From NCBI GenBank assembly GCA_019637805.1, contig JAHBVB010000002.1, forward strand, positions 389,981 to 453,980: DNA of 64,000 nt, written 5' to 3'. Both the position numbers and the translations under genes were made by a program. The notes beneath the pieces are model-generated. The model was given only the letters and a program-made list of their open reading frames with translations, did not search any database and was not told where the DNA came from. Position 1 is the first letter of the stretch, and every line of letters begins with the position of its first letter. Shown piece by piece: positions 1-64,000 of the stretch. Origin of the DNA: Anaerolineales bacterium. GTDB taxonomy: Bacteria; Chloroflexota; Anaerolineae; Anaerolineales; UBA11579.

Positions 1-567
1 CTGTGCAAAGGCGTTGTCACAGGCTGTGTTCGGCTCTTCGGCGGAGACGAAGGCTGCACCTCGGCGTACCAATTCCAGATTGACAAAGACGCCGTCTGCC
101 ACTACGTAGCGAGGCAGGCGGCCCCATTCATCGGTGTCTTGTTCGTCGCTGATCAGCATGACCTCTTTGCCAGCCACTAGTTGTGCGTTGACGTCCGTGG
201 GCAGGTCACCCGAGTCGATGCCGATGTAGCGCACTTCCCATTCTCTGCCGTCTATGCGTACCATGATGGCGTCACCCGTGACGATCTCGGTGACAGTCGC
301 CAGCACGCGCAGAGTGCTGTTGGGTACACACCCTGCGTCGCTGGGCAGTGGGGGCAGCAGCACGCCGCCCTGCACGCCCGGACCGTCTTGGGCGGGTTGG
401 GTAGCCTCAGGCGCTTCTTCAACCGGGGCCTGGTTTTCGGCGTTTTGCTGTTCCATCAGCAGCGCCACCTGGGTGTTCACGGCATCCTGGTCTGCCTGAC
501 CGGAAGAGCCGCAAGCCGCCAGCAGCAAAGCGGCCAAAGCGAGTGTTAAAAAGGTTTTTGTCTTCAT
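1..567 (-). CDS. SNase-like (thermonuclease fold) lipoprotein, 3' end cut by window
   Basis: The reading frame opens at an ATG at 567 and runs off the window edge, giving 189 residues. Residues 1-19 form a lipoprotein signal ending in the lipobox LLAAC (Cys19), so the protein is likely anchored outside the membrane. A low-complexity linker to about residue 80 precedes a staphylococcal-nuclease-type domain: VRYIGID, then WGRLPRYV, then VNLELVRRG. Equivalents of the catalytic Arg and Asp (R113, D118) and of the second Arg (R150) are present, but the usual Glu of the IDTPE motif is Asp121 (IDSGD). Nuclease activity is therefore uncertain. A Shine-Dalgarno-like AAAGGA precedes the start. Confidence 0.75.
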   Translation of the reverse strand, partial: MKTKTFLTLALAALLLAACGSSGQADQDAVNTQVALLMEQQNAENQAPVEEAPEATQPAQDGPGVQGGVLLPPLPSDAGCVPNSTLRVLATVTEIVTGDAIMVRIDGREWEVRYIGIDSGDLPTDVNAQLVAGKEVMLISDEQDTDEWGRLPRYVVADGVFVNLELVRRGAAFVSAEEPNTACDNAFAQ

Positions 568-601
568 AGTTCCTTTATTTTAGCCAATCAAGATTAATCC
601 C

Positions 602-607
602 ATTATA
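602..607 (-). promoter_or_regulatory. Probable -10 box of the SNase-like lipoprotein gene
   Basis: TATAAT on the minus strand, about 35 bases upstream of the ATG at 567. The -35 region (TTTTGG about 16 bases further upstream) is weak. This gene has an ordinary leader with a ribosome binding site, unlike the leaderless-type genes elsewhere in the window. Confidence 0.4.
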
Positions 608-629
608 GCGAACCAAAATGAGGCCAAAA

Positions 630-1139
630 TTACTGTTCAGGGGTGTAGGGCGCTTTGCCATGTTGGTCGCCTACGAAAGTGGGTAAGCCTGTATGGCCCA
701 GCAATTGGCGGATGGCCTGTGCTTCGCCCAGATGGTACCAATAGTGATGCGTTGTGCGCCACAAGCGGGAGCCGATGCTCTCCTTGTAGGGTTCGCCTTT
801 GTCGTTGAGTGTGTGCGTAACCAGGTCTTGGCTGGTCAGCGCGTCCAGCCAGGGGTCGCTGGCGGCCGTGACGGTATGCCAGCCCTCCCAAGCCTCTTCC
901 AATGCGGGCACCGCCAACGGCGCGCCGCTGCCTTGGGCGCGCACACCCGGCGCCGGCATCAGCCCCTGGGCGTGGGTCAGCCAATAGAGCTGCTCCTGCC
1001 AGGCCAGATGGGCGATGATCCAGCTGATCGGGTTGAGCGGCTCAAACTGACGCGCGGCCTCCTCGGCGGTCACGTCTTTGAGGCCGCGCTCGAATTCTTT
1101 GCGGGTGAAACGCAGTTGCAAGACGAGAGGGTGGGGCAT
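630..1139 (-). CDS. DinB-family putative metalloenzyme
   Basis: A 169-residue DinB/YfiT-like four-helix protein. The metal-binding histidine triad of the family is recognisable as His44 (IIAHLAWQE) and His132/His136 (HHYWYHLGE). Family members include thiol-dependent S-transferases and damage-induced proteins; the substrate here is unknown. The gene starts 9 bases after the gcvPB stop codon on the same strand, so it is probably the last gene of the glycine cleavage transcript. Nothing in the sequence links it to glycine metabolism beyond position. Confidence 0.75.
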   Translation of the reverse strand: MPHPLVLQLRFTRKEFERGLKDVTAEEAARQFEPLNPISWIIAHLAWQEQLYWLTHAQGLMPAPGVRAQGSGAPLAVPALEEAWEGWHTVTAASDPWLDALTSQDLVTHTLNDKGEPYKESIGSRLWRTTHHYWYHLGEAQAIRQLLGHTGLPTFVGDQHGKAPYTPEQ

Positions 1140-1148
1140 TGGATCCGG

Positions 1149-2639
1149 CTACGCCTCCCCGCTACGCGGGAACTCGCAGCACAGCACCAACTGCCGGGCC
1201 GCTTTGACTTCGTCCATGCGGCCGAACTTGGTGGTGTGCGGCGCGTTGCGCAGGGTGTCCGGCTCGCTGTGCGCTTCCTCGGCGATCTTGAGCATCGCCT
1301 CGGCGAAGGCGTCCAGGGTAGCCTTGTCTTCGGTCTCGGTGGGCTCAATCATCAGCGCCTCGCGCACGATCAGCGGGAAGTAGTTCGTCGGCGGGTGGAA
1401 GCCGTAGTCCATCAGACGCTTGGAAATGTCCAGCGCATGCACATCCGGCGTATCCGCCCAGCGGCCTTCCAGCACCACTTCGTGCATGCACGGGCGGTCG
1501 TAGGCCACCTTATAGGCGCCTTCCAGGCGGGCTTTGAGGTAATTGGCGTTCAGCACCGCGTGCTCGGCCACGGCTTTCAAGCCCTCAGCGCCTTGCATCA
1601 GAATGTAGGTGAAGGCGCGTACGTGCATGCCAAACTGGCCGTGGAAAGCCTTCAGCCGGCCGATGCTGTCTTTGGGCATCACCCAGTCGTACTCAGGGGC
1701 TTCTCCTTCACTGGCCTGTTGGGCAATGCCGGCAATTGGGCCGGGCAAAAAGTCGGCCAGGTGCTGCGCCACGCACACTGGACCGGAGCCGGGGCCGCCG
1801 CCACCGTGCGGAGTAGTGAAGGTCTTGTGCAGGTTGAGATGGATGACGTCAAAGCCCAGGTCGCCAGGGCGGCAGACGCCCAGCAGGGCGTTCATGTTGG
1901 CCCCGTCGCCATACACCAGACCACCGGCAGCATGCACTGCCTCAATCGCCTCAACAACCTGCTCTTCGAACAGTCCCAGGGTGTTGGGGTTGGTCAGCAT
2001 GAATCCGGCCAGGGTGTCGTCGCACTCGGCTTTCAACGCTGCCAAGTCCACATTGCCGCGGCTGTCACTGGGGATCTCAACCACGCGGTAGCCGGACATG
2101 GCGGAGGTGGCCGGATTGGTGCCATGCGCCGAATCAGGGATCAGGATCTTGTTGCGTTTTGTGTCGCCGCGTTGTTGGTGGTAGGCGCGGATCATCATTA
2201 CGCCGGCCAGTTCGCCGTGGGCGCCGGCGGCGGGTTGCAGGCTGCTGGCCGCCATCCCGGTGATTTCGGCCAGCCATTCTTGCAAGTGGTACATGATCGC
2301 CAGGCTGCCCTGCACCATTCCGGCGGGCTGCAGCGGATGGGCGTAAGCGAACCCGCTCAGCCGGGCAGTATCTTCATTGATGACTGGGTTGTACTTCATG
2401 GTGCAGGAGCCCAGCGGGTAGAAGCCGGTCAGGATGCTGTGGTTCAGCTGGGACAAGCGTGTGTAATGCCGCAGAGCTTCGAGCTCGCCGACTTCGGGCA
2501 GCGGCAGGTCTTTGCGCAGATGTACCTGGGGCAGTTCGGCCAGCGGCACATCCGGCGCGGGAAACTGGACGCCCTGGCGGCCGGGCGCGCCCAAGTCGTA
2601 AATCAACTCTGAATTCGAAGAATTTGGAAGCTCAGCCAC
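1149..2639 (-). CDS. gcvPB: Glycine dehydrogenase (decarboxylating) subunit 2, P-protein beta half
   Basis: A 496-residue protein that forms the C-terminal half of the split P-protein of the glycine cleavage system. With GcvPA it decarboxylates glycine and transfers the aminomethyl group to lipoylated GcvH, using pyridoxal phosphate. The PLP lysine is Lys272 in the motif NLHKTFTTPHGGGGPG; YPLGSCTMKYNP near residue 80 is also typical. Length is normal for the two-subunit form. The start codon overlaps the end of gcvPA by 8 bases, so translation is probably coupled. Transcription should come from the riboswitch-controlled promoter upstream of gcvH. Confidence 0.96.
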   Translation of the reverse strand: MAELPNSSNSELIYDLGAPGRQGVQFPAPDVPLAELPQVHLRKDLPLPEVGELEALRHYTRLSQLNHSILTGFYPLGSCTMKYNPVINEDTARLSGFAYAHPLQPAGMVQGSLAIMYHLQEWLAEITGMAASSLQPAAGAHGELAGVMMIRAYHQQRGDTKRNKILIPDSAHGTNPATSAMSGYRVVEIPSDSRGNVDLAALKAECDDTLAGFMLTNPNTLGLFEEQVVEAIEAVHAAGGLVYGDGANMNALLGVCRPGDLGFDVIHLNLHKTFTTPHGGGGPGSGPVCVAQHLADFLPGPIAGIAQQASEGEAPEYDWVMPKDSIGRLKAFHGQFGMHVRAFTYILMQGAEGLKAVAEHAVLNANYLKARLEGAYKVAYDRPCMHEVVLEGRWADTPDVHALDISKRLMDYGFHPPTNYFPLIVREALMIEPTETEDKATLDAFAEAMLKIAEEAHSEPDTLRNAPHTTKFGRMDEVKAARQLVLCCEFPRSGEA

Positions 2640-4011
2640 GGCTTACCTCTTTCAGGCTTTCCACCAGGAAGTCGATCTCTTCTTTGCTGTTGACCTCGGT
2701 GACGGCCAGCAGGCTGCAATCTTCCAGGCCGGGGTAATCCGCGCCCAGCGCATAGCCGCCGATGATGCCGCGCTCCAGCAGGCGGCGATTCAATTCCGCG
2801 GCCGGCAGTGGGGCTTTGACCACGAATTCATGGAAGAAGGGCGTGTCGCCATACGCAAGCGAGAAACCCTTCAGCTTCCCGATCTGCGCCGCGGCGTAAT
2901 GCGCTTTGTGGTAGCAGCTCTCCGCCACCTGGCGCAGGCCTTGCTTCCCCAGCAGGCTGGTGTAGACCGTGGCCGCCAGCATCATCAGGCCCTGGTTTGT
3001 GCAGATGTTGGAGCTGGCTTTCTCGCGTTTGATGTGCTGCTCACGTGTGCTCAGCGTCAGCACATAGCCGCGTTGGCCGCGGTTGTCCAGCGTCTCGCCC
3101 ACCAGGCGGCCCGCCAGGCTGCGCACGTACTCTTGCTTGGTCGCCAGAATGCCCAGATACGGCCCGCCGAACGACAGCGGGATGCCCAAGGGCTGCCCTT
3201 CGCCGGTGACGATATCCGCTCCGAATTCGCCGGGCGGGCGCAGCAGGCCCAACGCGGTGGGGTTCACCGAGACGGCCAGCAGCGCGCCTTTGGCGTGCGC
3301 CGCGGCGGCCAGGGCGGTGTAATCGTAGATGCGTCCGAAGAAATCTGGATAGGCCACCGCCACCAGGCTGGTGTCTTCATCGATCAGCTCGATCAACGCT
3401 TCAGGCCCAGCGCTCAGGTCCAGGTCTTCGCCCAGCAGTTGCACATCAGAGCCGTGCTCGTAGGTGTGCACGGTGGCGCGGTACTGCGGGTGCAGGCCCG
3501 GCGAAAGGATGACTTTCTTGCGGGCGCCGCGCTGGATGACGCGGGCCATGTTGACCGCTTCGGCCAGCGCCGTGGCGCCGTCGTAGTGCGATGCGTTGCT
3601 GACTTCCATGCCGGTCAGCGCCACGATTAAACTTTGGTATTCGAAGATGGCTTGCAGGGTGCCCTGCGAGATCTCGGGTTGATAAGGGGTGTAGGCGGTG
3701 TAGTACTCGCCGCGGCGCAGAATGCTGTCCACCCCGGAAGGAATGTAGTGGCTGTAGGCACCCGCACCCAGGAAGCTGACCAGGTCGTAGGTGCTGTCGT
3801 TGGCCGCGGCAATGCTTTCCAGCTCGCCGCGCGCTTCCATTTCGGTCAGCGGCTCCGGCAGATTCAGCTTGGGGTAGCGAGCCTTGGCGGGGATCCCGGC
3901 GAATAGCTGGCTGACCTCGGCCACGCCGATGGTCTTGAGCATCTCTGCCCGCTCAGCCTCGGTATGTGGGATGAAGGAGCCGGCGTAGCCGGTTTTGGTG
4001 GCTTTGCTCAC
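2632..4011 (-). CDS. gcvPA: Glycine dehydrogenase (decarboxylating) subunit 1, P-protein alpha half
   Basis: A 459-residue N-terminal half of the split glycine decarboxylase, partner of GcvPB. Family landmarks include the N-terminal FIPHTEAE stretch, the YTPYQPEISQG motif and the SFGGPYLG segment. It starts with GTG at 4011, which shares GTGA with the gcvH stop codon, and overlaps gcvPB by 8 bases, giving a tight gcvH-gcvPA-gcvPB operon. No gcvT gene for the aminomethyltransferase (T-protein) lies in the window, so it must be elsewhere if the pathway is complete. Confidence 0.96.
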   Translation of the reverse strand: MSKATKTGYAGSFIPHTEAERAEMLKTIGVAEVSQLFAGIPAKARYPKLNLPEPLTEMEARGELESIAAANDSTYDLVSFLGAGAYSHYIPSGVDSILRRGEYYTAYTPYQPEISQGTLQAIFEYQSLIVALTGMEVSNASHYDGATALAEAVNMARVIQRGARKKVILSPGLHPQYRATVHTYEHGSDVQLLGEDLDLSAGPEALIELIDEDTSLVAVAYPDFFGRIYDYTALAAAAHAKGALLAVSVNPTALGLLRPPGEFGADIVTGEGQPLGIPLSFGGPYLGILATKQEYVRSLAGRLVGETLDNRGQRGYVLTLSTREQHIKREKASSNICTNQGLMMLAATVYTSLLGKQGLRQVAESCYHKAHYAAAQIGKLKGFSLAYGDTPFFHEFVVKAPLPAAELNRRLLERGIIGGYALGADYPGLEDCSLLAVTEVNSKEEIDFLVESLKEVSRG

Positions 4012-4400
4012 GCCTGGCGCTCCTGGCAGAAGGCCTCATAGGCTGCCGCATCCATCAAGCCATCCAGCTGAGTTGCATCCCTGATCTTGATCTTGGCCAG
4101 CCAGGCCGCGCCGTAGGGATCGCTGTTGATGCTTTCGGGCTGGGTGGGCAGTTGGGCATTGGTCTCCAGGATTTCGCCATCCACCGGCATGTAAACGTCC
4201 GCGGCTGCCTTTACTGATTCGACGCTGGCGAAGCCGGCGCCTTTGGCGATCTGCTGGCCGGGCGCGCCGCTGAACTCGACATACACGATGTCAGACAGTT
4301 GGTCCTGAGCATAGTCGGTCAGGCCCACGACCCCGCTATCGCCCTCTACACGAATCCACTCATCGTTGGTGGTGTACTTCAGTTCCGCGGGAAAGTTCAT
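4008..4400 (-). CDS. gcvH: Glycine cleavage system H protein
   Basis: A 130-residue lipoyl-carrier protein that shuttles the aminomethyl group between the P, T and L proteins. The lipoyl-accepting lysine is Lys64 in SVESVKAAADVYMP, and the length matches the family. The start at 4400 (MNFPAELKY) is chosen because GGAGG sits 6 bases upstream; a longer reading frame reaching 4559 would run into the terminator and riboswitch. It is first in the operon, immediately behind a tandem glycine riboswitch and intrinsic terminator, so expression should rise with glycine. A LipM-like enzyme encoded at 10454-11311 may supply its lipoyl precursor. Confidence 0.96.
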   Translation of the reverse strand: MNFPAELKYTTNDEWIRVEGDSGVVGLTDYAQDQLSDIVYVEFSGAPGQQIAKGAGFASVESVKAAADVYMPVDGEILETNAQLPTQPESINSDPYGAAWLAKIKIRDATQLDGLMDAAAYEAFCQERQA

Positions 4401-4435
4401 ATCAGTCCTCCGTCGCCCTGTGGCGACAAACAAAA

Positions 4436-4460
4436 AGGCGCACACAAACGGTGTGCGCCT
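4436..4460 (-). terminator. Intrinsic terminator between glycine riboswitch and gcvH
   Basis: On the minus strand a perfect 9-bp stem (GGCGCACAC / GTGTGCGCC, 5-base loop) is followed by TTTTTGTTT. It lies after the second aptamer and before the gcvH ribosome binding site, and its 5' arm abuts the 3' side of the aptamer's closing stem. This is the layout of a glycine-induced antitermination switch. Confidence 0.9.
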
Positions 4461-4736
4461 CTGTATTGGCCCTGAGAGATTCATATTTTTCCACCGCTTC
4501 TTTTGCGAGAGCAGTATCAAAATACTTGCACCATCGGGTTTGGCGATTTCCGCCGCCAAATTTCCAGAGTGAGAAGAACGGCCAGTCCTTTTTACCTGAG
4601 AGTTTCATGCGAAGCTATTTTCGCACTTGCCCCTTCGGTGGCTCGTTTGCTGCACTTGAATTCACCAGCAGAACGCCGCTTTTTTGGCGTTCTGCTCTTT
4701 GAATGCGCAGCATTCAAACGCTCTCCTAAACCGTTC
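4461..4736 (-). promoter_or_regulatory. Tandem glycine riboswitch (gcvT-type element)
   Basis: Sense is the minus strand. Aptamer 1 (about 4576-4736) carries the hallmark segments GGAGAGC, CACCGAAGGGGCAAG and AAACTCTCAGGTAAAAAGGAC; its ends GAACGG and CCGTTC (4731-4736 and 4576-4581) pair as P1. Aptamer 2 (about 4461-4570) has CCGATGGTGCAAG and ATCTCTCAGGGCCAATACAGAG, closed by CTCTG/CAGAG. Known family behaviour: glycine binding allows gcv transcription. Aptamer 1 has two extra hairpin arms and aptamer 2 is somewhat divergent. An infernal/Rfam scan with the glycine model would settle the boundaries. Confidence 0.92.
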
Positions 4737-4758
4737 GATTAAATTGTGGCGAGATTCT

Positions 4759-4792
4759 AAAAGGCCGCTTGACATACGTCAAGCGGCCTTTT
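4759..4792 (-). terminator. Rho-independent terminator after the 4808-5254 gene
   Basis: A 13-bp perfect stem (4761-4773 with 4778-4790, loop ATAC) is flanked by A and T runs on both sides. It ends the minus-strand gene at 4808-5254 and separates it from the glycine operon promoter. It could act in both directions. Confidence 0.85.
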
Positions 4793-4807
4793 GCGGCGAG
4801 AATCGCC

Positions 4808-5254
4808 CTAGTCGATCTTTTGCGTGCGCAAAAGCACCACGCCGGCGCCACCCAGGGCGCCTAAGAGAGCCGAGGTGACCACTTGGTTAGCCAGGTCATC
4901 CATGGAGTACGTGGCGGTCAGGTCGCGCAACGCTCGGGCGAGCGAACCAGAGTCCGAAAGGATCTGCGCCAGCAGCAAGCCGACGATGGCCACCAACACC
5001 GCATAGATCGCCCCAGAAAGGGCACCGCCGCCGGCAGCTTCCAGGTAGCTGGGGATGATCTTCTTGTAGATGTGGGTGGCATACATCCAGCCGGCGATGA
5101 TGGCGAAGACAAAGGCCAGTTCGTTGGCCTGGCGGATGTCCAAAACACCCATGATCAAAAAGAATGCAATGGCCACAATGCCGGCCCATGCAGCACTGCG
5201 CCCGGCGGTGGGCACATCCATACGATAATTTGAAGATCCAGATTTCATGGTCAT
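4808..5254 (-). CDS. Small integral membrane protein, unknown function
   Basis: A 148-residue protein with three or four hydrophobic segments (about residues 20-40, 45-65, 75-100 and 125-142) and no recognised family motif. The start at 5254 (MTMKSGSS) is chosen over a longer frame because GGAGG lies 5 bases upstream. It is a single-gene unit between fmt (divergent) and the glycine operon, and has its own terminator. I do not recognise the function. Confidence 0.6.
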   Translation of the reverse strand: MTMKSGSSNYRMDVPTAGRSAAWAGIVAIAFFLIMGVLDIRQANELAFVFAIIAGWMYATHIYKKIIPSYLEAAGGGALSGAIYAVLVAIVGLLLAQILSDSGSLARALRDLTATYSMDDLANQVVTSALLGALGGAGVVLLRTQKID

Positions 5255-5322
5255 ATCTTCCTCCAGAAGAATAGCGGGGTGGGGTTGTTTGGAGAACGTA
5301 GCAGCAGCCCTTTTTGACATGC

Positions 5323-5328
5323 TAGAAT
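5323..5328 (+). promoter_or_regulatory. -10 box placing the fmt mRNA start at the ATG
   Basis: TAGAAT ends 6 bases before the fmt ATG, with no Shine-Dalgarno sequence in between. Transcription would start at or next to the A of the ATG, giving a leaderless mRNA. Confidence 0.5.
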
Positions 5329-5334
5329 GCCGGC

Positions 5335-6246
5335 ATGTCTACTCGTGTTGTCTTCATGGGCTCGCCGGACTTTGCGCTGCCCAGCCTGCAGCGGCTGGCG
5401 GCTGACCATGCGGTGGTCGGCGTGGTGACCCAGCCAGACCGGCCCTTTGGCCGCGGCCGCCAGCTGGCCCCGCCGCCGGTCAAAGAGCTGGCTTTGCAGC
5501 TGGGCATCCCCGTGATCCAGCCAGAGCGCTTGCGCGAACCCGCGGCCATGCAGCAGCTGCGCGCCTGGGCGCCAGACGTGATCGTGGTGGCCGCCTTCGG
5601 TCAGATCCTGCGCCAGGCGGTGCTGGACCTGCCGCCGCACGGCTGTATTAATGTGCATGCCTCCCTGCTGCCGCGCTGGCGCGGTGCCTCCCCGATCCAG
5701 GCGGCCATCTTGCATGGCGACGCTCAGACTGGCGTGACCATCATGTGCATGGACGCCGGCCTGGACACCGGCCCCATGCTCAGCCAGCGCGCCATCCCCA
5801 TCCAACCAGAGGAGACTGCCGGCACTCTCAGCGACAAACTGGCGCGGCTGGGGGCTGAGCTGCTGGCGGAAACCCTGCCTGGCTACCTGGCCGGGCGTGT
5901 GCTGCCACGGCCGCAGCCGCAGGAAGGGGTGACGGTCGTCTCGTTGCTGAACAAAGCTGATGGCGAACTGGACCCGACCCAGCCCGCCGAAGCGCTGGTC
6001 CGCCGCGTGCGCGCCTTCCAGCCCTGGCCAGGGGCCTATCTGCCCTGGGCGGGCGGGGCGCTGAAAGTGCAGCGCGCCGAGGCGGCTGCGGGCGGCGGCA
6101 ACCCTGGGGCACACGTGGTGCACCAGGGTTTGCCGGCCTTAAGCACCACCGAGGGTCTTTTGCTTTTAGAAGAAGTGCAGCCACCTGGCAAAAAGCCCAT
6201 GTCTGGCGCGGACTTCCTGCGCGGCGCTGGCCGGGACTGGGCCTAG
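5335..6246 (+). CDS. fmt: Methionyl-tRNA formyltransferase
   Basis: A 303-residue enzyme that transfers a formyl group from 10-formyltetrahydrofolate to initiator methionyl-tRNA. The formyltransferase catalytic triad is visible as Asn106 and His108 (INVHASLLPRWRG) and Asp144 (MDAGLDTGP), and the FMGSPDFALP N-terminus is typical. Residues about 205-303 form the C-terminal tRNA-binding domain. The start lies 6 bases after a TAGAAT hexamer with no ribosome binding site, suggesting a leaderless message. No peptide deformylase gene is adjacent. Confidence 0.96.
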   Translation: MSTRVVFMGSPDFALPSLQRLAADHAVVGVVTQPDRPFGRGRQLAPPPVKELALQLGIPVIQPERLREPAAMQQLRAWAPDVIVVAAFGQILRQAVLDLPPHGCINVHASLLPRWRGASPIQAAILHGDAQTGVTIMCMDAGLDTGPMLSQRAIPIQPEETAGTLSDKLARLGAELLAETLPGYLAGRVLPRPQPQEGVTVVSLLNKADGELDPTQPAEALVRRVRAFQPWPGAYLPWAGGALKVQRAEAAAGGGNPGAHVVHQGLPALSTTEGLLLLEEVQPPGKKPMSGADFLRGAGRDWA

Positions 6247-6282
6247 CAGCTGATATAGCTTATATATGGAAAGAGGAAATAG

Positions 6283-6913
6283 ATGAACAAAGCCTACCTT
6301 GCAGAATTTATCGGCACCTTTGCTTTGATCTTTGTCGGCGCCGGCGCAGTGGCGATTGGCGCCGGCGGCGTTTTTGGGCGCCGCCTTTGCCCACGGTCTG
6401 GTGATCGTCAGCTTTGCCTATGCTTACGGGGCCATTTCCGGCGCACACTTCAACCCCGCGGTGAGCTTCGCCATGGCCCTGCGCGGCAAACAGAGCTGGG
6501 GACAGACTGCCGGTTACATGTTGGCGCAGGTGCTGGGTGGCGCGGCGGGCGCAGCCCTGCTCTACTTCGTCTTGGGCGGCGCTTCCAGCGGGTTGGGCGC
6601 CACGCTGCCCGCCAGCGGCGTCAGCGCCCTGCAGGCTATCGCGGTCGAGGCGGCGCTTACTTTCTTGCTGGTCAATGCCATTTTCTTCACTACGCAGGAT
6701 AAGCAAAGTGCGCCCTTCGCCGGCCTGGCCATCGGTCTCACCCTGGTAGCCGCTATTCTGATGGGCGGCCCGCTCACCGGCGCCTCGCTCAACCCGGCGC
6801 GCACTATCGGCCCGGCGCTGTTCACCGGCTTCGAACATCTGTGGATCTACCTGGTAGGTCCCTTCGCCGGCGCGGCTTTGGCGGCTGGTGTGGCTTCTTT
6901 GCTGAAGAAATAG
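6283..6913 (+). CDS. Aquaporin/glycerol channel (MIP family), apparent frameshift near 6367-6375
   Basis: The first 29 residues (MNKAYLAEFIGTFALIF...) are in one frame and the rest (GAAFAHGLVIV... to LLKK) in another; a single-base shift around the GGCGGCGTTTTTGGGCGCC stretch joins them into about 210 residues, close to AqpZ length. Both NPA boxes are present (HFNPAVSFA and SLNPARTIGPAL). The start has a good ribosome binding site (AAAGAGG). Either the sequence carries an indel error or the gene is a recent pseudogene; a second in-frame ATG at 6332 would give a protein lacking most of helix 1. Water versus glycerol selectivity cannot be assigned. Confidence 0.8.
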
Positions 6914-6920
6914 CTGCAGC

Positions 6921-6949
6921 GGCGGGCGGCCGTGCAATGGCCGCCCGCC
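6921..6949 (+). terminator. Strong GC hairpin downstream of the aquaporin gene
   Basis: A perfect 11-bp stem (6921-6931 with 6939-6949) starts 7 bases after the aquaporin stop codon. It lacks a T-run, so it may be a weak terminator or an mRNA 3' stabiliser. Confidence 0.5.
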
Positions 6950-6975
6950 AGCGAAGTAGAACGCAAAACAGGCCT

Positions 6976-7003
6976 TTGCGCTTCTCGTAAGCAGCGGTAC
7001 AAT
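6976..7003 (+). promoter_or_regulatory. Putative promoter for the histidine phosphatase gene
   Basis: TTGCGC (6976-6981), a 16-base spacer and TACAAT (6998-7003). The predicted start near 7010 leaves an unusually long leader of about 160 bases before the chosen ATG at 7172. Confidence 0.45.
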
Positions 7004-7171
7004 GCGCCGAATTTAAAGCGGTGACTTTTGCACCGACCGCAAATTGCTGATCATTATCGAAGTGCCTATAGGGTTCATTCAGGGCTAGTCGCGCTAGCGG
7101 CTGGCGGTGATTCTCCCCAAGCATCCAACCGAGAACTGGTCATCGCTTTGCAACGCAAAGAGGTTCTTTTT

Positions 7172-7843
7172 ATGTATGAATTCACCTTGCTACGCCACGG
7201 CGAGTCCCAGGGCAATATCGAATCCCGGCACCAGGGCCAATCCGATTGGCCCTTGACCGACCTGGGCAGCCACCAGGCGCTGGCCCTGGCAGAACGCTGG
7301 CAGCGCGAGCGCCGCGGCTTCGACCGGGTGCTGAGCAGTCCGCTGCAGCGCGCCCGCCAAACCGCCGAAATCGCCAACAAATTCATCGGCGCGCCGATGG
7401 AGCTGGACCAGGACTTTGCTGAGCGCGACCTGGGGCAGTTGACCGGCTTGACGCATGAAGAAGCCAGCCACAGCGTACCCCCGCCGCCCTTCCTCACCCC
7501 CTATGAGCCTTACGGCAACACGGGTGAAGGGCAATGGCAGCTCTTTCTGCGTGCCGGGCGCGGCCTGCAGAAGATGCTGGCCTTGCCCAAGGGCAAGTAC
7601 TTGATCGTCTCGCACCGCGGCTTCTTGGGCATGCTGATGTACGCCATTTTGGGCATTGCCCCGCAGGCCAACTTCCAGGGCCCGCGCTTTCATTTCCAGA
7701 ACACCGGTTTTGCCCGGCTGACCTATGACACTCAGAAACACCAGTGGCGTCTTTTCGCCTTCAATGACCTCAGTCATTTGGAAGACCTGGTGGTCGGCCC
7801 CACGATCCTCTCAGAGTCTGGGTTGGTCACAGACAGCAGCTAG
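7172..7843 (+). CDS. Histidine phosphatase family protein (phosphoglycerate mutase-like)
   Basis: A 223-residue protein with the phosphohistidine motif LLRHGES (Arg8, His9) at its start and the second active-site segment SHRGFLG near residue 148. This superfamily includes cofactor-dependent phosphoglycerate mutases and diverse phosphatases such as CobC; the substrate cannot be told here. The start at 7172 (MYEFTLLRHG) is preferred to an upstream in-frame TTG at 7028 because homologous proteins begin just before RHG and AGAGG precedes it. It is probably monocistronic. Confidence 0.85.
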   Translation: MYEFTLLRHGESQGNIESRHQGQSDWPLTDLGSHQALALAERWQRERRGFDRVLSSPLQRARQTAEIANKFIGAPMELDQDFAERDLGQLTGLTHEEASHSVPPPPFLTPYEPYGNTGEGQWQLFLRAGRGLQKMLALPKGKYLIVSHRGFLGMLMYAILGIAPQANFQGPRFHFQNTGFARLTYDTQKHQWRLFAFNDLSHLEDLVVGPTILSESGLVTDSS

Positions 7844-7863
7844 CCAGGCCACTGGCTAGCCGT

Positions 7864-7869
7864 TATTAT
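7864..7869 (+). promoter_or_regulatory. -10 box directly upstream of the panE-like gene
   Basis: TATTAT ends 6 bases before the ATG at 7876; no Shine-Dalgarno sequence lies between. This is the leaderless arrangement seen repeatedly in the window. Confidence 0.5.
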
Positions 7870-7875
7870 GGGGAT

Positions 7876-8925
7876 ATGAGTCCTTCAACGGCCAACCCGC
7901 TCAATGTGCTCGTCTTTGGCGCCGGCGCCATCGGCGGCTATCTGGGCGGCAGCTTGGCCCTGCAAGGGCACCAAGTGGTCTTCCTGGAACGGCGGCACAA
8001 TGCCCCGCTGCTGCGTGAACGCGGCCTGCGCTTGGATCTGGGTGGCCAAACTCAAACACTGAAGGATTTTGGCGTGGTGACTTCGGTGGAAGAAGCCTTG
8101 GCCTTTGCGCCTTTTGATGTCGCTCTATTTGCCCTCAAATCCTACGACACGGCCGAGGCCCTGAAGAGCATTCAGCCGCATGCGGCTGCTCTGCCGCCCT
8201 TCCTTTGCCTGCAAAATGGCGTGGACAATGAAACTGCCCTGGCGGCTGTGCTGGGCGAAGACAAAGTTATCGCCGGCACGGTAACCACAGCCGTAGCCAA
8301 AGACGCCCCCGGCCAACTGCGCCTGGAGCGTTTGCGCGGGGTGGGGCTGCATGGCGGACATCCTCTGTCGCCGCGTTTGTTTGCCGTCCTGGCGGATGCC
8401 GGCCTGCGTCCACGTCTGTATGCCAATGCCCCCGCCTTGAAGTGGTCCAAGCTGCTCACTAACATTCTGGTGAATGCTTCCTGTGCCTTGCTGGATAGGC
8501 CGCCGGCTGATGTGCTGGCCGATGCGCGACTGTTCGCCGTCGAAATCCGCCAGCTGCGTGAAGCGCTGGCGGTGATGCGAGCCCTGGGTGTGCCTGTGGT
8601 AGATGTGCCCGGCACCCCCGTGCGGGCGCTGGCGGCGGCCGCACGCCTGCCTTTGCCGCTGTGCCGCCTGCTGGTCCGCGGCGCGGTCAGCCGCGGCCGC
8701 GGCGGCAAAATGCCCTCATTGCATATCGACTTGTACAACGGCCGTGGCCGCAGCGAGGTGGCTTGGCTGAATGGCGCCGTGGCAAGAGCCGGCGAACGCC
8801 TGGGGATTGCGACGCCGGTCAACGCCTTCCTGTCTCAAACGCTTAGCCAGCTGTTGTCGGACAATCCGGCGCACAACCCCTACAAAAACAACCCACAAGC
8901 CTACCTGGACGCTATACCCGACTAG
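7876..8925 (+). CDS. panE: 2-dehydropantoate 2-reductase (ketopantoate reductase family)
   Basis: A 349-residue NADPH-dependent oxidoreductase of the PanE/ApbA family, which makes pantoate for coenzyme A. The N-terminal Rossmann motif is FGAGAIGGYLGG (about residues 14-25); LQNGVDNE (112-119) and the catalytic-type lysine Lys192 in KWSKLLTNILVN are family hallmarks. It is somewhat longer than the E. coli enzyme (303 residues), and family members can act on other 2-keto acids, so the exact substrate is likely but not certain. It stands alone, with no pan genes beside it. Confidence 0.85.
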   Translation: MSPSTANPLNVLVFGAGAIGGYLGGSLALQGHQVVFLERRHNAPLLRERGLRLDLGGQTQTLKDFGVVTSVEEALAFAPFDVALFALKSYDTAEALKSIQPHAAALPPFLCLQNGVDNETALAAVLGEDKVIAGTVTTAVAKDAPGQLRLERLRGVGLHGGHPLSPRLFAVLADAGLRPRLYANAPALKWSKLLTNILVNASCALLDRPPADVLADARLFAVEIRQLREALAVMRALGVPVVDVPGTPVRALAAAARLPLPLCRLLVRGAVSRGRGGKMPSLHIDLYNGRGRSEVAWLNGAVARAGERLGIATPVNAFLSQTLSQLLSDNPAHNPYKNNPQAYLDAIPD

Positions 8926-8993
8926 CCTGCCTGCAACAGAATGCGCAAGTGCTGCGTTAGCCAGCCTACATTCTGCTTACAAAGGAGGCAAAC

Positions 8994-9374
8994 ATGTTGT
9001 CTGGTAAAGCTTTGGGTCGTTTTGGCGGCATTATCGCCACGTTGTCTTTGATCTTTCTGCCCCTGGCCAGCTGTGGTGATACGCAATTCCATGCCTTGGA
9101 TGTCTTCCAGGCTGAGAATTCCGAAGGTCACAAGATCCTGCTTTTCATTGCCCTGGTAGCCGCGGTGGCGGCGGTGGCCTTTGTTCAACGCAATGCGCAG
9201 ATCGTTTCCGGCCTGGCCGGTGTGGCCGCCATTGGCCTGGAATACAGTTCCAGCTTGCGTGACCCTGAACGACTAGTGCAGTTGCTGGTCGGTACACACC
9301 TGGCTTTCTTCGGTTTCTTGCTGGTCCTGGCTGCCGGCTTGTTCACCCAACCGGGCAGACAGGCCAAGGGTTAG
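8994..9374 (+). CDS. Small membrane protein of unknown function
   Basis: A 126-residue protein preceded by a near-perfect ribosome binding site (AAAGGAGG). It has a hydrophobic N-terminal segment ending in a possible lipobox (PLASC, Cys27), and three further hydrophobic stretches (about residues 47-63, 67-80 and 95-116). No family motif is recognised. It lies between panE and a convergent DUF503 gene. The short GLEYSSSLRD loop is its only polar internal segment. Confidence 0.6.
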   Translation: MLSGKALGRFGGIIATLSLIFLPLASCGDTQFHALDVFQAENSEGHKILLFIALVAAVAAVAFVQRNAQIVSGLAGVAAIGLEYSSSLRDPERLVQLLVGTHLAFFGFLLVLAAGLFTQPGRQAKG

Positions 9375-9393
9375 GCGACCAAGTCGATCTCAA

Positions 9394-9421
9394 CCCAGGG
9401 CAAGGCTTGCCTTGCCCTGGG
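9394..9421. terminator. Hairpin between convergent genes
   Basis: A perfect 12-bp stem (9394-9405 with 9410-9421, loop CTTG) lies between the plus-strand membrane protein gene and the minus-strand DUF503 gene. There is no long T-run; it is likely a shared terminator. Confidence 0.6.
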
Positions 9422-9448
9422 TGTTGTAGATGTTATCGAGCCGTTGGG

Positions 9449-9745
9449 TTAGAGGAGCATCTCGATCTCGTCGCCATGCACTTCGACATCCTGCCAATGT
9501 CTTTCAACCCAGGCCGCCACTTGCTGCAGCGCGCGCTGAGCATGGCCGGCTTCTGTGCTGAGGGCTACACAGCCGAGCAGCGCTTCGCCCCAGCGGTCGT
9601 GGTAGCCGATTTCGGCAGCGGCGATGTTGAACTCACGCCTCAGGCGGGCCAGCAGCGGCTTGAGCCGGCTGCGTTTGGCCTTGAGCGAATCGGCCCCGGG
9701 GATGTGCAAGTACAGGATCAGCATGGCAACTTTGGCGTTCATCAT
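9449..9745 (-). CDS. DUF503 (YlxP-like) protein
   Basis: A 98-residue protein matching the DUF503 family: N-terminal MLILYLHIPGADSLKAKR, central FNIAAAEIGYHDRW, and a C-terminal acidic DVEVHGDEIEML. In many bacteria the relative YlxP is encoded with the nusA-infB-rbfA region, but here it stands alone. Biochemical function is not established. The start at 9745 (tandem ATG ATG) gives the usual length; a longer frame would reach back over the divergent DUF4230 promoter. Confidence 0.85.
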   Translation of the reverse strand: MMNAKVAMLILYLHIPGADSLKAKRSRLKPLLARLRREFNIAAAEIGYHDRWGEALLGCVALSTEAGHAQRALQQVAAWVERHWQDVEVHGDEIEMLL

Positions 9746-9762
9746 TTTCAACTCGCCTAGTA

Positions 9763-9768
9763 TATAAT
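9763..9768 (+). promoter_or_regulatory. -10 box directly upstream of the DUF4230 gene
   Basis: A consensus TATAAT ends 7 bases before the ATG at 9776. The whole divergent space to the DUF503 start is only 30 bases. The mRNA would have no leader. Confidence 0.6.
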
Positions 9769-9775
9769 TTTCTTT

Positions 9776-10450
9776 ATGCAACGTATCCGTCCCTGGTTGC
9801 CCACGATTATTGCTGTTCTGGCCCTGATGGCTGCGGTGATCCCTTTGCTGCTGGTCTACAACCTGTACAACTCGGTGACCGATATGGCCTCGTCCGGCGT
9901 GCAGCAAGTCAGCCAGATGGCTGGCGCGATGAGTACCCAGGTGGCCCAGGTGCTGCACCCCACGCCGACCATTCTGCCTGACCCCGTCAGCATCATCCAT
10001 AAGGTGCGCAGCCTAGCGCGCCTGGAAACCATCCAGTACTCGGTGGAGAAGGTGATCACGGCGGAAAGCCGCCAGGGTGCATTGAGTTTCCTGGTGGGCG
10101 ATAAGCTGCTTTTCGTCGCTCATGGCACGGTGATCGCCGGCGTGGATCTGCAGAAGCTGCAGCCCGAGGACATCCGCATCGAAGAGGGCATTCTTTACGT
10201 CAATCTGCCCGAGGCGGAAATTTTTATCGCCAGCTTGAACAATGAGGATTCTTATATCTACGACCGTCAGCTGGGCTTCTTGACCCGCGGCGATGTGAAC
10301 CTGGAGACCAGCACCCGCCGGGTGGCTGAAGAAGAGATCCTCAACGCGGCTCTGGAGGATGGCATTCTGGAGCAGGCCCAGGTCAACGCCGAGAGCTATT
10401 TGCTGCGCTTGCTGCTGAGCCTGGGCTTCCAGGAAGTCATTTTCGAATAG
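9776..10450 (+). CDS. DUF4230 membrane-anchored protein
   Basis: A 224-residue protein with one N-terminal transmembrane helix (about residues 8-29), a linker, and an extracytoplasmic domain typical of DUF4230: LARLETIQYSVEKVI, GTVIAGVDLQKL, then LYVNLPEAEIF. The function of the family is unknown. It ends 3 bases before the convergent LipM-like gene. The start follows a consensus -10 box by 7 bases and has no ribosome binding site. Confidence 0.85.
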   Translation: MQRIRPWLPTIIAVLALMAAVIPLLLVYNLYNSVTDMASSGVQQVSQMAGAMSTQVAQVLHPTPTILPDPVSIIHKVRSLARLETIQYSVEKVITAESRQGALSFLVGDKLLFVAHGTVIAGVDLQKLQPEDIRIEEGILYVNLPEAEIFIASLNNEDSYIYDRQLGFLTRGDVNLETSTRRVAEEEILNAALEDGILEQAQVNAESYLLRLLLSLGFQEVIFE

Positions 10451-10453
10451 CGC

Positions 10454-11311
10454 TTAGCTGCGCTCGGTCCAGGCCGGGTTGGCGTAGCGTTCCGCCAGCC
10501 AGCGCTTGGTGGCGGCATGCTCGTCTGCGCTTAATTCCCCTTCAATAAATTCGATGTTCAACGTCTCGGCGAAGGCTTGGATGAACGCCTCAGCCGCCGC
10601 ATCAAAGCTCACCCGGCGGCCCAGGCCTTCTTCCACGGTGGCCGCCCGGGCGCGCACTCGCTCGGCAGATTGCTGCTGCCGTTCCGGGCTGGGATAGGTC
10701 AAGATCTCGGTGATGCGGCCAATGTCGCCAAACAGCGGCAGGCTGCCGTGCTGCAGCACGCCGCCTTTACGGCGCGCCTGGGCGCTGCCGATGATCTTCT
10801 TGCCGTGCAGGGTGATCTCATAGTCGGACGGCACTTCAAAGCATACCGGGTTGTCCGCATCGCCCAGGCCGGGACCTTCGTGCATCGGCTGGCGCTCCAC
10901 TGGCAAGCCCATCAGCTTTAGGGCGGCCATTAGCCCTTCGGATAAGCGCTTGTAGGATTCCAGCACGCCGCCGGCCAAACGCGGCTCGTCGGAGGCGCCG
11001 ATCACCGAATAGGTCAGCTCATCGGTATGCAGGATCGCCCGCCCGCCGGTGGGCCGGCGCACCACGTCCCAGCCGCGGGCTGCCTGGGCAGCCAGGTCAA
11101 TATCGGAATAGTGCTGGGCGAACCCTAGCGAGAGGCAGGCGGGTTCCCAGTCGTAGAAGCGCAGGGTGGGGGGCGATTTGCCTTCCACCACCATTTCCAG
11201 GATGGCGGCGTCTACGGCCATATTGTGTGCGCCGCGTGCCGCCGGGTGGCGCAGCAAACGCCATTGCGCAGGTAATGGCGTTTGATTTTGGGTTGGGGGC
11301 AGGGTGGTCAA
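10454..11311 (-). CDS. Octanoyltransferase/lipoate-protein ligase family protein, LipM-like
   Basis: A 285-residue member of the BirA/LplA/LipB superfamily. RRPTGGRAILH (85-95), Cys157 in NPVCFEVPSDYEI and HGKKIIGSAQARR with LQHGSLPL follow the pattern of LipM octanoyltransferases, where the cysteine carries the acyl intermediate. Such an enzyme would load octanoate from ACP onto GcvH, whose gene is 6 kb away; this link is an inference. It starts with TTG at 11311 behind AGGA and lies 8 bases after the phosphodiester glycosidase gene, so the two are probably cotranscribed. Confidence 0.85.
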   Translation of the reverse strand: MTTLPPTQNQTPLPAQWRLLRHPAARGAHNMAVDAAILEMVVEGKSPPTLRFYDWEPACLSLGFAQHYSDIDLAAQAARGWDVVRRPTGGRAILHTDELTYSVIGASDEPRLAGGVLESYKRLSEGLMAALKLMGLPVERQPMHEGPGLGDADNPVCFEVPSDYEITLHGKKIIGSAQARRKGGVLQHGSLPLFGDIGRITEILTYPSPERQQQSAERVRARAATVEEGLGRRVSFDAAAEAFIQAFAETLNIEFIEGELSADEHAATKRWLAERYANPAWTERS

Positions 11312-11319
11312 ATGAGTTC

Positions 11320-12216
11320 CTATCGTCTGGCGCTAAAACCCAGGTGGTTGGCTACTGGGCGCTCGTTGCCGGGGATGCCCTGGTGCACTGGCGAATTCAA
11401 GATCAGCGGCTCGCCATTTTCGCCCTCGATCACCAGGGTGGTGGAGCCGCCGCCGTCCATGTTTATGGCGGAGTGCACATTGCGCTCCAGCATCAGTTGG
11501 GCCAGTTCCAGCTCCGTCACGCCTTCGCTGTACCCGGCTTGGCGGCCGTCCACAATAATGATGACCAGTTTGTTGCCGCCCTTGTTCAGGCCGACCGCGG
11601 TACGCGGCTCCGTTCCAGAGCTTCTCAGCCCGTCGGCCAATTCGCCGTTCCAAACCAGCAGCTTGTAGCCGGAAATGGCGTTATTGATCTTGCCTTCCAA
11701 TGCGTTGATGGTTACCTTGTTGTTGGGCTGCAAATACAAGGTGGGCTGCTCATCTGTATCCTGGCTGTAGATCACCCCGCGCGAGGCGGCAAAGCCCAGC
11801 GGGGTGACACGCTGGCCGGGTTTGGGTGCAAAGCCAAAAGGTCCCAGGTCGTACCAGGGGGTGAAGGCGTCGCCATTGATGGCCAATTGCAGCCCGGCTT
11901 CGCTCAGAAAGGCGGAGGTTGTTTTGGCCGAAGAAGGTTGGTCACGGTCTGGGTTGCCGGGTGAGACCAGGCTTTTCAAGCCGTCAGCTTTTAGGTCAAT
12001 AGTGACAATGTGGATCACCAAGCGGCGCGGGCTTTGGCGCACGATGCGCTCGTACTGGATGCCCTTGAACAGCTGGCGTTTCTCAGGCTCCGGTTGGCTG
12101 AGGCGCACACCCATGGGGTTGATGGCGCTCAGGTCGCAGGCCAGGCCGACCAACAGCACAAACAGGCCAAAGGCCGCAAAGCGGGCAGTGGGTTTGGTCA
12201 TCAGGTTGTGCAACAT
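11320..12216 (-). CDS. Phosphodiester glycosidase (NAGPA-domain) family protein, exported
   Basis: A 298-residue protein with a hydrophobic N-terminal signal or anchor (about residues 11-27) and a C-terminal NAGPA/DUF2233 domain: EPRTAVGLN, IIIVDGRQAGYSEGVT, then AINMDGGGSTTLV. In this family the domain removes N-acetylglucosamine from phosphodiesters; bacterial members are thought to act on cell-surface glycans. The start at 12216 follows TACAAT by 7 bases and lacks a ribosome binding site. The LipM-like gene follows after 8 bases. Confidence 0.88.
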   Translation of the reverse strand: MLHNLMTKPTARFAAFGLFVLLVGLACDLSAINPMGVRLSQPEPEKRQLFKGIQYERIVRQSPRRLVIHIVTIDLKADGLKSLVSPGNPDRDQPSSAKTTSAFLSEAGLQLAINGDAFTPWYDLGPFGFAPKPGQRVTPLGFAASRGVIYSQDTDEQPTLYLQPNNKVTINALEGKINNAISGYKLLVWNGELADGLRSSGTEPRTAVGLNKGGNKLVIIIVDGRQAGYSEGVTELELAQLMLERNVHSAINMDGGGSTTLVIEGENGEPLILNSPVHQGIPGNERPVANHLGFSARR

Positions 12217-12223
12217 GAGAAAG

Positions 12224-12229
12224 ATTGTA
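12224..12229 (-). promoter_or_regulatory. -10 box directly upstream of the phosphodiester glycosidase gene
   Basis: TACAAT on the minus strand ends 7 bases before the ATG at 12216, another leaderless arrangement. Confidence 0.5.
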
Positions 12230-12272
12230 TCTGCTGCGGCCGCAAAAGCAAAAGTGCGGCGATGAGTTGAAG

Positions 12273-13154
12273 TTAAGCGACGTCGGCTTCGTCTTCCAGG
12301 CGTTTCATCTCCTTGAAGGCGGCAATGCTGACCTCCAGCATGCTGTCATCCGGCTCCCGGGTGGTCAGGCGCTGCAGCGCCAGGTTGGGCGCCACCAGCA
12401 GGCGCACCAGCGGGTTGCCGATGTGCCGGGCGGTCAGCCGCAGGTACTCATAGGCCAGCCCGGCCAATACGGGGATGAGCAGCACGCGCACTGCCAGGCG
12501 GGTCAGCAGCGGCATAGGCCCCAACAGGGCGAAGACCAGGATCGAGAGCACCACCACCGACAGCAAAAAGGCCGTCCCGCAGCGCGGGTGTTCTCGGGGA
12601 AACTGGCCGACCTGCTTGGGGGTCAGGGCGACGCCGGCTTCGTAGGCGTGAATGGTCTTGTGTTCCGCACCGTGGTAGCCGTACACGCGGGTGATTTCGG
12701 GCATGCGGCCGATTACGCTCAGATAGCCGATCAGGATGGCTAGGCGCAAGCCGCCCTCCACCAGGGCGCTGGCCAGCGGCGGCAGGTTGAGCGCGCCGTC
12801 CACCAACTGGCCTAGGCCGGCGGGCAGCAGGAAGAACAAGCCGATCGCAAAGCCGAACGAGATCAGCATGGTCAGCGTCAGCGGCCAGCCCTCCAGTCTC
12901 TCTTCCTCGCCGGTTTGCAGGTTGGCGGAGATGGTCAGGGCGCGTGAGCCCAGGCCCAGCGCGTCCCACAACAGCACCAGGCCGCGCAGAAAGGGCACTT
13001 TGGCCCAGCGGCTGCGGTAAATCGGCCCCAGGGTTTCGCTGTGCAGCACGATCTCGCCACCCGGGGCGCGCATGGCCACAGCCATATGGCTGCGGCCACG
13101 CATCATGACGCCCTCGATTACCGCCTGGCCGCCGTAGAGCGGCTTGTCGGTCAT
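12273..13154 (-). CDS. DUF1385 (YqhQ-like) polytopic membrane protein
   Basis: A 293-residue membrane protein of the DUF1385 family. Family landmarks are the N-terminal YGGQAVIEGVMMRG, RSRWAKVPFLRGL, and YHGAEHKTIHAYE followed by HPRCGTAFLL. About four transmembrane helices occupy residues 95-130 and 195-245. The molecular function is unknown. Its ATG is one base after the stop codon of the M20 peptidase gene, so the two are translationally linked. Confidence 0.9.
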   Translation of the reverse strand: MTDKPLYGGQAVIEGVMMRGRSHMAVAMRAPGGEIVLHSETLGPIYRSRWAKVPFLRGLVLLWDALGLGSRALTISANLQTGEEERLEGWPLTLTMLISFGFAIGLFFLLPAGLGQLVDGALNLPPLASALVEGGLRLAILIGYLSVIGRMPEITRVYGYHGAEHKTIHAYEAGVALTPKQVGQFPREHPRCGTAFLLSVVVLSILVFALLGPMPLLTRLAVRVLLIPVLAGLAYEYLRLTARHIGNPLVRLLVAPNLALQRLTTREPDDSMLEVSIAAFKEMKRLEDEADVA

Positions 13155-13155
13155 G

Positions 13156-14529
13156 CTATTCGCCCAGGTTGTAGATGAAATGGATCATGGCATCGATCTC
13201 TTTTTCCCAGGTCGGCAGGTGCAGCCGTTCGTTGGGGGAGTGCAGCTGGTCATCCGGCAGGCCGCTGCCTACATTGATCGACTCGATGCCCAAGCCCTGC
13301 AGGTGGCCCACCACCGGCACACTGCCGCCCTCACGACGGAAGATGGGGCGTACACCCCAAACCGTCTCCTGGGCCTTGGCCATAGCTTGCACGGCGGCCG
13401 AGTCACGCTCGGAGATGGACGGGATGGCATCTGAAAGCAGCTTGAGTTCCCAGCTCACACTGGGGTCGATGGTGTCTTCAATATACTTGCGCACCAGGGC
13501 GTCGATTTCGAAAGGATCCTGGTCAGGCACCAAGCGGCAGGAGAACTTGGCCATCGCCTTGGCGGGCAGCACGGTCTTGGGCCCTTCGCTGGTGTAGCCG
13601 GAGAGCAGGCCGTTGATGTCCAGAGTGGGTTGGGCGGTGGCGCGCTCGTAGGCGCTGAAGTCCTTGTCGCCCCACAAGGCCTTGGAGCCAGACTGCTGCA
13701 AGTAGAAAGAATCGTCCTGCGGCAGACGGCGGAAGTCGGCGCGCTCGGCCTCTTCCAGCTCGCGCACTTTGTCGTAAAAGCCCGGGATGGTCACACGGCC
13801 ATCCGCGTCCTGCATGCTGCCCAGCACGCGGGCCAGCTCATTGGCCGGGTTGCGCACCGTGCCGCCGAAAAAGCCGGAATGCAGGTCCAGCGTCGGGCCG
13901 GTGATATGCAGTTCGAAGTAGGACATGCCGCGCAAGCCGTAGGTGATCGTCGGCTGGGTGGGGGTCAGCATGCCGGCGTCGGGGTTGAGCGCGAAGTCGG
14001 CGGCGAACAGGTCGGCGTGCTCTTGGATGAACTGCGCCATGGTGGGCGAGCCGGTTTCCTCTTCGCCCTCGATCATCCATTTGATATTGACGGGAACCTT
14101 GCCGGCATGCAGGGCGGCTTCCACCGCGGCGATGCTGGCGATGACCTGGCCCTTCATGTCTGAAGCGCCGCGACCAAAGAGCAGATCGCCCTTTTGCACG
14201 CCTTCAAAGGCCGGCGTCTCCCACAGTTCCATCGGGTCGGCGGGCTGCACGTCATAGTGACCATAGATCAGCATGGTCGGCGCGCCTTCGCCGGCATTCA
14301 TCAGGTCACCGTAGACCATCGGGTGGCCGCCAGTGTCCAGGGTTTTCACGTTTTGGAAGCCCAGCGCCTTGAGCTTGCTCACCACCCAGTCTGCCGCGCG
14401 CAGAATATCGGCCTTGTAGGCCGGGTCGGCGGAGACGGAGGGGATCGCAACCAATTCTTTCAGTTCTTCGAGGGTGCGGGCGCGGTTGTCTTGCGAATAT
14501 TTCAATGCAGCGTTGCGGGGGTCACTCAT
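13156..14529 (-). CDS. M20 family dipeptidase/metallopeptidase
   Basis: A 457-residue M20-family zinc peptidase. Metal-site motifs are visible in order: YGHYDVQPADP, GRGASDMKGQ, and the EGEEETGSP stretch with the catalytic-base glutamate; a dimerisation domain fills the middle (from about residue 190). The length and the DVQP signature resemble carnosinase-like dipeptidases. The start at 14529 (MSDPRNAAL) is set by AAGGA 6 bases upstream. It lies between an esterase gene (10 bases upstream) and DUF1385 (1 base downstream) in one operon. Confidence 0.92.
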   Translation of the reverse strand: MSDPRNAALKYSQDNRARTLEELKELVAIPSVSADPAYKADILRAADWVVSKLKALGFQNVKTLDTGGHPMVYGDLMNAGEGAPTMLIYGHYDVQPADPMELWETPAFEGVQKGDLLFGRGASDMKGQVIASIAAVEAALHAGKVPVNIKWMIEGEEETGSPTMAQFIQEHADLFAADFALNPDAGMLTPTQPTITYGLRGMSYFELHITGPTLDLHSGFFGGTVRNPANELARVLGSMQDADGRVTIPGFYDKVRELEEAERADFRRLPQDDSFYLQQSGSKALWGDKDFSAYERATAQPTLDINGLLSGYTSEGPKTVLPAKAMAKFSCRLVPDQDPFEIDALVRKYIEDTIDPSVSWELKLLSDAIPSISERDSAAVQAMAKAQETVWGVRPIFRREGGSVPVVGHLQGLGIESINVGSGLPDDQLHSPNERLHLPTWEKEIDAMIHFIYNLGE

Positions 14530-14539
14530 GGCTTTCCTT

Positions 14540-15532
14540 TCAGTTCGGCATGGCGGCCGAGATGGCGGCAAACGACACATCGTAGCGGTGTTGTACGCCG
14601 CGGTGTCCGCCGTCGTATTCGTGGTACTGGTGTGGGATGTCTTGAGCGCGCAGTTGTTCAGCCAGCTGGCGCGCCCCGTAGAGCAAATTATACTCGTCGA
14701 AGCGGCCGCAGTCGAAGTACAGCAGGCGCAGTGAGCGCAATGCGTCGCTGAATTGCGCCGCGCAATTCAGCGGGTCGTAGGCGGCCCAGCGCTGCCAAAT
14801 TTCGGGTTGCCGCGCTCCGCTGCGCAGGTCAAAGGGCAGGTCAAAGCCCAGGGGTGCGGCCGGGTTGGGGGAAAAGATTGCCGCCATGGCCAGGATGTTG
14901 AGGACGCCGAAGGGGGCGCCATTGCGCAGCGCTGCGCCGGGGTCGCGCAGCAGCTCGCCCAGGGCGGCCTCGCCGCCACGCTCGGCGTAACGCAGCACTT
15001 CGCCAAAGTCCGGCGGATAGGTCAGTTCGAAATATTTGTCGCCGCTGTGGTCGGCGACCAGGCCAAAGGTGTCGGGGTGGCGCATGCCCAGTTGCAGCGC
15101 CCCGAAGCCGCCGGAAGAGTGCCCAGCGACGGCACGCGTCTCTGCGGCAGCTAGGGTGGGGTAGCGGTCGTCGATGGTTGCCACCAACTCGAGGATGTGG
15201 TCTTCGTAGTTGCCCGTACCCGCCGAATTCAGATATTGCGAGCCGCCGTAGCGCGTGCTGGCGTCTGGCATCACCACGATCATGGGGCGCACGGCGCCAG
15301 CCGCCATCAGGCGGTCCAACCGCTGCGGCAGGTTCTCTTCCCACAGGTCATCGTTGAGGAACTTGAGCCCGCGGCTGGCGAAGGCGGACAGCAAATACAG
15401 CACTGGGTAGCGCTGGCCGGGGTCATAGCCCGCGGGCAGATAGACAGGGACGCGGCGCACCGCCGGGTCGCCTAGGGCGTTGCCTTCCAAGGCTGTGCTG
15501 TGGAAGTGCTCAATGATGATTTGTGAGGACAT
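14540..15532 (-). CDS. Esterase D/Fes-like putative alpha/beta-hydrolase
   Basis: A 330-residue protein of the putative esterase family (S-formylglutathione hydrolase/enterochelin esterase-like). The nucleophile elbow is GHSSGG (Ser139), and a late GGHRG supplies the likely catalytic histidine. VPVYLPAGYDPGQRYPVLYLL near the N-terminus is typical. The substrate is unknown. It is the first gene of an esterase-M20 peptidase-DUF1385 operon. Confidence 0.85.
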   Translation of the reverse strand: MSSQIIIEHFHSTALEGNALGDPAVRRVPVYLPAGYDPGQRYPVLYLLSAFASRGLKFLNDDLWEENLPQRLDRLMAAGAVRPMIVVMPDASTRYGGSQYLNSAGTGNYEDHILELVATIDDRYPTLAAAETRAVAGHSSGGFGALQLGMRHPDTFGLVADHSGDKYFELTYPPDFGEVLRYAERGGEAALGELLRDPGAALRNGAPFGVLNILAMAAIFSPNPAAPLGFDLPFDLRSGARQPEIWQRWAAYDPLNCAAQFSDALRSLRLLYFDCGRFDEYNLLYGARQLAEQLRAQDIPHQYHEYDGGHRGVQHRYDVSFAAISAAMPN

Positions 15533-15557
15533 GGCTGGCTGGGTATCCCGACTGGGA

Positions 15558-15986
15558 TCACATGCCCAGATCGGGCAGGTGTTTTACTCGATGGTAGGAA
15601 AGAGCCGCTTTAATGCAGTCTTTTAGTTCAGCCTTGGGAAGCTTTTTGTTGATCGCAAAAACAATCGCCCGGTCTCCTTCAAAAGTGAAGACTTCTGCAT
15701 AGCGTTTTCGGAAGGTCGGCACCAACTTGCTGGTGCATTTGAAGTAGATGGCGAATTGCTCAGGAGACCGTTCTTTCCAGTCAATTCGAACGGTGCTTCC
15801 CTTTTTGACCAGATAACTGGGCTCACCCCACTTTAACGCCTCTTCAACTTCCTGAATTTCTTCGATTTCGCCTGCCGCTTCCAGAATAAGTTCTCGTAGA
15901 TCCAGCAATTTTTGGCGAGCAAAATCTGGATAGTGCCGAAACACGGCTTCAACCTCGGGTTGGGTGTGTATCTTCATCGCGCGCAT
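15558..15986 (-). CDS. DUF1801 family protein
   Basis: A 142-residue soluble protein of the DUF1801 (YdhG-like) family: LREL near residue 30, EALKWGEPSYL, IDWKERSPEQFAIYFKC and the C-terminal RAIVFAINKKLPKAEL. The function is not established. It could start at 15986 or at the in-frame ATG at 15977. A TATACT hexamer lies 11 bases before the longer start. It is divergent from the F420 gene cluster, with 54 bases between the start codons. Confidence 0.8.
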   Translation of the reverse strand: MRAMKIHTQPEVEAVFRHYPDFARQKLLDLRELILEAAGEIEEIQEVEEALKWGEPSYLVKKGSTVRIDWKERSPEQFAIYFKCTSKLVPTFRKRYAEVFTFEGDRAIVFAINKKLPKAELKDCIKAALSYHRVKHLPDLGM

Positions 15987-16027
15987 AAGCTAGAGCCAGT
16001 ATACGATACATCCTTGAGCCGCCATGC

Positions 16028-16033
16028 TACAAT
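16028..16033 (+). promoter_or_regulatory. -10 box directly upstream of npdG and the F420 cluster
   Basis: TACAAT ends 7 bases before the npdG ATG at 16041, with no ribosome binding site, suggesting a leaderless transcript for the F420 gene run. Confidence 0.5.
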
Positions 16034-16040
16034 CGCCGCG

Positions 16041-16712
16041 ATGCCTACAGCCAACCCACAAACCATCGCCATTTTCGGCGGCACCGGCCAGCTCGGCTCC
16101 GCCCTGGCCCTGCGCTGGGCGTACGCCGGACACCGCGTGCTGCTCGGCTCGCGCACGGCAGACAAGGCCCAGGCCGCCGCAGTCGAGCTGAACGCCGAGT
16201 TGGGCGGCGCGGCTATCGAAGGCCTCAGCAATCTCGAAGCCGCTGCTGCGGCGGACATCGGCCTGTTGGCGGTGGAGCAGAGCGCCCACGCCGCGGCGCT
16301 GGAGGCGGTGCGCGAGCCGCTAGCGGGCAAGATATTGATCGACGCTACGGCACGGCTCAGCTTCCCCGACCTGACCCCGCCGGCCGCGCCGGCGGCCGCG
16401 CAGCTCGCCCAGCAGATCGTGGGCCAGGCTGTGCGCGTGGTGGCCGCTTTCCAAACCGTGCCGGCTGCCGGCCTGCGCAAAGACATTGGCCAGCCGGTGA
16501 ATTCAGACGTGCTGGTGTGCGCCGCAAACCCCGCGGACGCCGAAGCCGTGATCACCCTGGCGGGCGACGCCGGCCTGCGTGGCTATTATGTGGGCGGGTT
16601 GGATAAAGCCATCGTGGTCGAAGGGCTCACTTCGCTGCTGGTGGCGATGAACAAGCACTACAAAAGCCGCCACGGCGCTTTCAGAGTGGCTGGCATCAAA
16701 GCCCGACCTTGA
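16041..16712 (+). CDS. npdG: F420-dependent NADP reductase (F420H2:NADP oxidoreductase)
   Basis: A 223-residue Rossmann-fold protein matching the NpdG/Fno family, which transfers hydride between F420 and NADP. The NADP motif is IFGGTGQLGSALALRW followed by LLGSRTADKA; a later VAAFQTVPAAGL segment is typical of the family. The start at 16041 (MPTANPQTIAIFGG) is used because longer versions add unrelated sequence upstream of the promoter. Its last bases overlap the cofE start, tying F420 use to F420 synthesis. Confidence 0.9.
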   Translation: MPTANPQTIAIFGGTGQLGSALALRWAYAGHRVLLGSRTADKAQAAAVELNAELGGAAIEGLSNLEAAAAADIGLLAVEQSAHAAALEAVREPLAGKILIDATARLSFPDLTPPAAPAAAQLAQQIVGQAVRVVAAFQTVPAAGLRKDIGQPVNSDVLVCAANPADAEAVITLAGDAGLRGYYVGGLDKAIVVEGLTSLLVAMNKHYKSRHGAFRVAGIKARP

Positions 16713-17464
16713 AGCCTTTAGTCATCACCCCCTTGCAGGGTATCCCTATGGTGCAGCCGGGCGACGACCTGGCGGCGCTGCTGGCGGCGGCTTTGTCGCG
16801 CGCCGGCCTGAATCTGCAAGACGGTGACATTCTGGTGCTGGCGCAGAAGATCGTCTCCAAGGCCGAAGGCCGCCTGGTACGTTTGGAGACGGTCACGCCC
16901 AGCCCACGAGCCCTGGAACTGGCCGGGCAGGTTGATAAAGACCCGCGCCTGGTGCAGCTGATCCTGGACGAGAGCGGCGAAGTGTTGCGCGCCCGCCCCG
17001 GCCTGCTGGTGGTGGAACACCGTCTGGGCTTTGTCAGCGCCAATGCCGGCATCGACCACTCCAACGTCGGGGCGCCGGACGACGACACCGTGCTGCTGTT
17101 GCCGCAGGACCCTGACGCCTCGGCCGGGCGCCTGCGCGGCCAACTGGCCGCGGGCGGCGAGCTTGGCGTGCTGATCATCGATTCGCACGGGCGCGCCTGG
17201 CGTGAGGGCACGGTCGGCGTGGCGATTGGCTTGGCCGGCTTGCCCGGCCTGGTGGACCTGCGCGGCCGGCCAGACCTGTTTGGCCGTGAGCTGCGCGCCA
17301 GCCTGCTGGCCGCCGCCGACGAACTGGCCGCGGCGGCCTCGCTGGCCATGGGCCAGGCGGCGGAGGGTTGCCCGGCGGTGCATGTGCGCGGCTTCCCCTA
17401 CCCGCTGCGTGAAGGAAGCCTGGCCGAACTTATTCGCCCTCGCGAGCGCGACGAGTTTCGGTAA
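16709..17464 (+). CDS. cofE: Coenzyme F420-0:L-glutamate ligase
   Basis: A 251-residue CofE-family ligase that adds glutamates to F420-0 using GTP. Family features are the N-terminal PLVITPLQGIPMVQPGDDL, VLAQKIVSKAEGR, the middle GIDHSNVG, and IIDSHGRAWREGTVGVAIG. It is a stand-alone ligase, not the FbiB-type fusion of Actinobacteria; a separate nitroreductase is encoded downstream (18325-18933). It starts with TTG at 16709, sharing TTGA with the npdG stop codon. Confidence 0.95.
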   Translation: MKPLVITPLQGIPMVQPGDDLAALLAAALSRAGLNLQDGDILVLAQKIVSKAEGRLVRLETVTPSPRALELAGQVDKDPRLVQLILDESGEVLRARPGLLVVEHRLGFVSANAGIDHSNVGAPDDDTVLLLPQDPDASAGRLRGQLAAGGELGVLIIDSHGRAWREGTVGVAIGLAGLPGLVDLRGRPDLFGRELRASLLAAADELAAAASLAMGQAAEGCPAVHVRGFPYPLREGSLAELIRPRERDEFR

Positions 17465-17520
17465 GATAGGCTGGCGAGCATCGTCCAATGGATTAATCAA
17501 ACTGTGTAAGGAGAATCAAG

Positions 17521-17916
17521 ATGAAAAACATCCCCGAAAATTTTCAGGACCTGGTGAAGGATGAAACCAAGGCCTTCGTTTTCCTTGCGACTACGCTCAA
17601 CGACGGCTCTCCGCAGGTCAGCCCGGTATGGTTCAATGTGGAAGGCGAACATATCGTCATCAACACCGCCCGCGGTCGCCTGAAGGACATCAATATGTCC
17701 GCCCGTCCTCAAGTGGCGTTGAGCATCCCCGACCCAGCCAATCCCTATCGCTACATTCTCATCCGCGGCGTGGTGGATAAGGTCAGCGAAGAGGGTGGTT
17801 ACGAGCACATCAACAAACTCTCGCATATCTACAAAGGGGAGGACTTCCCTAAAGTGCCTGACCAGGTACGTGTGATCTATAAGATCAAGCCGCAAAAGGT
17901 GTTCACCAATGGCTAA
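17521..17916 (+). CDS. F420-binding-type PPOX-fold protein 1
   Basis: A 131-residue split-barrel protein of the pyridoxamine 5'-phosphate oxidase-like superfamily that uses F420 in related cases (LATTLNDGSPQVSPVWF, then ALSIPDPANPYRYILIRG). The ribosome binding site AAGGAG precedes the start. It is a close paralogue of the next gene (17909-18328), which overlaps it by 8 bases. Its place inside the F420 gene run supports an F420-dependent reductase role; the substrate is unknown. Confidence 0.85.
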   Translation: MKNIPENFQDLVKDETKAFVFLATTLNDGSPQVSPVWFNVEGEHIVINTARGRLKDINMSARPQVALSIPDPANPYRYILIRGVVDKVSEEGGYEHINKLSHIYKGEDFPKVPDQVRVIYKIKPQKVFTNG

Positions 17917-18328
17917 GCAGAGCCTCGTCGAGCGCATCCCCGAATCGCATCGTTACTTGCTGGCCGATGAGACCCAGGCTTTCGCCTGGGTGGCCGCGGT
18001 GATGCCCGGCGGCGGGCCGCAGCTCACTGCCGTATGGTTCAACACCGACGGCGAGCATATCCTCTTCGGCACCAGCACCGGCGCCGCCAAGTATCGCTAT
18101 TTCAAGGCCAATGACCGCGTGGCCGTTTCCATCCCCGACCCCCGCGACCCCTACAAATACATTCAACTGCGTGGTCGGGTGGAGCTAACCGAAGAAGGCG
18201 CAGTTGAGCACACGCACGCGCTTTCACGCAAATACACCGGTCAGGATTTCAACATCGCCCCCGGCTCTGTGCGCGTGATGTACAAGGTAAAACCGCAGCG
18301 GATCACCCTCTGGCCGCCGGGCTCTTGA
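17909..18328 (+). CDS. F420-binding-type PPOX-fold protein 2
   Basis: A 139-residue paralogue of the preceding protein, with the same order of motifs (LTAVWFNTDGEHI, SIPDPRDPYKYIQLRGRV) and a similar C-terminus (VMYKVKPQRITLW). The pair probably arose by tandem duplication and may form heteromers; that is inference. It overlaps the preceding gene by 8 bases, and the nitroreductase gene starts within its stop codon (TTGA), so all are likely coupled. Confidence 0.85.
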   Translation: MAKQSLVERIPESHRYLLADETQAFAWVAAVMPGGGPQLTAVWFNTDGEHILFGTSTGAAKYRYFKANDRVAVSIPDPRDPYKYIQLRGRVELTEEGAVEHTHALSRKYTGQDFNIAPGSVRVMYKVKPQRITLWPPGS

Positions 18329-18933
18329 AAGCCCTGGACCTGCTGGCCTGGCTGCGTTCGCGGCGCTCGGCCCGCTATTTTCGGCGGGAAGCCGTGCCCG
18401 CCGAGGTCTTGCAGCGCATCCTGGAGACGGCCACCTGGGCGCCCAACGCTCACAACCGCCAGCCCTGGCGCTTTGTGCAGTTGGCCGGTACACAAAGCCG
18501 CCAGACTCTGCTGGCTGCCATGCAGCCCGGCTTTGAGGCCGCCCTGCTGGCCGAAGGTCTGGATGCGGCGAGTCGCGCGGCCCAAGTGGCCCGCTCTCGG
18601 CAGCGGGTGCTTGACGCTCCGGAAGTCCTGCTGCTATGTCTCGATACCGAAGTACTCAATCACTACCAAGACCCCCAGCGCAATCAGGGGGAATATTTGA
18701 TGGGCGTGCAATCGGTGGCCCTGGCGGGCGGCCAACTGCTGCTGGCCGCCCACGCCGAAGGTCTGGGCGGCGTGTGGGTCTGCGCGCCCCTGTTTGCCGC
18801 TGAACCGGTGGGGCAGGCGCTGGAACTGCCGCGCAGCTGGCAGGCGCAGGGCATGATCTTGCTGGGCTACGCGGCTGGGGAGCCTAAGCGGCGCCAACGG
18901 CTGGATGTGGACCAGATTTTCCGTCGCATATAA
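18325..18933 (+). CDS. Nitroreductase family protein, candidate dehydro-F420-0 reductase
   Basis: A 202-residue FMN-type nitroreductase: RSRRSARYF at the N-terminus, [19 protein letters not shown], and a C-terminal [15 protein letters not shown]. In Actinobacteria the equivalent domain is the C-terminal half of FbiB, which reduces dehydro-F420-0. Here it is a separate protein encoded four genes after npdG and three after cofE, so the same role is a reasonable inference. It starts with TTG at 18325, overlapping the previous stop codon as TTGA. Confidence 0.8.
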
Positions 18934-18938
18934 GCAAG

Positions 18939-18964
18939 TGTCATCCTGAGCGTAGCGAAGGACT
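18939..18964 (+). repeat. Half copy of the TGTCAT-type interspersed repeat
   Basis: The sequence begins TGTCATCCTGAGCG and continues TAGCGAAGGA, the same arm found in the paired elements near 27.0 and 38.5 kb. No matching inverted arm was seen before cofD, so this is a degenerate or half element. Confidence 0.6.
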
Positions 18965-19008
18965 TGATTCGCACCTAAGCTGATAGTCATCAGCTTGTTC
19001 CCTCGTGA

Positions 19009-19014
19009 TAGCAT
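19009..19014 (+). promoter_or_regulatory. -10-like box directly upstream of cofD
   Basis: TAGCAT ends 7 bases before the cofD ATG at 19022. It is a weaker match than others but has the same spacing and no ribosome binding site. Confidence 0.4.
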
Positions 19015-19021
19015 ACCGACC

Positions 19022-19963
19022 ATGAAGATCCTTGCACTGGCTGGCGGGGTGGGCGGGGCCAAACTGGCCCACGGCCTGGCCCAAGTGCTGCCACCCCAAG
19101 ACCTGACCATCGTCGTCAATACCGGCGACGATTTCGAGCACTTTGGTCTGAGCATCAGCCCGGACCTGGATACCGTCTGTTACACCCTGGCGGGCCTGGC
19201 CAACCCGCAAACCGGTTGGGGGTTGGCCGGCGAAAGCTGGACCGCACTGGAGCAGGCCAAGCGGCTCGGCGCACCGGGCTGGTTCAGCTTGGGCGACCGC
19301 GACCTGGGCATACACCTGGAACGCACCCGCCGCCTGCGCAGCGGCGAGGCGCTCAGCGCCATCACCGCCGACTTTTGCCGCGCCTGGGGCATCGGCCCGC
19401 AGGTCTTGCCGATGAGCGACCAGCCGGTGCGCACCATGGTGCGCACCGCAGACGGCCGCGAATTGGCTTTTCAAAACTATTTCGTCGAACTGCGCTGCGA
19501 GCCACAGGTGCGCGGCTTTCGCTTCGCCGGCATTGAGGCGGCCCAGCCCGCCCCCGGCGTGCTGGAGGCCGTGGCCGCTGCCGACCTGGTGGTGCTGTGC
19601 CCCTCCAACCCCTGGGTCAGCATCGCTCCCATCCTAGGCCTGCCCGGCCTGCAAGCCGCCCTGGCCGTCAAACCGGTGCTGGCCGTCTCGCCCATCATCG
19701 GCGGGCAGGCGGTCAAAGGCCCCGCAGCCAAGATGTTCAGCGAACTGGGCATCGCCCCCAGCGCGCTGGCCGTGGCCGAATACTATGGCGACCTGCTGAC
19801 CGGCCTGGTGCTGGACACGCTGGACGCCGCCCAGCAGGAGGCGCTGCGCGAACTCGGTATAATCAGTTTGGCTACTGCGTCCATCATGCAAGGCCCGGCT
19901 GACCGGGCGCGCTTGGCCGCAGAAGTGCTGGAGTTTGGCCAAAGCCTGCTCACCCATGCGTAA
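19022..19963 (+). CDS. cofD: 2-phospho-L-lactate transferase (F420 biosynthesis)
   Basis: A 313-residue CofD/FbiA-family enzyme that joins the phospholactyl-type side chain to the deazaflavin FO to make F420-0 or its dehydro form. The N-terminal [15 protein letters not shown] motif, [11 protein letters not shown] and [14 protein letters not shown] are family signatures. The start at 19022 (MKILALAGG) is preferred to a TTG-initiated extension at 18995. It is followed 42 bases later by cofC, which makes its activated substrate. Confidence 0.95.
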
Positions 19964-20005
19964 ATCCACCCCCTGCGTACAAACCCGCAAATAAGGAGCA
20001 ACCCC

Positions 20006-20605
20006 ATGGCTCTTTGGGCGATTGTCCCTGTCAAACCCCTGCGCCGCGGCAAGTCGCGCCTGGCTGGCGTACTTTCCGAAGATGAGCGCGCCGCGCTCAA
20101 CCAGCGGCTCTTGCTGCAAACGGTGGATGTGCTCAGCCGCGTGCCGGACGTCAAGAACATCCTGGTGATCAGCCGCGACCCGGAGGCTTTGGCCCTGGCC
20201 CGTGAGCAGGGCGCTCGGACGCTGCAGGAAGACGGCGCACCGCACCTCAACGTCGCCTTGCAGCGCGCCACCGTGGTGGCCAAGACCTACATGGCCACCA
20301 GCATTCTCATCGTGCCGGCTGATCTGCCGCAAATCACCACCACTGATATTCAGGCCCTGATCGACGCGGCCAGCGAACCCGGGGTGGCTGTGATTGCCCC
20401 GGACCACCGCCGCGAGGGCACCAATGCGCTGCTGCTCAACCCGGTGGGTGACTTCCCTTATGACTTTGGCCCGGATTCCTTCGCCCGGCATAGCCGTCTG
20501 GCGCAAGAAGCGGGTCTGCAGGTCAAAGTACTGGAACTGGAATCGCTGGCCCACGATGTGGATGTGCCTGAGGACCTTAGCTTCTTGGGTGAATTGGACT
20601 ATTAG
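20006..20605 (+). CDS. cofC: 2-phospholactate/phosphoenolpyruvate guanylyltransferase
   Basis: A 199-residue nucleotidyltransferase of the CofC/FbiD family. It activates 2-phospholactate or phosphoenolpyruvate with GTP for CofD. Motifs are VPVKPLRRGKSRLAG at the N-terminus, VPADLPQI near residue 108 and REGTNALLLNP near 136. AAGGAG precedes the ATG. Which three-carbon acid is used cannot be told from the sequence; the nearby nitroreductase would favour the phosphoenolpyruvate/dehydro-F420 route. No FO synthase gene (cofG/cofH) is in the window. Confidence 0.93.
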   Translation: MALWAIVPVKPLRRGKSRLAGVLSEDERAALNQRLLLQTVDVLSRVPDVKNILVISRDPEALALAREQGARTLQEDGAPHLNVALQRATVVAKTYMATSILIVPADLPQITTTDIQALIDAASEPGVAVIAPDHRREGTNALLLNPVGDFPYDFGPDSFARHSRLAQEAGLQVKVLELESLAHDVDVPEDLSFLGELDY

Positions 20606-20606
20606 T

Positions 20607-21089
20607 ATGGAAACTGCACACCAACACAAGCTGCCCAACTCCCGGAATTGCTTTGCCTGCGGCATGCACAATGCGATTGGCCTCAAACTGGCCTTCTATG
20701 CCCAGCCGGATGGCAGCGTGGCCGGCGAATACATCGTTCCCACCCAATTCGAAGGCTATCCGGGCATCACGCACGGCGGCATCGTGGCGTCTATTTTGGA
20801 TGAAGCCGTCAGCCGGGTTTTCATGGTGGCGGATCACAACCGTTTCATGTACACCGGCCGCTTGACCACGCGCCTGCGCCGGCATGTCCCGGTGGACCAG
20901 CCGCTGCGCATCACTGGCCGAGCCCTGCGCGACCGCGGCCGCACGGCTGAGGCCGAGGCGCACATCTATGGCCCCGACGGTGAACTGCTGGCCGAGGCGG
21001 AAGCCTTGCTGGTGGCTTTGCCGCCCGGGGACTTGCAGGCCGCCGATCTTGAAGAATTGGGCTGGGGCGTATACCCCGACCAGGCATGA
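20607..21089 (+). CDS. PaaI-type hotdog thioesterase
   Basis: A 160-residue hotdog-fold protein. The NCFACGMHNAIGLKL start and GITHGGIVASILDEAVS motif (with a candidate catalytic aspartate) are those of PaaI/YigI-like thioesterases. The start at 20607 is one base after the cofC stop codon; a longer frame only overlaps cofC. It could hydrolyse an acyl-CoA, but no pathway is indicated by its neighbours. Confidence 0.88.
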   Translation: METAHQHKLPNSRNCFACGMHNAIGLKLAFYAQPDGSVAGEYIVPTQFEGYPGITHGGIVASILDEAVSRVFMVADHNRFMYTGRLTTRLRRHVPVDQPLRITGRALRDRGRTAEAEAHIYGPDGELLAEAEALLVALPPGDLQAADLEELGWGVYPDQA

Positions 21090-21604
21090 TCGAGCAGCAA
21101 GGCCACTTCCTGCGTATTCCCGCCCAGACCGCTGTGGCGGACCTGCTGGCCTTCCCCGGCCTGCCGCCTGCTTTGGCGCGGGCGGAAGAACCGGCCGCCG
21201 GCGGCAGCCTGGCCGCCGCGCTGCAGCCCGCCGGTAACCGGCTGGCCTGCGCCTTGCTGGCCCTGGACAGCCAGCTGGAACTCTCGGCCGACAAGACCCT
21301 GGGCTATGGTGACTTCCTCGCCTTAGGCCCCGCCGCCTTGGGGGAGGCGGAATGGATCGCGCTGCAGTTCAGCACGCAGCCCCAGCTCAGCTTCGCCGCC
21401 GACCCGGCTGGCCTGCATCTGGCCCTGGCCCGCTGGCCCTCCGGCCGGGCGCGCCTGGCGGTGGGCGGCTTTGCCGCCGCGCCAGCCCTGGCGATGGACG
21501 GCCGAGAGCCCAGCGGGCTGCAGGAGGCGCTGGAGAATACACTCAGCGCTGTGCCAGAGCATCTGCCGGCCGCGCTGGAGTTGTTGGCAGCCGTGGCTGT
21601 CTGA
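21086..21604 (+). CDS. Possible degenerate FAD-subunit-like protein of molybdenum hydroxylases
   Basis: A 172-residue alanine-rich protein whose ATG overlaps the thioesterase stop codon (ATGA). Parts of it align by eye with CoxM/XdhB FAD subunits: ALLALDSQLEL then a YGDFLAL segment resembles the conserved ALDA...F stretch, and LALARWPSGRARLAVGGFAAAPAL resembles the region before their C-terminal domain. The flavin-binding VAGGTD/GNL motifs are missing. It lies 450 bases before the real xdh operon. A profile search would show whether this is a divergent relative or chance similarity. Confidence 0.45.
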   Translation: MIEQQGHFLRIPAQTAVADLLAFPGLPPALARAEEPAAGGSLAAALQPAGNRLACALLALDSQLELSADKTLGYGDFLALGPAALGEAEWIALQFSTQPQLSFAADPAGLHLALARWPSGRARLAVGGFAAAPALAMDGREPSGLQEALENTLSAVPEHLPAALELLAAVAV

Positions 21605-21622
21605 AGGGGTTTCGATAACCTA

Positions 21623-21985
21623 ATGTTCACATTTGATATTGACTTGAACCAATGCTCAGCACAGACTGAGATTGAAGATGCCGTCGAGTCCACCTGCCGC
21701 GCATTGGGTTTGATTCAGATGATCAAAACCGACCTGTCTAAGTATCCTGGCTCCACGCATTGGCATTACAAACTTGGCAGCCGTTCAGGAACGTTAGAGG
21801 TCACTTATTGGCCGCAAGAGCAGCGCGCCTGGTTATCCATTCATCACAACCGCCATGCAGATTGGATGAACGGACTGATCCCGCATCTGAAAACAGGCGT
21901 GGAAGAAAAACTAGGCTTTGTTGGTCAAGTGGATGAATCCATTAATGAAAACCGCTCTGCTCTCAAGAACTTGGCAGGCAAATGA
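21623..21985 (+). CDS. Hypothetical protein
   Basis: A 120-residue soluble protein with no recognised motif. Features are a Trp/His-rich middle (STHWHYKLG, VTYWPQEQRAWLSIHHNRHADW) and a charged C-terminal helix. Base and codon use are visibly less GC-rich than in the genes on either side, so it may have been acquired. No clear ribosome binding site is seen before the ATG. Confidence 0.5.
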   Translation: MFTFDIDLNQCSAQTEIEDAVESTCRALGLIQMIKTDLSKYPGSTHWHYKLGSRSGTLEVTYWPQEQRAWLSIHHNRHADWMNGLIPHLKTGVEEKLGFVGQVDESINENRSALKNLAGK

Positions 21986-22036
21986 AGTTGTGTGTCCTCG
22001 GCCGATCTCTAGCCTCTAATACTTGTAGGAACTGCT

Positions 22037-22042
22037 TATAAT
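22037..22042 (+). promoter_or_regulatory. -10 box of the xdh-like operon
   Basis: A consensus TATAAT lies 11 bases before the ATG at 22054. The leader would be only about 5 bases and contains no ribosome binding site. Confidence 0.5.
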
Positions 22043-22053
22043 CACGGCTAGCC

Positions 22054-23457
22054 ATGTGGTCCGATTACATTCACGCCGGCACTATTGACGAAGCCCTCGC
22101 CGCTCTGGCTGAACGCGGTCCCTCGGCCCGTCTGGTGGCTGGCGCCACTGACCTGATGATCGAGATCGAGCTGGGCGTCCGTAAAGGCCTGGAGACGCTG
22201 ATCGATATCACGCGCATCCCCGGCCTGGACGAGATCCGTCTGGAAGACGGGCGTGTCCATCTCGGCCCGCTGGTGACCCACAACGACTGCGCCGCCAGCC
22301 CGCTGTTGCGCCTGCATGGCCTGCCGCTGGCCCAGGCAGCCTACGAGGTCGGCGCGCCGCAGATCCGCAACCGCGGCACGATCGCCGGCAATCTGGTGAC
22401 CGCCTCGCCAGCCAACGACACCATCCCGGCGCTGGTGGCTCTGGGCGCCAGTGTGGAGCTGCGCTCCGCCACCGGGACGCGCAGGCTGCACCTGGCGGAG
22501 TTCTACACCGGCCCGCGCAAGACCGTGATGCAGCCGGATGAAATGCTGGTCGATATTGATTTTCCGGCGCTGGAGCCTGCACTGGCCCGCGGCGCATTCC
22601 TGCGCATCACGCTGCGCCGCGCCCAGGCCATCTCGGTGGTCAACACGGCCGTCGTGCTGCACTTTGACGGCGATAGCATCATCCAGGCTGCAATAGCCCT
22701 GGGATCCGTGGCGCCTGTGATCGTGCGCGCCCCCCAAGCTGAGGCCTTCTTGCTGGGCAAAGCGCTCAGCCAGGAGGTGATTCAAGAAGCCGCCTTGCTA
22801 GCCATCGCCGCCGCCCAACCGATCGACGACATTCGCAGCACGGCGGTCTACCGCCAGCGCATGGTCGGCGTGGCCGTGGCGCGCGTGCTCGACGAGCTGG
22901 CGGCTGGGACGCAGCCGCAGCGGGTGCCCCCCCAGCCAGTGCTGTTGGCCACCCCGGCGTCGCTCAGCCAACCGCAAAGCTCTGCGGATGGGACGATCAC
23001 CACCACCATCAATGGCCAAGCCCATACGCTGGAAAACGGGCAGGAGAAAAGCCTGCTGCGCCTGCTGCGCGAGGATGCCTTGCTGATCGGCACCAAAGAG
23101 GGCTGTGCCGAAGGCGAGTGCGGCGCTTGCACCGTCTTTCTGGACGGTAAGGCGGTGATGAGCTGCCTGGTACCTGCCCCGCGTGCTCACGGCGCGCAGA
23201 TCATCACCATTGAAGGCCTGGCCCAGGGCGAAGAGCTGCACCCGGTGCAGCAAGCCTTTATTGATAACGCTGCGGTGCAGTGCGGGTATTGCACGCCGGG
23301 CTTTATCATGTCGGCGGCCAAACTGCTCGAAGAGCGCCCACAGCCCAGCCGGGCAGATGCCCAGGTGGCCGTAACCGGCAACCTGTGCCGCTGCACGGGC
23401 TACTACAAGATCCTCGACGCCATTCAGCAGGCCGCAGAAAACGGAGCGCAAGCATGA
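22054..23457 (+). CDS. Molybdenum hydroxylase FAD subunit fused to [2Fe-2S] subunit
   Basis: A 467-residue fusion of two subunits that are usually separate. Residues 1-285 are the CoxM/XdhB-type FAD domain (RLVAGATDLM, QIRNRGTIAGNLVTASPANDTIPAL). Residues 315-467 are the two-cluster ferredoxin-type subunit: EGCAEGECGACTVFLDG with a later Cys for the plant-type cluster, then QCGYCTPGF and NLCRCTGYYKI for the second. It passes electrons from the molybdenum site to FAD. The order FAD then Fe-S differs from eukaryotic xanthine dehydrogenase. Its stop codon overlaps the next start (ATGA). Confidence 0.95.
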   Translation: MWSDYIHAGTIDEALAALAERGPSARLVAGATDLMIEIELGVRKGLETLIDITRIPGLDEIRLEDGRVHLGPLVTHNDCAASPLLRLHGLPLAQAAYEVGAPQIRNRGTIAGNLVTASPANDTIPALVALGASVELRSATGTRRLHLAEFYTGPRKTVMQPDEMLVDIDFPALEPALARGAFLRITLRRAQAISVVNTAVVLHFDGDSIIQAAIALGSVAPVIVRAPQAEAFLLGKALSQEVIQEAALLAIAAAQPIDDIRSTAVYRQRMVGVAVARVLDELAAGTQPQRVPPQPVLLATPASLSQPQSSADGTITTTINGQAHTLENGQEKSLLRLLREDALLIGTKEGCAEGECGACTVFLDGKAVMSCLVPAPRAHGAQIITIEGLAQGEELHPVQQAFIDNAAVQCGYCTPGFIMSAAKLLEERPQPSRADAQVAVTGNLCRCTGYYKILDAIQQAAENGAQA

Positions 23458-23780
23458 ACGTCTGGCGCAAGCAGCGTGACCCCAGCCGCACCCTGCACCC
23501 CCTGTGGCGCGGGGTGGGCTGCTTCCTGATGATCTTGATCCCTGTGGCGGCCTGGTGGCTCTCCGGGCAGGCCATGGAGTATTTGCAGGTCTGGTTACCG
23601 GAGTTCGCCCGCATCGTGCGTCGCGGCGGCGAGCAGGTCATCTACATCCGGGTCGGCCTGGCCATCGTGCTCGGCCTGGTACTGTACATGCTGCTCTCGT
23701 TCCTCAGCGCTTTGCTCTACACGCTGGTCGACCAGACCGACCGCCTGTTCAGCCGTTCCCAACCCCGGGACGAGCAATGA
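23454..23780 (+). CDS. Small two-helix membrane protein within the xdh-like operon
   Basis: A 108-residue protein with two transmembrane helices (about residues 20-38 and 64-90), a positively charged N-terminus and a cytoplasmic-like tail. ATGA overlaps couple it to the genes on both sides. I recognise no family. Its position between the FAD/Fe-S and molybdopterin subunit genes suggests a role in tethering or assembling the enzyme at the membrane, but this rests on position only. Confidence 0.7.
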
Positions 23781-26002
23781 GCGCCATCGGCAAATCGGCC
23801 CAGCGGGTTGACGCCCGCGGCAAGGTCACCGGCCAGACGCTGTACCCGGGCGACATCAACTATCCCGGCCAGCTGTATGGCAAGGTGCTGTTTGCCAACC
23901 GGCCGCACGCCCGCATCCTCTCCATCAACACCGGCCCCGCCGAGGCTCTGCCTGGCGTGGTGGCGGTCTTCACCGCCGCCGATGTGCCGGTCAACGAATA
24001 CGGCCTGATCTACACCGACCAGCCGGTGCTGTGCGGCCCAGGCTCCAGCAAGCCGCACGCCGACCGCGTGCGCTTTGTGGGCGACCAGGTGGCCTTTATC
24101 GTTGCCGAGAGCGAGGCCATCGCTGCCAGGGCGCGTGACCTGATCCAGGTGGAATACGAAGACCTGCCTGTGATCGGGGATGTCTTCCAGGCCGAGCAGC
24201 CGCAGGCCTTTGTGCTGCACCCGGAGAAAGACAGCAACACCTTCGTGCAGTACCGCGTGCGCCAGGGCGATGTGGAGGCCGGCTTTGCCGCAGCCGACGT
24301 GATCGTCGAGGGCGAGTACCACACGCCGGTGCAGGAGCATGCCTACCTGGCGCCCGAATCCGGCCTGGCCTATATCGATGACGAAGGCCGGGTTACTGTG
24401 GAAGTCGCCGGGCAGTGGGCGCATGAAGAGCGCCTGGCTGTGGCCCATGCCCTGGGTCTGCCTGAAGAGCAGGTGCGCGTGATCCACCCGGCGATTGGCG
24501 GCGCCTTTGGCGGCCGCGAGGACATGTCCATCCAGATCGTGCTGGCGCTGGCCGCCTGGCGCCTGGCGCAGCGCGGCGTGCCGCGCCCGGTCAAGCTGAT
24601 CTGGTCGCGGGCTGAGTCGATGATCGGCCACCACAAGCGCCACGCCTATACTCTGCGCGCCAAGTGGGGTGCCACGCGTGCGGGCAAGATCGTGGCTGCA
24701 CAGTGCGAGCTGATCGCGGATGGCGGCGCGTACATTTATACATCCACCAAGGTGCTGGGCAATGCGACCTTGATGAGCATTGGCCCCTACCTGATCCCCA
24801 ACGTCAAGATCGATGCGCGGGCCGTCTTCACCAACAATGTGCCCGGCGGCGCCTTCCGCGGCTTTGGCGGCCCGCAGGGCGCTTTTGCCGCCGAGACGCA
24901 GGTCAACAAACTGGCCGCCGCGCTGGGCATGGACCCCATCGAGCTGCGCATGCGCAACATCGCCCGCGATGGCGATGTACTTTTCTTCCAATCCCCGCTG
25001 CCCAAAGGCTCCAGCATGGACAAAGTCGTGGAGCAGGGCGCCCAGGCGGCGGGCTGGTCGCGGGCTGCGGCGGGCTGGCAACGTGACGCAGCCCGCTGGC
25101 CGCAGCTGCCGCCGGTCGCCGGCGCGCACATCAAGCGTGGCGTGGGCTTCGCTTCCGGCTTCAAGAATGTGGGCTTTTCCTTCGGCTTCCCGGAGCGCTG
25201 CTACGCTACCGTGGAACTGCACGGCGATGCGCACATCGAGCGCGCCGTGGTTCACCATGCCGGCTCAGACGTGGGCCAGGGCGCCCACACCGTCTTCCAG
25301 CAGATGGCTGCCGAAGCGCTGGACCTGCCGCTGGAGAAGGTCGAGATGGTTGTGGCCGATACGGCCGTCACCGGTGACTCGGGCAGCGCCTCGGCTTCAC
25401 GGCTGACCTTCATGGCGGGCAACGCCATCCGCGGCGCGGCCCAGCAAGCTTTGCAGCAATGGGCCAATGAAGAGCGCCCGGCGATTGCCGAATACAAATA
25501 TGTGCCGCCCGCCACTACACCGCTGGACCCCGAAACCGGGGCCACTGACCCCAACTTCGCCTGCGGCTATGTGGCCGAGGCGGTGGCGGTGGAAGTGGAC
25601 ACCGAGACCGGCCATGTGCACATTACCGATGTGCTCTGCGCAGACGATGTCGGCAAGGCCATCAACCCACAGCAAATCATCGGCCAGATCGAGGGCGGCG
25701 TGGTGCAGGCCGCCGGCTATGCGATCATGGAAGATTTCATCCAGCAGGACGGCTACGTCAAAACACCTTTCTTCTCCAATTATTTGATCCCCACTGTGCT
25801 GGATGTGCCAGACCGGGTTGAATCGCTGATTTTGGAATACCCCGACCCCGAAGGCGCCTGGGGTTTGCGCGGCATGGCCGAAATGCCGTTGATCCCACTG
25901 GCCCCGGCGGTCATCGCCGCGGTGCATGACGCCACCGGCGTGTGGATCGACCGCTTCCCGCTCACCCCGCAACGCGTCCTGGCGGCCCTGGGCAAGCTCT
26001 AA
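23777..26002 (+). CDS. Xanthine dehydrogenase family molybdopterin-binding subunit
   Basis: A 741-residue catalytic subunit. [15 protein letters not shown] and [17 protein letters not shown] are molybdopterin-site motifs of the xanthine-dehydrogenase type, and the C-terminal GLRGMAEMP retains the catalytic glutamate. The copper/selenium active-site loop of form I CO dehydrogenase was not seen, so CO oxidation is unlikely. The likely substrate is a purine or other N-heterocycle or aldehyde. The start at 23777 overlaps the preceding stop codon; a longer frame only covers the previous gene. A mocA-like gene 1.1 kb downstream could cytidylate the cofactor. Confidence 0.93.
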
Positions 26003-26005
26003 GCC

Positions 26006-26911
26006 TTGGCCTTTTTCAAGCGCTTCTTCCGCGATGAACAGCGCCGCTTGGACGCCGGCGTGTGGGAAGCGCTGCCGGGCGAAGTCGTACGCCTGAGCGA
26101 CGGGGCCACCTATTATCAGCAGGTCGGGCCGGCGCGCGGTCGGCCAGTCATCCTGATCCACGGTTTTTCCGTCCCCCAGTTCATCTGGGATCCGACCTTC
26201 GATGCGCTGGCTGCGGCCGGCCTGCATGTCATCCGCTACGACCTCTTCGGCCGCGGCTACTCCGACCGGCCGCTGCAGCCTTACGACAAGGCTCTGTTCA
26301 TGCGCCAATTGGCGGAGCTGATGGATGCGCTCAAGCTGCCGCGGGCAGACCTGGTGGCGCTCTCGATGGGCGGGCCGCTGGCCGCCGAATTCGCCTTTCG
26401 TTTTCCCAAGCGCGTCGCCAAATTGGCTCTGATCGACCCGGCGGGCTTTGAGCTGGGGCTGCCACCCGCGGTGCAAGCTCTGCGCCTGCCGCTGGTCGGC
26501 GAGCTGGCCCTGGGCGTGTTGGGCCGCTTCGGGCGGCGCAGCCTGATCGAGAGCATGCTCACGGACTTTTACCAGCCCAGCCAGGTGATGCTGGACTATT
26601 TTGTGCCGCGCTACCAGGAGCAGATGCAGTACCGGGGGTTCAAGCGCGCCATACTCTCCACTTTCCGCCGCGGCCTGCTGGACGAAGATCTGCAGGTCTA
26701 CCAACGGCTGGGGCAGGGCGGCAAGCCGGTTTTGCTGGTCTGGGGCGAGCACGACCAGACCGTGCCGTTTCACCACCATCAGACTTTCCAGCAGCTGGTG
26801 CCTCAGGCCGAGTTTCACGCCATCCCGGCCGCCGGCCACCTGCCGCATTTTGAGCGCCCTGAACTGGTCAACCCGCTGCTGGTTGAGTTTCTCGCTCGCA
26901 CGCCAGCCTGA
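26006..26911 (+). CDS. Alpha/beta-hydrolase
   Basis: A 301-residue hydrolase with a complete triad pattern: nucleophile Ser in ALSMGGPLA (about residue 116), Asp in GEHDQTVPF, and His in AGHLPHFERPE; the oxyanion-side motif is LIHGFS. It starts with TTG at 26006, four bases after the molybdopterin subunit gene, so it is probably the last gene of that operon. Its product resembles meta-cleavage-product or ester hydrolases, which would fit a heterocycle degradation pathway, but the substrate is unknown. Confidence 0.87.
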   Translation: MAFFKRFFRDEQRRLDAGVWEALPGEVVRLSDGATYYQQVGPARGRPVILIHGFSVPQFIWDPTFDALAAAGLHVIRYDLFGRGYSDRPLQPYDKALFMRQLAELMDALKLPRADLVALSMGGPLAAEFAFRFPKRVAKLALIDPAGFELGLPPAVQALRLPLVGELALGVLGRFGRRSLIESMLTDFYQPSQVMLDYFVPRYQEQMQYRGFKRAILSTFRRGLLDEDLQVYQRLGQGGKPVLLVWGEHDQTVPFHHHQTFQQLVPQAEFHAIPAAGHLPHFERPELVNPLLVEFLARTPA

Positions 26912-26913
26912 CC

Positions 26914-26967
26914 TGTCATTGCGTCGTCGCCCCAGCGCTTCGCGCTGGTACACTCCTCGCAATGACA
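26914..26967. repeat. Short inverted-repeat element A
   Basis: The ends TGTCATTGCG (26914-26923) and CGCAATGACA (26958-26967) are perfect inverted repeats. The centre contains a second palindrome, AGCGCTTCGCGCT. The whole 54-bp unit can fold into a hairpin. It lies just after the alpha/beta-hydrolase stop codon. Confidence 0.8.
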
Positions 26968-26976
26968 ACAACCTTG

Positions 26977-27060
26977 TGTCATCCTGAACAGCGTGCTCGT
27001 TGCAGGCCACGCAATGACGAAAGCGCTATGCGGGGATCCTTCACTGCGCTCAGGATGACA
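26977..27060. repeat. Short inverted-repeat element B
   Basis: The ends TGTCATCCTGA (26977-26987) and TCAGGATGACA (27050-27060) are perfect inverted repeats around an 84-bp unit. An internal ACGCAATGACG matches the end of element A, so B appears to contain part of an A-type element. It lies directly upstream of the mocA-like gene. Confidence 0.8.
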
Positions 27061-27086
27061 CGCATTGATCATGACGAAGTTGCGCT

Positions 27087-27677
27087 ATGCCTAACCATGT
27101 AGCCGGCATCCTGCTCGCTGCCGGGGAGTCCAAACGTCTGGGTCAGCCCAAGCAGCTGCTCGATTGGAAGGGCAAGCCTTTCGTGCGCCAGGTGGCCGAA
27201 ACAGCACTGGCCTCGCTGCTCGACTCCGTGATCGTGGTCACCGGCGCGGCCGCCGCCGAAGTCAGCGCGGCGTTGGACGGCCTGCCTGTCACCCTGGTGC
27301 ACAACCCGCGCTTCGCCGAAGGTCAAAGCACTTCCGTGCAGGCCGGGCTGGCGGCCCTGCCGCCGCAGGCGCGTGCGGCGCTTTTCCTGGTCAGCGACCA
27401 GCCGCAGCTGCCCGTGGCGCTGATCGACACGTTGCGCGCCCAGCATGCCGCCAGCAGCGCGCCGATCGTGGCCACCCTGGTGGATGACCAGCGCAGCAAC
27501 CCGGTGCTCTTCGACCGCGTCACTTTTCCTCACTTCGCTGAGCTGCAGGGCGACGTGGGCGGCCGCGCCCTGTTCTCCCGTTTCCAAGTTACCTGGGTGC
27601 CGTGGCTGGATGCTTCACTCTCGATAGACGTGGACACCCTCGAGGACTACGAGCGGCTTAAGCGCGCCGCAGGCTAG
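27087..27677 (+). CDS. mocA: MobA-like nucleotidyltransferase, probably molybdenum cofactor cytidylyltransferase
   Basis: A 196-residue NTP-transferase. GILLAAGESKRLGQPKQLL is the nucleotide-binding loop; FLVSDQPQLP and RSNPVLFDR followed by LQGDVGGRALF are typical of MocA/YgfJ enzymes that make the cytosine-dinucleotide form of the cofactor for xanthine-dehydrogenase-type enzymes. The adjacent xdh-like operon supports that assignment over MobA. The gene is separated from that operon by the two inverted-repeat elements. Confidence 0.85.
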   Translation: MPNHVAGILLAAGESKRLGQPKQLLDWKGKPFVRQVAETALASLLDSVIVVTGAAAAEVSAALDGLPVTLVHNPRFAEGQSTSVQAGLAALPPQARAALFLVSDQPQLPVALIDTLRAQHAASSAPIVATLVDDQRSNPVLFDRVTFPHFAELQGDVGGRALFSRFQVTWVPWLDASLSIDVDTLEDYERLKRAAG

Positions 27678-27683
27678 CACAGG

Positions 27684-27689
27684 TACAAT
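27684..27689 (+). promoter_or_regulatory. -10 box directly upstream of thpR
   Basis: TACAAT ends 7 bases before the thpR ATG at 27697, with no ribosome binding site. Confidence 0.5.
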
Positions 27690-27696
27690 CCGGCCC

Positions 27697-28281
27697 ATGT
27701 CCCTGACCCGCGCCTTCGTCGCCCTTGAAATGCCTGAGCCTATGCAACGCGAGCTGCATAAGCTGGCGCTGCCCATCCAGCGCCAAATGAAAGACTTGCC
27801 CCTGCGCTGGGTGCAGATCCCCAACATCCACCTGACCCTCAAATTCCTAGGGCCGGTCGCGCCGGAGCAGATTGCTCAGATCGGCCCGCGGCTGCAGGCT
27901 TTGGCGGCTCAAACGCCGCCGCTGCCGGTGCACATCGCCGCCGTCGGCGCTTTTCCCAATGCGGCGCAACCGCGCGTGCTGTGGGCCGGCTTGGAAACCC
28001 CGCCGGAGCTGCATGACCTGCAGGCCAGCCTGGAGCGAGAATTGGTCGCCCTGGGCTTCCCGGCCGAGCCGCACCCCTTCCGCCCGCACCTCACTCTGGC
28101 GCGCGTGCGCCGGGAACATCGCCCGGCCAACATCAAACGCATCAGTGAAATGCTGGCTGAGGCCAGGGTCAACCCGCCGCAAAGCATTGCACTGGACAGC
28201 CTGGCCCTGTTTAGCAGCGACCTCAAACCGGGCGGCTCCGTGTATACTCCTTTGGTACGCAGTGCACTTGTTGGAAATTAG
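27697..28281 (+). CDS. thpR: RNA 2',3'-cyclic phosphodiesterase (2H family)
   Basis: A 194-residue 2H phosphoesterase. The two HxT motifs are His45 (HLTLKFLG) and His131 (HLTLARVR), spaced as in the ThpR/LigT family, which opens 2',3'-cyclic phosphates on RNA ends. It appears to be transcribed from a promoter directly at its start codon and is followed 5 bases later by rsfS. Confidence 0.93.
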   Translation: MSLTRAFVALEMPEPMQRELHKLALPIQRQMKDLPLRWVQIPNIHLTLKFLGPVAPEQIAQIGPRLQALAAQTPPLPVHIAAVGAFPNAAQPRVLWAGLETPPELHDLQASLERELVALGFPAEPHPFRPHLTLARVRREHRPANIKRISEMLAEARVNPPQSIALDSLALFSSDLKPGGSVYTPLVRSALVGN

Positions 28282-28286
28282 GAGTT

Positions 28287-28640
28287 TTGGATCTATTGGA
28301 ACCGATTGAACTGGCCCGCAACCTGGCGGAAACCCTGGAAGACAAAAAAGGCGAGGACATCATCCTGCTCGACCTGCAGGAACTGGCCCCGCTCAGTGAT
28401 TATTTTGTGATCTGCTCCGGCAGCAGCGACCGCACGATCAAAGCCCTGATGGATGCGGCGGTGGACGTTGCCCGCGAGAATTTCAAAGTCAAGCCGCGCC
28501 GCGAGGGCAAGCCGGAAGAAGGCTGGCTGTTGGCCGACTACGGCTCCGTGGTCGTGCATGTCTTCTCCAACCACCAGCGCGAGTACTACCGCTTGGAAGA
28601 CCTCTGGTCCGAAGCTAAGGTGTTGTTGCACGTGCAATAG
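28287..28640 (+). CDS. rsfS: Ribosomal silencing factor RsfS
   Basis: A 117-residue RsfS/Iojap-family protein that binds ribosomal protein uL14 and blocks subunit joining in slow growth. LDLQELAPLSDYFVICSGSSDRTIKA-type sequence (residues 29-54), EGWLLADYGSVVVHVF and REYYRLEDLW are hallmarks. A TTG at 28287 is used as the start; an in-frame TTG at 28296 gives better spacing from the AGGAG at 28280-28284 and is also possible. A strong terminator follows. Confidence 0.94.
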   Translation: MDLLEPIELARNLAETLEDKKGEDIILLDLQELAPLSDYFVICSGSSDRTIKALMDAAVDVARENFKVKPRREGKPEEGWLLADYGSVVVHVFSNHQREYYRLEDLWSEAKVLLHVQ

Positions 28641-28649
28641 CCAACAAAA

Positions 28650-28676
28650 AACGGGCCATTGGCCCGTTTTTTTTTT
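28650..28676. terminator. Bidirectional intrinsic terminator between rsfS and ndk
   Basis: An 8-bp stem (AACGGGCC/GGCCCGTT, loop ATT) is followed by ten T residues on the plus strand and by six T residues on the minus strand. It can stop both convergent genes. Confidence 0.92.
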
Positions 28677-28678
28677 AC

Positions 28679-29140
28679 CTAATCGTCGTGGTCTTCGAAG
28701 ACCCAGCGGTCCACCGCACGCTTCCAGTCGACCAGTTCGTCTGAGTCGAACCACAGCTTGACCTCGCGTTCGCCGCTTTCCGGCTGGTCCGAGGCGTGCG
28801 TCAGGTTGCGACCCACCTCCAGGGCGAAGTCGTGGCGCAGGCTGCCCGGGGCCGCCTCCGTGGGCCGGGTGGCGCCCATCGTCTGGCGGATGGCCGCCAC
28901 CGCGTTGGGGCCTTCCCAGGCCATGGCCATCACCGGGCTGGAGGTAATGTACTTGATCAGGCCGTCGTAAAAGCCTTTGCCCTTGTGTTCGGCATAATGC
29001 TTTTCCGCCAGATCCTTGCTGACTTCAATGAATTTCGCGCCTACCAGGCGCAGGCCGCGGCGTTCCAGGCGGGAAATGACTTCGCCCACCAGACCGCGCT
29101 GCACACCATCGGGTTTTACCAGTACCAAACTGCGTTCCAA
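28679..29140 (-). CDS. ndk: Nucleoside diphosphate kinase
   Basis: A 153-residue kinase that passes phosphate between nucleoside di- and triphosphates through a phosphohistidine. MERSLVLVKPDGVQRGLVGEV and the active-site NLTHASDQPESGEREV (catalytic His) fix the family; MGATRPTEAAPGSLR is also conserved. It starts with TTG at 29140 behind a perfect GGAGG. Length is typical. Confidence 0.97.
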   Translation of the reverse strand: MERSLVLVKPDGVQRGLVGEVISRLERRGLRLVGAKFIEVSKDLAEKHYAEHKGKGFYDGLIKYITSSPVMAMAWEGPNAVAAIRQTMGATRPTEAAPGSLRHDFALEVGRNLTHASDQPESGEREVKLWFDSDELVDWKRAVDRWVFEDHDD

Positions 29141-29200
29141 AAGAGTCCTCCGAAATTAAAAATCTGTGGCCCAGCGGGCCAGCGTCGAATTCTACCAGCG

Positions 29201-31633
29201 CTAGAGCAGGTCTTCAGCCTGGGTATAGCACTCCAGGGCCTGGCTCAGCTGGTTATTGCGCATATAGGCGTCGCCCAACGCCTGCCACAAGGCAATCTGG
29301 TCCGGCTGCAGGCTGGCGGCGGCTTGCAGGTCGGCGATCACTTCCGCCAGCTGGCGCCGCCGCCGGGTTAGACCGTCATAGTGGCGCAGGGCCAACTGCA
29401 GGTCGCCGCCGTTCAGCGCCCGGCGGGCTTCCTGCAGCTGCTCCGGCGCGGCGCGGGTCGCCAGGGGTTCAGCCGCCTGTGCGGCTGAGCGGTGGGCCTG
29501 CTCGGCCAGCCGGTCGTTTGCTTCATCGGTTGCTGTGTCAGTCTCGGCGACCCCAGCTTCGTCCAGGCCAGCCAGCCAGTCTTCGATGGGCTGGGCTTCC
29601 TCTTCTATCCCGTTGGGGGCCAGCGGCTCGCTGGCAGCCTCTATCCCTGGATGGTCTTCCGTTTCCCAGGCCTCCGCTTTGGCCGCGGCCTCTTCGGTGC
29701 TCAGTTCCGCTTCCGGCACCCACTCGCTGGCGGGTTGGTGTTTGGGCGGACCGAGCTCATCCAACCAGTCCAGCTTCTTCAGCTCATTCTCTTCCGCCGG
29801 CGCGGGTTCAGACTCTGCAGGAGCGTTTTCTTCAGCTGGCTGGCCCTCGGCGTCCAGCGGTTTCAGCTCGCCGGTCTGCAAGCGCAATTCGTTCAGCCAG
29901 TCCGGCGTTTCTTCTAAGGCGCGTGGGGCCGGGGCGTCTGCCTGGGTTTCTTCAATTTCGGCGCTTAGCTCTTGCAGCCAGGAGGGCGTTTCCGCCTCGG
30001 CGGGGATTTCTGGCATTTCGGTGAAGATCTGGCGCAGGCTGTCGGTGGAAAGATCGTCTTCAGCTTGCGCTTCTGCGCTTCCCCGGTCGGGGTCTGCCGG
30101 GCTGGCCGCAGGGACATGCTCCGCCGCCTCAAATGCCGGCGGCGGGCCGCTGCTCTCGGCGGATCCCGGGGCCTCGTCCTGAGTGTCCAGGCTGTCCAGC
30201 CAGCTTAGGGCGGGGCTGGCGCTTTGCGGCTCCTCGGAGGGTGCTTCTACCTCTGGCGCCCAGTCCGGCTTGGCCAACTGGCGCTCCTCCGGCGTGGTCA
30301 GTAGTTCTTCTTCCTCGACGCCCTGGCTGGCCGCCAGGTTTTCCAGCCAGCTCAGGCTTTCCTCATCGTCCACGACTTGGGTGGCTTGGCTGTCGGGCAG
30401 GTCGGCTTCGTCCGCGGCTTCATCGGCTGCCGGCAGAGGTTCCTCGTCTTCCGGCAGGCTCGTGGGTTGCAGGCCGGCATCGCGCAGCTCTTCAGTCCAG
30501 CTCAGCTTGCGCGGCTGTGGCGCTTCGTCTTCCGGCAGATCGCCGGTTGTGTGCATGGCCGGCCCCAGCTCACGCAGCCAATCCGGCACGGCGTCTTCCA
30601 CCAGGGCGGCGGTGCCGCGTGTGCCGTACATCTGCAGCTGCTCATCTTCGCTGGCCACCGGGCCGGGCTCCAGGCTTTCCAGGCTCTCCAAGAGGGAGCT
30701 GGTGCGCCCGGCTTGCGGCTCTACCGGTGTCTCTTCAGCGCGAGCCGCGTCCTCGGCCTGGACTTCACCGTCTTCCATCTCTACGGAGAGCCAGTCCGGC
30801 AGGTCTTCCGTTTCAGAGCCTGCTACCTCAGCCGCATACGGGCTGGGGTTTTCCTCGTCTTCCAACTCGCGGGCCAATTTTTCCAGCATCACGCTGTCTG
30901 CGGGCACGTTGTCGACCGCCTCGCGCGTGTCGGTCTGGGCGGCGTACGGGTCCATCTCCTGCACCCGTTCCAGGTAAGGGGCCGCCTCAATATCACGCTG
31001 TTCACGGCCCAAGATCTCGGCCATGGCGCGGTTTGGGAACAGGCAATAAGGCATCTTTTCGATCAATTGCTGGCAAACCTGAATGGCTTCGTTTTGCCGC
31101 TGGCTTTTCAGCAGCATTTCGGCCAGCAGCACCTGCAGGTCCGGCCGCTCTGGGTCCTCGGCCAGCGCGCTACGCAGTTCAGTGATGGCCTGGTTGAACA
31201 GGTCGCCGTGGGCGTACATGCGCGCCAGGGCGCCGCGCGTCAGGCGCACCTTGGGCGGTGCATAGCCCTCGCGGGCGGTGTATAGCCGGCGCAGCTCGTC
31301 TTGCACCGCCCGGTTGGAGGGCTGCGCTTCAAAGGCGCGCTCCATGTGCCAGATGGCGGCATCCGCATCGCCGGCTTCTTCCCCCACGATGCTCATGCCG
31401 ATATGGGCGACGAAGTCATCCGGGCAGGAGGCCAGCACGCGCTGGAAGATGTCTGCAGCCTCTGTGTGCTGCTGCGCTTCCAGATAGGCCTTGGCCATTA
31501 AGCGATAGGTGGCGATGTTCTTGGGGAAGCGTTCCAGGATGTGGCGGCAGTGGGCTAGCGCTTCATTGGTCTGCCCAGCATCAATCAAGCTCTCGATCTG
31601 GCTTAGATAGGTTCGTAATGCAATTTCGGCCAC
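29201..31633 (-). CDS. Large TPR protein with an acidic linker carrying repeated WL motifs
   Basis: About 810 residues. The N-terminal third (to about residue 235) holds at least five tetratricopeptide-like repeats; another TPR pair forms the last 70 residues. Between them is a long acidic, probably disordered region with at least nine copies of a short motif of the form (D/S)W(L/T)xxL, e.g. PDWLREL, LSWLENL, PSWLQEL, PDWLNEL, LDWLDEL. Such motifs often mediate docking; the partner is unknown. The start GTG at 31633 has GGAG 6 bases upstream; a TTG at 31645 would overlap that site. There is no signal peptide. Confidence 0.75.
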   Translation of the reverse strand: MAEIALRTYLSQIESLIDAGQTNEALAHCRHILERFPKNIATYRLMAKAYLEAQQHTEAADIFQRVLASCPDDFVAHIGMSIVGEEAGDADAAIWHMERAFEAQPSNRAVQDELRRLYTAREGYAPPKVRLTRGALARMYAHGDLFNQAITELRSALAEDPERPDLQVLLAEMLLKSQRQNEAIQVCQQLIEKMPYCLFPNRAMAEILGREQRDIEAAPYLERVQEMDPYAAQTDTREAVDNVPADSVMLEKLARELEDEENPSPYAAEVAGSETEDLPDWLSVEMEDGEVQAEDAARAEETPVEPQAGRTSSLLESLESLEPGPVASEDEQLQMYGTRGTAALVEDAVPDWLRELGPAMHTTGDLPEDEAPQPRKLSWTEELRDAGLQPTSLPEDEEPLPAADEAADEADLPDSQATQVVDDEESLSWLENLAASQGVEEEELLTTPEERQLAKPDWAPEVEAPSEEPQSASPALSWLDSLDTQDEAPGSAESSGPPPAFEAAEHVPAASPADPDRGSAEAQAEDDLSTDSLRQIFTEMPEIPAEAETPSWLQELSAEIEETQADAPAPRALEETPDWLNELRLQTGELKPLDAEGQPAEENAPAESEPAPAEENELKKLDWLDELGPPKHQPASEWVPEAELSTEEAAAKAEAWETEDHPGIEAASEPLAPNGIEEEAQPIEDWLAGLDEAGVAETDTATDEANDRLAEQAHRSAAQAAEPLATRAAPEQLQEARRALNGGDLQLALRHYDGLTRRRRQLAEVIADLQAAASLQPDQIALWQALGDAYMRNNQLSQALECYTQAEDLL

Positions 31634-31700
31634 ATTGATCTCCAAAAAGTTAGTATGCCATCTCTCTAGGGATGACGCAAGCTGTAGTCGATCTGCTGGA

Positions 31701-31706
31701 TATAAT
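31701..31706 (+). promoter_or_regulatory. -10 box upstream of the ABC exporter genes
   Basis: A consensus TATAAT about 90 bases before the ATG at 31796. No convincing -35 was found. The leader between has no obvious hairpin. Confidence 0.4.
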
Positions 31707-31795
31707 CAGCCTCTTAGAAGAACGGAGAACTCAACTTTGCATAACATCCCCAACTCCACCGCGCTCAGCGGTCTGACAGTCCTCTAGCCACAGCC

Positions 31796-34009
31796 ATGTT
31801 ACGTATCGCCAAATTCTTGCGGCCGTATTGGCTCTTCTTCAGCCTGTCGGTCTTGCTGCTGTTCGGCCAGGCCAACTTCGAGCTGGCTCTGCCGGACTAC
31901 CTCTCGCAGATCATCAACATCGGCATCCAGCAAAGCGGCATCGCCAGCCCGCAGCCCGCGGTGCTGCGCGCCAGCCAGATGGAACACCTGGCCCACTTCC
32001 TGACCGCCGATGAGCAAGCCCGCGCCCTGGCAGACTACGACCTGGCCCAGCCGGGCGACCCGACGGCCCAGGCCTACCTGGCAGACTACCCCGGCCTGGC
32101 AGACCAGGCCGCGTATCTGCTGCGCCCCAGCGCAGCTGGTCCGCAGCCGGCGCTCAGCCGGGCTTTATGGGCCGCCGCCAGCCTGGAGCAGGCCGCGGCC
32201 CAAGCGCACCAGACCCCTTTGCAGCTAGACTTGGCCGGCCTGCCCGCCGGAGCCGACATCTGGGCCCGCCTGGGGGCCGCCCAACCTGCCCAGCGGTCGG
32301 CCTTCGTGGCCGACCTGCTGGCCCAGCTTGACGCCCAGGGTGAAGAAGCCCTCGAGCAAGGCGCCATTCAGGCGCTCAAAGCCGAGTATGCCGCCCTGGG
32401 CATGGATCTGGGGGCGCGCCAAACCGCTTTCATCTTCCGCATCGGCGGCCTGATGCTGCTCTTCACGCTGCTCTCTGGCATATGCGCGGTGGCGGTGGGC
32501 TACTTCGCAGCGCGGGCGGCGGCCGGGGTGGGGCGCGACGTGCGCGCCGCGCTGTTCCGCAAGGTGGAGAGCTTCTCCAGCGTCGAATTTGACAAGTTCC
32601 CAACCGCCTCGTTGATCACGCGCACCACTAACGACGTCAGCCAGCTGCAGATGGTGACCCAGATCGTGGTGCGCATGGGCGTCTACGCGCCCATCTTGGG
32701 CATTGGCGGCATCTTGCGCGCCGTGGGCAAAGGCTCCTCTATGTGGTGGACGATCGCCCTGGCTTTGTTGGTGCTCACCGGCGTGATCGCGGTCGCCTTT
32801 TCCCTCTCGATGCCCAAATTTCGGCTGATGCAGAAGATGGTTGACCGCCTCAATCAAGTCTCGCGCGAAACGCTGTCCGGCATGTTGGTCACGCGCGCCT
32901 TCAACCGGCAATCCTTTGAAAAAGAGCGCTTTGACACGGCCAACCAGGACCTGACCGCCAATACGCTCTTTACCTCGCGGGTGATGGTCATTATTTTCCC
33001 GATCATGATGCTGGTGCTCAACCTGCTCACCGTGGTCATCGTCTGGGTCGGGGCAGAACAGGTGGCCCAGGCCAGCATGCAGGTCGGTGACATTATGGCC
33101 TTCCTGCAATACGCCACGCAGATCGTGATGTCTTTCCTGATGCTTTCGCTGCTCTTCGTCATTCTGCCGCGCGCCTCCATCTCAGCCGACCGCATCGCAG
33201 ACGTGCTTGAGACCCAGCCGCGCATCGTGGATCCGCCGCAGCCGAAAAGCTTTAGTGCGCCCTTCCGCGGCCAAGTCGAGTTTCGCAACGTCTCTTTCCG
33301 CTACCCCGGCGCCGAGGAGGATGTGCTGCACGACATCAGCTTCACCGCCCGTCCGGGCCAAATGACGGCCTTCATCGGCTCCACCGGTTCGGGCAAATCC
33401 ACCATCATTAATCTCATCCCGCGCTTTTATGACGTCAGCGAAGGCGCCGTGCTGGTGGATGGTGTCGACATCCGCCAAGTGCGCCAGGCCGAGCTGCGCG
33501 ACAAGATCGGCTATGTGCCGCAGCGGGCCACGCTCTTCTCCGGCACTATCGAGAGCAACCTGACCTACGGCGACCGGGCCGCCAGCCCAGCCGCGCTGGA
33601 CGAAGCCCTGCGCATCGCCCAGGCCAGCCGCTTCGTGGCCGAGCGCGAGAATGGCCTGCAGGCCGAGGTGGCCCAGGCCGGCGCCAATGTCTCCGGCGGT
33701 GAGAAGCAGCGCTTGTCCATCGCCCGGGCCTTGGTGAAAAAGGCCCCGATCTACATCTTTGACGACACCTTCTCGGCTCTGGACTACCGTACCGATGCGG
33801 CCTTGCGCCGGGATCTGCGCCAGGCCTACCGTGAGCACACCGTGCTGGTGGTTACCCAACGCGTCTCCACGGTCCGCAATGCCGATCAGATCGTGGTGCT
33901 GGAGCAGGGGCGCGTGGTGGGCAAGGGCACCCATGCGGAACTGATGAAAACCAGCGAGATCTATCGGGAAATTGCGCTGTCCCAACTCAGCGCTGAGGAG
34001 CTTTCCTAA
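31796..34009 (+). CDS. Heterodimeric ABC exporter subunit with degenerate catalytic site
   Basis: A 737-residue half-transporter: six transmembrane helices then an ATPase domain (Walker A GSTGSGKST, signature VSGGEKQRL, Walker B IYIFDDTFSALD). The residue after the Walker B aspartate is Asp, not the catalytic Glu, as in the inactive-site partner of BmrCD/TM287-288-type exporters. Roughly residues 48-210, between helices 1 and 2, form a large alanine-rich extracellular insertion. The gene shares TAATG with the partner gene downstream. Substrates are likely drugs or lipids, but unknown. Confidence 0.92.
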   Translation: MLRIAKFLRPYWLFFSLSVLLLFGQANFELALPDYLSQIINIGIQQSGIASPQPAVLRASQMEHLAHFLTADEQARALADYDLAQPGDPTAQAYLADYPGLADQAAYLLRPSAAGPQPALSRALWAAASLEQAAAQAHQTPLQLDLAGLPAGADIWARLGAAQPAQRSAFVADLLAQLDAQGEEALEQGAIQALKAEYAALGMDLGARQTAFIFRIGGLMLLFTLLSGICAVAVGYFAARAAAGVGRDVRAALFRKVESFSSVEFDKFPTASLITRTTNDVSQLQMVTQIVVRMGVYAPILGIGGILRAVGKGSSMWWTIALALLVLTGVIAVAFSLSMPKFRLMQKMVDRLNQVSRETLSGMLVTRAFNRQSFEKERFDTANQDLTANTLFTSRVMVIIFPIMMLVLNLLTVVIVWVGAEQVAQASMQVGDIMAFLQYATQIVMSFLMLSLLFVILPRASISADRIADVLETQPRIVDPPQPKSFSAPFRGQVEFRNVSFRYPGAEEDVLHDISFTARPGQMTAFIGSTGSGKSTIINLIPRFYDVSEGAVLVDGVDIRQVRQAELRDKIGYVPQRATLFSGTIESNLTYGDRAASPAALDEALRIAQASRFVAERENGLQAEVAQAGANVSGGEKQRLSIARALVKKAPIYIFDDTFSALDYRTDAALRRDLRQAYREHTVLVVTQRVSTVRNADQIVVLEQGRVVGKGTHAELMKTSEIYREIALSQLSAEELS

Positions 34010-35838
34010 TGCAACGCCGCAGTCCTCATGGCATGGGCCAAGTGGCCCCGGAAAAGGCGCGCAATTTCTGGCCCGCCATTCGCCAACTGCTCGATTACCT
34101 GGGCCGCTACAAGCTCAGCCTGGTCGGGGTGGTCATCCTGGCTTTGGCCTCCACCTTGTTCAGCATCATGGGTCCATGGCTGCTGGGCATGGCCACCACC
34201 GAGCTGTACGACGGCGCGCTGGCCCAGCTGGCCGGCAGCGGTGCCATCAACTTCGCCGCCATCAGCCGCCTGCTGCTCCAGGCCCTGGGCCTGTACCTGA
34301 CTTCGGCGGCCTTCGCCTACATCATGGGCTGGGTCATGTCCGCCATCTCGGCAGACATTTCGTATCGCCTGCGCCGCGACATCAGCGACAAGATCCACCG
34401 CCTGCCGCTCAAATACTTTGACAAGATCACTCACGGCGAAGTGCTCTCACGCATCACCAACGATGTTGAGGCGGTCAATCAGACCCTCAGCCAAAGCCTG
34501 ACCCAGATCATCACTTCACTGGTCACTGTGGTCGGCGTTCTGGGAATGATGCTGGTGATCAGCTGGCAGATGACCCTGGCTGCGTTGATCATCGTGCCGC
34601 TTTCTCTGGTGTCGATCATCGTGATCGCCAGCCGCTCGCAGAAATACTTCGTGCAGCAGCTGGATTTCATCAGCAAGGTCAACGGCCATGTGGAGGAAAT
34701 GTTCGGCGGCCACTTGGTGATGAAGGCCTTCAACGGTGAGGCCGACAGCGTGGCGGAGTTTGAACGCCGCAACGACGCCCTGCATGAAGTGGCTTGGAAG
34801 TCGCAGTTCTTCTCCGGCCTGATGATCCCAGTGCTGACTGTGGTCGGCAGCCTGGGTTATGTGATCGTGGCGATTGTGGGCGCCTGGATGTTTGTGCAGG
34901 GGCGCGTACCGGTTGGCAGCATCCAGGCCTTCATTCAATACGTCAGCATGCTCAACCAGCCGCTGGCGCAGCTGGCCAACGTCACTAATGTTTCGCAGAT
35001 GACCGCCGCTGCGGCCGAACGCATCTTTGACTTCCTGGCCGAAGCAGAAGAGACGCCAGACACCCCAACCCCACAGCAGATCACCCAGCCGCGCGGGGAA
35101 GTGGAGTTCCGCAATGTCAGCTTCGGCTACGAAGCAGACCAGCCTGTGATTCGCAACCTCTCCGCCCTGGTCAAGCCGGGCCAGAAAGTGGCCATTGTCG
35201 GCCCCACCGGGGCGGGCAAGACCACCGTGGTCAAGCTGCTGATGCGTTTCTACGATGTCAACGCCGGCGAGATCCTGGTGGATGGGCAGGACATTCGCCA
35301 GTACACCCGCCAAGACCTGCGCCGCAACTTTGCCATGGTCTTGCAAGATACCTGGCTGTACAGCGGCAGCATCATGGACAACATCCGCTACGGCGTGCCG
35401 GGGGCCAGCGATGAAGACGTCATCGCCGCGGCCAAGGCGGCCTACGCCGACCATTTCATCAACACCCTGCCGGATGGCTATAAGATGGTCATCAATGAAG
35501 AGATCAGCAATATCTCGCAGGGCCAGATGCAGCTGCTGACCATTGCGCGCGCCGTGCTGGCCGATGCGCCCATCTTGATCCTGGATGAGGCCACCAGTTC
35601 GGTGGACACGCGCACCGAACTGCTGATCCAGGCTGCCATGGACCGCCTGATGGAAGGGCGCACCAGCTTCGTCATTGCCCACCGCCTCTCCACCATCCGC
35701 AATGCCGACAACATCTTCGTCATGCGCGATGGCGACATCGTGGAGCAGGGCAACCACGCTGCTCTGCTGGCTGCGGGCGGTTTCTATGCCGAGCTGTACA
35801 ACAGCCAGTTTGAGCGTGACAGCGAGACCGCGGCCTAA
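34009..35838 (+). CDS. Heterodimeric ABC exporter subunit with canonical catalytic site
   Basis: A 609-residue partner of the preceding protein. It has six transmembrane helices, Walker A GPTGAGKTT, an altered signature (ISQGQMQLL) and a canonical Walker B with catalytic Glu (LILDEATSSVDTRTE). The altered signature faces the partner's degenerate site, the usual asymmetry of these pairs. Its ATG overlaps the previous stop codon by one base, so the two subunits are made together. A strong terminator follows. Confidence 0.93.
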   Translation: MQRRSPHGMGQVAPEKARNFWPAIRQLLDYLGRYKLSLVGVVILALASTLFSIMGPWLLGMATTELYDGALAQLAGSGAINFAAISRLLLQALGLYLTSAAFAYIMGWVMSAISADISYRLRRDISDKIHRLPLKYFDKITHGEVLSRITNDVEAVNQTLSQSLTQIITSLVTVVGVLGMMLVISWQMTLAALIIVPLSLVSIIVIASRSQKYFVQQLDFISKVNGHVEEMFGGHLVMKAFNGEADSVAEFERRNDALHEVAWKSQFFSGLMIPVLTVVGSLGYVIVAIVGAWMFVQGRVPVGSIQAFIQYVSMLNQPLAQLANVTNVSQMTAAAAERIFDFLAEAEETPDTPTPQQITQPRGEVEFRNVSFGYEADQPVIRNLSALVKPGQKVAIVGPTGAGKTTVVKLLMRFYDVNAGEILVDGQDIRQYTRQDLRRNFAMVLQDTWLYSGSIMDNIRYGVPGASDEDVIAAAKAAYADHFINTLPDGYKMVINEEISNISQGQMQLLTIARAVLADAPILILDEATSSVDTRTELLIQAAMDRLMEGRTSFVIAHRLSTIRNADNIFVMRDGDIVEQGNHAALLAAGGFYAELYNSQFERDSETAA

Positions 35839-35863
35839 CGGCAGCCGGCTGCAAGAAAAACAA

Positions 35864-35893
35864 AAAGAGGCGCACCCGCGGGTGCGCCTCTTT
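35864..35893. terminator. Bidirectional intrinsic terminator between ABC exporter and hppA
   Basis: A 14-bp stem (35864-35877 with 35880-35893, tight loop) is flanked by A-rich and T-rich sequence on its two sides, and sits between convergent operons. Confidence 0.9.
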
Positions 35894-35915
35894 GTTTTGG
35901 TATTTAGTCAGTCAG

Positions 35916-38255
35916 CTACTTGGCTGCCACAACAGGGGTGGTGCGCTTGCTGGTTCTGATCGACCAGACCAGCAGGCCAACCATCACGACTGCCGCGATC
36001 CACTCGCCGATGCCGAAGTTGGTGATCTGCACCACGACCGGGGCAATGATCACTGCCACCAGGTTGACCACCTTGATCATCGGGTTCAGCGCCGGACCGG
36101 CGGTGTCCTTCATCGGATCACCCACGGTGTCGCCCACCACGCTGGCCTTGTGACGCTCGGAGCCTTTGCCCAGATTCTTCTTGGGGTCCTTGGGCTCGTC
36201 TTCGATCAGCTTCTTGGCATTGTCCCAGGCGCCGCCGGCGTTGTTCATGAACACCGCCAGCAGTTGGCCGGAGAGGATGATGCCTGCCAGGGCGCCGCCC
36301 AGGGCTTCCACACCCAGCAGCAGGCCCAGCAGGATCGGGGTGACCACGGCCAGCACGGCCAGGGGCACCAGTTCCTTCTGCGCCGCGGTGGTGGAGATGT
36401 TCACCGCCTGGCGGTAGTCCGGCTTGACCTTGCCGGTCAGCACACCCTTCTTGAACTGGCGGCGAGCCTCTTCCACGATCAGCGCAGCCGCACGGCTCAC
36501 CGCTTGAATGGCGAAGGAGGAGAACAGCCAGGGCAGAGCGCCACCGATCAGCATACCTACGAAGACCTGCGGCACGTCCACGCGGATACCGATGGACTGG
36601 ATCTGCTGGGCCAGAGGGATGCCCAAGGCAGCCTGGGCCCGGCTCACGTCCACCAGATAGGAGCCGAACAGTGAGACGGCCGCAATCACGGCTGAGCCAA
36701 TGGCGACACCCTTGGTGATCGCCTTGGTGGTGTTGCCCACTGCATCCAGGTCGGCCATGATCTGCTTGGCCTTGAGGGTTTCTTTGTCCTTCTTGTTGCC
36801 CCAGGACATCTCACCGATGCCGTTGGCGTTGTCGGCGATGGGACCAAAGGAGTCCATCGCCACGTTGTTGCCGGTCAGCGTCAGCATGCCGATGCCGGTC
36901 ATGGCCACACCGTACAGAATGTAGGTGATGCTCTCGACCGGGTCGGCGCTGATGCCGCCGAAGATCACGATGGAGGAGAAGATCGTGGCGGCGATCACCA
37001 CAGTCGCCCACACCGAGGATTCATAGCCTACGGACACACCTTGCAAGATCAGCGTGGCCGGGCCGGTGTTGGCAGCCTTCTTGATGTCCTGCACCGGGCT
37101 TTGGTGCGTGCCGGTGAAGTACTCGGTCATGCGATCGATCAGGATCGCCAGCAAAACGCCGATGCCGACCGCCAAAGGCGTGCGCCACCAGCCGCCGGGC
37201 AGGCCATCCGTGGACAACACGTTCAGGTAGTAATACGCGGCGGCGAAGAACAGCACCACGGAGATCGCCGCGGAGGAGAGGAAGCCACTGAAGATGGCGC
37301 TCATCGCGTTGGCGGCGTTGCCTTCTTTGCCGGCTTTGACAGCGTAGGTGCCGAAGATCGAGGACAGCACACCGATGCCGCGCACGATCAGCGGGTAAAT
37401 GATCCATTCCACATGGCCGGTGATGTGATACAGGGCCACACCCAGGATCAGGCCGGCCACGATGGTCACTTCGTAAGACTCGAAGATGTCGGCCGCCATC
37501 CCAGCGCAGTCGCCCACGTTGTCGCCCACCAGGTCAGCGATCACGGCCGGGTTGCGCGGGTCGTCTTCGGGGATGTCGTTTTCGACCTTACCCACCAGAT
37601 CGGCGCCCACATCAGCCGCCTTGGTGTAGATGCCGCCGCCTACGCGCATGAACAGCGCCAGCAGCGTGCCGCCAAAGCCAAAGCCCAGCAGGGCGTCTGG
37701 CGCAGCGATGCCGAAGTAAATGAAGATGACCGTACCACCCAGCAGGCCCAGACCGTCGGTCAGCATGCCGGTGATGGTACCGGTGCGGTAGGCAATACGC
37801 AGAGCTTCGCCGAAAGAATAGCGGGCGGCGGAAGCGACGCGCACATTGCCTTGTACCGCCATGCGCATACCGATCTGGCCCACAGCCAGCGAGAAGGTGG
37901 CACCCAGCACAAAGCCGACAGCGCGGCCGATGCCGATGATATTGCTCACCTGGGCCAGGGGGATACCCTCAAAGCGCTCGATCGCCTCCGGAGTGGGAGG
38001 CACGATGGTTACCGAGAGGTACATGGCCACGGTCAGCAGGGCGATCAGCGGCAGGATGGAGCGCAGTTGGCGCTGCAGATACGCATCTGCCCCGTCACGG
38101 ATGGCGCCCCACACTTCTTGCATCTTGGGTGTGCCCATGTCCTCAGCCAGGATCTGATTGCGCAGCAGCAGCGCGTACAGCAGGCCCACAATGGCCACAC
38201 CGAGCACGCCCCACATCGCCCAGATCTCAAAAGGGGATAAACCTAATTGTTGCAT
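35916..38255 (-). CDS. hppA: Membrane-bound K+-independent H+-translocating pyrophosphatase
   Basis: A 779-residue polytopic enzyme (about 16 helices) that couples pyrophosphate hydrolysis to proton pumping. The substrate site is GGGIYTKAADVGADLVGK (from residue 206) with DDPRNPAVIADLVGDNVGDCAG; a second Asp/Lys-rich site is near the C-terminus (VVGDTVGDPMKDTAGPALN). Lys511 in GNTTKAITKG replaces the Ala of K+-dependent enzymes, which marks the K+-independent, H+-pumping class. It has its own strong promoter and a hairpin in its leader. Confidence 0.96.
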   Translation of the reverse strand: MQQLGLSPFEIWAMWGVLGVAIVGLLYALLLRNQILAEDMGTPKMQEVWGAIRDGADAYLQRQLRSILPLIALLTVAMYLSVTIVPPTPEAIERFEGIPLAQVSNIIGIGRAVGFVLGATFSLAVGQIGMRMAVQGNVRVASAARYSFGEALRIAYRTGTITGMLTDGLGLLGGTVIFIYFGIAAPDALLGFGFGGTLLALFMRVGGGIYTKAADVGADLVGKVENDIPEDDPRNPAVIADLVGDNVGDCAGMAADIFESYEVTIVAGLILGVALYHITGHVEWIIYPLIVRGIGVLSSIFGTYAVKAGKEGNAANAMSAIFSGFLSSAAISVVLFFAAAYYYLNVLSTDGLPGGWWRTPLAVGIGVLLAILIDRMTEYFTGTHQSPVQDIKKAANTGPATLILQGVSVGYESSVWATVVIAATIFSSIVIFGGISADPVESITYILYGVAMTGIGMLTLTGNNVAMDSFGPIADNANGIGEMSWGNKKDKETLKAKQIMADLDAVGNTTKAITKGVAIGSAVIAAVSLFGSYLVDVSRAQAALGIPLAQQIQSIGIRVDVPQVFVGMLIGGALPWLFSSFAIQAVSRAAALIVEEARRQFKKGVLTGKVKPDYRQAVNISTTAAQKELVPLAVLAVVTPILLGLLLGVEALGGALAGIILSGQLLAVFMNNAGGAWDNAKKLIEDEPKDPKKNLGKGSERHKASVVGDTVGDPMKDTAGPALNPMIKVVNLVAVIIAPVVVQITNFGIGEWIAAVVMVGLLVWSIRTSKRTTPVVAAK

Positions 38256-38290
38256 GCAAAAAACTCCTATGAAAAAAGGTTTGCTTCCTT

Positions 38291-38322
38291 AAAAAGCGCC
38301 GGAGGACATCAGCCGCCGGCGC
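38291..38322 (-). terminator. Terminator-like hairpin in the hppA leader (possible attenuator)
   Basis: On the minus strand, GCGCCGG and CCGGCGC (38316-38322 with 38296-38302) pair as a 7-bp stem followed by TTTTT. It lies just after the predicted hppA transcription start and before the gene, and no upstream minus-strand gene needs a terminator here, so it may be an attenuator. Confidence 0.55.
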
Positions 38323-38338
38323 CTACGAATGCGAAAAG

Positions 38339-38367
38339 ATTGTAATTTGGGGGGTACTTTGTGTCAA
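38339..38367 (-). promoter_or_regulatory. Strong sigma-70-type promoter of hppA
   Basis: TTGACA (38362-38367), a 17-base spacer and TACAAT (38339-38344) on the minus strand. This is the closest match to the housekeeping consensus in the window. The predicted start is near 38332, leaving a leader of about 75 bases that contains a hairpin. Confidence 0.8.
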
Positions 38368-38385
38368 GTTGCACTACTCTGGGTT

Positions 38386-38527
38386 TGTCATTCCGGGCGC
38401 AGCGAGGAATCCGTATTGCGTTTGTAAGAAACACCATCACATGAGGTCTGCCCCTCCAGATAGGGCTGATTCTCAACCGTCTTTGCACGGATTTCTCGTC
38501 GCAGCTCTGCTGCTCCTCGAAATGACA
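38386..38527. repeat. Inverted-repeat element, tandem copy 1
   Basis: A 142-bp unit bounded by TGTCATTCCGGGCG on the left and CTCCTCGAAATGACA on the right, with inner inverted arms AGCGAGGAATCCGT and ACGGATTTCTCGTCGC. It shares long identical stretches with copy 2 just downstream. It has no coding potential. The 38256-38729 gap holds only the hppA leader and promoter and these two elements. Confidence 0.85.
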
Positions 38528-38533
38528 AAAACG

Positions 38534-38686
38534 TGTCATTCCGAGCGTAGCGAGGAATCCGTATTGCGTTTGTAAGAAACACCATCACATGGGCGGCCTC
38601 TTCCGGACAAGGCTGATTTCTCAGTCGCCCGGCACGGATTTCTCGTCGCAGCCAGCTGGGCGTGGCTCACGCTCCTCGAAATGACA
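38534..38686. repeat. Inverted-repeat element, tandem copy 2
   Basis: A 153-bp unit with the same ends (TGTCATTCCGAGCG and CTCCTCGAAATGACA) as copy 1, six bases after it. The stretch from about 38550 to 38591 is identical to copy 1; the centre differs. It ends 44 bases before the GIY-YIG nuclease gene. Confidence 0.85.
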
Positions 38687-38717
38687 AACACGCCTTATCA
38701 GTTCGACTGGTATGCCT

Positions 38718-38723
38718 TATAGT
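38718..38723 (+). promoter_or_regulatory. -10 box directly upstream of the GIY-YIG gene
   Basis: TATAGT ends 6 bases before the ATG at 38730, supporting that ATG over the one at 38712 and a leaderless message. Confidence 0.5.
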
Positions 38724-38729
38724 AAATCC

Positions 38730-39023
38730 ATGGCGCAGCAGGGGAAGTATTACATCTACATCCTGAGCAACCCCACGGGCACGCTTTACACCGGTGTCAC
38801 TAACAACCTTGAGCGGCGAATCTGGGAGCATAAAGCGCGCGCCAATCAAGGTTTTGCCAGCAAATACAAGATCGATTTGCTTATGTACTATGAAGAATTT
38901 GACTTTGTCGAGGATGCCATTGCTCGCGAAAAGCAAATCAAAGCCTGGCGTAGAGAAAAGAAGCGCAATCTAATCGAGACGACCAACCCCACCTGGCAGT
39001 ACCTCAGCCACGATTGGTTCTAA
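38730..39023 (+). CDS. Small GIY-YIG nuclease domain protein
   Basis: A 97-residue protein made of a GIY-YIG domain alone: KYYIYILSN (GIY part), TLYTGVTNNLERRIWEHK (YIG part with the conserved Arg), and the catalytic-type Glu in AIAREKQIKAWRREKK. Similar small proteins are widespread and their roles mostly unknown. It lies 44 bases after two tandem inverted-repeat elements, an arrangement that could mean the nuclease acts on or moves the elements; this is inference. Confidence 0.88.
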   Translation: MAQQGKYYIYILSNPTGTLYTGVTNNLERRIWEHKARANQGFASKYKIDLLMYYEEFDFVEDAIAREKQIKAWRREKKRNLIETTNPTWQYLSHDWF

Positions 39024-39024
39024 G

Positions 39025-39324
39025 CTACAGCCCCTTGCCGCCCAGGGTGCGCAGTTCCGCCCGGTCAGACATGCCGGCAATCAGCGGGCGCGCCTGGGCG
39101 ATCAGCGCCTGGGTCTCTTCCGGAGCCAGCGAGGCTTGGTGGCTCTCGGCGCTGGTCCACACTTCGCTGACCCAAATGCCCTCTGGGTCGGCCGCATCTT
39201 CGCTCACGATATAGATGAGGCAATCGGGGTTGGCCTGCATGGCTTCCGCCGCCTGCAATAAAAGCTCCAGCAGGGCGGGGCGTTTGCCTGTTATAGCGCT
39301 GATTTTTCCGTGTAATCCATACAT
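39025..39324 (-). CDS. Antibiotic biosynthesis monooxygenase (ABM)-domain protein
   Basis: A 99-residue dimeric-barrel protein of the ABM/YgiN type: MYGLHGKISAITGKRPALLELL at the start and GIWVSEVWTSAESHQASL in the middle. Such proteins include quinol monooxygenases and heme-degrading enzymes, but many have no known activity. The ATG at 39324 is chosen because TATAAT lies 6 bases upstream. The gene ends one base from the convergent GIY-YIG gene. Confidence 0.85.
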   Translation of the reverse strand: MYGLHGKISAITGKRPALLELLLQAAEAMQANPDCLIYIVSEDAADPEGIWVSEVWTSAESHQASLAPEETQALIAQARPLIAGMSDRAELRTLGGKGL

Positions 39325-39330
39325 GGATAC

Positions 39331-39336
39331 ATTATA
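39331..39336 (-). promoter_or_regulatory. -10 box directly upstream of the ABM-domain gene
   Basis: A consensus TATAAT on the minus strand ends 6 bases before the ATG at 39324. There is no ribosome binding site. Confidence 0.6.
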
Positions 39337-39410
39337 GACCTCCAAGATTAGAGAATCTCATTTTCTGGCACAAAGCCTGCATTAACCGGTAGCATGTCAA
39401 GGATTTGATG

Positions 39411-39440
39411 TTGACTCGCCGATTTGATTCACTGTATAGT
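39411..39440 (+). promoter_or_regulatory. rpoD promoter
   Basis: TTGACT (39411-39416), an 18-base spacer and TATAGT (39435-39440). The predicted transcription start near 39447 leaves a structured leader of about 137 bases before the GTG. Confidence 0.65.
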
Positions 39441-39466
39441 GGTCTTCACTCGGTTGGGGTAACAAA

Positions 39467-39525
39467 GCGCCAGCAACATTCGTTGCTGGACTTTTTACTC
39501 CCCGGCAGCAGCAACTCCTTGGCGC
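39467..39525 (+). promoter_or_regulatory. Structured leader of rpoD with terminator-like hairpin
   Basis: CCAGCAAC/GTTGCTGG (39470-39477 with 39482-39489) forms an 8-bp stem followed by ACTTTTT, like an intrinsic terminator. An outer pairing GCGCCA/TGGCGC (39467-39472 with 39520-39525) would compete with or enclose it. It could attenuate rpoD or be a regulatory RNA; the ligand or trigger is unknown. Confidence 0.5.
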
Positions 39526-39583
39526 AATACTCTCAGGAGTAAATTCAATTACCGGGCTTTTAGCCTGGGAGAAAGACAACATA

Positions 39584-40834
39584 GTGCTGAACGAGAAACT
39601 CCTCGAAGATATCGCAGGGCGTGATGCCCAGTCCGATCGTGAACACCCCGCCATCGCCCGGCTTATTGAGCTGGGCCGCAAGCAGGGTTATGTCACCATC
39701 GACGATATCCTCAACTTCTTCCCCGAAGCAGAGCGTGACGTAGACAAACTCGAAGAGGCCTTTGCTGCCCTGCTGGGCGCCGGCATTGCCTATGTGGACG
39801 ACCCCGAAGTGATTGAGGGCCACGACAACGAGCTGAGTCTGGACGGGGACGACGACAACGAGGAAGACGAAAAGGAAAGCCGCCGCCAGCAGGAAGCCGA
39901 CGACAACTACCTGGCCAATATTGATACCGATGACATGATCGGCCTGTACCTTAAGGAAGTGGGCCGCGTACCGCTGCTCACCGCCGAAGAAGAGGTCATG
40001 CTGGCCAAGCGCATCGAAAAAGGCCGCATTTCCCGCGAGGCACTCGCCTCCGGCAAGTTCAGCGAAGAGCAGCGCCCCAAGCACCGCCAGCAGATCGAAG
40101 ACGGCTGGGCCGCGCGTGAGCACCTGATCACCGCCAATTCCCGCTTGGTGATCAGTGTGGCCAAGAAGTACATGGGCCGCGGTGTACCCTTTCAGGACCT
40201 TATTCAAGAGGGCAACATTGGCCTGATCCGGGCCGCCAAGAAGTTCGATTACCGCCGCGGCCACAAGTTCAGCACCTACGCCACTTGGTGGATTCGCCAA
40301 GCGGTCACCCGCGCCATTGCCGACCAGGGCCGCACGATCCGCGTGCCGGTCCACATGGGCGACCAGATCAACAAGCTGCTGCGCGTGCAGCACCAGCTCA
40401 CCCAGCGCCTGGGGCGTGACCCCTCGGTGGAAGAGCTGGCCGAGGCTTTGGATGTGCCGCCCAAGAAGGTCGAGAACATGATCCAGGTGGCCCGCCGCCC
40501 GCTTTCGCTGGAGACGCCCACCGACGATGAAGAAGATTCCGTGCTGGGCGATTTCATCCAGGACCATGAGGCCCCGGCCCCGGACGACTCGGCCACCTAC
40601 AACCTGCTGCGTGAGCACCTCTACGAAGTGCTCGATGGGCTGCCGCCGCGTGAAGTGCGCATCCTGCAGCTGCGCTATGGCCTCATGGACGGCCAGGCCT
40701 ATACGCTGGAAGAAGTTGGCAGCAAGATGGGCGTCACGCGTGAGCGTGTGCGCCAGATCGAAGCCCAAGCGCTCAGCCGCTTGCGCCATCCTGTGGTCGC
40801 CAAAAAACTCAAGGAATACTTGGGTGAGGCTTAA
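39584..40834 (+). CDS. rpoD: Primary RNA polymerase sigma factor (SigA/RpoD)
   Basis: A 416-residue group 1 sigma factor. Region 1.1-like N-terminus (to about residue 80) and an acidic linker precede region 1.2-2 ([16 protein letters not shown], then [22 protein letters not shown]-type region 2 and [12 protein letters not shown]). Regions 3 and 4 follow, ending in [24 protein letters not shown]. It starts with GTG at 39584, preceded by a GGGAG sequence. It is a single-gene unit with its own promoter, structured leader and strong terminator. Confidence 0.95.
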
Positions 40835-40855
40835 CCCTAAACGGGCAAGAACCAA

Positions 40856-40882
40856 ACAGGCGCCAAAGGCGCCTGTTTTTTT
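40856..40882 (+). terminator. Rho-independent terminator of rpoD
   Basis: A 9-bp stem (ACAGGCGCC/GGCGCCTGT, loop AAA) followed by seven T residues, 22 bases after the rpoD stop codon. Confidence 0.93.
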
Positions 40883-40937
40883 GTTGGCTTGGACGCCCCG
40901 GGGCAGCATGATAATAATTAATACTTTCATCCCACCG

Positions 40938-40943
40938 TATAAT
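40938..40943 (+). promoter_or_regulatory. -10 box upstream of the 40953 membrane protein gene
   Basis: A consensus TATAAT ends 9 bases before the ATG at 40953. The leader would be only two or three bases. Confidence 0.5.
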
Positions 40944-40952
40944 GCTTAGCTC

Positions 40953-42407
40953 ATGAGTTTTCGCAGCTTTGTTATCACCCTCCTGTTCCTATGTGTCTTT
41001 TACATGGGCCTCAATACGCCTCTGGACCCAGACACCTGGTGGCATCTGCGCGCCGGCGAAGCCGTTTTGCAGACGGGGGCGATACCCAAGACAGATAGCT
41101 ACTCCTTCACCCGGGCCGGAGAGCCCTGGCTGTACCCCAGCATGGCCTGGCTCAGCCAGGTGCAGTTGTACGCCGTGTACAGCCTGCTGGGCTTGGGCGG
41201 CCTCAACCTTTGGGCGGCCGTCCTTGTGACTTTAGCCTTCGCTTTCATTTATAACGCGATGAGCGGGCCACCGCTGCTGCGTGCCTTTGTGCTGGTGTTG
41301 GCAGTGACTGCCTCGGGACTGTATTGGGCGGCCCGACCCTATATGGTCAGTTTTGTGCTCAGCGCCGCCTTTCTTTGGATTTTGGAGGACTATCGCTGGG
41401 GGCGGGCCAACCGGCTGCTCTGGCTGCCGCTGCTGATGGCCGTGTGGGTCAACAGCCATCCTGGTTTTGCGATGGGATTCTTGGTCGTGGGGACTTATCT
41501 GGCTCCGCAGCTGCTCGCCTGGCTGGTGGGCCTTTGGCGCCGTCAGCCCGATGCTGAGGCGCTGCGCCGCCTCAAGCAGCTTGGGCTGGTCGTTCTGGGG
41601 TTGCTGTTGGGCGCTTGCCTCAACCCCAGCGGCCCGGCCATGCTGGCCTATCCTTTCCAAACCGTGTCGATCGGCGTTTTGCAAGACCATATCATTGAAT
41701 GGCAGTCGCCCAACTTTCACGCTCTCAATACGCTGCCCTTTGCGCTGTTGCTCTTTCTGGCGCTCGGCGTGGTGGGCGCCTCTGGTCTGGGCCTGGCGCT
41801 CACCGACTTCTTGCTGCTGGCCGGCTTCGGGTACATGAGCCTGCTGGCCGCCCGCAACATCCCCGCCTTTGCCCTGGCGGCCCCGCTGGTGCTCGCCCGC
41901 CACGCCGAAGCCGGCCTGGCGCGCTTAGCCCGGCAGTTTGCTTGGCAGCCTGGCCCGCCGATCACCGCTCGTTGGACGCGTGGGTTGCACCTGGCCGTGG
42001 TGCTGCTGGGCGTGCTGGTCATCGGCCTCAAAGCCGCCGAGCACTTCGACGAAGAGACCCGCGCCGAGCGTTTGGCCAGCAATCTGCCCATCGGTGCGGT
42101 GGAGTACTTGCGCAAGCAGCGCCCGCAGGGCAGGCTTTTCAACTCTTACAATTGGGGAGGCTACTTGATTTGGGCCTTGCCTGAATACCCGGTCTTCACC
42201 GACGGGCGCACCGACCTGTACGGCGATGAGCTGCTCACCGACTGGCTGGACGTGGTGCGCGCTGACCCGGGATGGCAGTCTCTATTGGAAAGCTACGCTA
42301 TTGACCTCATTCTGCTGGAAAAGCACTGGCCGATCGTGCCACTGTTGCCCTTTTATGATTGGCAGGTATTGTATGAAGATGAGCTCTCAATCCTCTATGG
42401 GCGGTGA
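40953..42407 (+). CDS. Polytopic membrane protein, possibly GT-C-like glycosyltransferase
   Basis: A 484-residue protein with about 9-10 transmembrane helices and a C-terminal soluble tail (from about residue 365). After helix 1 the loop NTPLDPDTWWHLRAGE contains an acidic DPD motif, and WLYPSMAWLSQ follows. This layout recalls GT-C glycosyltransferases that use lipid-linked sugars, but the similarity is seen by eye only. The next gene, a methyltransferase, overlaps its stop codon (GTGA), so the two may act on the same surface molecule. Confidence 0.65.
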   Translation: MSFRSFVITLLFLCVFYMGLNTPLDPDTWWHLRAGEAVLQTGAIPKTDSYSFTRAGEPWLYPSMAWLSQVQLYAVYSLLGLGGLNLWAAVLVTLAFAFIYNAMSGPPLLRAFVLVLAVTASGLYWAARPYMVSFVLSAAFLWILEDYRWGRANRLLWLPLLMAVWVNSHPGFAMGFLVVGTYLAPQLLAWLVGLWRRQPDAEALRRLKQLGLVVLGLLLGACLNPSGPAMLAYPFQTVSIGVLQDHIIEWQSPNFHALNTLPFALLLFLALGVVGASGLGLALTDFLLLAGFGYMSLLAARNIPAFALAAPLVLARHAEAGLARLARQFAWQPGPPITARWTRGLHLAVVLLGVLVIGLKAAEHFDEETRAERLASNLPIGAVEYLRKQRPQGRLFNSYNWGGYLIWALPEYPVFTDGRTDLYGDELLTDWLDVVRADPGWQSLLESYAIDLILLEKHWPIVPLLPFYDWQVLYEDELSILYGR

Positions 42408-43012
42408 ACTGCATGTCCGTTGAGCAGAGCAAGGCCACACGCGGCAAAGGCTTGCTGGAGCCGTTCCTGGCCCGGCTGCGCGCCAACAAGGCCAATCAGC
42501 TCATCCCGGCTGAAGCGCGCCGCGGCCGCATTCTCGACATTGGCTGCGGCTCATATCCGTATTTCCTGACTCACACCAATTTCAGCGAGAAATACGCCAT
42601 AGACCAGTTGCCGCTTAAGCTGGAGGGCACGGGCATCCACTGGCACCAGGCGGACCTGAACGCCAAGCCCGTGCTGCCCTATGCCGATGGCTATTTTGAC
42701 ATCATTACTCTGCTGGCCGTGGTGGAGCATCTCAATCCAAACAGCCTTCCGCAGCTGCTGGCTGAAGCCCGCCGGGCTCTCAAGCCGGGCGGCAAGGTCA
42801 TCATCACCACGCCGGCTGGCTGGACAGATAATCTGCTGCACTGGATGGCGCGCCTCAGCCTGGTCAGCGCCGAGGAGATTGATGAGCATGCCTACGCCTA
42901 TACCCTGCCCACTCTAGGGTGGTGTTTTGGCCGGGCCGGCTTTGCCATGCACAATATCCGTTTGGGCTATTTTGAACTGGGGCTCAACCTCTGGGCGACT
43001 GCGCAGCGCTGA
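42404..43012 (+). CDS. Class I SAM-dependent methyltransferase
   Basis: A 202-residue methyltransferase. The SAM-binding motif I is ILDIGCGSYPYFL (near residue 46); DIITLLAVVEHLNP and ALKPGGKVIITTPAG are motifs of class I enzymes. The GTG at 42404 overlaps the membrane protein stop codon; an ATG at 42413 is a possible alternative. The substrate is unknown; the coupled upstream membrane protein hints at a glycolipid or surface saccharide. Confidence 0.85.
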   Translation: MNCMSVEQSKATRGKGLLEPFLARLRANKANQLIPAEARRGRILDIGCGSYPYFLTHTNFSEKYAIDQLPLKLEGTGIHWHQADLNAKPVLPYADGYFDIITLLAVVEHLNPNSLPQLLAEARRALKPGGKVIITTPAGWTDNLLHWMARLSLVSAEEIDEHAYAYTLPTLGWCFGRAGFAMHNIRLGYFELGLNLWATAQR

Positions 43013-43073
43013 GAATGGCCGCGCAAAAGTGCCTATGCTATACTGACTGACCGCGGGCGGCGCGTGAGGACTT

Positions 43074-43754
43074 ATGGCAAAGATTTCCATTGTGGTGGTG
43101 GATGACCATCCCATTTTTCGGCAGGGGGTTGTCGATACGCTTTCCCTGGAGCCCGACTTTGCCATTGTCGGGCAGGCCGCCAGTGCCGGAGAAGCGCTCG
43201 AGCTGGTCTCCAAGCTTTCACCGATTGTCGCCATTGTGGATCTAAACCTGCCCGATTTCAACGGCCAGCAGCTCACCCGCCAATTGCATGAGGCCAAGAG
43301 CCATACCCGCGTGGTCTTGCTCACCGCCTACGATGACAGTTCGCAGGAATGGAATTCGATCGCGGCCGGCGCGGCGGCCTACTGCGCCAAAGATGTGCAC
43401 CCGGAAACCTTGGTGCGCATCGTGCGCAGCGTAGCCGAAGGGCGCTATGTCGTCGCCGAGCAGGTCTTGGACCGCGAAGCGTTGCAGCGTTGGCAGGCAG
43501 AGCGGGCCAACCCCATCTCGCCCCTGAATGAGGCGGTGGGCCTGGAGCCGCTTTCTGGCCGTGAAATGGAAGTGTTGGCCTGTATCACACGCGGTCTGAG
43601 CAATAAGGAAATCGCCCGCGATCTGGCCATCAGCCATCAAACCGTAAAAAACCATGTGACCGCTGTGTTGCGTAAGTTAAAAGTAGAAGATCGTACTCAG
43701 GCAGCTGTATTTGCTCTGCGCCAGGGGTGGGTGCAGGTGGAAAAACCTTCGTAG
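43074..43754 (+). CDS. NarL/FixJ-family response regulator
   Basis: A 226-residue DNA-binding response regulator. The receiver domain has Asp10-Asp11 and phospho-acceptor Asp56 (IVDLNLPD); the C-terminal LuxR-type helix-turn-helix (about 158-220) includes LSGREMEVLACI and GLSNKEIARDLAISHQTVKNHV. GAGGA lies just before the ATG, and a TATACT -10 box is 30 bases upstream. The histidine kinase gene starts 24 bases after its stop codon, and the Tad pilus locus follows, so pilus control is a plausible role. Confidence 0.93.
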   Translation: MAKISIVVVDDHPIFRQGVVDTLSLEPDFAIVGQAASAGEALELVSKLSPIVAIVDLNLPDFNGQQLTRQLHEAKSHTRVVLLTAYDDSSQEWNSIAAGAAAYCAKDVHPETLVRIVRSVAEGRYVVAEQVLDREALQRWQAERANPISPLNEAVGLEPLSGREMEVLACITRGLSNKEIARDLAISHQTVKNHVTAVLRKLKVEDRTQAAVFALRQGWVQVEKPS

Positions 43755-43778
43755 TGCGTGCCTGGGCAGGAGATAGGC

Positions 43779-44834
43779 TTGACCGTTAGTTCATCATCCA
43801 AGGAAGAAGGTGCCCTGACGCTGGCCGCGGCGCTGGAGCAGCTGGACCAGGAGCGCGAGCAGACCGAGCGCGAACTGCGCGAGGTCGACCTGTTGCTTGA
43901 CCAGAGCAAAAGCGAGGTGGAGAAGCTTACCCAGCGCAATGCCACCATCAACGCCCACCTGCAGCAAATGGAGTCACAAATCGACGATCTGCCGGCTGCC
44001 GATATCCGCGTCGCCTACGAGGCAGCACTGGAGGCCCAGCAGCGCCTGGTGGTGATGCGCGGCCAAATGGAAAAGCTGGCCAGCGATCGGGCTCACTTGG
44101 AGCACCAACTGCAGACCTACAAGAAAGTGCTGCAGGCCAACCAGGATCTGAATGCCCCGCAGGGCGATGGCCGCAATGCACAAAGCTCCATCGAAGTCAT
44201 CACCCAGGCGCAGGAAGCCGAACGCCAGCGTCTTTCGCGCCAGATGCATGACGGCCCAGCCCAGGCGCTGTCCAACTTCATCCTGCAGGCGGAAATTGCC
44301 CTGCGGCTCTTCGATGTGGACCAGGACCAGGCGCGCCAAGAGCTGAACAACCTCAAGGAATCGGCCGCCACCACGTTCCAAAAAGTGCGTGATTTCATCT
44401 TTGACCTGCGCCCCATGATGCTGGATGATCTCGGCCTGGTGCCGACCGTCAAGCGCTACGCCAGCCACCTGGCCGAAAAATCCGGCACCGAGATCAACGT
44501 CAGCGTGACTGGAGCCGAGCGGCGTCTGGAACCGTATGTTGAAGTCATCGTTTTCCGTGTGGTGCAGGAGCTGATCAGCAATCCCGCCCTGCACAATCAA
44601 GCCACCACTATCCGCGTGCAACTGGATATTGCTGAACAGCATGTGCGCGCCACTGTGGACGACAACGGGAACGGCTTTGAAGCCCACAGCCTGCCAGATG
44701 AGGCCGAGCTGAGCATCAAGGCCTTGCGCGAGCGCATGGAAATGTTGGGTGGCACCTTTGAGGTGGAAACTTCGCCGGGCAAGGGAGCCCATTTCCAACT
44801 CTCCATTCCACTTCAGCCGTCTTTGAACAGATAA
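43779..44834 (+). CDS. Cytoplasmic sensor histidine kinase, DegS/NarX-like (HisKA_3)
   Basis: About 351 residues with no transmembrane segment. Residues 10-120 are predicted coiled coil, then the HisKA_3 dimerisation region with phospho-acceptor His157 (RQMHDGPAQALSN), and a C-terminal HATPase domain (VVQELISNPALH, DDNGNGF). The VQELISNPALHN box differs slightly from the usual NALKHA. The TTG at 43779 is chosen because AGGAG lies 6 bases upstream; a GTG at 43758 lacks one. It resembles DegS, which senses through its coiled coil, and pairs with the preceding regulator. Confidence 0.88.
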   Translation: MTVSSSSKEEGALTLAAALEQLDQEREQTERELREVDLLLDQSKSEVEKLTQRNATINAHLQQMESQIDDLPAADIRVAYEAALEAQQRLVVMRGQMEKLASDRAHLEHQLQTYKKVLQANQDLNAPQGDGRNAQSSIEVITQAQEAERQRLSRQMHDGPAQALSNFILQAEIALRLFDVDQDQARQELNNLKESAATTFQKVRDFIFDLRPMMLDDLGLVPTVKRYASHLAEKSGTEINVSVTGAERRLEPYVEVIVFRVVQELISNPALHNQATTIRVQLDIAEQHVRATVDDNGNGFEAHSLPDEAELSIKALRERMEMLGGTFEVETSPGKGAHFQLSIPLQPSLNR

Positions 44835-44877
44835 CTGCGCTAGTACTAATCTCTCATTAATTCAAACCGTATTTTTG

Positions 44878-44905
44878 TTGCGATGAAAGCCAAAAATACT
44901 ATAAT
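44878..44905 (+). promoter_or_regulatory. Promoter of the first Flp pilin gene
   Basis: TTGCGA (44878-44883), a 16-base spacer and a consensus TATAAT (44900-44905). The leader of about 50 bases carries a strong AAGGAG site, as fits a highly expressed pilin. Confidence 0.7.
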
Positions 44906-44960
44906 GTCAATACACTTACGGTGTTCCGTAAGGAGCCTTTATTAGAAAGGAGAAATTGCC

Positions 44961-45119
44961 ATGTTCTTCAAGTTGAACGAAAAGGGTCAGGGTATGGTGG
45001 AGTACGTTCTGATCATTGTGTTGGTCGCTATTGTTGGCCTCGTGGTTTGGGGTCTGTTGGGCGACGGCATTCAGAATACACTCAATACCATTGTTAATGC
45101 TCTGAGTGGTGCCGGCTAG
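44961..45119 (+). CDS. flp: Flp/Tad major pilin
   Basis: A 52-residue prepilin, below the length cut-off of many gene finders. MFFKLNEKG is the leader, with predicted cleavage after Gly9, leaving Glu at +5 in QGMVEYVLIIVLVAIVG, the Flp signature. AGGAG sits 8 bases before the ATG. The gene has its own promoter and is followed by two strong hairpins before cpaB, so pilin mRNA can be made in excess of the assembly genes. No prepilin peptidase gene is in the window. Confidence 0.93.
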   Translation: MFFKLNEKGQGMVEYVLIIVLVAIVGLVVWGLLGDGIQNTLNTIVNALSGAG

Positions 45120-45193
45120 TCCGATCTGCTTTCGAGCAAGATCTCGTTGTATCAAAGTGGCGGTAATTGCCACGAAGTGATTTGATAAGCAAA

Positions 45194-45253
45194 CGCAGCC
45201 CTGGTCTTCAGGGCTGCGTAGCTTAACTCAGCCGCAGGATTTTTCTGCGGCTG
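45194..45253 (+). terminator. Paired hairpins between pilin and cpaB
   Basis: A perfect 10-bp stem (45194-45203 with 45209-45218) and a 9-bp stem (45229-45237 with 45245-45253) lie between the pilin and cpaB genes. Neither has a clean T-run afterwards. They could cause partial termination or protect the pilin mRNA 3' end. Confidence 0.5.
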
Positions 45254-45346
45254 ATGGCAGTTTCAGGTAGACTTGGACTGTATACTGGAATCATGACAGC
45301 CAAGCGGACGTGTGCTGGTATTCGCCGCCTGGATGGAGGCAGCTAA

Positions 45347-46399
45347 ATGCGATTGGGTAGAGCTCTTATTATTGTTTCCGTTATTCTTATTCTGGCCCTG
45401 GTGGCTTTGTATGCTGCCACAAACCTGGGTTTGACGGGTGATTCGCAAGGCGAAATCCAAACGACCGATATTGTGATCGTCGTCCAACCGATTAGCCGCG
45501 GCAGTTTGATCACGGAAGAAGCTCTGGGCTATCTGGCTTACCCCACGCAGCACACCAGCGCCAATATGCTGACCAACACCAGCCAAGCTGTGGGCCGCTT
45601 GGCGCGCTATGACCTGGAGCCCGACCAGCCGCTGCTGGTCAACATGGTGGTGAATACCGCGGAAGAGGTTGCCACCGGCGGCTCAGACACTTCGCTGGCC
45701 ATCCCGGCCGGCATGGTGGCCTTCCCCATCCCGATTGATCGCTTCTCCAGCCTGGCCTATGGCCTGCGCTCCGGGGATCACGTCAACGTGATCGTGACCC
45801 TCTTGCTTACCGACCTGGACCCGGACACGCAGACCCGCCTCCCCAACAATACGGGTGTTCTACGCTCACCGGAAACCAGCACTGAAGAGGGCGGCTCCCA
45901 GGCGCTTACCGCCGAGGTTGTGATCGGCAGCGTGCCGCTGCCGCAGGGTGAAGCCGTGCTGGACGAGCTGACCGGCCAGGTGCTTTATTTGGTGCCCTCT
46001 GAAAACCAGCGCCCGCGCCTCGTCAGCCAAACCTTGCTGCAAGATATTGTCATTTTGCATGTCGGCGATTTCCCTTACGCCAATGCCAGTTCGGATACTG
46101 CAGAGGATGGCGCCGCAGTGGTTGTCTCTCCGCCAGACCTGATCACGCTCATCGTTTCGCCTCAAGATGCGGTGACCCTCAACTACTTGATCTACGCCGG
46201 CGGTGAACTGACCCTCGCTTTGCGCTCTTCGACGGATGAAAGCACCACTATCACTGAAGCGGTCACGCTGGAATACTTGTTGAGCACCTACAATATTCCA
46301 GTGCCGTCCAAGCTGCCCTACGGGCTGGAGCCGCGTATCGACGCACTGATCTCTCCTACTCGGGTGAATGTGTTCCCGCAAGTGGAAAGCGCGCCTTAG
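45347..46399 (+). CDS. cpaB: Flp pilus assembly protein CpaB
   Basis: A 350-residue protein with one N-terminal transmembrane helix (about residues 7-25) and a SAF-type domain: VVVQPISRGSLITEEALGYLAYP, then GRLARYDLEPDQPLL, followed by a predicted RcpC-like region (VAFPIPIDRFSSLAYGLRSGDHVNVI). In Tad systems CpaB sits at the cell envelope near the pilus base. GGAGG precedes the ATG. Acidic, Thr/Asp-rich C-terminal half. Confidence 0.88.
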   Translation: MRLGRALIIVSVILILALVALYAATNLGLTGDSQGEIQTTDIVIVVQPISRGSLITEEALGYLAYPTQHTSANMLTNTSQAVGRLARYDLEPDQPLLVNMVVNTAEEVATGGSDTSLAIPAGMVAFPIPIDRFSSLAYGLRSGDHVNVIVTLLLTDLDPDTQTRLPNNTGVLRSPETSTEEGGSQALTAEVVIGSVPLPQGEAVLDELTGQVLYLVPSENQRPRLVSQTLLQDIVILHVGDFPYANASSDTAEDGAAVVVSPPDLITLIVSPQDAVTLNYLIYAGGELTLALRSSTDESTTITEAVTLEYLLSTYNIPVPSKLPYGLEPRIDALISPTRVNVFPQVESAP

Positions 46400-46410
46400 T
46401 CGATCACCTC

Positions 46411-47643
46411 ATGTCTGCTGAAGATAAAGTTCGCGTCCTGATTGTGGATGATGTCGCTGAAACGCGCGAAAACATCCGCAAGCTTTTGCAGTTCGATGCC
46501 AATATTGAAGTCGTCGGCGCTTCGCGCACCGGGGCAGAAGGACTGGAGCTCTCCATGGAGACCCAGCCGGATGTGGTGCTCATGGACATCAACATGCCGG
46601 ACATGGACGGCATTACCGCCACCGAGGCCATTCGCAAGAAGGTGCCTTTCACCCAGATCGTCATTCTTTCCGTTCAGGGCGATTCGAACTATATGCGCCG
46701 CGCCATGCTGGCTGGCGCCCGGGACTTCCTCACCAAGCCGATTGATATTGACGAGCTGACGGCCGCCATCCACCGCGCCGGCCGCGTGGCCCGCAACGAG
46801 AAGGAAAAGCTCTCCGGTGTGGGCATGTCCGAGGTCAGCGGCGGGTCGGCCGGAGGCGGCCAGCTCATCCCTGGCGACCAGGGCTATGTGGTCACCGTGT
46901 TCGGCCCCAAGGGCGGCATCGGCAAAACCACCATCGCCACCAACCTGGCCGTGGCCTTGCGCCAGCAGGGCGGGGCGGTGGCCGCGGTGGATGCCAATTT
47001 GCAGTTTGGCGATCTGTCCTTTTTCTTCAATGAGCAGGGTCGCACCAACATCACGGATCTAACCCCGCGGGCCGATGAACTCGATCGCGAGATCGTGGGC
47101 GAGGTCGTGATCAAGAATGAAGCCTCCGGTGTGCACATCCTGGCAGCGCCTATGCGCCCGGAATATGCCGATGCGGTCACAGGCCCTGAGCTCGCCTCCG
47201 TCTTGCGCTACCTGAGCCGCATGTATCCCCGTGTGGTGGTGGATACCAGCGCCTTGCTCAACGAGCTGACCCTGGCCGTCCTCGACACCACCGATATTCT
47301 GGTGTTGGTCTTCACCCAGGACATTCCCTCGATCAAGAACGTGCGCCTCTTCCTGGACCTGGCGGAGGGGCTGGGCATGCCCCGCGACCAAATTCTTTTG
47401 GTGATGAACAGTTACGACAAGCGCCGCAGTATTACCCCTGAGCGGGTGCGTGACAACTTCAAGAAAGATATTGATGTGGTCGTGCCGTTGGATGAACGCC
47501 TGGTTGTGCCCGCCATGGACCGCGGGGAACCCTTCTTGTTGCGCGGCGCCAACACGCCCAGCGGCAAGGCCGTTACGGAATTGGCCAATAAAGTGAACGC
47601 CAAGCTGAAGATGATGGTTCGCTCTCAGGTCGAGGCCAACTAG
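46411..47643 (+). CDS. cpaE: CpaE/TadZ-like pilus localisation ATPase with receiver domain
   Basis: A 410-residue protein. Residues 1-125 form a response-regulator receiver domain with the acidic pair Asp13-Asp14, phospho-acceptor Asp59 (LMDINMPDMDG) and the conserved Lys in LTKPID. Residues about 155-405 are a MinD/ParA-type ATPase with a deviant Walker A (GPKGGIGKTT). In many CpaE/TadZ proteins the receiver lacks the phosphorylation site; here it looks intact, so it could be controlled by a kinase such as the one encoded at 43779-44834 (inference). Confidence 0.92.
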   Translation: MSAEDKVRVLIVDDVAETRENIRKLLQFDANIEVVGASRTGAEGLELSMETQPDVVLMDINMPDMDGITATEAIRKKVPFTQIVILSVQGDSNYMRRAMLAGARDFLTKPIDIDELTAAIHRAGRVARNEKEKLSGVGMSEVSGGSAGGGQLIPGDQGYVVTVFGPKGGIGKTTIATNLAVALRQQGGAVAAVDANLQFGDLSFFFNEQGRTNITDLTPRADELDREIVGEVVIKNEASGVHILAAPMRPEYADAVTGPELASVLRYLSRMYPRVVVDTSALLNELTLAVLDTTDILVLVFTQDIPSIKNVRLFLDLAEGLGMPRDQILLVMNSYDKRRSITPERVRDNFKKDIDVVVPLDERLVVPAMDRGEPFLLRGANTPSGKAVTELANKVNAKLKMMVRSQVEAN

Positions 47644-47660
47644 CTTAAAGGAATCTGGCC

Positions 47661-49088
47661 ATGTCATTGATGCGCAGACTGGAACGCGACCAGAACGAGG
47701 AACCCAAGAAGCCGGTCACTCGCCCGATAGAGAAGCCGGAAAACGGCAATGACTCTGGCGGTTCGCGCCTGACCAACCTGCGGCCCAGCCGGCCCGGCGG
47801 CGCTACCCCAGCCGGGCGCACCTCCTACACAGACTTGAAGACGCGTGTTCAGACTCGCTTGCTCAGCGAAGTGGACATCACCATGGACGTCAGCAAGCTG
47901 GATGAGATCCGCCGTACCATCCAGGACTTGTTTGAAAAAATCCTGGTCGAAGAGAACATCGTTATCACCCGGCCGGAGCGCCAGCGTTTGCTGGAGCAGA
48001 TCACCGATGAAATTCTGGGATACGGCCCCCTGCAACCGCTTTTGGCGGATAACAGCATCTCTGAAATTATGGTCAATGGCTACCAGAGCGTGTATGTGGA
48101 GCGCGGCGGCAAGCTGTACCGCACCCCGCTCAAGTTCGAGAGCAACGAGCATGTCATGCGCATCATTGACCGCATCGTTTCTCCGCTGGGCCGCCGTGTG
48201 GATGAGCAAAGCCCGTATGTGGATGCCCGCTTGCCGGATGGCTCGCGCGTCAATGCTGTCATCCCGCCGATCTCACTCAGTGGGCCGGTGCTCACCATCC
48301 GTAAGTTCTCCAAAGACCCGATCACGATTGACCAGTTAATCGGCTTCGGCTCCATTTCGCCCGAGGCGGTGCTGTTCCTCAAAGCCTGTGTAGAAGCCAA
48401 CCTGAACGTAGTGATTTCCGGCGGTACGGGTTCTGGTAAGACCACTTTGCTCAATGTGCTTTCGACCTTCATCCCGGCGGACCAGCGCATCGTCACCATC
48501 GAAAATGCGGCGGAACTCCAACTGCGCCAGGACCATGTGGTCACGCTGGAGACGCGCCCCTCGAACGTAGAAGGCACTGGGGCGATCACCGCTCAGCAGC
48601 TGGTGGTCAATGCGCTGCGTATGCGCCCCGACCGCATTATCGTCGGCGAAATTCGTGCCGGTGAGGCGCTGGACATGCTCCAGGCGATGAACACCGGCCA
48701 TGAAGGGTCCATGACCACGGCCCACGCCAACAGCCCCCGAGATGTGCTCTCTCGTATCGAGACCATGACCCTCATGGCGGGCTACGAATTACCCATCCGC
48801 GCCATCCGCGAGCAGGTTGCCTCTGCCATCGACTTGATCGTGCAGGTCGACCGTATGCGTGACGGCACCCGCAAGGTGGTCAACATCACCGAAGTGCTTG
48901 GCATGGAAGGCGATGTGATCACCCTGATGGACATCTTCGTCTTCGAGCAAAGCGGCTTTGAAGAGGGCAAGATCATGGGGCAAATGTTGCCCACCGGACT
49001 GCGGCCCGGGTTCATGGATCGCTTCGAAGCGGCTGGCATTCACATCCCAACCACATTGTTCGGCGCCGGCCAGCGCCCGAGGTATTAG
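47661..49088 (+). CDS. cpaF: Tad/CpaF secretion ATPase
   Basis: A 475-residue type II/IV secretion ATPase of the CpaF/TadA family, the motor for Flp pilus assembly. [13 protein letters not shown] and [17 protein letters not shown] mark the N-terminal domain, [12 protein letters not shown] is Walker A, and [12 protein letters not shown] and [16 protein letters not shown] follow. The N-terminal 60 residues are a basic, Pro/Gly-rich tail. AAAGGA precedes the ATG. Confidence 0.96.
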
Positions 49089-49092
49089 ACGC

Positions 49093-50058
49093 ATGCCGTT
49101 GGTGTTTTGGATCGGACTGGGGCTGGCCATTCTGCTCCTGCTGCTGGGTACCGTAGTGGCCCTGCGCGGTGAAAAGTCCTTGGTGGATCGCCGTCTGGAA
49201 CAATACCTGGATGATGTTTACCAGGACGCCCGGCAAGAGGGCGCCAAGCAAAACAGGGAAGGTGTGCTGGTCAACTGGCTCACCAAGCGCATTGAGCCCA
49301 CCAATTTTGGCGAAAGCACCGCCAGGGAGCTGGCCCGTGCCGATCTCAAGCTGAAGATCGGTGAATACATTGCCCTGATCGTCATCGCTATCGGCCTGAT
49401 GGGTTTGCTGGGTTATCTATTCGGCGGCGGCTCCTGGCTGTTCGGCCTGGTGGGCGCCCTGCTCGGGGCCGGGATCCCGCGCCTCTTTGTGCGCTATCAA
49501 CAGGGCAAGCGTCTGCGCAAATTCGATGAACAGCTGCCAGACATGCTCAATCTAATGGTCAACAGCCTGCGCACAGGCTTCTCGGCCTTGCAGGCTATGG
49601 AAGCGGTCAGCCAGGAAATGCCTTCGCCGATCAGCGACGAATTCCGCCGCGTGGTGCAGGAAATGCAGCTGGGCGTGCCGATGGAAACCGCCCTCGACAA
49701 TTTGCAGCGCAGGATCGCCAGCGGCGACTTGGACCTGGCCATCACGGCGATTAACATCCAACGTGAGGTTGGCGGCAACCTGGCGGAAATTCTGGACACC
49801 ATCTCATACACCATCCGCGAGCGGGTGCGCATGCAGGGCGAGATCCGCGCCACCACCGCCCAGGTGGCCTTTTCCGGCCGCTTTTTGGCGTTTATGCCGC
49901 TGATCATTTCCGGCGTGCTCTGGGCGGTCAACCGCGACTATATGATGGGCTTCTTTGAAGAGCCGGTTATCTGCGGGATCTCGATGCTGATCACTGCCGG
50001 CGTGATGCTGGTGGTTGGCTATGTAGCCCTCACCCGCCTGGCGCAGATTGAGATCTAG
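49093..50058 (+). CDS. tadB: Tad pilus inner-membrane platform protein TadB
   Basis: A 321-residue type II secretion F-domain protein. Hydrophobic segments lie near residues 4-22, 94-135, 270-287 and 298-316; the F-domain core is LPDMLNLMVNSLRTGFSALQAM and DLDLAITAINIQREVGGNLAEIL. The ATG at 49093 is four bases after the cpaF stop codon; a longer frame overlaps cpaF. It pairs with TadC, encoded next, to form the assembly platform. Confidence 0.93.
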   Translation: MPLVFWIGLGLAILLLLLGTVVALRGEKSLVDRRLEQYLDDVYQDARQEGAKQNREGVLVNWLTKRIEPTNFGESTARELARADLKLKIGEYIALIVIAIGLMGLLGYLFGGGSWLFGLVGALLGAGIPRLFVRYQQGKRLRKFDEQLPDMLNLMVNSLRTGFSALQAMEAVSQEMPSPISDEFRRVVQEMQLGVPMETALDNLQRRIASGDLDLAITAINIQREVGGNLAEILDTISYTIRERVRMQGEIRATTAQVAFSGRFLAFMPLIISGVLWAVNRDYMMGFFEEPVICGISMLITAGVMLVVGYVALTRLAQIEI

Positions 50059-50061
50059 CCC

Positions 50062-50994
50062 ATGACTTGGATCGGTCTGCTGATCATCTTCATCATCATT
50101 GCCGCGGCGGTTGCCCTGGTGGTGGTAGGCCTGCGCGACCGCCAGAATTCCGACCCGCTGGCCACCCGGCTGGCTGAATATGCCGCCCGCGGCGAGATCG
50201 CCAGCCTGGAAGAGATCGAGCTCTCGCAGCCCTTCATGGAGCGCGTCGTGTACCCCACGGCGCGGCGTCTGGGCGAATTTGCCCAGCGCTTCACGCCGGC
50301 GCAGGCCATCATTGATGCTCGCCGCCGGTTGGAGATGGCCGGCGCGCCGCGCTGGTTGGAACCCAGCTTGTTCCTCGCCTCGCGCTTCGTCTTTGGCTTT
50401 GGCTTGGGCGGCCTGCTCTTTATGGTCTATTCCATATCCAATGACATCACCTTCAACACAGCGCTGATCATTCTGGCCGCTACCGTAGTAGGTTTCTTCA
50501 TGCCCAACCTACTGGTGGACAGCCGTGTCACCCGCCGCCAGCGCACCATTCTGAACTCCATGCCAGACGCGCTGGACCTGCTCACCATTTCGGTGGAAGC
50601 CGGCCTGGGTTTTGACGCTGCCCTCAAAAAAGTGACCGAGAAGTGGGACAACGAACTTTCCGAAGCCTTCAGCCGCGTGTTACAAGAAGTGCAGCTGGGC
50701 AAATTGCGCCGTGAAGCCTTGCGAGACATGGCCGCCCGGCTCAATCTCTCGGAAATGGACAGCTTTGTAGCCGCCGTGATCCAGAGCGAGCAGTTGGGTG
50801 TCAGCATGTCGCGCGTGCTGCGGGTGCAATCCGATTCCATGCGCATTAAGCGCCGGCAGCGTGCTGAGGAAAGAGCCCAGCAGGCTCCCGTGAAAATGCT
50901 GATGCCGATGGTGCTGCTGATCTTCCCTACGATCGTGATTTTGCTGATGGGTCCTGCCGTGCTGCAGATCATGCGCTCCGGCATCGGCTTCTAA
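50062..50994 (+). CDS. tadC: Tad pilus inner-membrane platform protein TadC
   Basis: A 310-residue F-domain membrane protein, partner of TadB. It has an N-terminal helix (residues 3-22), two central helices (about 100-150), the F-domain SMPDALDLLTISVEAGLGFDAALKKV, and a C-terminal helix. It starts three bases after tadB. It is the last pilus gene of the run: no secretin (CpaC/RcpA), TadD, TadE/F or prepilin peptidase gene follows. The missing secretin fits a single-membrane cell. Confidence 0.93.
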   Translation: MTWIGLLIIFIIIAAAVALVVVGLRDRQNSDPLATRLAEYAARGEIASLEEIELSQPFMERVVYPTARRLGEFAQRFTPAQAIIDARRRLEMAGAPRWLEPSLFLASRFVFGFGLGGLLFMVYSISNDITFNTALIILAATVVGFFMPNLLVDSRVTRRQRTILNSMPDALDLLTISVEAGLGFDAALKKVTEKWDNELSEAFSRVLQEVQLGKLRREALRDMAARLNLSEMDSFVAAVIQSEQLGVSMSRVLRVQSDSMRIKRRQRAEERAQQAPVKMLMPMVLLIFPTIVILLMGPAVLQIMRSGIGF

Positions 50995-51017
50995 AACATC
51001 CCCCGGGACTATCCATT

Positions 51018-51749
51018 TTGAGGGGCGCCTTTCGCAGAGCTGGGACCACCGTGCTGGACTGGCTCTTCCCGCCGCGTTGCCTGGGCTGTGGCGCGCTGGG
51101 TGGTCCGTGGTGCTCGGCCTGCGACCAGCGCACCCACTGGCTGCGCGCGCCGCTCTGCGCCCATTGCGGGCTTCCGTCTGCCGAACAGGCGGCAAGCTGT
51201 GAGGCCTGCCGGGTCAATCACTATCGCTTCACTTCGGCGCGTTCATTGGCGCCTTATGCCGCTGAGCTGCGCCAAGCATTGCTGGCCTTCAAACGCCAGC
51301 AGAACATGGCCCTGGCGCAGATCTTTGCCGCCAAGCTGCAGCTGCTCTATCAGCAGCAAGCCTGGCAGGCAGACCTTGTGCTGCCCGTGCCTTTGGATGC
51401 CCAACGGGAGGCCCAGCGCGGCTTCAACCAGGCGGGCTTGCTGGCCGGGCCGCTTGCCCAGGGTTTGGGTCTGCCGCTCCCGGCCGGCGCGCTGCGGCGC
51501 AAGCCCGGCGCAAAGGTTCAGCACCGGTTGACCGCTGCGCAGCGCTGGCAGAACTTACAAGGGACATTTGTTGCAGACAAACAGGCAATCTTGGGGACGC
51601 ACGTGCTTCTGGTGGATGATATTATGACTACAGGAGCTACAGCACAAGCGATCTCGCTGGCTTTGCTGGAAGCCGGCGCTGCACAAGTGTATGTCCTCAC
51701 GGTGGGGCGCTCGCTCTTCCAAGACCACCAGGCGAATTTGGTAAGATAG
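51018..51749 (+). CDS. comF: ComF family phosphoribosyltransferase-like protein
   Basis: A 243-residue ComF/GntX-family protein. Two CxxC pairs near the N-terminus (CLGCG, CSAC and CAHCG, CEAC) form a zinc ribbon, and the C-terminal domain has the PRPP loop VLLVDDIMTTGATA. VLPVPLDAQREAQRGFNQA is also a family hallmark. ComF is needed for DNA uptake in naturally competent bacteria, but many family members are in non-competent species. It starts with TTG at 51018. Confidence 0.92.
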   Translation: MRGAFRRAGTTVLDWLFPPRCLGCGALGGPWCSACDQRTHWLRAPLCAHCGLPSAEQAASCEACRVNHYRFTSARSLAPYAAELRQALLAFKRQQNMALAQIFAAKLQLLYQQQAWQADLVLPVPLDAQREAQRGFNQAGLLAGPLAQGLGLPLPAGALRRKPGAKVQHRLTAAQRWQNLQGTFVADKQAILGTHVLLVDDIMTTGATAQAISLALLEAGAAQVYVLTVGRSLFQDHQANLVR

Positions 51750-51775
51750 CTCCCTATTCCGGCAAGGAGGCTGAC

Positions 51776-52336
51776 ATGACCACAGTGGTTGATATTTCCG
51801 CAAAAGACTTCCAGGTAGACGACACCTTGCGCGATTACGTCAGCTCGCGCGCAGAGAAGTTGGACCGTTATCTGCCCGATGTTGAGGACGTCAAAGTGGA
51901 CCTGGCTCACCGCAAAGCGGCCAAAGCCGCCGGTGACCGCTATAAAGCTCAGATCACCCTGCGCGGCGCCAGCTTTGTACTGCGTGCCGAGGAAAATTCC
52001 GACCAGCCCAGCAACGCCTTTGACCTGGCCTTGGAAAAGATCCAGCGCCAGATGGAACGCTACAAGGGCAAGCGCCAGGGCAACAAGAGCGCCCAGCCCG
52101 TGCTTGCCGACCAGGAACTGGCCGAATTTGAGATCGAGGACGAGCCGCTGAGCGAGATCGTCCGTCAGAAACGCTTTCTCTTGCACCCCATGTCGCCCGC
52201 CGAAGCGATGGAGCAGATGCGCCTGCTGGGGCACAACAACTTCTTCGTCTTCTACAATATGGATGCCAATGGCGTCAGCGTGCTCTACCGGCGCGGCGAC
52301 GACAGCTACGGCCTGATTGACACCGAGATCGCCTGA
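51776..52336 (+). CDS. hpf: Ribosome hibernation promoting factor, long form
   Basis: A 186-residue long-form HPF. The N-terminal domain (residues 1-100; VDISAKDFQVDDTLRDYVSSRAEKL) binds the 30S decoding region; the C-terminal domain (about 128-186; IVRQKRFLLHPMSPAEAMEQM, NNFFVFYNMD) dimerises to make 100S ribosomes. AAGGAGG precedes the ATG. Confidence 0.95.
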   Translation: MTTVVDISAKDFQVDDTLRDYVSSRAEKLDRYLPDVEDVKVDLAHRKAAKAAGDRYKAQITLRGASFVLRAEENSDQPSNAFDLALEKIQRQMERYKGKRQGNKSAQPVLADQELAEFEIEDEPLSEIVRQKRFLLHPMSPAEAMEQMRLLGHNNFFVFYNMDANGVSVLYRRGDDSYGLIDTEIA

Positions 52337-52359
52337 AAATCTCGGACGAGAGGAATTGA

Positions 52360-52983
52360 ATGAGTAAAAAAGTCTATGAGGCTGCGCGCCTATTGGAAAA
52401 CGGCTTTGACGCCGAGTCGATCGAACAGGCTGTGGAGAGCATTCTGAATGCGGTGGGCGAAGACCCGCAACGTGAAGGTCTGCGAAAAACGCCGCACCGC
52501 GTGGCCGGAGCCTACAAGGAGCTGCTGGCCGGCTACCGCACCGACCCCGTCAAGCTGATCAATGAGGCACTCTTTGACGTGGACTACGATGACATGGTGC
52601 TGGTGCGCGACATTGAATTCTTCAGCTTATGTGAGCACCATATGCTGCCTTTTATGGGGCGGGCGCATGTGGCTTATATCCCCAGCGGCAAAGTCATCGG
52701 CCTCTCTAAGATCCCGCGGATCGTGGATATGTTTTCCCGCCGCCTGCAGGTGCAGGAGCGGCTGACGCGTGAGATCGCCGATTTCCTGTGCCAGGCGCTT
52801 AACCCGCTCGGGGCGGGCGTGGTGGTGGAAGGGCTGCATATGTGCTCCATGATGCGCGGCGTGAAAAAGCATGACGCGCGCATGACCACCTCCACCATGG
52901 TGGGCAGCTTCCGCAGCAATCCGATCACTCGCCAGGAATTTTTGGACAGCATTTCACGCGGCGCGCAGCCGCTGCACTTCTAA
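52360..52983 (+). CDS. folE: GTP cyclohydrolase I
   Basis: A 207-residue enzyme that converts GTP to dihydroneopterin triphosphate, first step of folate synthesis. The zinc and active-site segments are [12 protein letters not shown] (Cys and His ligands) and [16 protein letters not shown] (second Cys). [10 protein letters not shown] is typical. AGAGGAATTGA precedes the ATG. Later folate genes (folB, folK and a FolM-like reductase) lie 300 bases away on the opposite strand. Confidence 0.96.
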
Positions 52984-53062
52984 AAACTGTAGGTTTGCTG
53001 CGCTTGTGCGTGTTTGCAGTTTTGTGCAATAATGGGCCACCTTGAAGCTAGCAGAGGCACAA

Positions 53063-53224
53063 ATGGACAAGCGCATCAATAAAGCGGAAAAAGGGCAGGC
53101 CATGGTGGAATATGCCCTTCTGTTTGTGCTGATTGCTTTGTTTGTAATTGGCGGCTTCACCTTGCTCAGCAGCACGATGGGCAATGTGCTGCAAAACCTG
53201 GTGGATTTTCTGCCCTCCCCCTAG
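53063..53224 (+). CDS. Second Flp-type pilin, away from the Tad locus
   Basis: A 53-residue prepilin with the same layout as the pilin at 44961-45119: predicted cleavage after Gly11 (NKAEKG), then QAMVEYALLFVLIALFVIGG with Glu at +5. The start at 53063 (MDKRINK) has AGAGG upstream; a longer in-frame start at 53042 is less likely. It lies alone between folE and the folate operon, 8 kb from the main locus, and may be a minor pilin or an alternative major pilin. Confidence 0.87.
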   Translation: MDKRINKAEKGQAMVEYALLFVLIALFVIGGFTLLSSTMGNVLQNLVDFLPSP

Positions 53225-53238
53225 TTGGCTATGAAGCG

Positions 53239-53269
53239 AACGGGCCGCTAGTCTATAGCGGCCCGTTTT
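53239..53269. terminator. Terminator between the second pilin and folK
   Basis: A 10-bp stem (53241-53250 with 53256-53265) followed by TTTTAGTTT on the plus strand. It overlaps the stop codon of the convergent folK gene. Confidence 0.8.
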
Positions 53270-53727
53270 AGTTTAACCTCACGGCCTAAGTCCGCCGAGA
53301 TCTGACGCAGGTTCAGGCCGCTGCGCGGCTCCACCAGTTCCGGGGCGCACTCGGCCAGTGGAATGGCCAGATGCGCCCGCGTCCAGATTTCGAAGTCCAA
53401 TACCTGGTCTCCATAGACCAAGATGTCAATATCCATGCTGCGCGGAGCGAACTTGTCTGCCGTGCGCTGCCGGCCTAGTTCGGCCTCCAGTGGATGCAGC
53501 ACTTGCGTCCTCAGCGCTTCGGCGGGCAGGTTGGTGGCTACCGTCAGCGCCGCGTTGAGAAAATCAGGTCCCTCCGAGCCGACCGCCGGGAATTGCCACA
53601 CGCCGGAGACGCAGCGCACATCCAGGCGTTCCCGCAGTGCCGCAATCGCCAGGAGCATGTGGCGCTCTGGCTCGATGTTGGAGCCCAGCCCCAGATGAAC
53701 GATGTGCTCATTCCCGGCTGCGTTCAA
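53248..53727 (-). CDS. folK: 2-amino-4-hydroxy-6-hydroxymethyldihydropteridine pyrophosphokinase
   Basis: A 159-residue HPPK that pyrophosphorylates hydroxymethyldihydropterin. LGLGSNIEPERHM, RTADKFAPRSMDIDIL and YGDQVL are the pterin- and ATP-binding motifs. The TTG at 53727 is chosen because GGGAG lies 6 bases upstream; a TTG at 53751 is also possible. Either start lies inside the end of folB, so the two are coupled. Confidence 0.93.
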   Translation of the reverse strand: MNAAGNEHIVHLGLGSNIEPERHMLLAIAALRERLDVRCVSGVWQFPAVGSEGPDFLNAALTVATNLPAEALRTQVLHPLEAELGRQRTADKFAPRSMDIDILVYGDQVLDFEIWTRAHLAIPLAECAPELVEPRSGLNLRQISADLGREVKLKRAAID

Positions 53728-54061
53728 TCTCCACTCCCACGGACTGGGCAAAGCGCACTGCGCCGGGTTTCTCTACGCGCACTTTAACGCTCAAGGCGCC
53801 GGGTTCTTCTAGGCACAGCGCGGCAATGTCTGCCGCCAGGGCTTCCACGGTCAGGCGCGCAGCGCGTTCAGTATGTGCCATGACCTTCTTGCTTACCGTG
53901 CGATAGTTCACGCAATCCTCAATCGCATCGCTCTGTCCGGCTGCGTGCAGGTCGGCGCCGATCTCGATATTGATCAGGATGTCCTGCGGGTGCTCGCGCT
54001 CCCAGTCGTTGATGCCGATGATGCCGCGCACCAACAGGTCTTTGATGATGACTTTATCCAT
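53708..54061 (-). CDS. folB: Dihydroneopterin aldolase
   Basis: A 117-residue FolB enzyme that releases glycolaldehyde from dihydroneopterin. DKVIIKDLLVRGIIGINDWERE at the N-terminus and the CVNYRTVSKKVMAHTE segment are typical, with a conserved Lys near the C-terminus (VRVEKPGAV). It shares one base with the stop codon of the upstream reductase gene (TAATG) and overlaps folK. Confidence 0.94.
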   Translation of the reverse strand: MDKVIIKDLLVRGIIGINDWEREHPQDILINIEIGADLHAAGQSDAIEDCVNYRTVSKKVMAHTERAARLTVEALAADIAALCLEEPGALSVKVRVEKPGAVRFAQSVGVEIERSRE

Positions 54062-54789
54062 TAGACAAGATGCCTTCCACCGTCCAGGTGAATGATGTCT
54101 CCGGTGATGTAACCCGGGCCAGTCAGCAAAAAGCGCAGCGTCTGGCCCACTTCGTCCAGCTCTGCCCAGCGTCCGGCCGGGGTTTGGTCGATCAGCTTGG
54201 GCGCCGCGCCGCCGTCCGCCGGGGGCAGGATCGCCCCGAGGGCGATGCCGTTGACCGTTACCTGTGGTGCCATGGCCACCGCCAGTGAGCGGGTCAGGGC
54301 CGCCAGGCCCGCCTTGCTGATCGTATAGGGCAGATGGTCGGCGGCGGGGCGCAGGGCGCGCCAGTCCAAAATGTTCACGATGCGACCGGGCTGCTGTGCG
54401 GGCAGGCCGCGCCAGAAAGCCTGGCTGAGCAAAAAGGGCGCGCTGAGGTTGAGGTCCAGGTGGCGCTGCCAGGCGGACAAGTCGCTGCTGTCCAGATCCA
54501 GGTCTTCGAAAATGGCGGCGCTGTTCACCAGGCCGTACAGCGGGCCAAATTTTCTGGCGCGCGGCACCAGCTCGCCGGCTTGCTGCAAGTCGCCCAGGTC
54601 GGCCTGCAGCATATGCACTGTGACACCTGTGGCGCTCAGCTCTGCTTGCAGCGCCTCTGCCTTTTCAGCCGAGCTGTGGTAGTGCAGCACTAGGTTGCCG
54701 CCCGCGGCCGCCACCGCCCGGGCCAGGGCGGCGCCGACGCGCACCGCGCCGCCGGTGACCAGCACCAGTTTGCCTTCCAAACTATCCAT
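54061..54789 (-). CDS. Short-chain reductase, FolM/pteridine-reductase-like
   Basis: A 242-residue SDR protein. The cofactor loop TGGAVRVG fits the TGxxxRxG pattern of pteridine reductases (PTR1 and FolM) in place of the common TGxxxGxG, followed by LHYHSSAEKAEAL, and the active-site YTISKAG has the Tyr-x-x-x-Lys pair. It is first in an operon with folB and folK, so reduction of dihydropterin or dihydrofolate is likely. Whether it replaces dihydrofolate reductase here is unknown. The ATG follows a TAGAAT box by 7 bases. Confidence 0.87.
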   Translation of the reverse strand: MDSLEGKLVLVTGGAVRVGAALARAVAAAGGNLVLHYHSSAEKAEALQAELSATGVTVHMLQADLGDLQQAGELVPRARKFGPLYGLVNSAAIFEDLDLDSSDLSAWQRHLDLNLSAPFLLSQAFWRGLPAQQPGRIVNILDWRALRPAADHLPYTISKAGLAALTRSLAVAMAPQVTVNGIALGAILPPADGGAAPKLIDQTPAGRWAELDEVGQTLRFLLTGPGYITGDIIHLDGGRHLV

Positions 54790-54796
54790 GGCTTGT

Positions 54797-54802
54797 ATTC
54801 TA
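54797..54802 (-). promoter_or_regulatory. -10 box directly upstream of the folate operon
   Basis: TAGAAT on the minus strand ends 7 bases before the ATG at 54789. No ribosome binding site is present. Confidence 0.5.
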
Positions 54803-54873
54803 CCTGTCGCCGTCAGGGATTAAGAACAAGTTAAAGGCCCGCCGATAGCGAGAGGCTGCGCGTTTGGCAGGGT

Positions 54874-54879
54874 TAACAT
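54874..54879 (+). promoter_or_regulatory. -10-like box directly upstream of the thioredoxin-like lipoprotein gene
   Basis: TAACAT ends 7 bases before the GTG at 54887, with no ribosome binding site. A weaker example of the leaderless layout. Confidence 0.4.
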
Positions 54880-54886
54880 CTGAGCA

Positions 54887-55384
54887 GTGAGTAATTTTGT
54901 GAACAACCGGCGCATCAATCCCCAGATCCTCTTGCCTTTTGTGGCCTTGGCTTTGCTCAGTGCTTGTGCGGGCGCGGCAGAGCTCTCCTTTGAGGATCTC
55001 AACATCCCCTCCAGTCAGTCTACCGCCACCGAGGAACTGCCGCGTATCCCCATGGGCAGCTCCGCTTTCCGGGCTGATGACCCGGCTGCGGTGCGGTTGG
55101 ACAGCGGGCGGGTGCAGCTGATCGAGTTTTTTGCCTACTGGTGTTCCACCTGTAAGGCGATGGCGCCCACCGTGCATGGCTTGGAAGACTTGTATGGCGA
55201 CCGCATGACCTTCACCTACCTGGACCGGGACGATCCGGCCACCCAATCGCTGCGCAGCCAGCTGGGCTACGTATACCAGCCGCATTTCTTCCTGCTGGGG
55301 CCTGAGGGCAGCCTGCTAGGGCAGTGGCGCGGGTACGTTGAGGGTGAAACCCTGCAGCAAGCCATCCTGCAAGCGATTGAATAA
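54887..55384 (+). CDS. Thioredoxin-fold lipoprotein
   Basis: A 165-residue exported protein. The lipobox ALLSAC (Cys27) predicts membrane anchoring; residues about 70-165 are a thioredoxin fold with the redox motif YWCSTCKAM. The YQPHFFLLGPEG cis-Pro region replaces the usual Pro pattern of TlpA. A role in disulfide reduction or protein repair outside the membrane fits the downstream copper and ccdA/tlpA genes. It starts with GTG at 54887; a strong terminator follows. Confidence 0.85.
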   Translation: MSNFVNNRRINPQILLPFVALALLSACAGAAELSFEDLNIPSSQSTATEELPRIPMGSSAFRADDPAAVRLDSGRVQLIEFFAYWCSTCKAMAPTVHGLEDLYGDRMTFTYLDRDDPATQSLRSQLGYVYQPHFFLLGPEGSLLGQWRGYVEGETLQQAILQAIE

Positions 55385-55403
55385 CTGAATGGCTGCTGAT
55401 GAG

Positions 55404-55431
55404 AAAGCCTGGCCGTAAGGCCAGGCTTTTT
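55404..55431 (+). terminator. Rho-independent terminator of the thioredoxin-like gene
   Basis: An 11-bp stem (AAAGCCTGGCC/GGCCAGGCTTT, loop GTAA) followed by TT. It separates this gene from the csoR promoter. Confidence 0.85.
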
Positions 55432-55437
55432 GCTTGC

Positions 55438-55495
55438 TTGACAAACCACTCTTGAAGGGAGTATCATCTCGGATACCCATACCCCCTGGGGGTAT
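55438..55495 (+). promoter_or_regulatory. csoR promoter with CsoR-type palindromic operator
   Basis: TTGACA (55438-55443), an 18-base spacer and TATCAT (55462-55467) form the promoter. The 17-bp palindrome ATACCCCC-T-GGGGGTAT (55479-55495), just after the predicted start, matches the G-tract operators bound by copper-free CsoR. Copper would release the repressor and open the whole operon. Confidence 0.85.
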
Positions 55496-55506
55496 TAGGA
55501 GGCCCA

Positions 55507-55779
55507 ATGCACCATAGCGATCAAACCAAACGCCGGCTCAAGACCATCGAGGGCCAGATCCGCGGCATCCAGCGCATGCTGGACGACGGTGTCTACTGCA
55601 TCGACATTGTGCGCCAGGTGCAGGCGGCCCAGGCCGCGCTGGGCAAGGTCAGCCAGATGGTGCTTGAGGAGCACATGCATTCTTGCATGGTCTCTGCCAT
55701 CCGCGGCGATGACCCAGACGAGCGCGAGCGTGTTCTCAGTGAAATTGCCGAAGTCTATGCGGCGGCCACCAAAAACTAA
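55507..55779 (+). CDS. csoR: CsoR-family copper-sensing repressor
   Basis: A 90-residue all-helical repressor. The Cu(I) ligands Cys31, His56 and Cys60 have exactly the 25 and 4 spacing of CsoR, which sets it apart from RcnR and FrmR relatives. RRLKTIEGQIRGIQRML is the DNA-binding helix region. AGGAGG is next to the operator palindrome. It controls its own gene and likely copZ, the cytochrome and both copper ATPases downstream. Confidence 0.95.
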   Translation: MHHSDQTKRRLKTIEGQIRGIQRMLDDGVYCIDIVRQVQAAQAALGKVSQMVLEEHMHSCMVSAIRGDDPDERERVLSEIAEVYAAATKN

Positions 55780-55808
55780 TCCCATTCCCCACATCTAAAG
55801 GAGATGTC

Positions 55809-56015
55809 ATGAATACTGTTGTCTACACTGTCCCCAAGATCCACTGCGCCAACTGCGTCCACACCGTGGAAACTGAGCTTTCGGAACTGCCCGGTGTGGA
55901 AAGCGTTAAAGCCAACAATGTTGACCAAAAGGTCATGGTCAGCTTCGATGCCCCGGCCAGTGACGACCAGATTCGCGCGGCTCTGGCTGAGATCAATTAC
56001 CCGGCTGAAGCCTAA
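55809..56015 (+). CDS. copZ: Copper chaperone (heavy-metal-associated domain)
   Basis: A 68-residue HMA-domain protein with the Cu(I)-binding motif HCANCV. It would carry copper to the P-type ATPases. AAGGAG precedes the ATG. It shares one base with the start of the cytochrome gene (TAATG). Confidence 0.93.
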   Translation: MNTVVYTVPKIHCANCVHTVETELSELPGVESVKANNVDQKVMVSFDAPASDDQIRAALAEINYPAEA

Positions 56016-56443
56016 TGTCCGCTGACAAGCGCGAACAGCCAGCGCGGTCACGCGTCTGGCTGTTCGCCAGCTTGTTCCTGCTGGTGGCGATACTGCTGGT
56101 CGCTTGTGCAGATCAGCCGGAACCTTTGGCCTCTGCCGCCCAACTGCAGTTGGGTGAGCAGGTCTACGCGCAGACTTGTGCGGTTTGCCACGGCGACCGC
56201 GGCCAGGGGCATGTCCTGCCCGCCGCCCCGGCGCTGGATGACAGCGAACACGCTTGGCACCACCCAGATGCTCAAATCCAGCAGCTGATCGTGCTGGGCG
56301 GCCCCACCATGCCGGCGCTCGGCGGCCAGCTCAACCACGAGGAAGTGGTGGCGGTGATCCGCTACATCCAGACCTGGTGGACCCCCGAGCAGCTGCAAGC
56401 TCAACAGGAATTCAGCCACCAGTACCCGCTGCGTGAACCATGA
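56015..56443 (+). CDS. Membrane-anchored cytochrome c
   Basis: A 142-residue protein with a hydrophobic N-terminal segment ending in LLVAC (lipobox-like) and one c-type haem motif, CAVCH, followed by TMPALGG (likely Met ligand). It is translationally coupled on both sides (TAATG with copZ, ATGA with the first ATPase), so it belongs to the copper regulon. A role in copper or electron transfer outside the membrane is inferred; CcdA, encoded downstream, is needed to mature such cytochromes. Confidence 0.88.
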
Positions 56444-58563
56444 ACCAGCCCCAGCACGATCCCGAAGATCATTCGCATCATATGCATGTCCATGATGCGC
56501 ATGCGCACGCGCATCATGGACACAGCCAGCAGGAACATCACGCCCAGGGGCAGGACCATACGAGCCACGATGAGACCCACCCTGGCCATGTAGATCACAG
56601 CGGGCACGAAGGGCTCTTCCGCCAACGTTTCTGGGTCTCTGCGCTTCTTTCTATTCCGGTATTGCTGTACAGCGAAATGCTGCAGCACTGGCTGGGCTTT
56701 TCGGCGCCAGGCTTCTCCGGAGACGAATGGGTCGCCCCCATCTTTTCAACCATTGTCTTTGTTTATGGCGGTTTGCCGTTCCTGCAAATGGCCGTGCCAG
56801 AGCTGCGCCAACGCCGCCCTGGCATGATGCTGCTGATCAGCCTGGCCATCAGCGTATCCTTCCTCTACAGCTCTGGCGCTTTCCTTTTTCAGCTGGGTGA
56901 GGGCTTTTATTGGGAGTTGGTCACGCTGATCGACATTATGCTGCTCGGCCATTGGCTGGAAATGCGCAGTGTGCGCCAGGCAACCGGCAGCCTGGACGAG
57001 ATCGCCAAACTGATGCCAGACCAGGCTGAGCGCATGGCCCCAGATGGCAGCCTGCAAACTGTGTCCGCCGCCGTTTTGCAGGCCGGTGATCTGGTGCTGG
57101 TGCGCCCCGGCGCGGGGATCCCCAGCGATGGCGAAGTGGTCGAAGGCATTTCTACGGTCAACGAGGCTTTGCTCACCGGCGAATCCACGCCGGTGAGCAA
57201 AGCTCCGGGTGACCGGGTTATCGCCGGCGCATTGAACGGCGATGGCAGCCTGCGGGTGCGCGTCACCGCTACGGGTGCAGGCACGGCCCTGGCCGGCATT
57301 ATGCGCCTGGTGCGCCAGGCACAGCAAAGCCGCTCGCGCACGCAGATCCTGGCAGACCGGGCCGCCGGCTGGCTCTTCTATATCGCGCTGGCCGCCGCGC
57401 TGCTGACCGGCCTGGCCTGGACATTGGCTCAGGGTTTTGACCTGGTCGTCTTGGAACGCGTCGTCACCGTTTTGGTGATTGCCTGCCCGCACGCGCTGGG
57501 CTTGGCGATTCCCCTGGTGGTTGCCACCAGCACCAGCTTGGCGGCGCGCCATGGTCTGCTGATCAAAGACAGGCTGGCTTTGGAAGAGGCGCGTGCAATC
57601 AACGTGGTCGCTTTTGACAAAACCGGCACACTCACCCTGGGCCAGATGGGGTTGGCGGGGATGCGCACTCTGCAGGGCTGGGATGAGGATACGGCTCTCG
57701 CTTTAGCCGCCGCCGTGGAGGGCGATTCCGAGCATCCCCTGGCTGCCGCTGTGCGCTCTGCCGCCGCCGAGCGCGGGCTTGCGCTGCCGGCTGTATCGGA
57801 CTTCGAAGCCATCAAAGGGCATGGCGTGCGCGCCCTGAGCGAAGGCCGGCAAGTCCATTTGGGCGGCCCGCGCCTGCTGCAGCACTTAGGGCTGCCAGTG
57901 CCGCCGGAGGCCGCAGAATTTGCTCAACAGGCCGGGCTCAAGGCTCAGACCGTGATTTATTTGGTGGTGGCTGGTGAGCTGGCGGCCGCCCTGAGCGTGG
58001 CCGATGTGGTGCGCCCGCAAAGCGCTGAGGTCATCCGGCGTTTGCACGCCTTGGGCGTGCAGGTGGCCATGATCACGGGAGACAGCCAGGCCGTGGCGGA
58101 TGCGGTAGGGGCTGAGCTGGGCATTGACCACATCTTTGCCGAAGTGTTGCCTGAGCATAAGGAGCAAAAGGTGGCCGAGCTGCAGGCTGACGGCCAACGT
58201 GTGGCCATGGTGGGGGATGGCGTCAATGATGCTCCGGCGCTGGCGCGCGCCAACGTGGGCATCGCCATCGGTTCGGGCACAGACGTCGCTGTGGAATCGG
58301 CCGGCATTATTCTGGTCAACAGCAACCCAGTGGACGTGCTCAAGATCTTTGAGTTGAGCCGGGCCACTTACCGCAAGATGATCGAAAACCTGGTCTGGGC
58401 CACCGGCTACAACTTGGTCGCCATCCCGCTGGCCGCCGGAGCCCTGGCCTGGGCCGGCATTCTGCTTTCCCCGGCCATGGGCGCTGTGCTGATGTCGATC
58501 AGCACGGTGGTCGTGGCCATCAATGCCCAATTGCTGCGCCGGGTGCGCCTGGGCGCGATCTAA
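56440..58563 (+). CDS. CPH-type heavy-metal P-type ATPase (CopB-like, P1B-3)
   Basis: A 707-residue ATPase. Residues 1-58 are very rich in histidine ([16 protein letters not shown]) and replace the usual HMA domain. The membrane ion site is [11 protein letters not shown] (CPH), typical of the CopB class that exports copper, possibly Cu(II). The phosphorylation motif DKTGTLT and [10 protein letters not shown] hinge are intact. It overlaps the cytochrome c gene (ATGA) and is followed 24 bases later by the CPC-type ATPase. Confidence 0.92.
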
Positions 58564-58587
58564 CATCAATGAGAAGGACAGTTAGCC

Positions 58588-61002
58588 ATGGCTGACACCA
58601 AACAATACAGCTTGCCCATTACTGGGATGACCTGCGCCAACTGCGTTTCTACGGTGGAGCGCAACCTTAAGAAGCTGCCGGGCGTACAAAGCGCCCAGGT
58701 CAACCTCTCCTCAGAGCGCGCCGCAGTCGACTTTGACCCGGCCCAATCCAGCCTGCAAGACATGCTGGCCCGCCTGCGCCGCGCCGGTTACGACCTGGCC
58801 AGCGGCGAAGCCGACCTGCCGATCGCCGAACTGCACGACCCCAACGACGCTCTGCGGCTGGAGAAGCTGCTGGCCGATACGGACGGTGTGCTTGAAGCCC
58901 AGGTCAATCTCAGCAGCGGCCGGGCGCATGTGCGCTATGTGCCTACGATTGCCAGCTACGCTGAACTGCGCCGCGCTGCCCAGGCGGCCGGCTTCGAAGT
59001 GCTCGAGCAGGACGGCGAAGTGCAAGACGTGGAGCGGGCTGCCCGCCAGCGTGAAGCCCGCCACCAGGCGCACCTCATGTGGATCGGCGTGCTCTTCAGC
59101 GCCCCGCTTTTCATCCTCTCCATGTCGCGTGACTTTGGCCTGCTGCCCGCCAGCCTGGCGCATGCCCCCTGGATCGAATGGCTTTTCTTTGCCCTGGCCA
59201 CGCCGGTACAGTTCTATGTCGGCCTCAGTTATTACATCAATGGCTTCAAGGCCTTGCGCAATGGCGAAGCCAATATGGACGTGCTGGTGGCGATGGGTTC
59301 GTCCGCGGCCTATTTCTATTCTGTGGCGCTCTTGCTGGGCCTGCTGCCCGGCCATCATGGCTATTTTGAGACCTCGGCGCTGATCATCACATTGATCCGC
59401 GTTGGCAAATACCTGGAGATCGGCGCCAAAGGCCGTACGGGCGACTCGATCCGCAAGCTGATGGACCTGCGCCCGAAAATGGCGCGCGTCTTCCGTGACG
59501 GCCAGGAGCTGGAGATCCCCAGCGCCGATGTGCTGGTAGGGGACCGTGTGCTCGTCCGCCCGGGCGAAAAGTTCCCGGTGGATGGGGTGGTCACCGAAGG
59601 CCGCAGCGCCGCCGACGAATCGATGATCACCGGCGAGTCGATGCCGGTCAGCAAAGCCCCGGGTGACGCGGTGATCGGGGCCACGCTGAACAAGCAGGGC
59701 AGCCTCAGCTTTGAGGCCACCAAGGTCGGCAAAGCTACGGCGCTGGCGCAGATCGTGCGTTTGGTGGAGGATGCCCAGGCTAGCAAGCCGCCCATTCAAA
59801 AGCTGGGTGACCGCATTTCCGCTGTCTTTGTACCGGTTGTCATTTTGATCGCGCTAGTCACCTTTGTCGCCTGGTTCTTCCTGGCTCCGCAGGGGGAGGC
59901 CTGGACGCGGGCCATCATCAACGCCGCCGCGGTGCTGCTGATCGCCTGCCCCTGCGCCATGGGCCTGGCCACTCCCACAGCCGTGATGGTCGGCACCGGC
60001 CGCGGGGCGGAGATGGGCATCTTGATCAAGTCTGGCGAAGCGTTGGAGCGCGCCTCGGGCATCAGTATGGTGCTGCTGGACAAGACCGGCACGGTCACCC
60101 GCGGCCAGCCGGCCGTCACGGATCTCCTCACCGACGGCAGCCTGCCGGAGGACGAGATCCTGCGCCTGGCCGCCAGCGTGGAAGATGCCAGCGAGCATCC
60201 CTTGGGCGAGGCCATCGTGGCTGAAGCGGCTGCCCGCCAGATCGCCTTCACTCGCCCAGACGGGTTCCAGGCCGAGGAGGGCCGCGGCGTGTCCGCCGAG
60301 GTGGACGGCCGCCAGGTGCGCATCGGCTCCGCCCGTTGGATGGAGGAGCTTGGCTTGGATCTGGGCGACCTGGCTGCCGGCCTGCAGCGCCTGCAGACCG
60401 AGGCCAAGACCGGCGTGCTGATCGCCGTGGACGGCCAAGTGCGCGGGCTGTTCGGCATCGCCGATACGCTCAAGGACGACGCCCGCCAGGCCATTGAGGC
60501 CCTGCACCGCATGGGCCTCAAGGTGGGCCTGCTCAGCGGCGACAACCGAACCGTGGCCGAGGCCATCGGCCGCCAATTGGGCCTGGACACGGTAGTGGCC
60601 GAGGTGCTGCCCGACCAAAAGGTGGCCGAAGTGCGCCGCCTGCAGGAGCAGGGCGAAGTCGTCGCCATGGTCGGCGACGGGGTCAACGATGCCCCGGCTT
60701 TGGCGCAAGCCAACCTGGGCATCGCCATCGGCACCGGTACGGACGTGGCCATGGCCGCCGCGCCGGTGGTGCTGATCACCGGCGACCTGATGGGCGTGCC
60801 CCGCGCGATTGCCCTGGCCCGCGATACGCTGAAGGCCATCAAGCAAAACTTGTTCTGGGCCTTCATCTACAACATTCTGCTCATCCCCGCTGCGGCGATC
60901 GGCTTGCTCAGCCCCATCCTGGCGGCCGCCGCCATGGCGCTTAGCGATGTCTTTGTGATTGGCAACAGTCTGCGCTTGCGGGGCTGGAAGCCGGGCCATT
61001 AA
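58588..61002 (+). CDS. copA: Cu(I)-exporting P-type ATPase (CopA, P1B-1)
   Basis: An 804-residue ATPase. The first HMA domain (residues 1-68) has MTCANCV; the second (about 72-140) keeps the fold-like sequence but has lost its CxxC pair. The membrane site is [13 protein letters not shown] (CPC), with DKTGTVTRG and [14 protein letters not shown] in the cytoplasmic domains. It expels Cu(I) from the cytoplasm and is regulated with csoR. GAAGGA precedes the ATG. Confidence 0.95.
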
Positions 61003-61036
61003 GCAGGCTATTAAGTCAGGCTGCGTCCTGCCACGG

Positions 61037-61042
61037 TAGAAT
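61037..61042 (+). promoter_or_regulatory. -10 box upstream of the L,D-transpeptidase gene
   Basis: TAGAAT ends 10 bases before the ATG at 61053; the leader would be about 4 bases, with no ribosome binding site. Confidence 0.45.
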
Positions 61043-61052
61043 TGGGTTTGCT

Positions 61053-62138
61053 ATGCGACAAACTTCGTCCTTTTCCCGCAGAGATTTCCTTAGATTGAGC
61101 GGCTTGGGTTTGGGCGCCTTTGCTCTGCCTCAGTCATTGACCACCGGCATTTGGCGTCCGTTCGAGAACGAATTCCCTACCGCAACCCGCCTGGGCCGTG
61201 CCGTGGAAGACTTCGGCCGCCCGGTGAATGTGCGCGCCGCCCCCAACTCTGACGCAGCCCTGGTGGGCGAGATCACCGGCGACGACATTGTCGAATGGCT
61301 GCGCGAAGTAGTGGGCTACACGCCGTACCGCAACCAGCGCTGGGTTGAGACGCCGCAAGGGTACATCTGGTCGCCGCTGCTGCAACCTGTGCGCAACCTG
61401 CCCAACACCCCGCTAAGCAGTCTCTCCGTAGGTGATTCTCCAGGCCTGTGGATGGAAGTCACGGTTCCCTACGTCAATGCCCAGTTGATCAACTCGCCCC
61501 CCCGCGGTTTCCGGGTCTCCTTCTTGGTCGAAAATCGCCTGCCGGTGCGCTTCTATTATGGCCAGGTGCTTTGGGTGGACGATATCCGCACCAATGACAA
61601 TGGCGTGGTGGAATACCGCGTCGGTGAGTTGCACGGCCATCGCGGTGACGTGTTCTGGGCCGCTGCCGAAGCCTTCAAGCCCATCTATCCTGAAGACGTC
61701 ACGCCCATCTCCCCGAACGCTGAGAACAAACGCATTGATATCAACTTGGCCCGCCAAACGCTTTCGTGCTTCGAAGATGAACGCGAGGTCTTCTTCTGCC
61801 GCGTGTCCACAGGCGATTATGGCGAAGGCCGCGCCACTCCGGTGGGCGAGTATTTGCAAGTCTTCATGAAGTACCTCTCCACCCATATGGAGGGGGGCAG
61901 CACCGGCGCGGGCTACGACCTGGGCGGTATTGGCTGGGCGACTTTCATTGCCACGGGCGGCATCGCCATCCATTCCACCTATTGGCACAACAACTTTGGC
62001 GAACGCACCTCGGCCGGGTGCGTCAATGTCACGCAGGAAGACGCCAAGCACATCTACCGCTGGACCTCGCCCGAAGTGCCGTACTATCCCGGCAAAACTG
62101 AACTGGCCGGCACGCGCGTGCGCGTGATCGAAGGCTAA
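61053..62138 (+). CDS. Exported L,D-transpeptidase (YkuD domain) with Tat-type signal
   Basis: A 361-residue protein. SRRDFLRLSGLG at the N-terminus is a twin-arginine signal. An SH3-like segment follows (about residues 55-112), and the C-terminal YkuD domain (about 226-345) has His307 (IAIHSTYW) and catalytic Cys323 in SAGCVNV. It would cross-link peptidoglycan through L,D bonds. The gene overlaps no neighbour but is followed 4 bases later by ccdA. Confidence 0.9.
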   Translation: MRQTSSFSRRDFLRLSGLGLGAFALPQSLTTGIWRPFENEFPTATRLGRAVEDFGRPVNVRAAPNSDAALVGEITGDDIVEWLREVVGYTPYRNQRWVETPQGYIWSPLLQPVRNLPNTPLSSLSVGDSPGLWMEVTVPYVNAQLINSPPRGFRVSFLVENRLPVRFYYGQVLWVDDIRTNDNGVVEYRVGELHGHRGDVFWAAAEAFKPIYPEDVTPISPNAENKRIDINLARQTLSCFEDEREVFFCRVSTGDYGEGRATPVGEYLQVFMKYLSTHMEGGSTGAGYDLGGIGWATFIATGGIAIHSTYWHNNFGERTSAGCVNVTQEDAKHIYRWTSPEVPYYPGKTELAGTRVRVIEG

Positions 62139-62141
62139 CGC

Positions 62142-63044
62142 ATGCTGACTGCCCCCAGCTTCGGCTTGTCCTTTCTGGCCGGACTGGCTTCTTTTCTCTC
62201 CCCTTGCGTCTTCGCCCTGGTGCCGGCTTACATCAGCTACCTGGGCGGGCGCACTTCAGCGGTCGGTGACCAACAACCGGCCACCCGCCAGGCGCTCTCG
62301 CATGGTCTGGCTTTCGTGCTTGGCTTCAGCCTGGTCTTCATCTTGCTCGGTCTAGTATCTTCCGCCCTGGGCGCCTTGTTAGCCAGCTTGCAAGGCACCA
62401 TCGCCAAGATCGGCGGCCTGCTTGCCATCGTGCTGGGTTTGCAGCTGGCCGGCATCATCCACATCCCTTTTTTGGCTTACGACCTGCGTCCGCAGAACAA
62501 ACTGCAGCAGGAGCGCAGCTACCTCTCCTCTGCCATGATGGGGATTTTCTTCTCTGCAGGCTGGACGCCCTGCATCGGCCCGGCGCTCGGCGTGATCCTC
62601 ACGCTGGCTGCCAATGGCGGCTCGCCCGTGCAGGGCGCCTTGCTGCTGGCGGCCTACTCTGCTGGTCTGGCCATCCCGTTCTTGCTGGCCGCCGGCCAGA
62701 TCGGCTGGGTCACCTATTTGCTGCGCCGTTTCCCTCGGCTGGGGCAGGGTGTTCAGCGCGCAATGGGCCTGGTGCTGGCCTTTGTCGGCGTGCTGCTCTT
62801 CAGCGGCCGCTTGGCTACGCTGGGGACCCTGGGCTCCTTCTTCGATATTCTGGATGAGGGCCGTGTAGGGCTGTGGCTGCTGATCGCCATCGGCCTGGCG
62901 CTGCTCCTCGGACTTGTGCCGGGTTGGTGGGCCCGCCGCCAGGGCAAGCCGTTTGTGGAGTATTGGTTCCTGGGCGCCGGCCTCAGCCTGCTGATTTTTG
63001 CCGCGCTCTATTTTTCCGGGGCCTTGTCCTTCCTCACGCTTTGA
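62142..63044 (+). CDS. ccdA: Cytochrome c biogenesis transmembrane protein CcdA
   Basis: A 300-residue thiol-disulfide transporter of the CcdA/DsbD family with about seven helices. The two redox cysteines are in LSPCVFALVPAY and GWTPCIGPAL. It moves electrons from cytoplasmic thioredoxin to extracellular partners for cytochrome c maturation. The TlpA-like gene starts two bases later, its likely partner. Confidence 0.92.
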   Translation: MLTAPSFGLSFLAGLASFLSPCVFALVPAYISYLGGRTSAVGDQQPATRQALSHGLAFVLGFSLVFILLGLVSSALGALLASLQGTIAKIGGLLAIVLGLQLAGIIHIPFLAYDLRPQNKLQQERSYLSSAMMGIFFSAGWTPCIGPALGVILTLAANGGSPVQGALLLAAYSAGLAIPFLLAAGQIGWVTYLLRRFPRLGQGVQRAMGLVLAFVGVLLFSGRLATLGTLGSFFDILDEGRVGLWLLIAIGLALLLGLVPGWWARRQGKPFVEYWFLGAGLSLLIFAALYFSGALSFLTL

Positions 63045-63046
63045 CC

Positions 63047-63541
63047 ATGAAGTTGCGGTGGCTGGGTTTGCTGTTGATCTGGGCTGTAGCCGCTTGCCAG
63101 CCGCCGGCTTTCAACCGGCCCTCGCCTGAGGTCGGGGCGCTGGCCCCGGACTTCGCCCTGCAGAACTTGCTGGGTGAAACTGTCCGCCTCGGCCAACTAC
63201 GCGGCCAGGTGGTGCTGATCAACTTCTGGGCCACTTGGTGCGGCCCCTGCCGATTGGAGATGCCCGCCATCCAGGCGCGCTATAATCACGGCGGGTTCAG
63301 CGTGCTGGCTGTGGACTTTGCCGAGCCGGCCCCGCAAGTGCAATCCTTCGCCGATGAATTGGGGCTCACCTTCCCCATTCTGCTGGACCCGGATGGTGCT
63401 GTGCAGGAGCTATATCGGGTGCGCGGCTACCCCACCAGCTTTTTTGTGGACCCCCAGGGCGTCATCCGCTTCTTTCACATCGGTGAGATGAGCGAAGCGA
63501 TACTGGATCATTATCTTGCCGAATTGGGAGTGCTGCCTTGA
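63047..63541 (+). CDS. TlpA-family thiol-disulfide lipoprotein
   Basis: A 164-residue exported redoxin. The lipobox AVAAC (Cys17) anchors it; FWATWCGPCRLEMP is the redox motif and YRVRGYPTSFFVDPQG holds the cis-proline. It probably takes electrons from CcdA and reduces apocytochrome c or other extracellular disulfides (ResA/CcmG role). A longer frame starting at 62873 only covers ccdA. Confidence 0.92.
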   Translation: MKLRWLGLLLIWAVAACQPPAFNRPSPEVGALAPDFALQNLLGETVRLGQLRGQVVLINFWATWCGPCRLEMPAIQARYNHGGFSVLAVDFAEPAPQVQSFADELGLTFPILLDPDGAVQELYRVRGYPTSFFVDPQGVIRFFHIGEMSEAILDHYLAELGVLP

Positions 63542-64000
63542 TCACTGTGACCCTTTACACCAAAGACAACTGTTCACTGTGTGAAACGGCCAAGCAGGAT
63601 TTGCTGGCCCTGCAGGCCAAGATTCCGCATAATTTGGCCCTGGTCGATATTGAACAAGACCCTGAGCTGAAAGCGGCCTTTGGTACGCGTGTGCCCGTGG
63701 TACAGGCCGGTCCGTATACGGTTGAGGCGCCGTTTGACCGCCGCAAGCTGGAAGCTACGCTGGCGGCCGCCAACGACCGCCAGGAACAGATGGCCGGCGA
63801 TCCCAAGTTTGAAGCCCGCAAGGCGCGCGGCGGCCAGATCAGCGGCAGCGACCGTTTCACCGCTTGGCTCGGCCGCAGTTATATGCTTTTGCTCAACCTG
63901 CTCTTATTCCTGTACGTTGGCCTGCCTTTCCTGGCCCCGACACTGATGAATGCCGGCTACCCGCAACTGGCCCGGCCGATTTATGGCATGTATGGCGCAC
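63538..64000 (+). CDS. Glutaredoxin-like domain fused to DUF2085-like membrane domain, cut by window end
   Basis: The frame opens with TTG at 63538 (TTGA overlap with the TlpA stop codon) and runs off the window. Residues 1-80 are a glutaredoxin/DUF836-type domain with TLYTKDNCSLCETAKQDL (CxxC) and VPVVQ cis-proline. After a charged linker a helix follows (about 117-133), then RPIYGMYGA, which resembles the start of DUF2085 proteins. The fusion would join a cytoplasmic thiol donor to a membrane protein, next to ccdA; the rest lies beyond the window. Confidence 0.75.
   Translation, partial: MITVTLYTKDNCSLCETAKQDLLALQAKIPHNLALVDIEQDPELKAAFGTRVPVVQAGPYTVEAPFDRRKLEATLAAANDRQEQMAGDPKFEARKARGGQISGSDRFTAWLGRSYMLLLNLLLFLYVGLPFLAPTLMNAGYPQLARPIYGMYGA

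Follow-up and report, generated by a model that had tools for sequence, protein, structure and literature searches.

A stand-alone GIY-YIG nuclease and TGTC/CGTC-tagged hairpin repeats as a candidate selfish pair

A small GIY-YIG nuclease gene that lies beside or between hairpin repeats in many phyla looks like one half of an undescribed selfish nuclease-repeat pair. We put at nearly four in five the probability that the 97-residue protein described here and the TGTC/CGTC-tagged hairpins around its gene form such a matched pair, REP/RAYT-like in its organization, in which the protein would read the hairpin stem through residues 72-74. The gene was associated with the tagged hairpins, its two flanks tended to carry the same stem, the insertion was polymorphic among related strains, the protein was under purifying selection, and the residues in question covaried with bases of the stem. 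The CGTC/TGTC-tagged REP repeats were described in 2013 as having no dedicated enzyme, and the GIY-YIG protein, present in many phyla, is a candidate for it.

The repeats and the GIY-YIG gene in the window

The window (the whole 64-kb stretch of DNA analysed) contains two repeat units in direct tandem, starting with TGTCATTCCG and ending with CGAAATGACA, whose first 58 bases are 97% identical (Table 1). These two units of 142 and 153 bp, with inverted ends and placed before a GIY-YIG gene, had been described from the sequence and were confirmed, with 43 bp separating unit 2 from the gene; an alternative upstream ATG is found at 38712. The left-end hairpin consists of an unpaired TGTC followed by an ATTCC/GGAAT stem, a small internal loop and an inner stem, and the right-end hairpin, read inwards, of TGTC and an ATTTC/GAAAT stem. 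Each unit is therefore mixed, with one ATTCC and one ATTTC arm, which counts against a matched-pair reading. Unit 2 folded better than 200 out of 200 shuffled sequences (z -3.3), the fold of unit 1 being weaker (z -1.9). An inverted pair of tagged hairpins around a spacer is also the architecture of the REPINs of Pseudomonas. No Rfam family matched anywhere in the window.

Table 1 Features of the window and their positions.
Feature	Position	Strand	Description
Lone tagged hairpin	18939..18965	+	TGTCATCCTGAGCGTAGCGAAGGA, half unit
Short inverted unit	26914..26967		stem type ATTGC, related to units 1 and 2
Inverted unit	26977..27061 (about)		stem type ATCCT, related to units 1 and 2
Inserted block (approximate extent)	38371..39026		missing in five congeners; a sixth, G013, keeps a remnant left by an internal deletion
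Unit 1	38386..38527	+	142 bp, REPIN-like: two tagged hairpins in inverted orientation (left stem ATTCC, right stem ATTTC) around a spacer
Unit 2	38534..38686	+	153 bp, architecture as unit 1, centre different
GIY-YIG nuclease gene	38730..39023	+	stand-alone, 97 codons, PF01541 match 6.9e-15

Related units had also been pointed out earlier in the window, at 26914-26967 and 26977-27060, together with a half unit at 18939. All of them are present, but the two inverted units have other stem types and must be regarded as relatives, not copies, of units 1 and 2. An exact search with the window hairpin retrieved only the two window units from the genome of the source organism (G000). Strict motifs thus miss part of the family, and searches were made with degenerate ones instead. 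A genome-wide count of the elements, proposed as a check by the original prediction, showed that YGTCAYNSYGAG matched 49 times and its reversed pattern only 5 times, and ten other congeners had 51-236 tag matches each, figures that refer to the short motif and not to whole repeats. Arrays were also seen elsewhere: three direct copies of a CGTCATTGCGAGGAG unit with 106 bp spacing in the source genome (C1:89397-89620, L207), and a tandem array of seven CGTCACCGCGAG matches, all in one direction and about 63 bp apart, in G127 (C2:8440-8825).

The profile match and the catalytic Tyr, Tyr, Arg and Glu assign the window protein to the GIY-YIG nuclease superfamily: Y10, Y20, R30 and E67 were invariant or nearly so in an alignment of 52 sequences. 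N86, K71, R75 and K78 were also conserved. Its AlphaFold (AF2) model had a mean pLDDT of 91, and the closest folds were those of the UPF0213 proteins and of SLX1, a structure-selective nuclease acting on branched DNA. In this model, the turn joining the helix of the catalytic Glu67 to the last helix consists of residues 72-74, which adjoin the invariant Lys71, Arg75 and Lys78. Such a position would suit base contacts, and we propose A72-W73-R74 as the stem-reading triad of the window protein.

Association of tagged hairpins with small GIY-YIG genes

The genome of the source organism (2.34 Mb in five contigs) holds four small GIY-YIG loci and UvrC. A tagged hairpin was found within about 300 bp of all four small loci and none within that distance of UvrC; the same pattern was found at small GIY-YIG loci of relatives in the organism's family. 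One of the four small genes, of GSR type (L005, C2:166488-166753), is frameshifted; a relative that shares its flanking repeat is intact in G013 (L036).

A cross-phylum set of 80 loci, from named genomes of many phyla, was obtained from one contig scan. In a motif-free test, the left flank of each locus was aligned to the reverse complement of its right flank and the best score taken; in 27 of 74 loci, this inverted-pair score was higher than at any of the 329 control positions. Hairpins were then defined explicitly as C/T-GTC followed by a six-base stem with a complementary arm. By this definition they occurred on both sides of 48 of 100 GIY loci (at least one locus, L037/L055, was entered twice) and of none of 492 random positions in those loci, the values for any side being 77/100 and 29/492, respectively. 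Against the neighbouring genes of the same loci, the difference was 36/74 to 2/146 for both sides and 61/74 to 14/146 for any side. After enlargement and deduplication of the set, 138 of the 175 subfamily genes had a hairpin on at least one side and 81 on both, which are lower bounds, since several loci negative under the strict match carry variant tags. Tagged hairpins were found at none of 27 distant GIY-YIG relatives in viral contigs, UvrC genes in the comparison had almost no tags, and no flanking tagged repeat was seen by eye at E. coli K-12 yhbQ. The original prediction had named a lack of statistical association between nuclease gene and repeats as its refutation and, in a sample of loci dominated by Chloroflexota, it survived these counts.

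Among 251 Chloroflexota genomes, the median tag excess over the reversed control was 72 in genomes with the gene and 14.5 in those where no relative was found (p 3e-9). Several tag-rich Chloroflexota genomes were nevertheless found without a small GIY-YIG gene. One of them, G139, has 722 tag matches, many of them paired hairpins, and only UvrC-like GIY-YIG genes; its repeats could be orphans, have lost their gene or depend on another enzyme. In the stretches L285-L289 of this genome the paired hairpins are of the TGTCATTCTGAGCGCAGCGAAGAATCT type, with hundreds genome-wide.

Variation of the tag itself was also noted. Related genes at L024, L039, L038, L027 and L041 are accompanied by hairpins with other tags (TTTGCCAT, TTCATCC, TGTCTTTG and TGTCGCCC), the tag varying between gene clades. 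A different hairpin repeat, GGTCGAGTAG...CGTATCGAGACC, stands on both sides of the small GIY-YIG gene at L015 (G004 contig 96, flanks of 786-1061), and the gene-repeat arrangement may include another repeat family.

Insertion polymorphism and a proposed matched specificity

The inserted block of the window lies between MPPase and monooxygenase genes. In G014, G011, G007, G006 and G005 it is absent and the flanking genes join across a short spacer, while G013 retains one hairpin fused to about the last 40 bases of the gene, with one flank 98% identical, a remnant of an internal deletion. A second gene of the family was found between two genes that we take, from reading the flanking proteins, to be scpA and scpB. 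It is present in G005, G007, G008, G011 and G012, where one or two paired-hairpin units stand before it; in G000, G013, G014 and G010 scpA and scpB overlap or abut with nothing between them, and G006 has a solo hairpin and no gene. At the same junction in G009 (L272), a decayed GIY-YIG 3' end and one hairpin were observed. Presence and absence of a gene at one site among relatives, the criterion applied to homing endonucleases, was thus observed at two loci, and the prediction that insertion sites should vary was borne out by the five congeners lacking the window block and by the scpA/scpB insertion, present in five genomes and absent from others. No right-hand repeat was present at the window or scp sites, where the insert ends at the stop codon of the gene, and no target-site duplication was seen at these two aligned sites, whose flanks have diverged. 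The DNA downstream of L002 was considered as an additional empty-site probe and dropped, as it matched a paralogous gene family. Among the five intact scp copies dN/dS was about 0.04-0.13 (dS being saturated in some pairs), indicating that the protein has been kept functional.

The hairpins flanking one gene have a common stem and different loops. The six stem bases were identical between left and right hairpins in 32 of 50 pairs, when 7 were expected and the maximum in 5000 shuffles was 16. Mutual information between protein residues and the stem was strongest at residues 73 and 74, with 72 near the top. Disjoint nearest protein pairs differing in stem bases 4-5 were then compared with pairs sharing them, relatedness being corrected by this pairing only and not by a full phylogenetic model. 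The best 3 of the 95 columns were 72, 73 and 74 (p 3e-5, 8e-4 and 6e-3, uncorrected for 95 columns). For bases 3-5, columns 74 (p 2e-6) and 73 (p 9e-4) led and column 72 came sixth.

The associations were specific as to residue and base. Gly73-Ser74 occurred with GC at stem bases 4-5 in 19 of 19 cases, an aromatic residue 73 followed by Leu, Thr, Ile or Val74 with CT in 26 of 28, and an aromatic 73 followed by Arg74 with CC or TC in 36 of 40. In tables uncorrected for relatedness, Leu, Thr, Ile or Val at position 74 accompanied T at base 5 in 22/24 versus 4/86, and G73 accompanied G at base 4 in 21/21 versus 5/90; Lys or Arg72 was enriched with C or T at base 6 (11/23 versus 2/88). A natural swap was provided by L105 and L111, whose proteins, 80% identical outside the triad, combine VKT with ATTCT and GGK with ATTGC, respectively. 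When stem classes were defined by bases 3-5, the triad was across phyla little better a predictor than relatedness. Bases 4-5, on the other hand, were common to the most distant protein of the same residue-73/74 class in 86 of 123 cases and to the nearest protein of another class in 49 of 129, so for these two bases the triad was the better predictor. The covariation of residues 72-74 with stem bases 4-6 suggests direct recognition and goes beyond the original proposal of a REP-like family acted on by the adjacent nuclease, which the association and the two polymorphic loci support.

In the mechanism that we propose, residues 72-74 would read the outer hairpin stem at bases 4-6 after the tag, the protein would nick or cut the hairpin or a cruciform, and new intergenic sites would receive, through host repair or replication, a copy of either the unit that bears the gene or the paired-hairpin unit that lacks it. 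Cleavage, the cut position, the copying route and the selfish character of the pair are inferences; to our knowledge, no strand-joining chemistry has been described for GIY-YIG enzymes, and the copying route is therefore a guess. More broadly, and with somewhat less assurance, we consider it probable that such single-domain nucleases, with a code relating residues 72-74 to bases 4-6, make up a widespread unrecognised selfish class from which much of the CGTC/TGTC REP superfamily across phyla originates. If so, repeat-making systems arose at least twice, from unrelated nucleases. Two proteins and two hairpins would suffice to test the recognition hypothesis, and the system could provide very small, retargetable hairpin-specific nucleases.

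Alternative readings and comparison with known systems

GIY-YIG is a classic homing-endonuclease fold, and a free-standing endonuclease might simply cut pre-existing repeats and have its gene copied in by recombination, the repeats being docking sites or having moved by other means. Repeats without the gene in some genomes, the solo repeat of G006 at scpA/scpB where others have repeats plus gene, and flanking repeats sharing a stem and differing in the loop would all fit. Gene and repeats are, however, jointly absent from G000, G013, G014 and G010 at scpA/scpB, and five genomes have neither at the window site, no pre-existing repeat being left in these places; moreover, strains differ in how many paired units lie beside the gene, which implies that the repeats move too; we consider homing by itself unlikely. 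Even less probable is that a host nuclease of the SLX1/YhbQ kind, structure-selective and engaged in repair or repeat control, resolves cruciforms of these repeats, with the linkage a matter of regulation or convenience. The kinship of fold with UPF0213 and SLX1 and the strong purifying selection agree with it, but the patchy presence, the empty sites, the occurrence in one genome of several paralogues, every one beside a distinct repeat type, the pseudogenes and the remnants fit a mobile element and not a housekeeping gene.

It is hardly credible that these are just ordinary terminators or hairpins with a regulatory role, associated with the gene as a by-product of intergenic location: the repeats are intergenic and do fold, but neighbouring genes of the same loci had them on both sides in only 2/146 cases, and the conserved unpaired tag, the left-right agreement and the covariation with residues 72-74 find no place in this explanation. 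On the controls (0/492 random positions, 2/146 neighbouring genes), an origin by chance or as terminators was rejected. We give equally little credence to a module of the addiction or restriction type, with repeats that would protect or regulate the nuclease; the gene does usually lie beside its own sites, but a partner gene is absent and the repeats are also dispersed away from the gene.

The matched nuclease-repeat pair that we favour can be compared with several known systems. Free-standing GIY-YIG homing endonucleases of the I-TevI type share the nuclease domain and the selfish spread between sites, whereas the present protein has no separate DNA-binding domain and no intron, recognition being proposed to lie with three residues of the nuclease domain itself and the element's own hairpin to be the target. 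UPF0213 proteins (BH0048 1zg2, EF2693 1ywl, E. coli YhbQ) and SLX1 are alike in fold, size and catalytic residues, and differ, in the case of E. coli K-12 yhbQ, by the lack of flanking tagged repeats. In the REP/RAYT systems (REPtron, TnpA-REP), an enzyme gene is likewise flanked by matching repeats and gene-less inverted-hairpin pairs are dispersed. RAYTs, however, belong with the HUH tyrosine transposases of the IS200/IS605 group, and GTAG stands at the end of the repeats that they match. The gene adjacent to our repeats encodes no HUH tyrosine transposase, the GIY-YIG enzyme lacking HUH chemistry, and the tag is TGTC/CGTC and not GTAG, so the architecture is REP/RAYT-like without membership of that group.

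A 2006 survey of GIY-YIG proteins raised the question of whether further members are molecular parasites. The CGTC-tagged REP superfamily, which includes Neisseria dRS3 and Rickettsia RPE-4/RPE-6 (PMC3733652), was characterized by a CGTC/TGTC tag, AT at the start of the stem and head-to-head dimers, and was concluded to have no dedicated transposase (Di Nocera et al. 2013, PMC3733652). That paper is cited in two later surveys, of HUH enzymes in 2018 and of REPs in 2025, neither of which mentions a GIY-YIG enzyme. Among open-access full texts, none joined GIY-YIG nucleases to REP-type repeats and none contained both GIY-YIG and 'extragenic palindromic'; the novelty is provisional, being judged on these texts. 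The present repeats agree with the CGTC REPs in the unpaired CGTC/TGTC tag, the A-T start of the stem, the head-to-head dimers and the intergenic location. L116, L054, L059 and L090 show the superfamily's long stem, its short loop and the CCA tail, with a stem of 8-9 bp and a loop of 4-5 nt at L116 (8 bp) and, by eye, at L054 and L059, whereas in the window the outer stem measures 5 bp and leads into an internal loop and an inner hairpin that varies. The 2013 paper found no dedicated enzyme for the superfamily; here, the repeats have a GIY-YIG gene attached to them.
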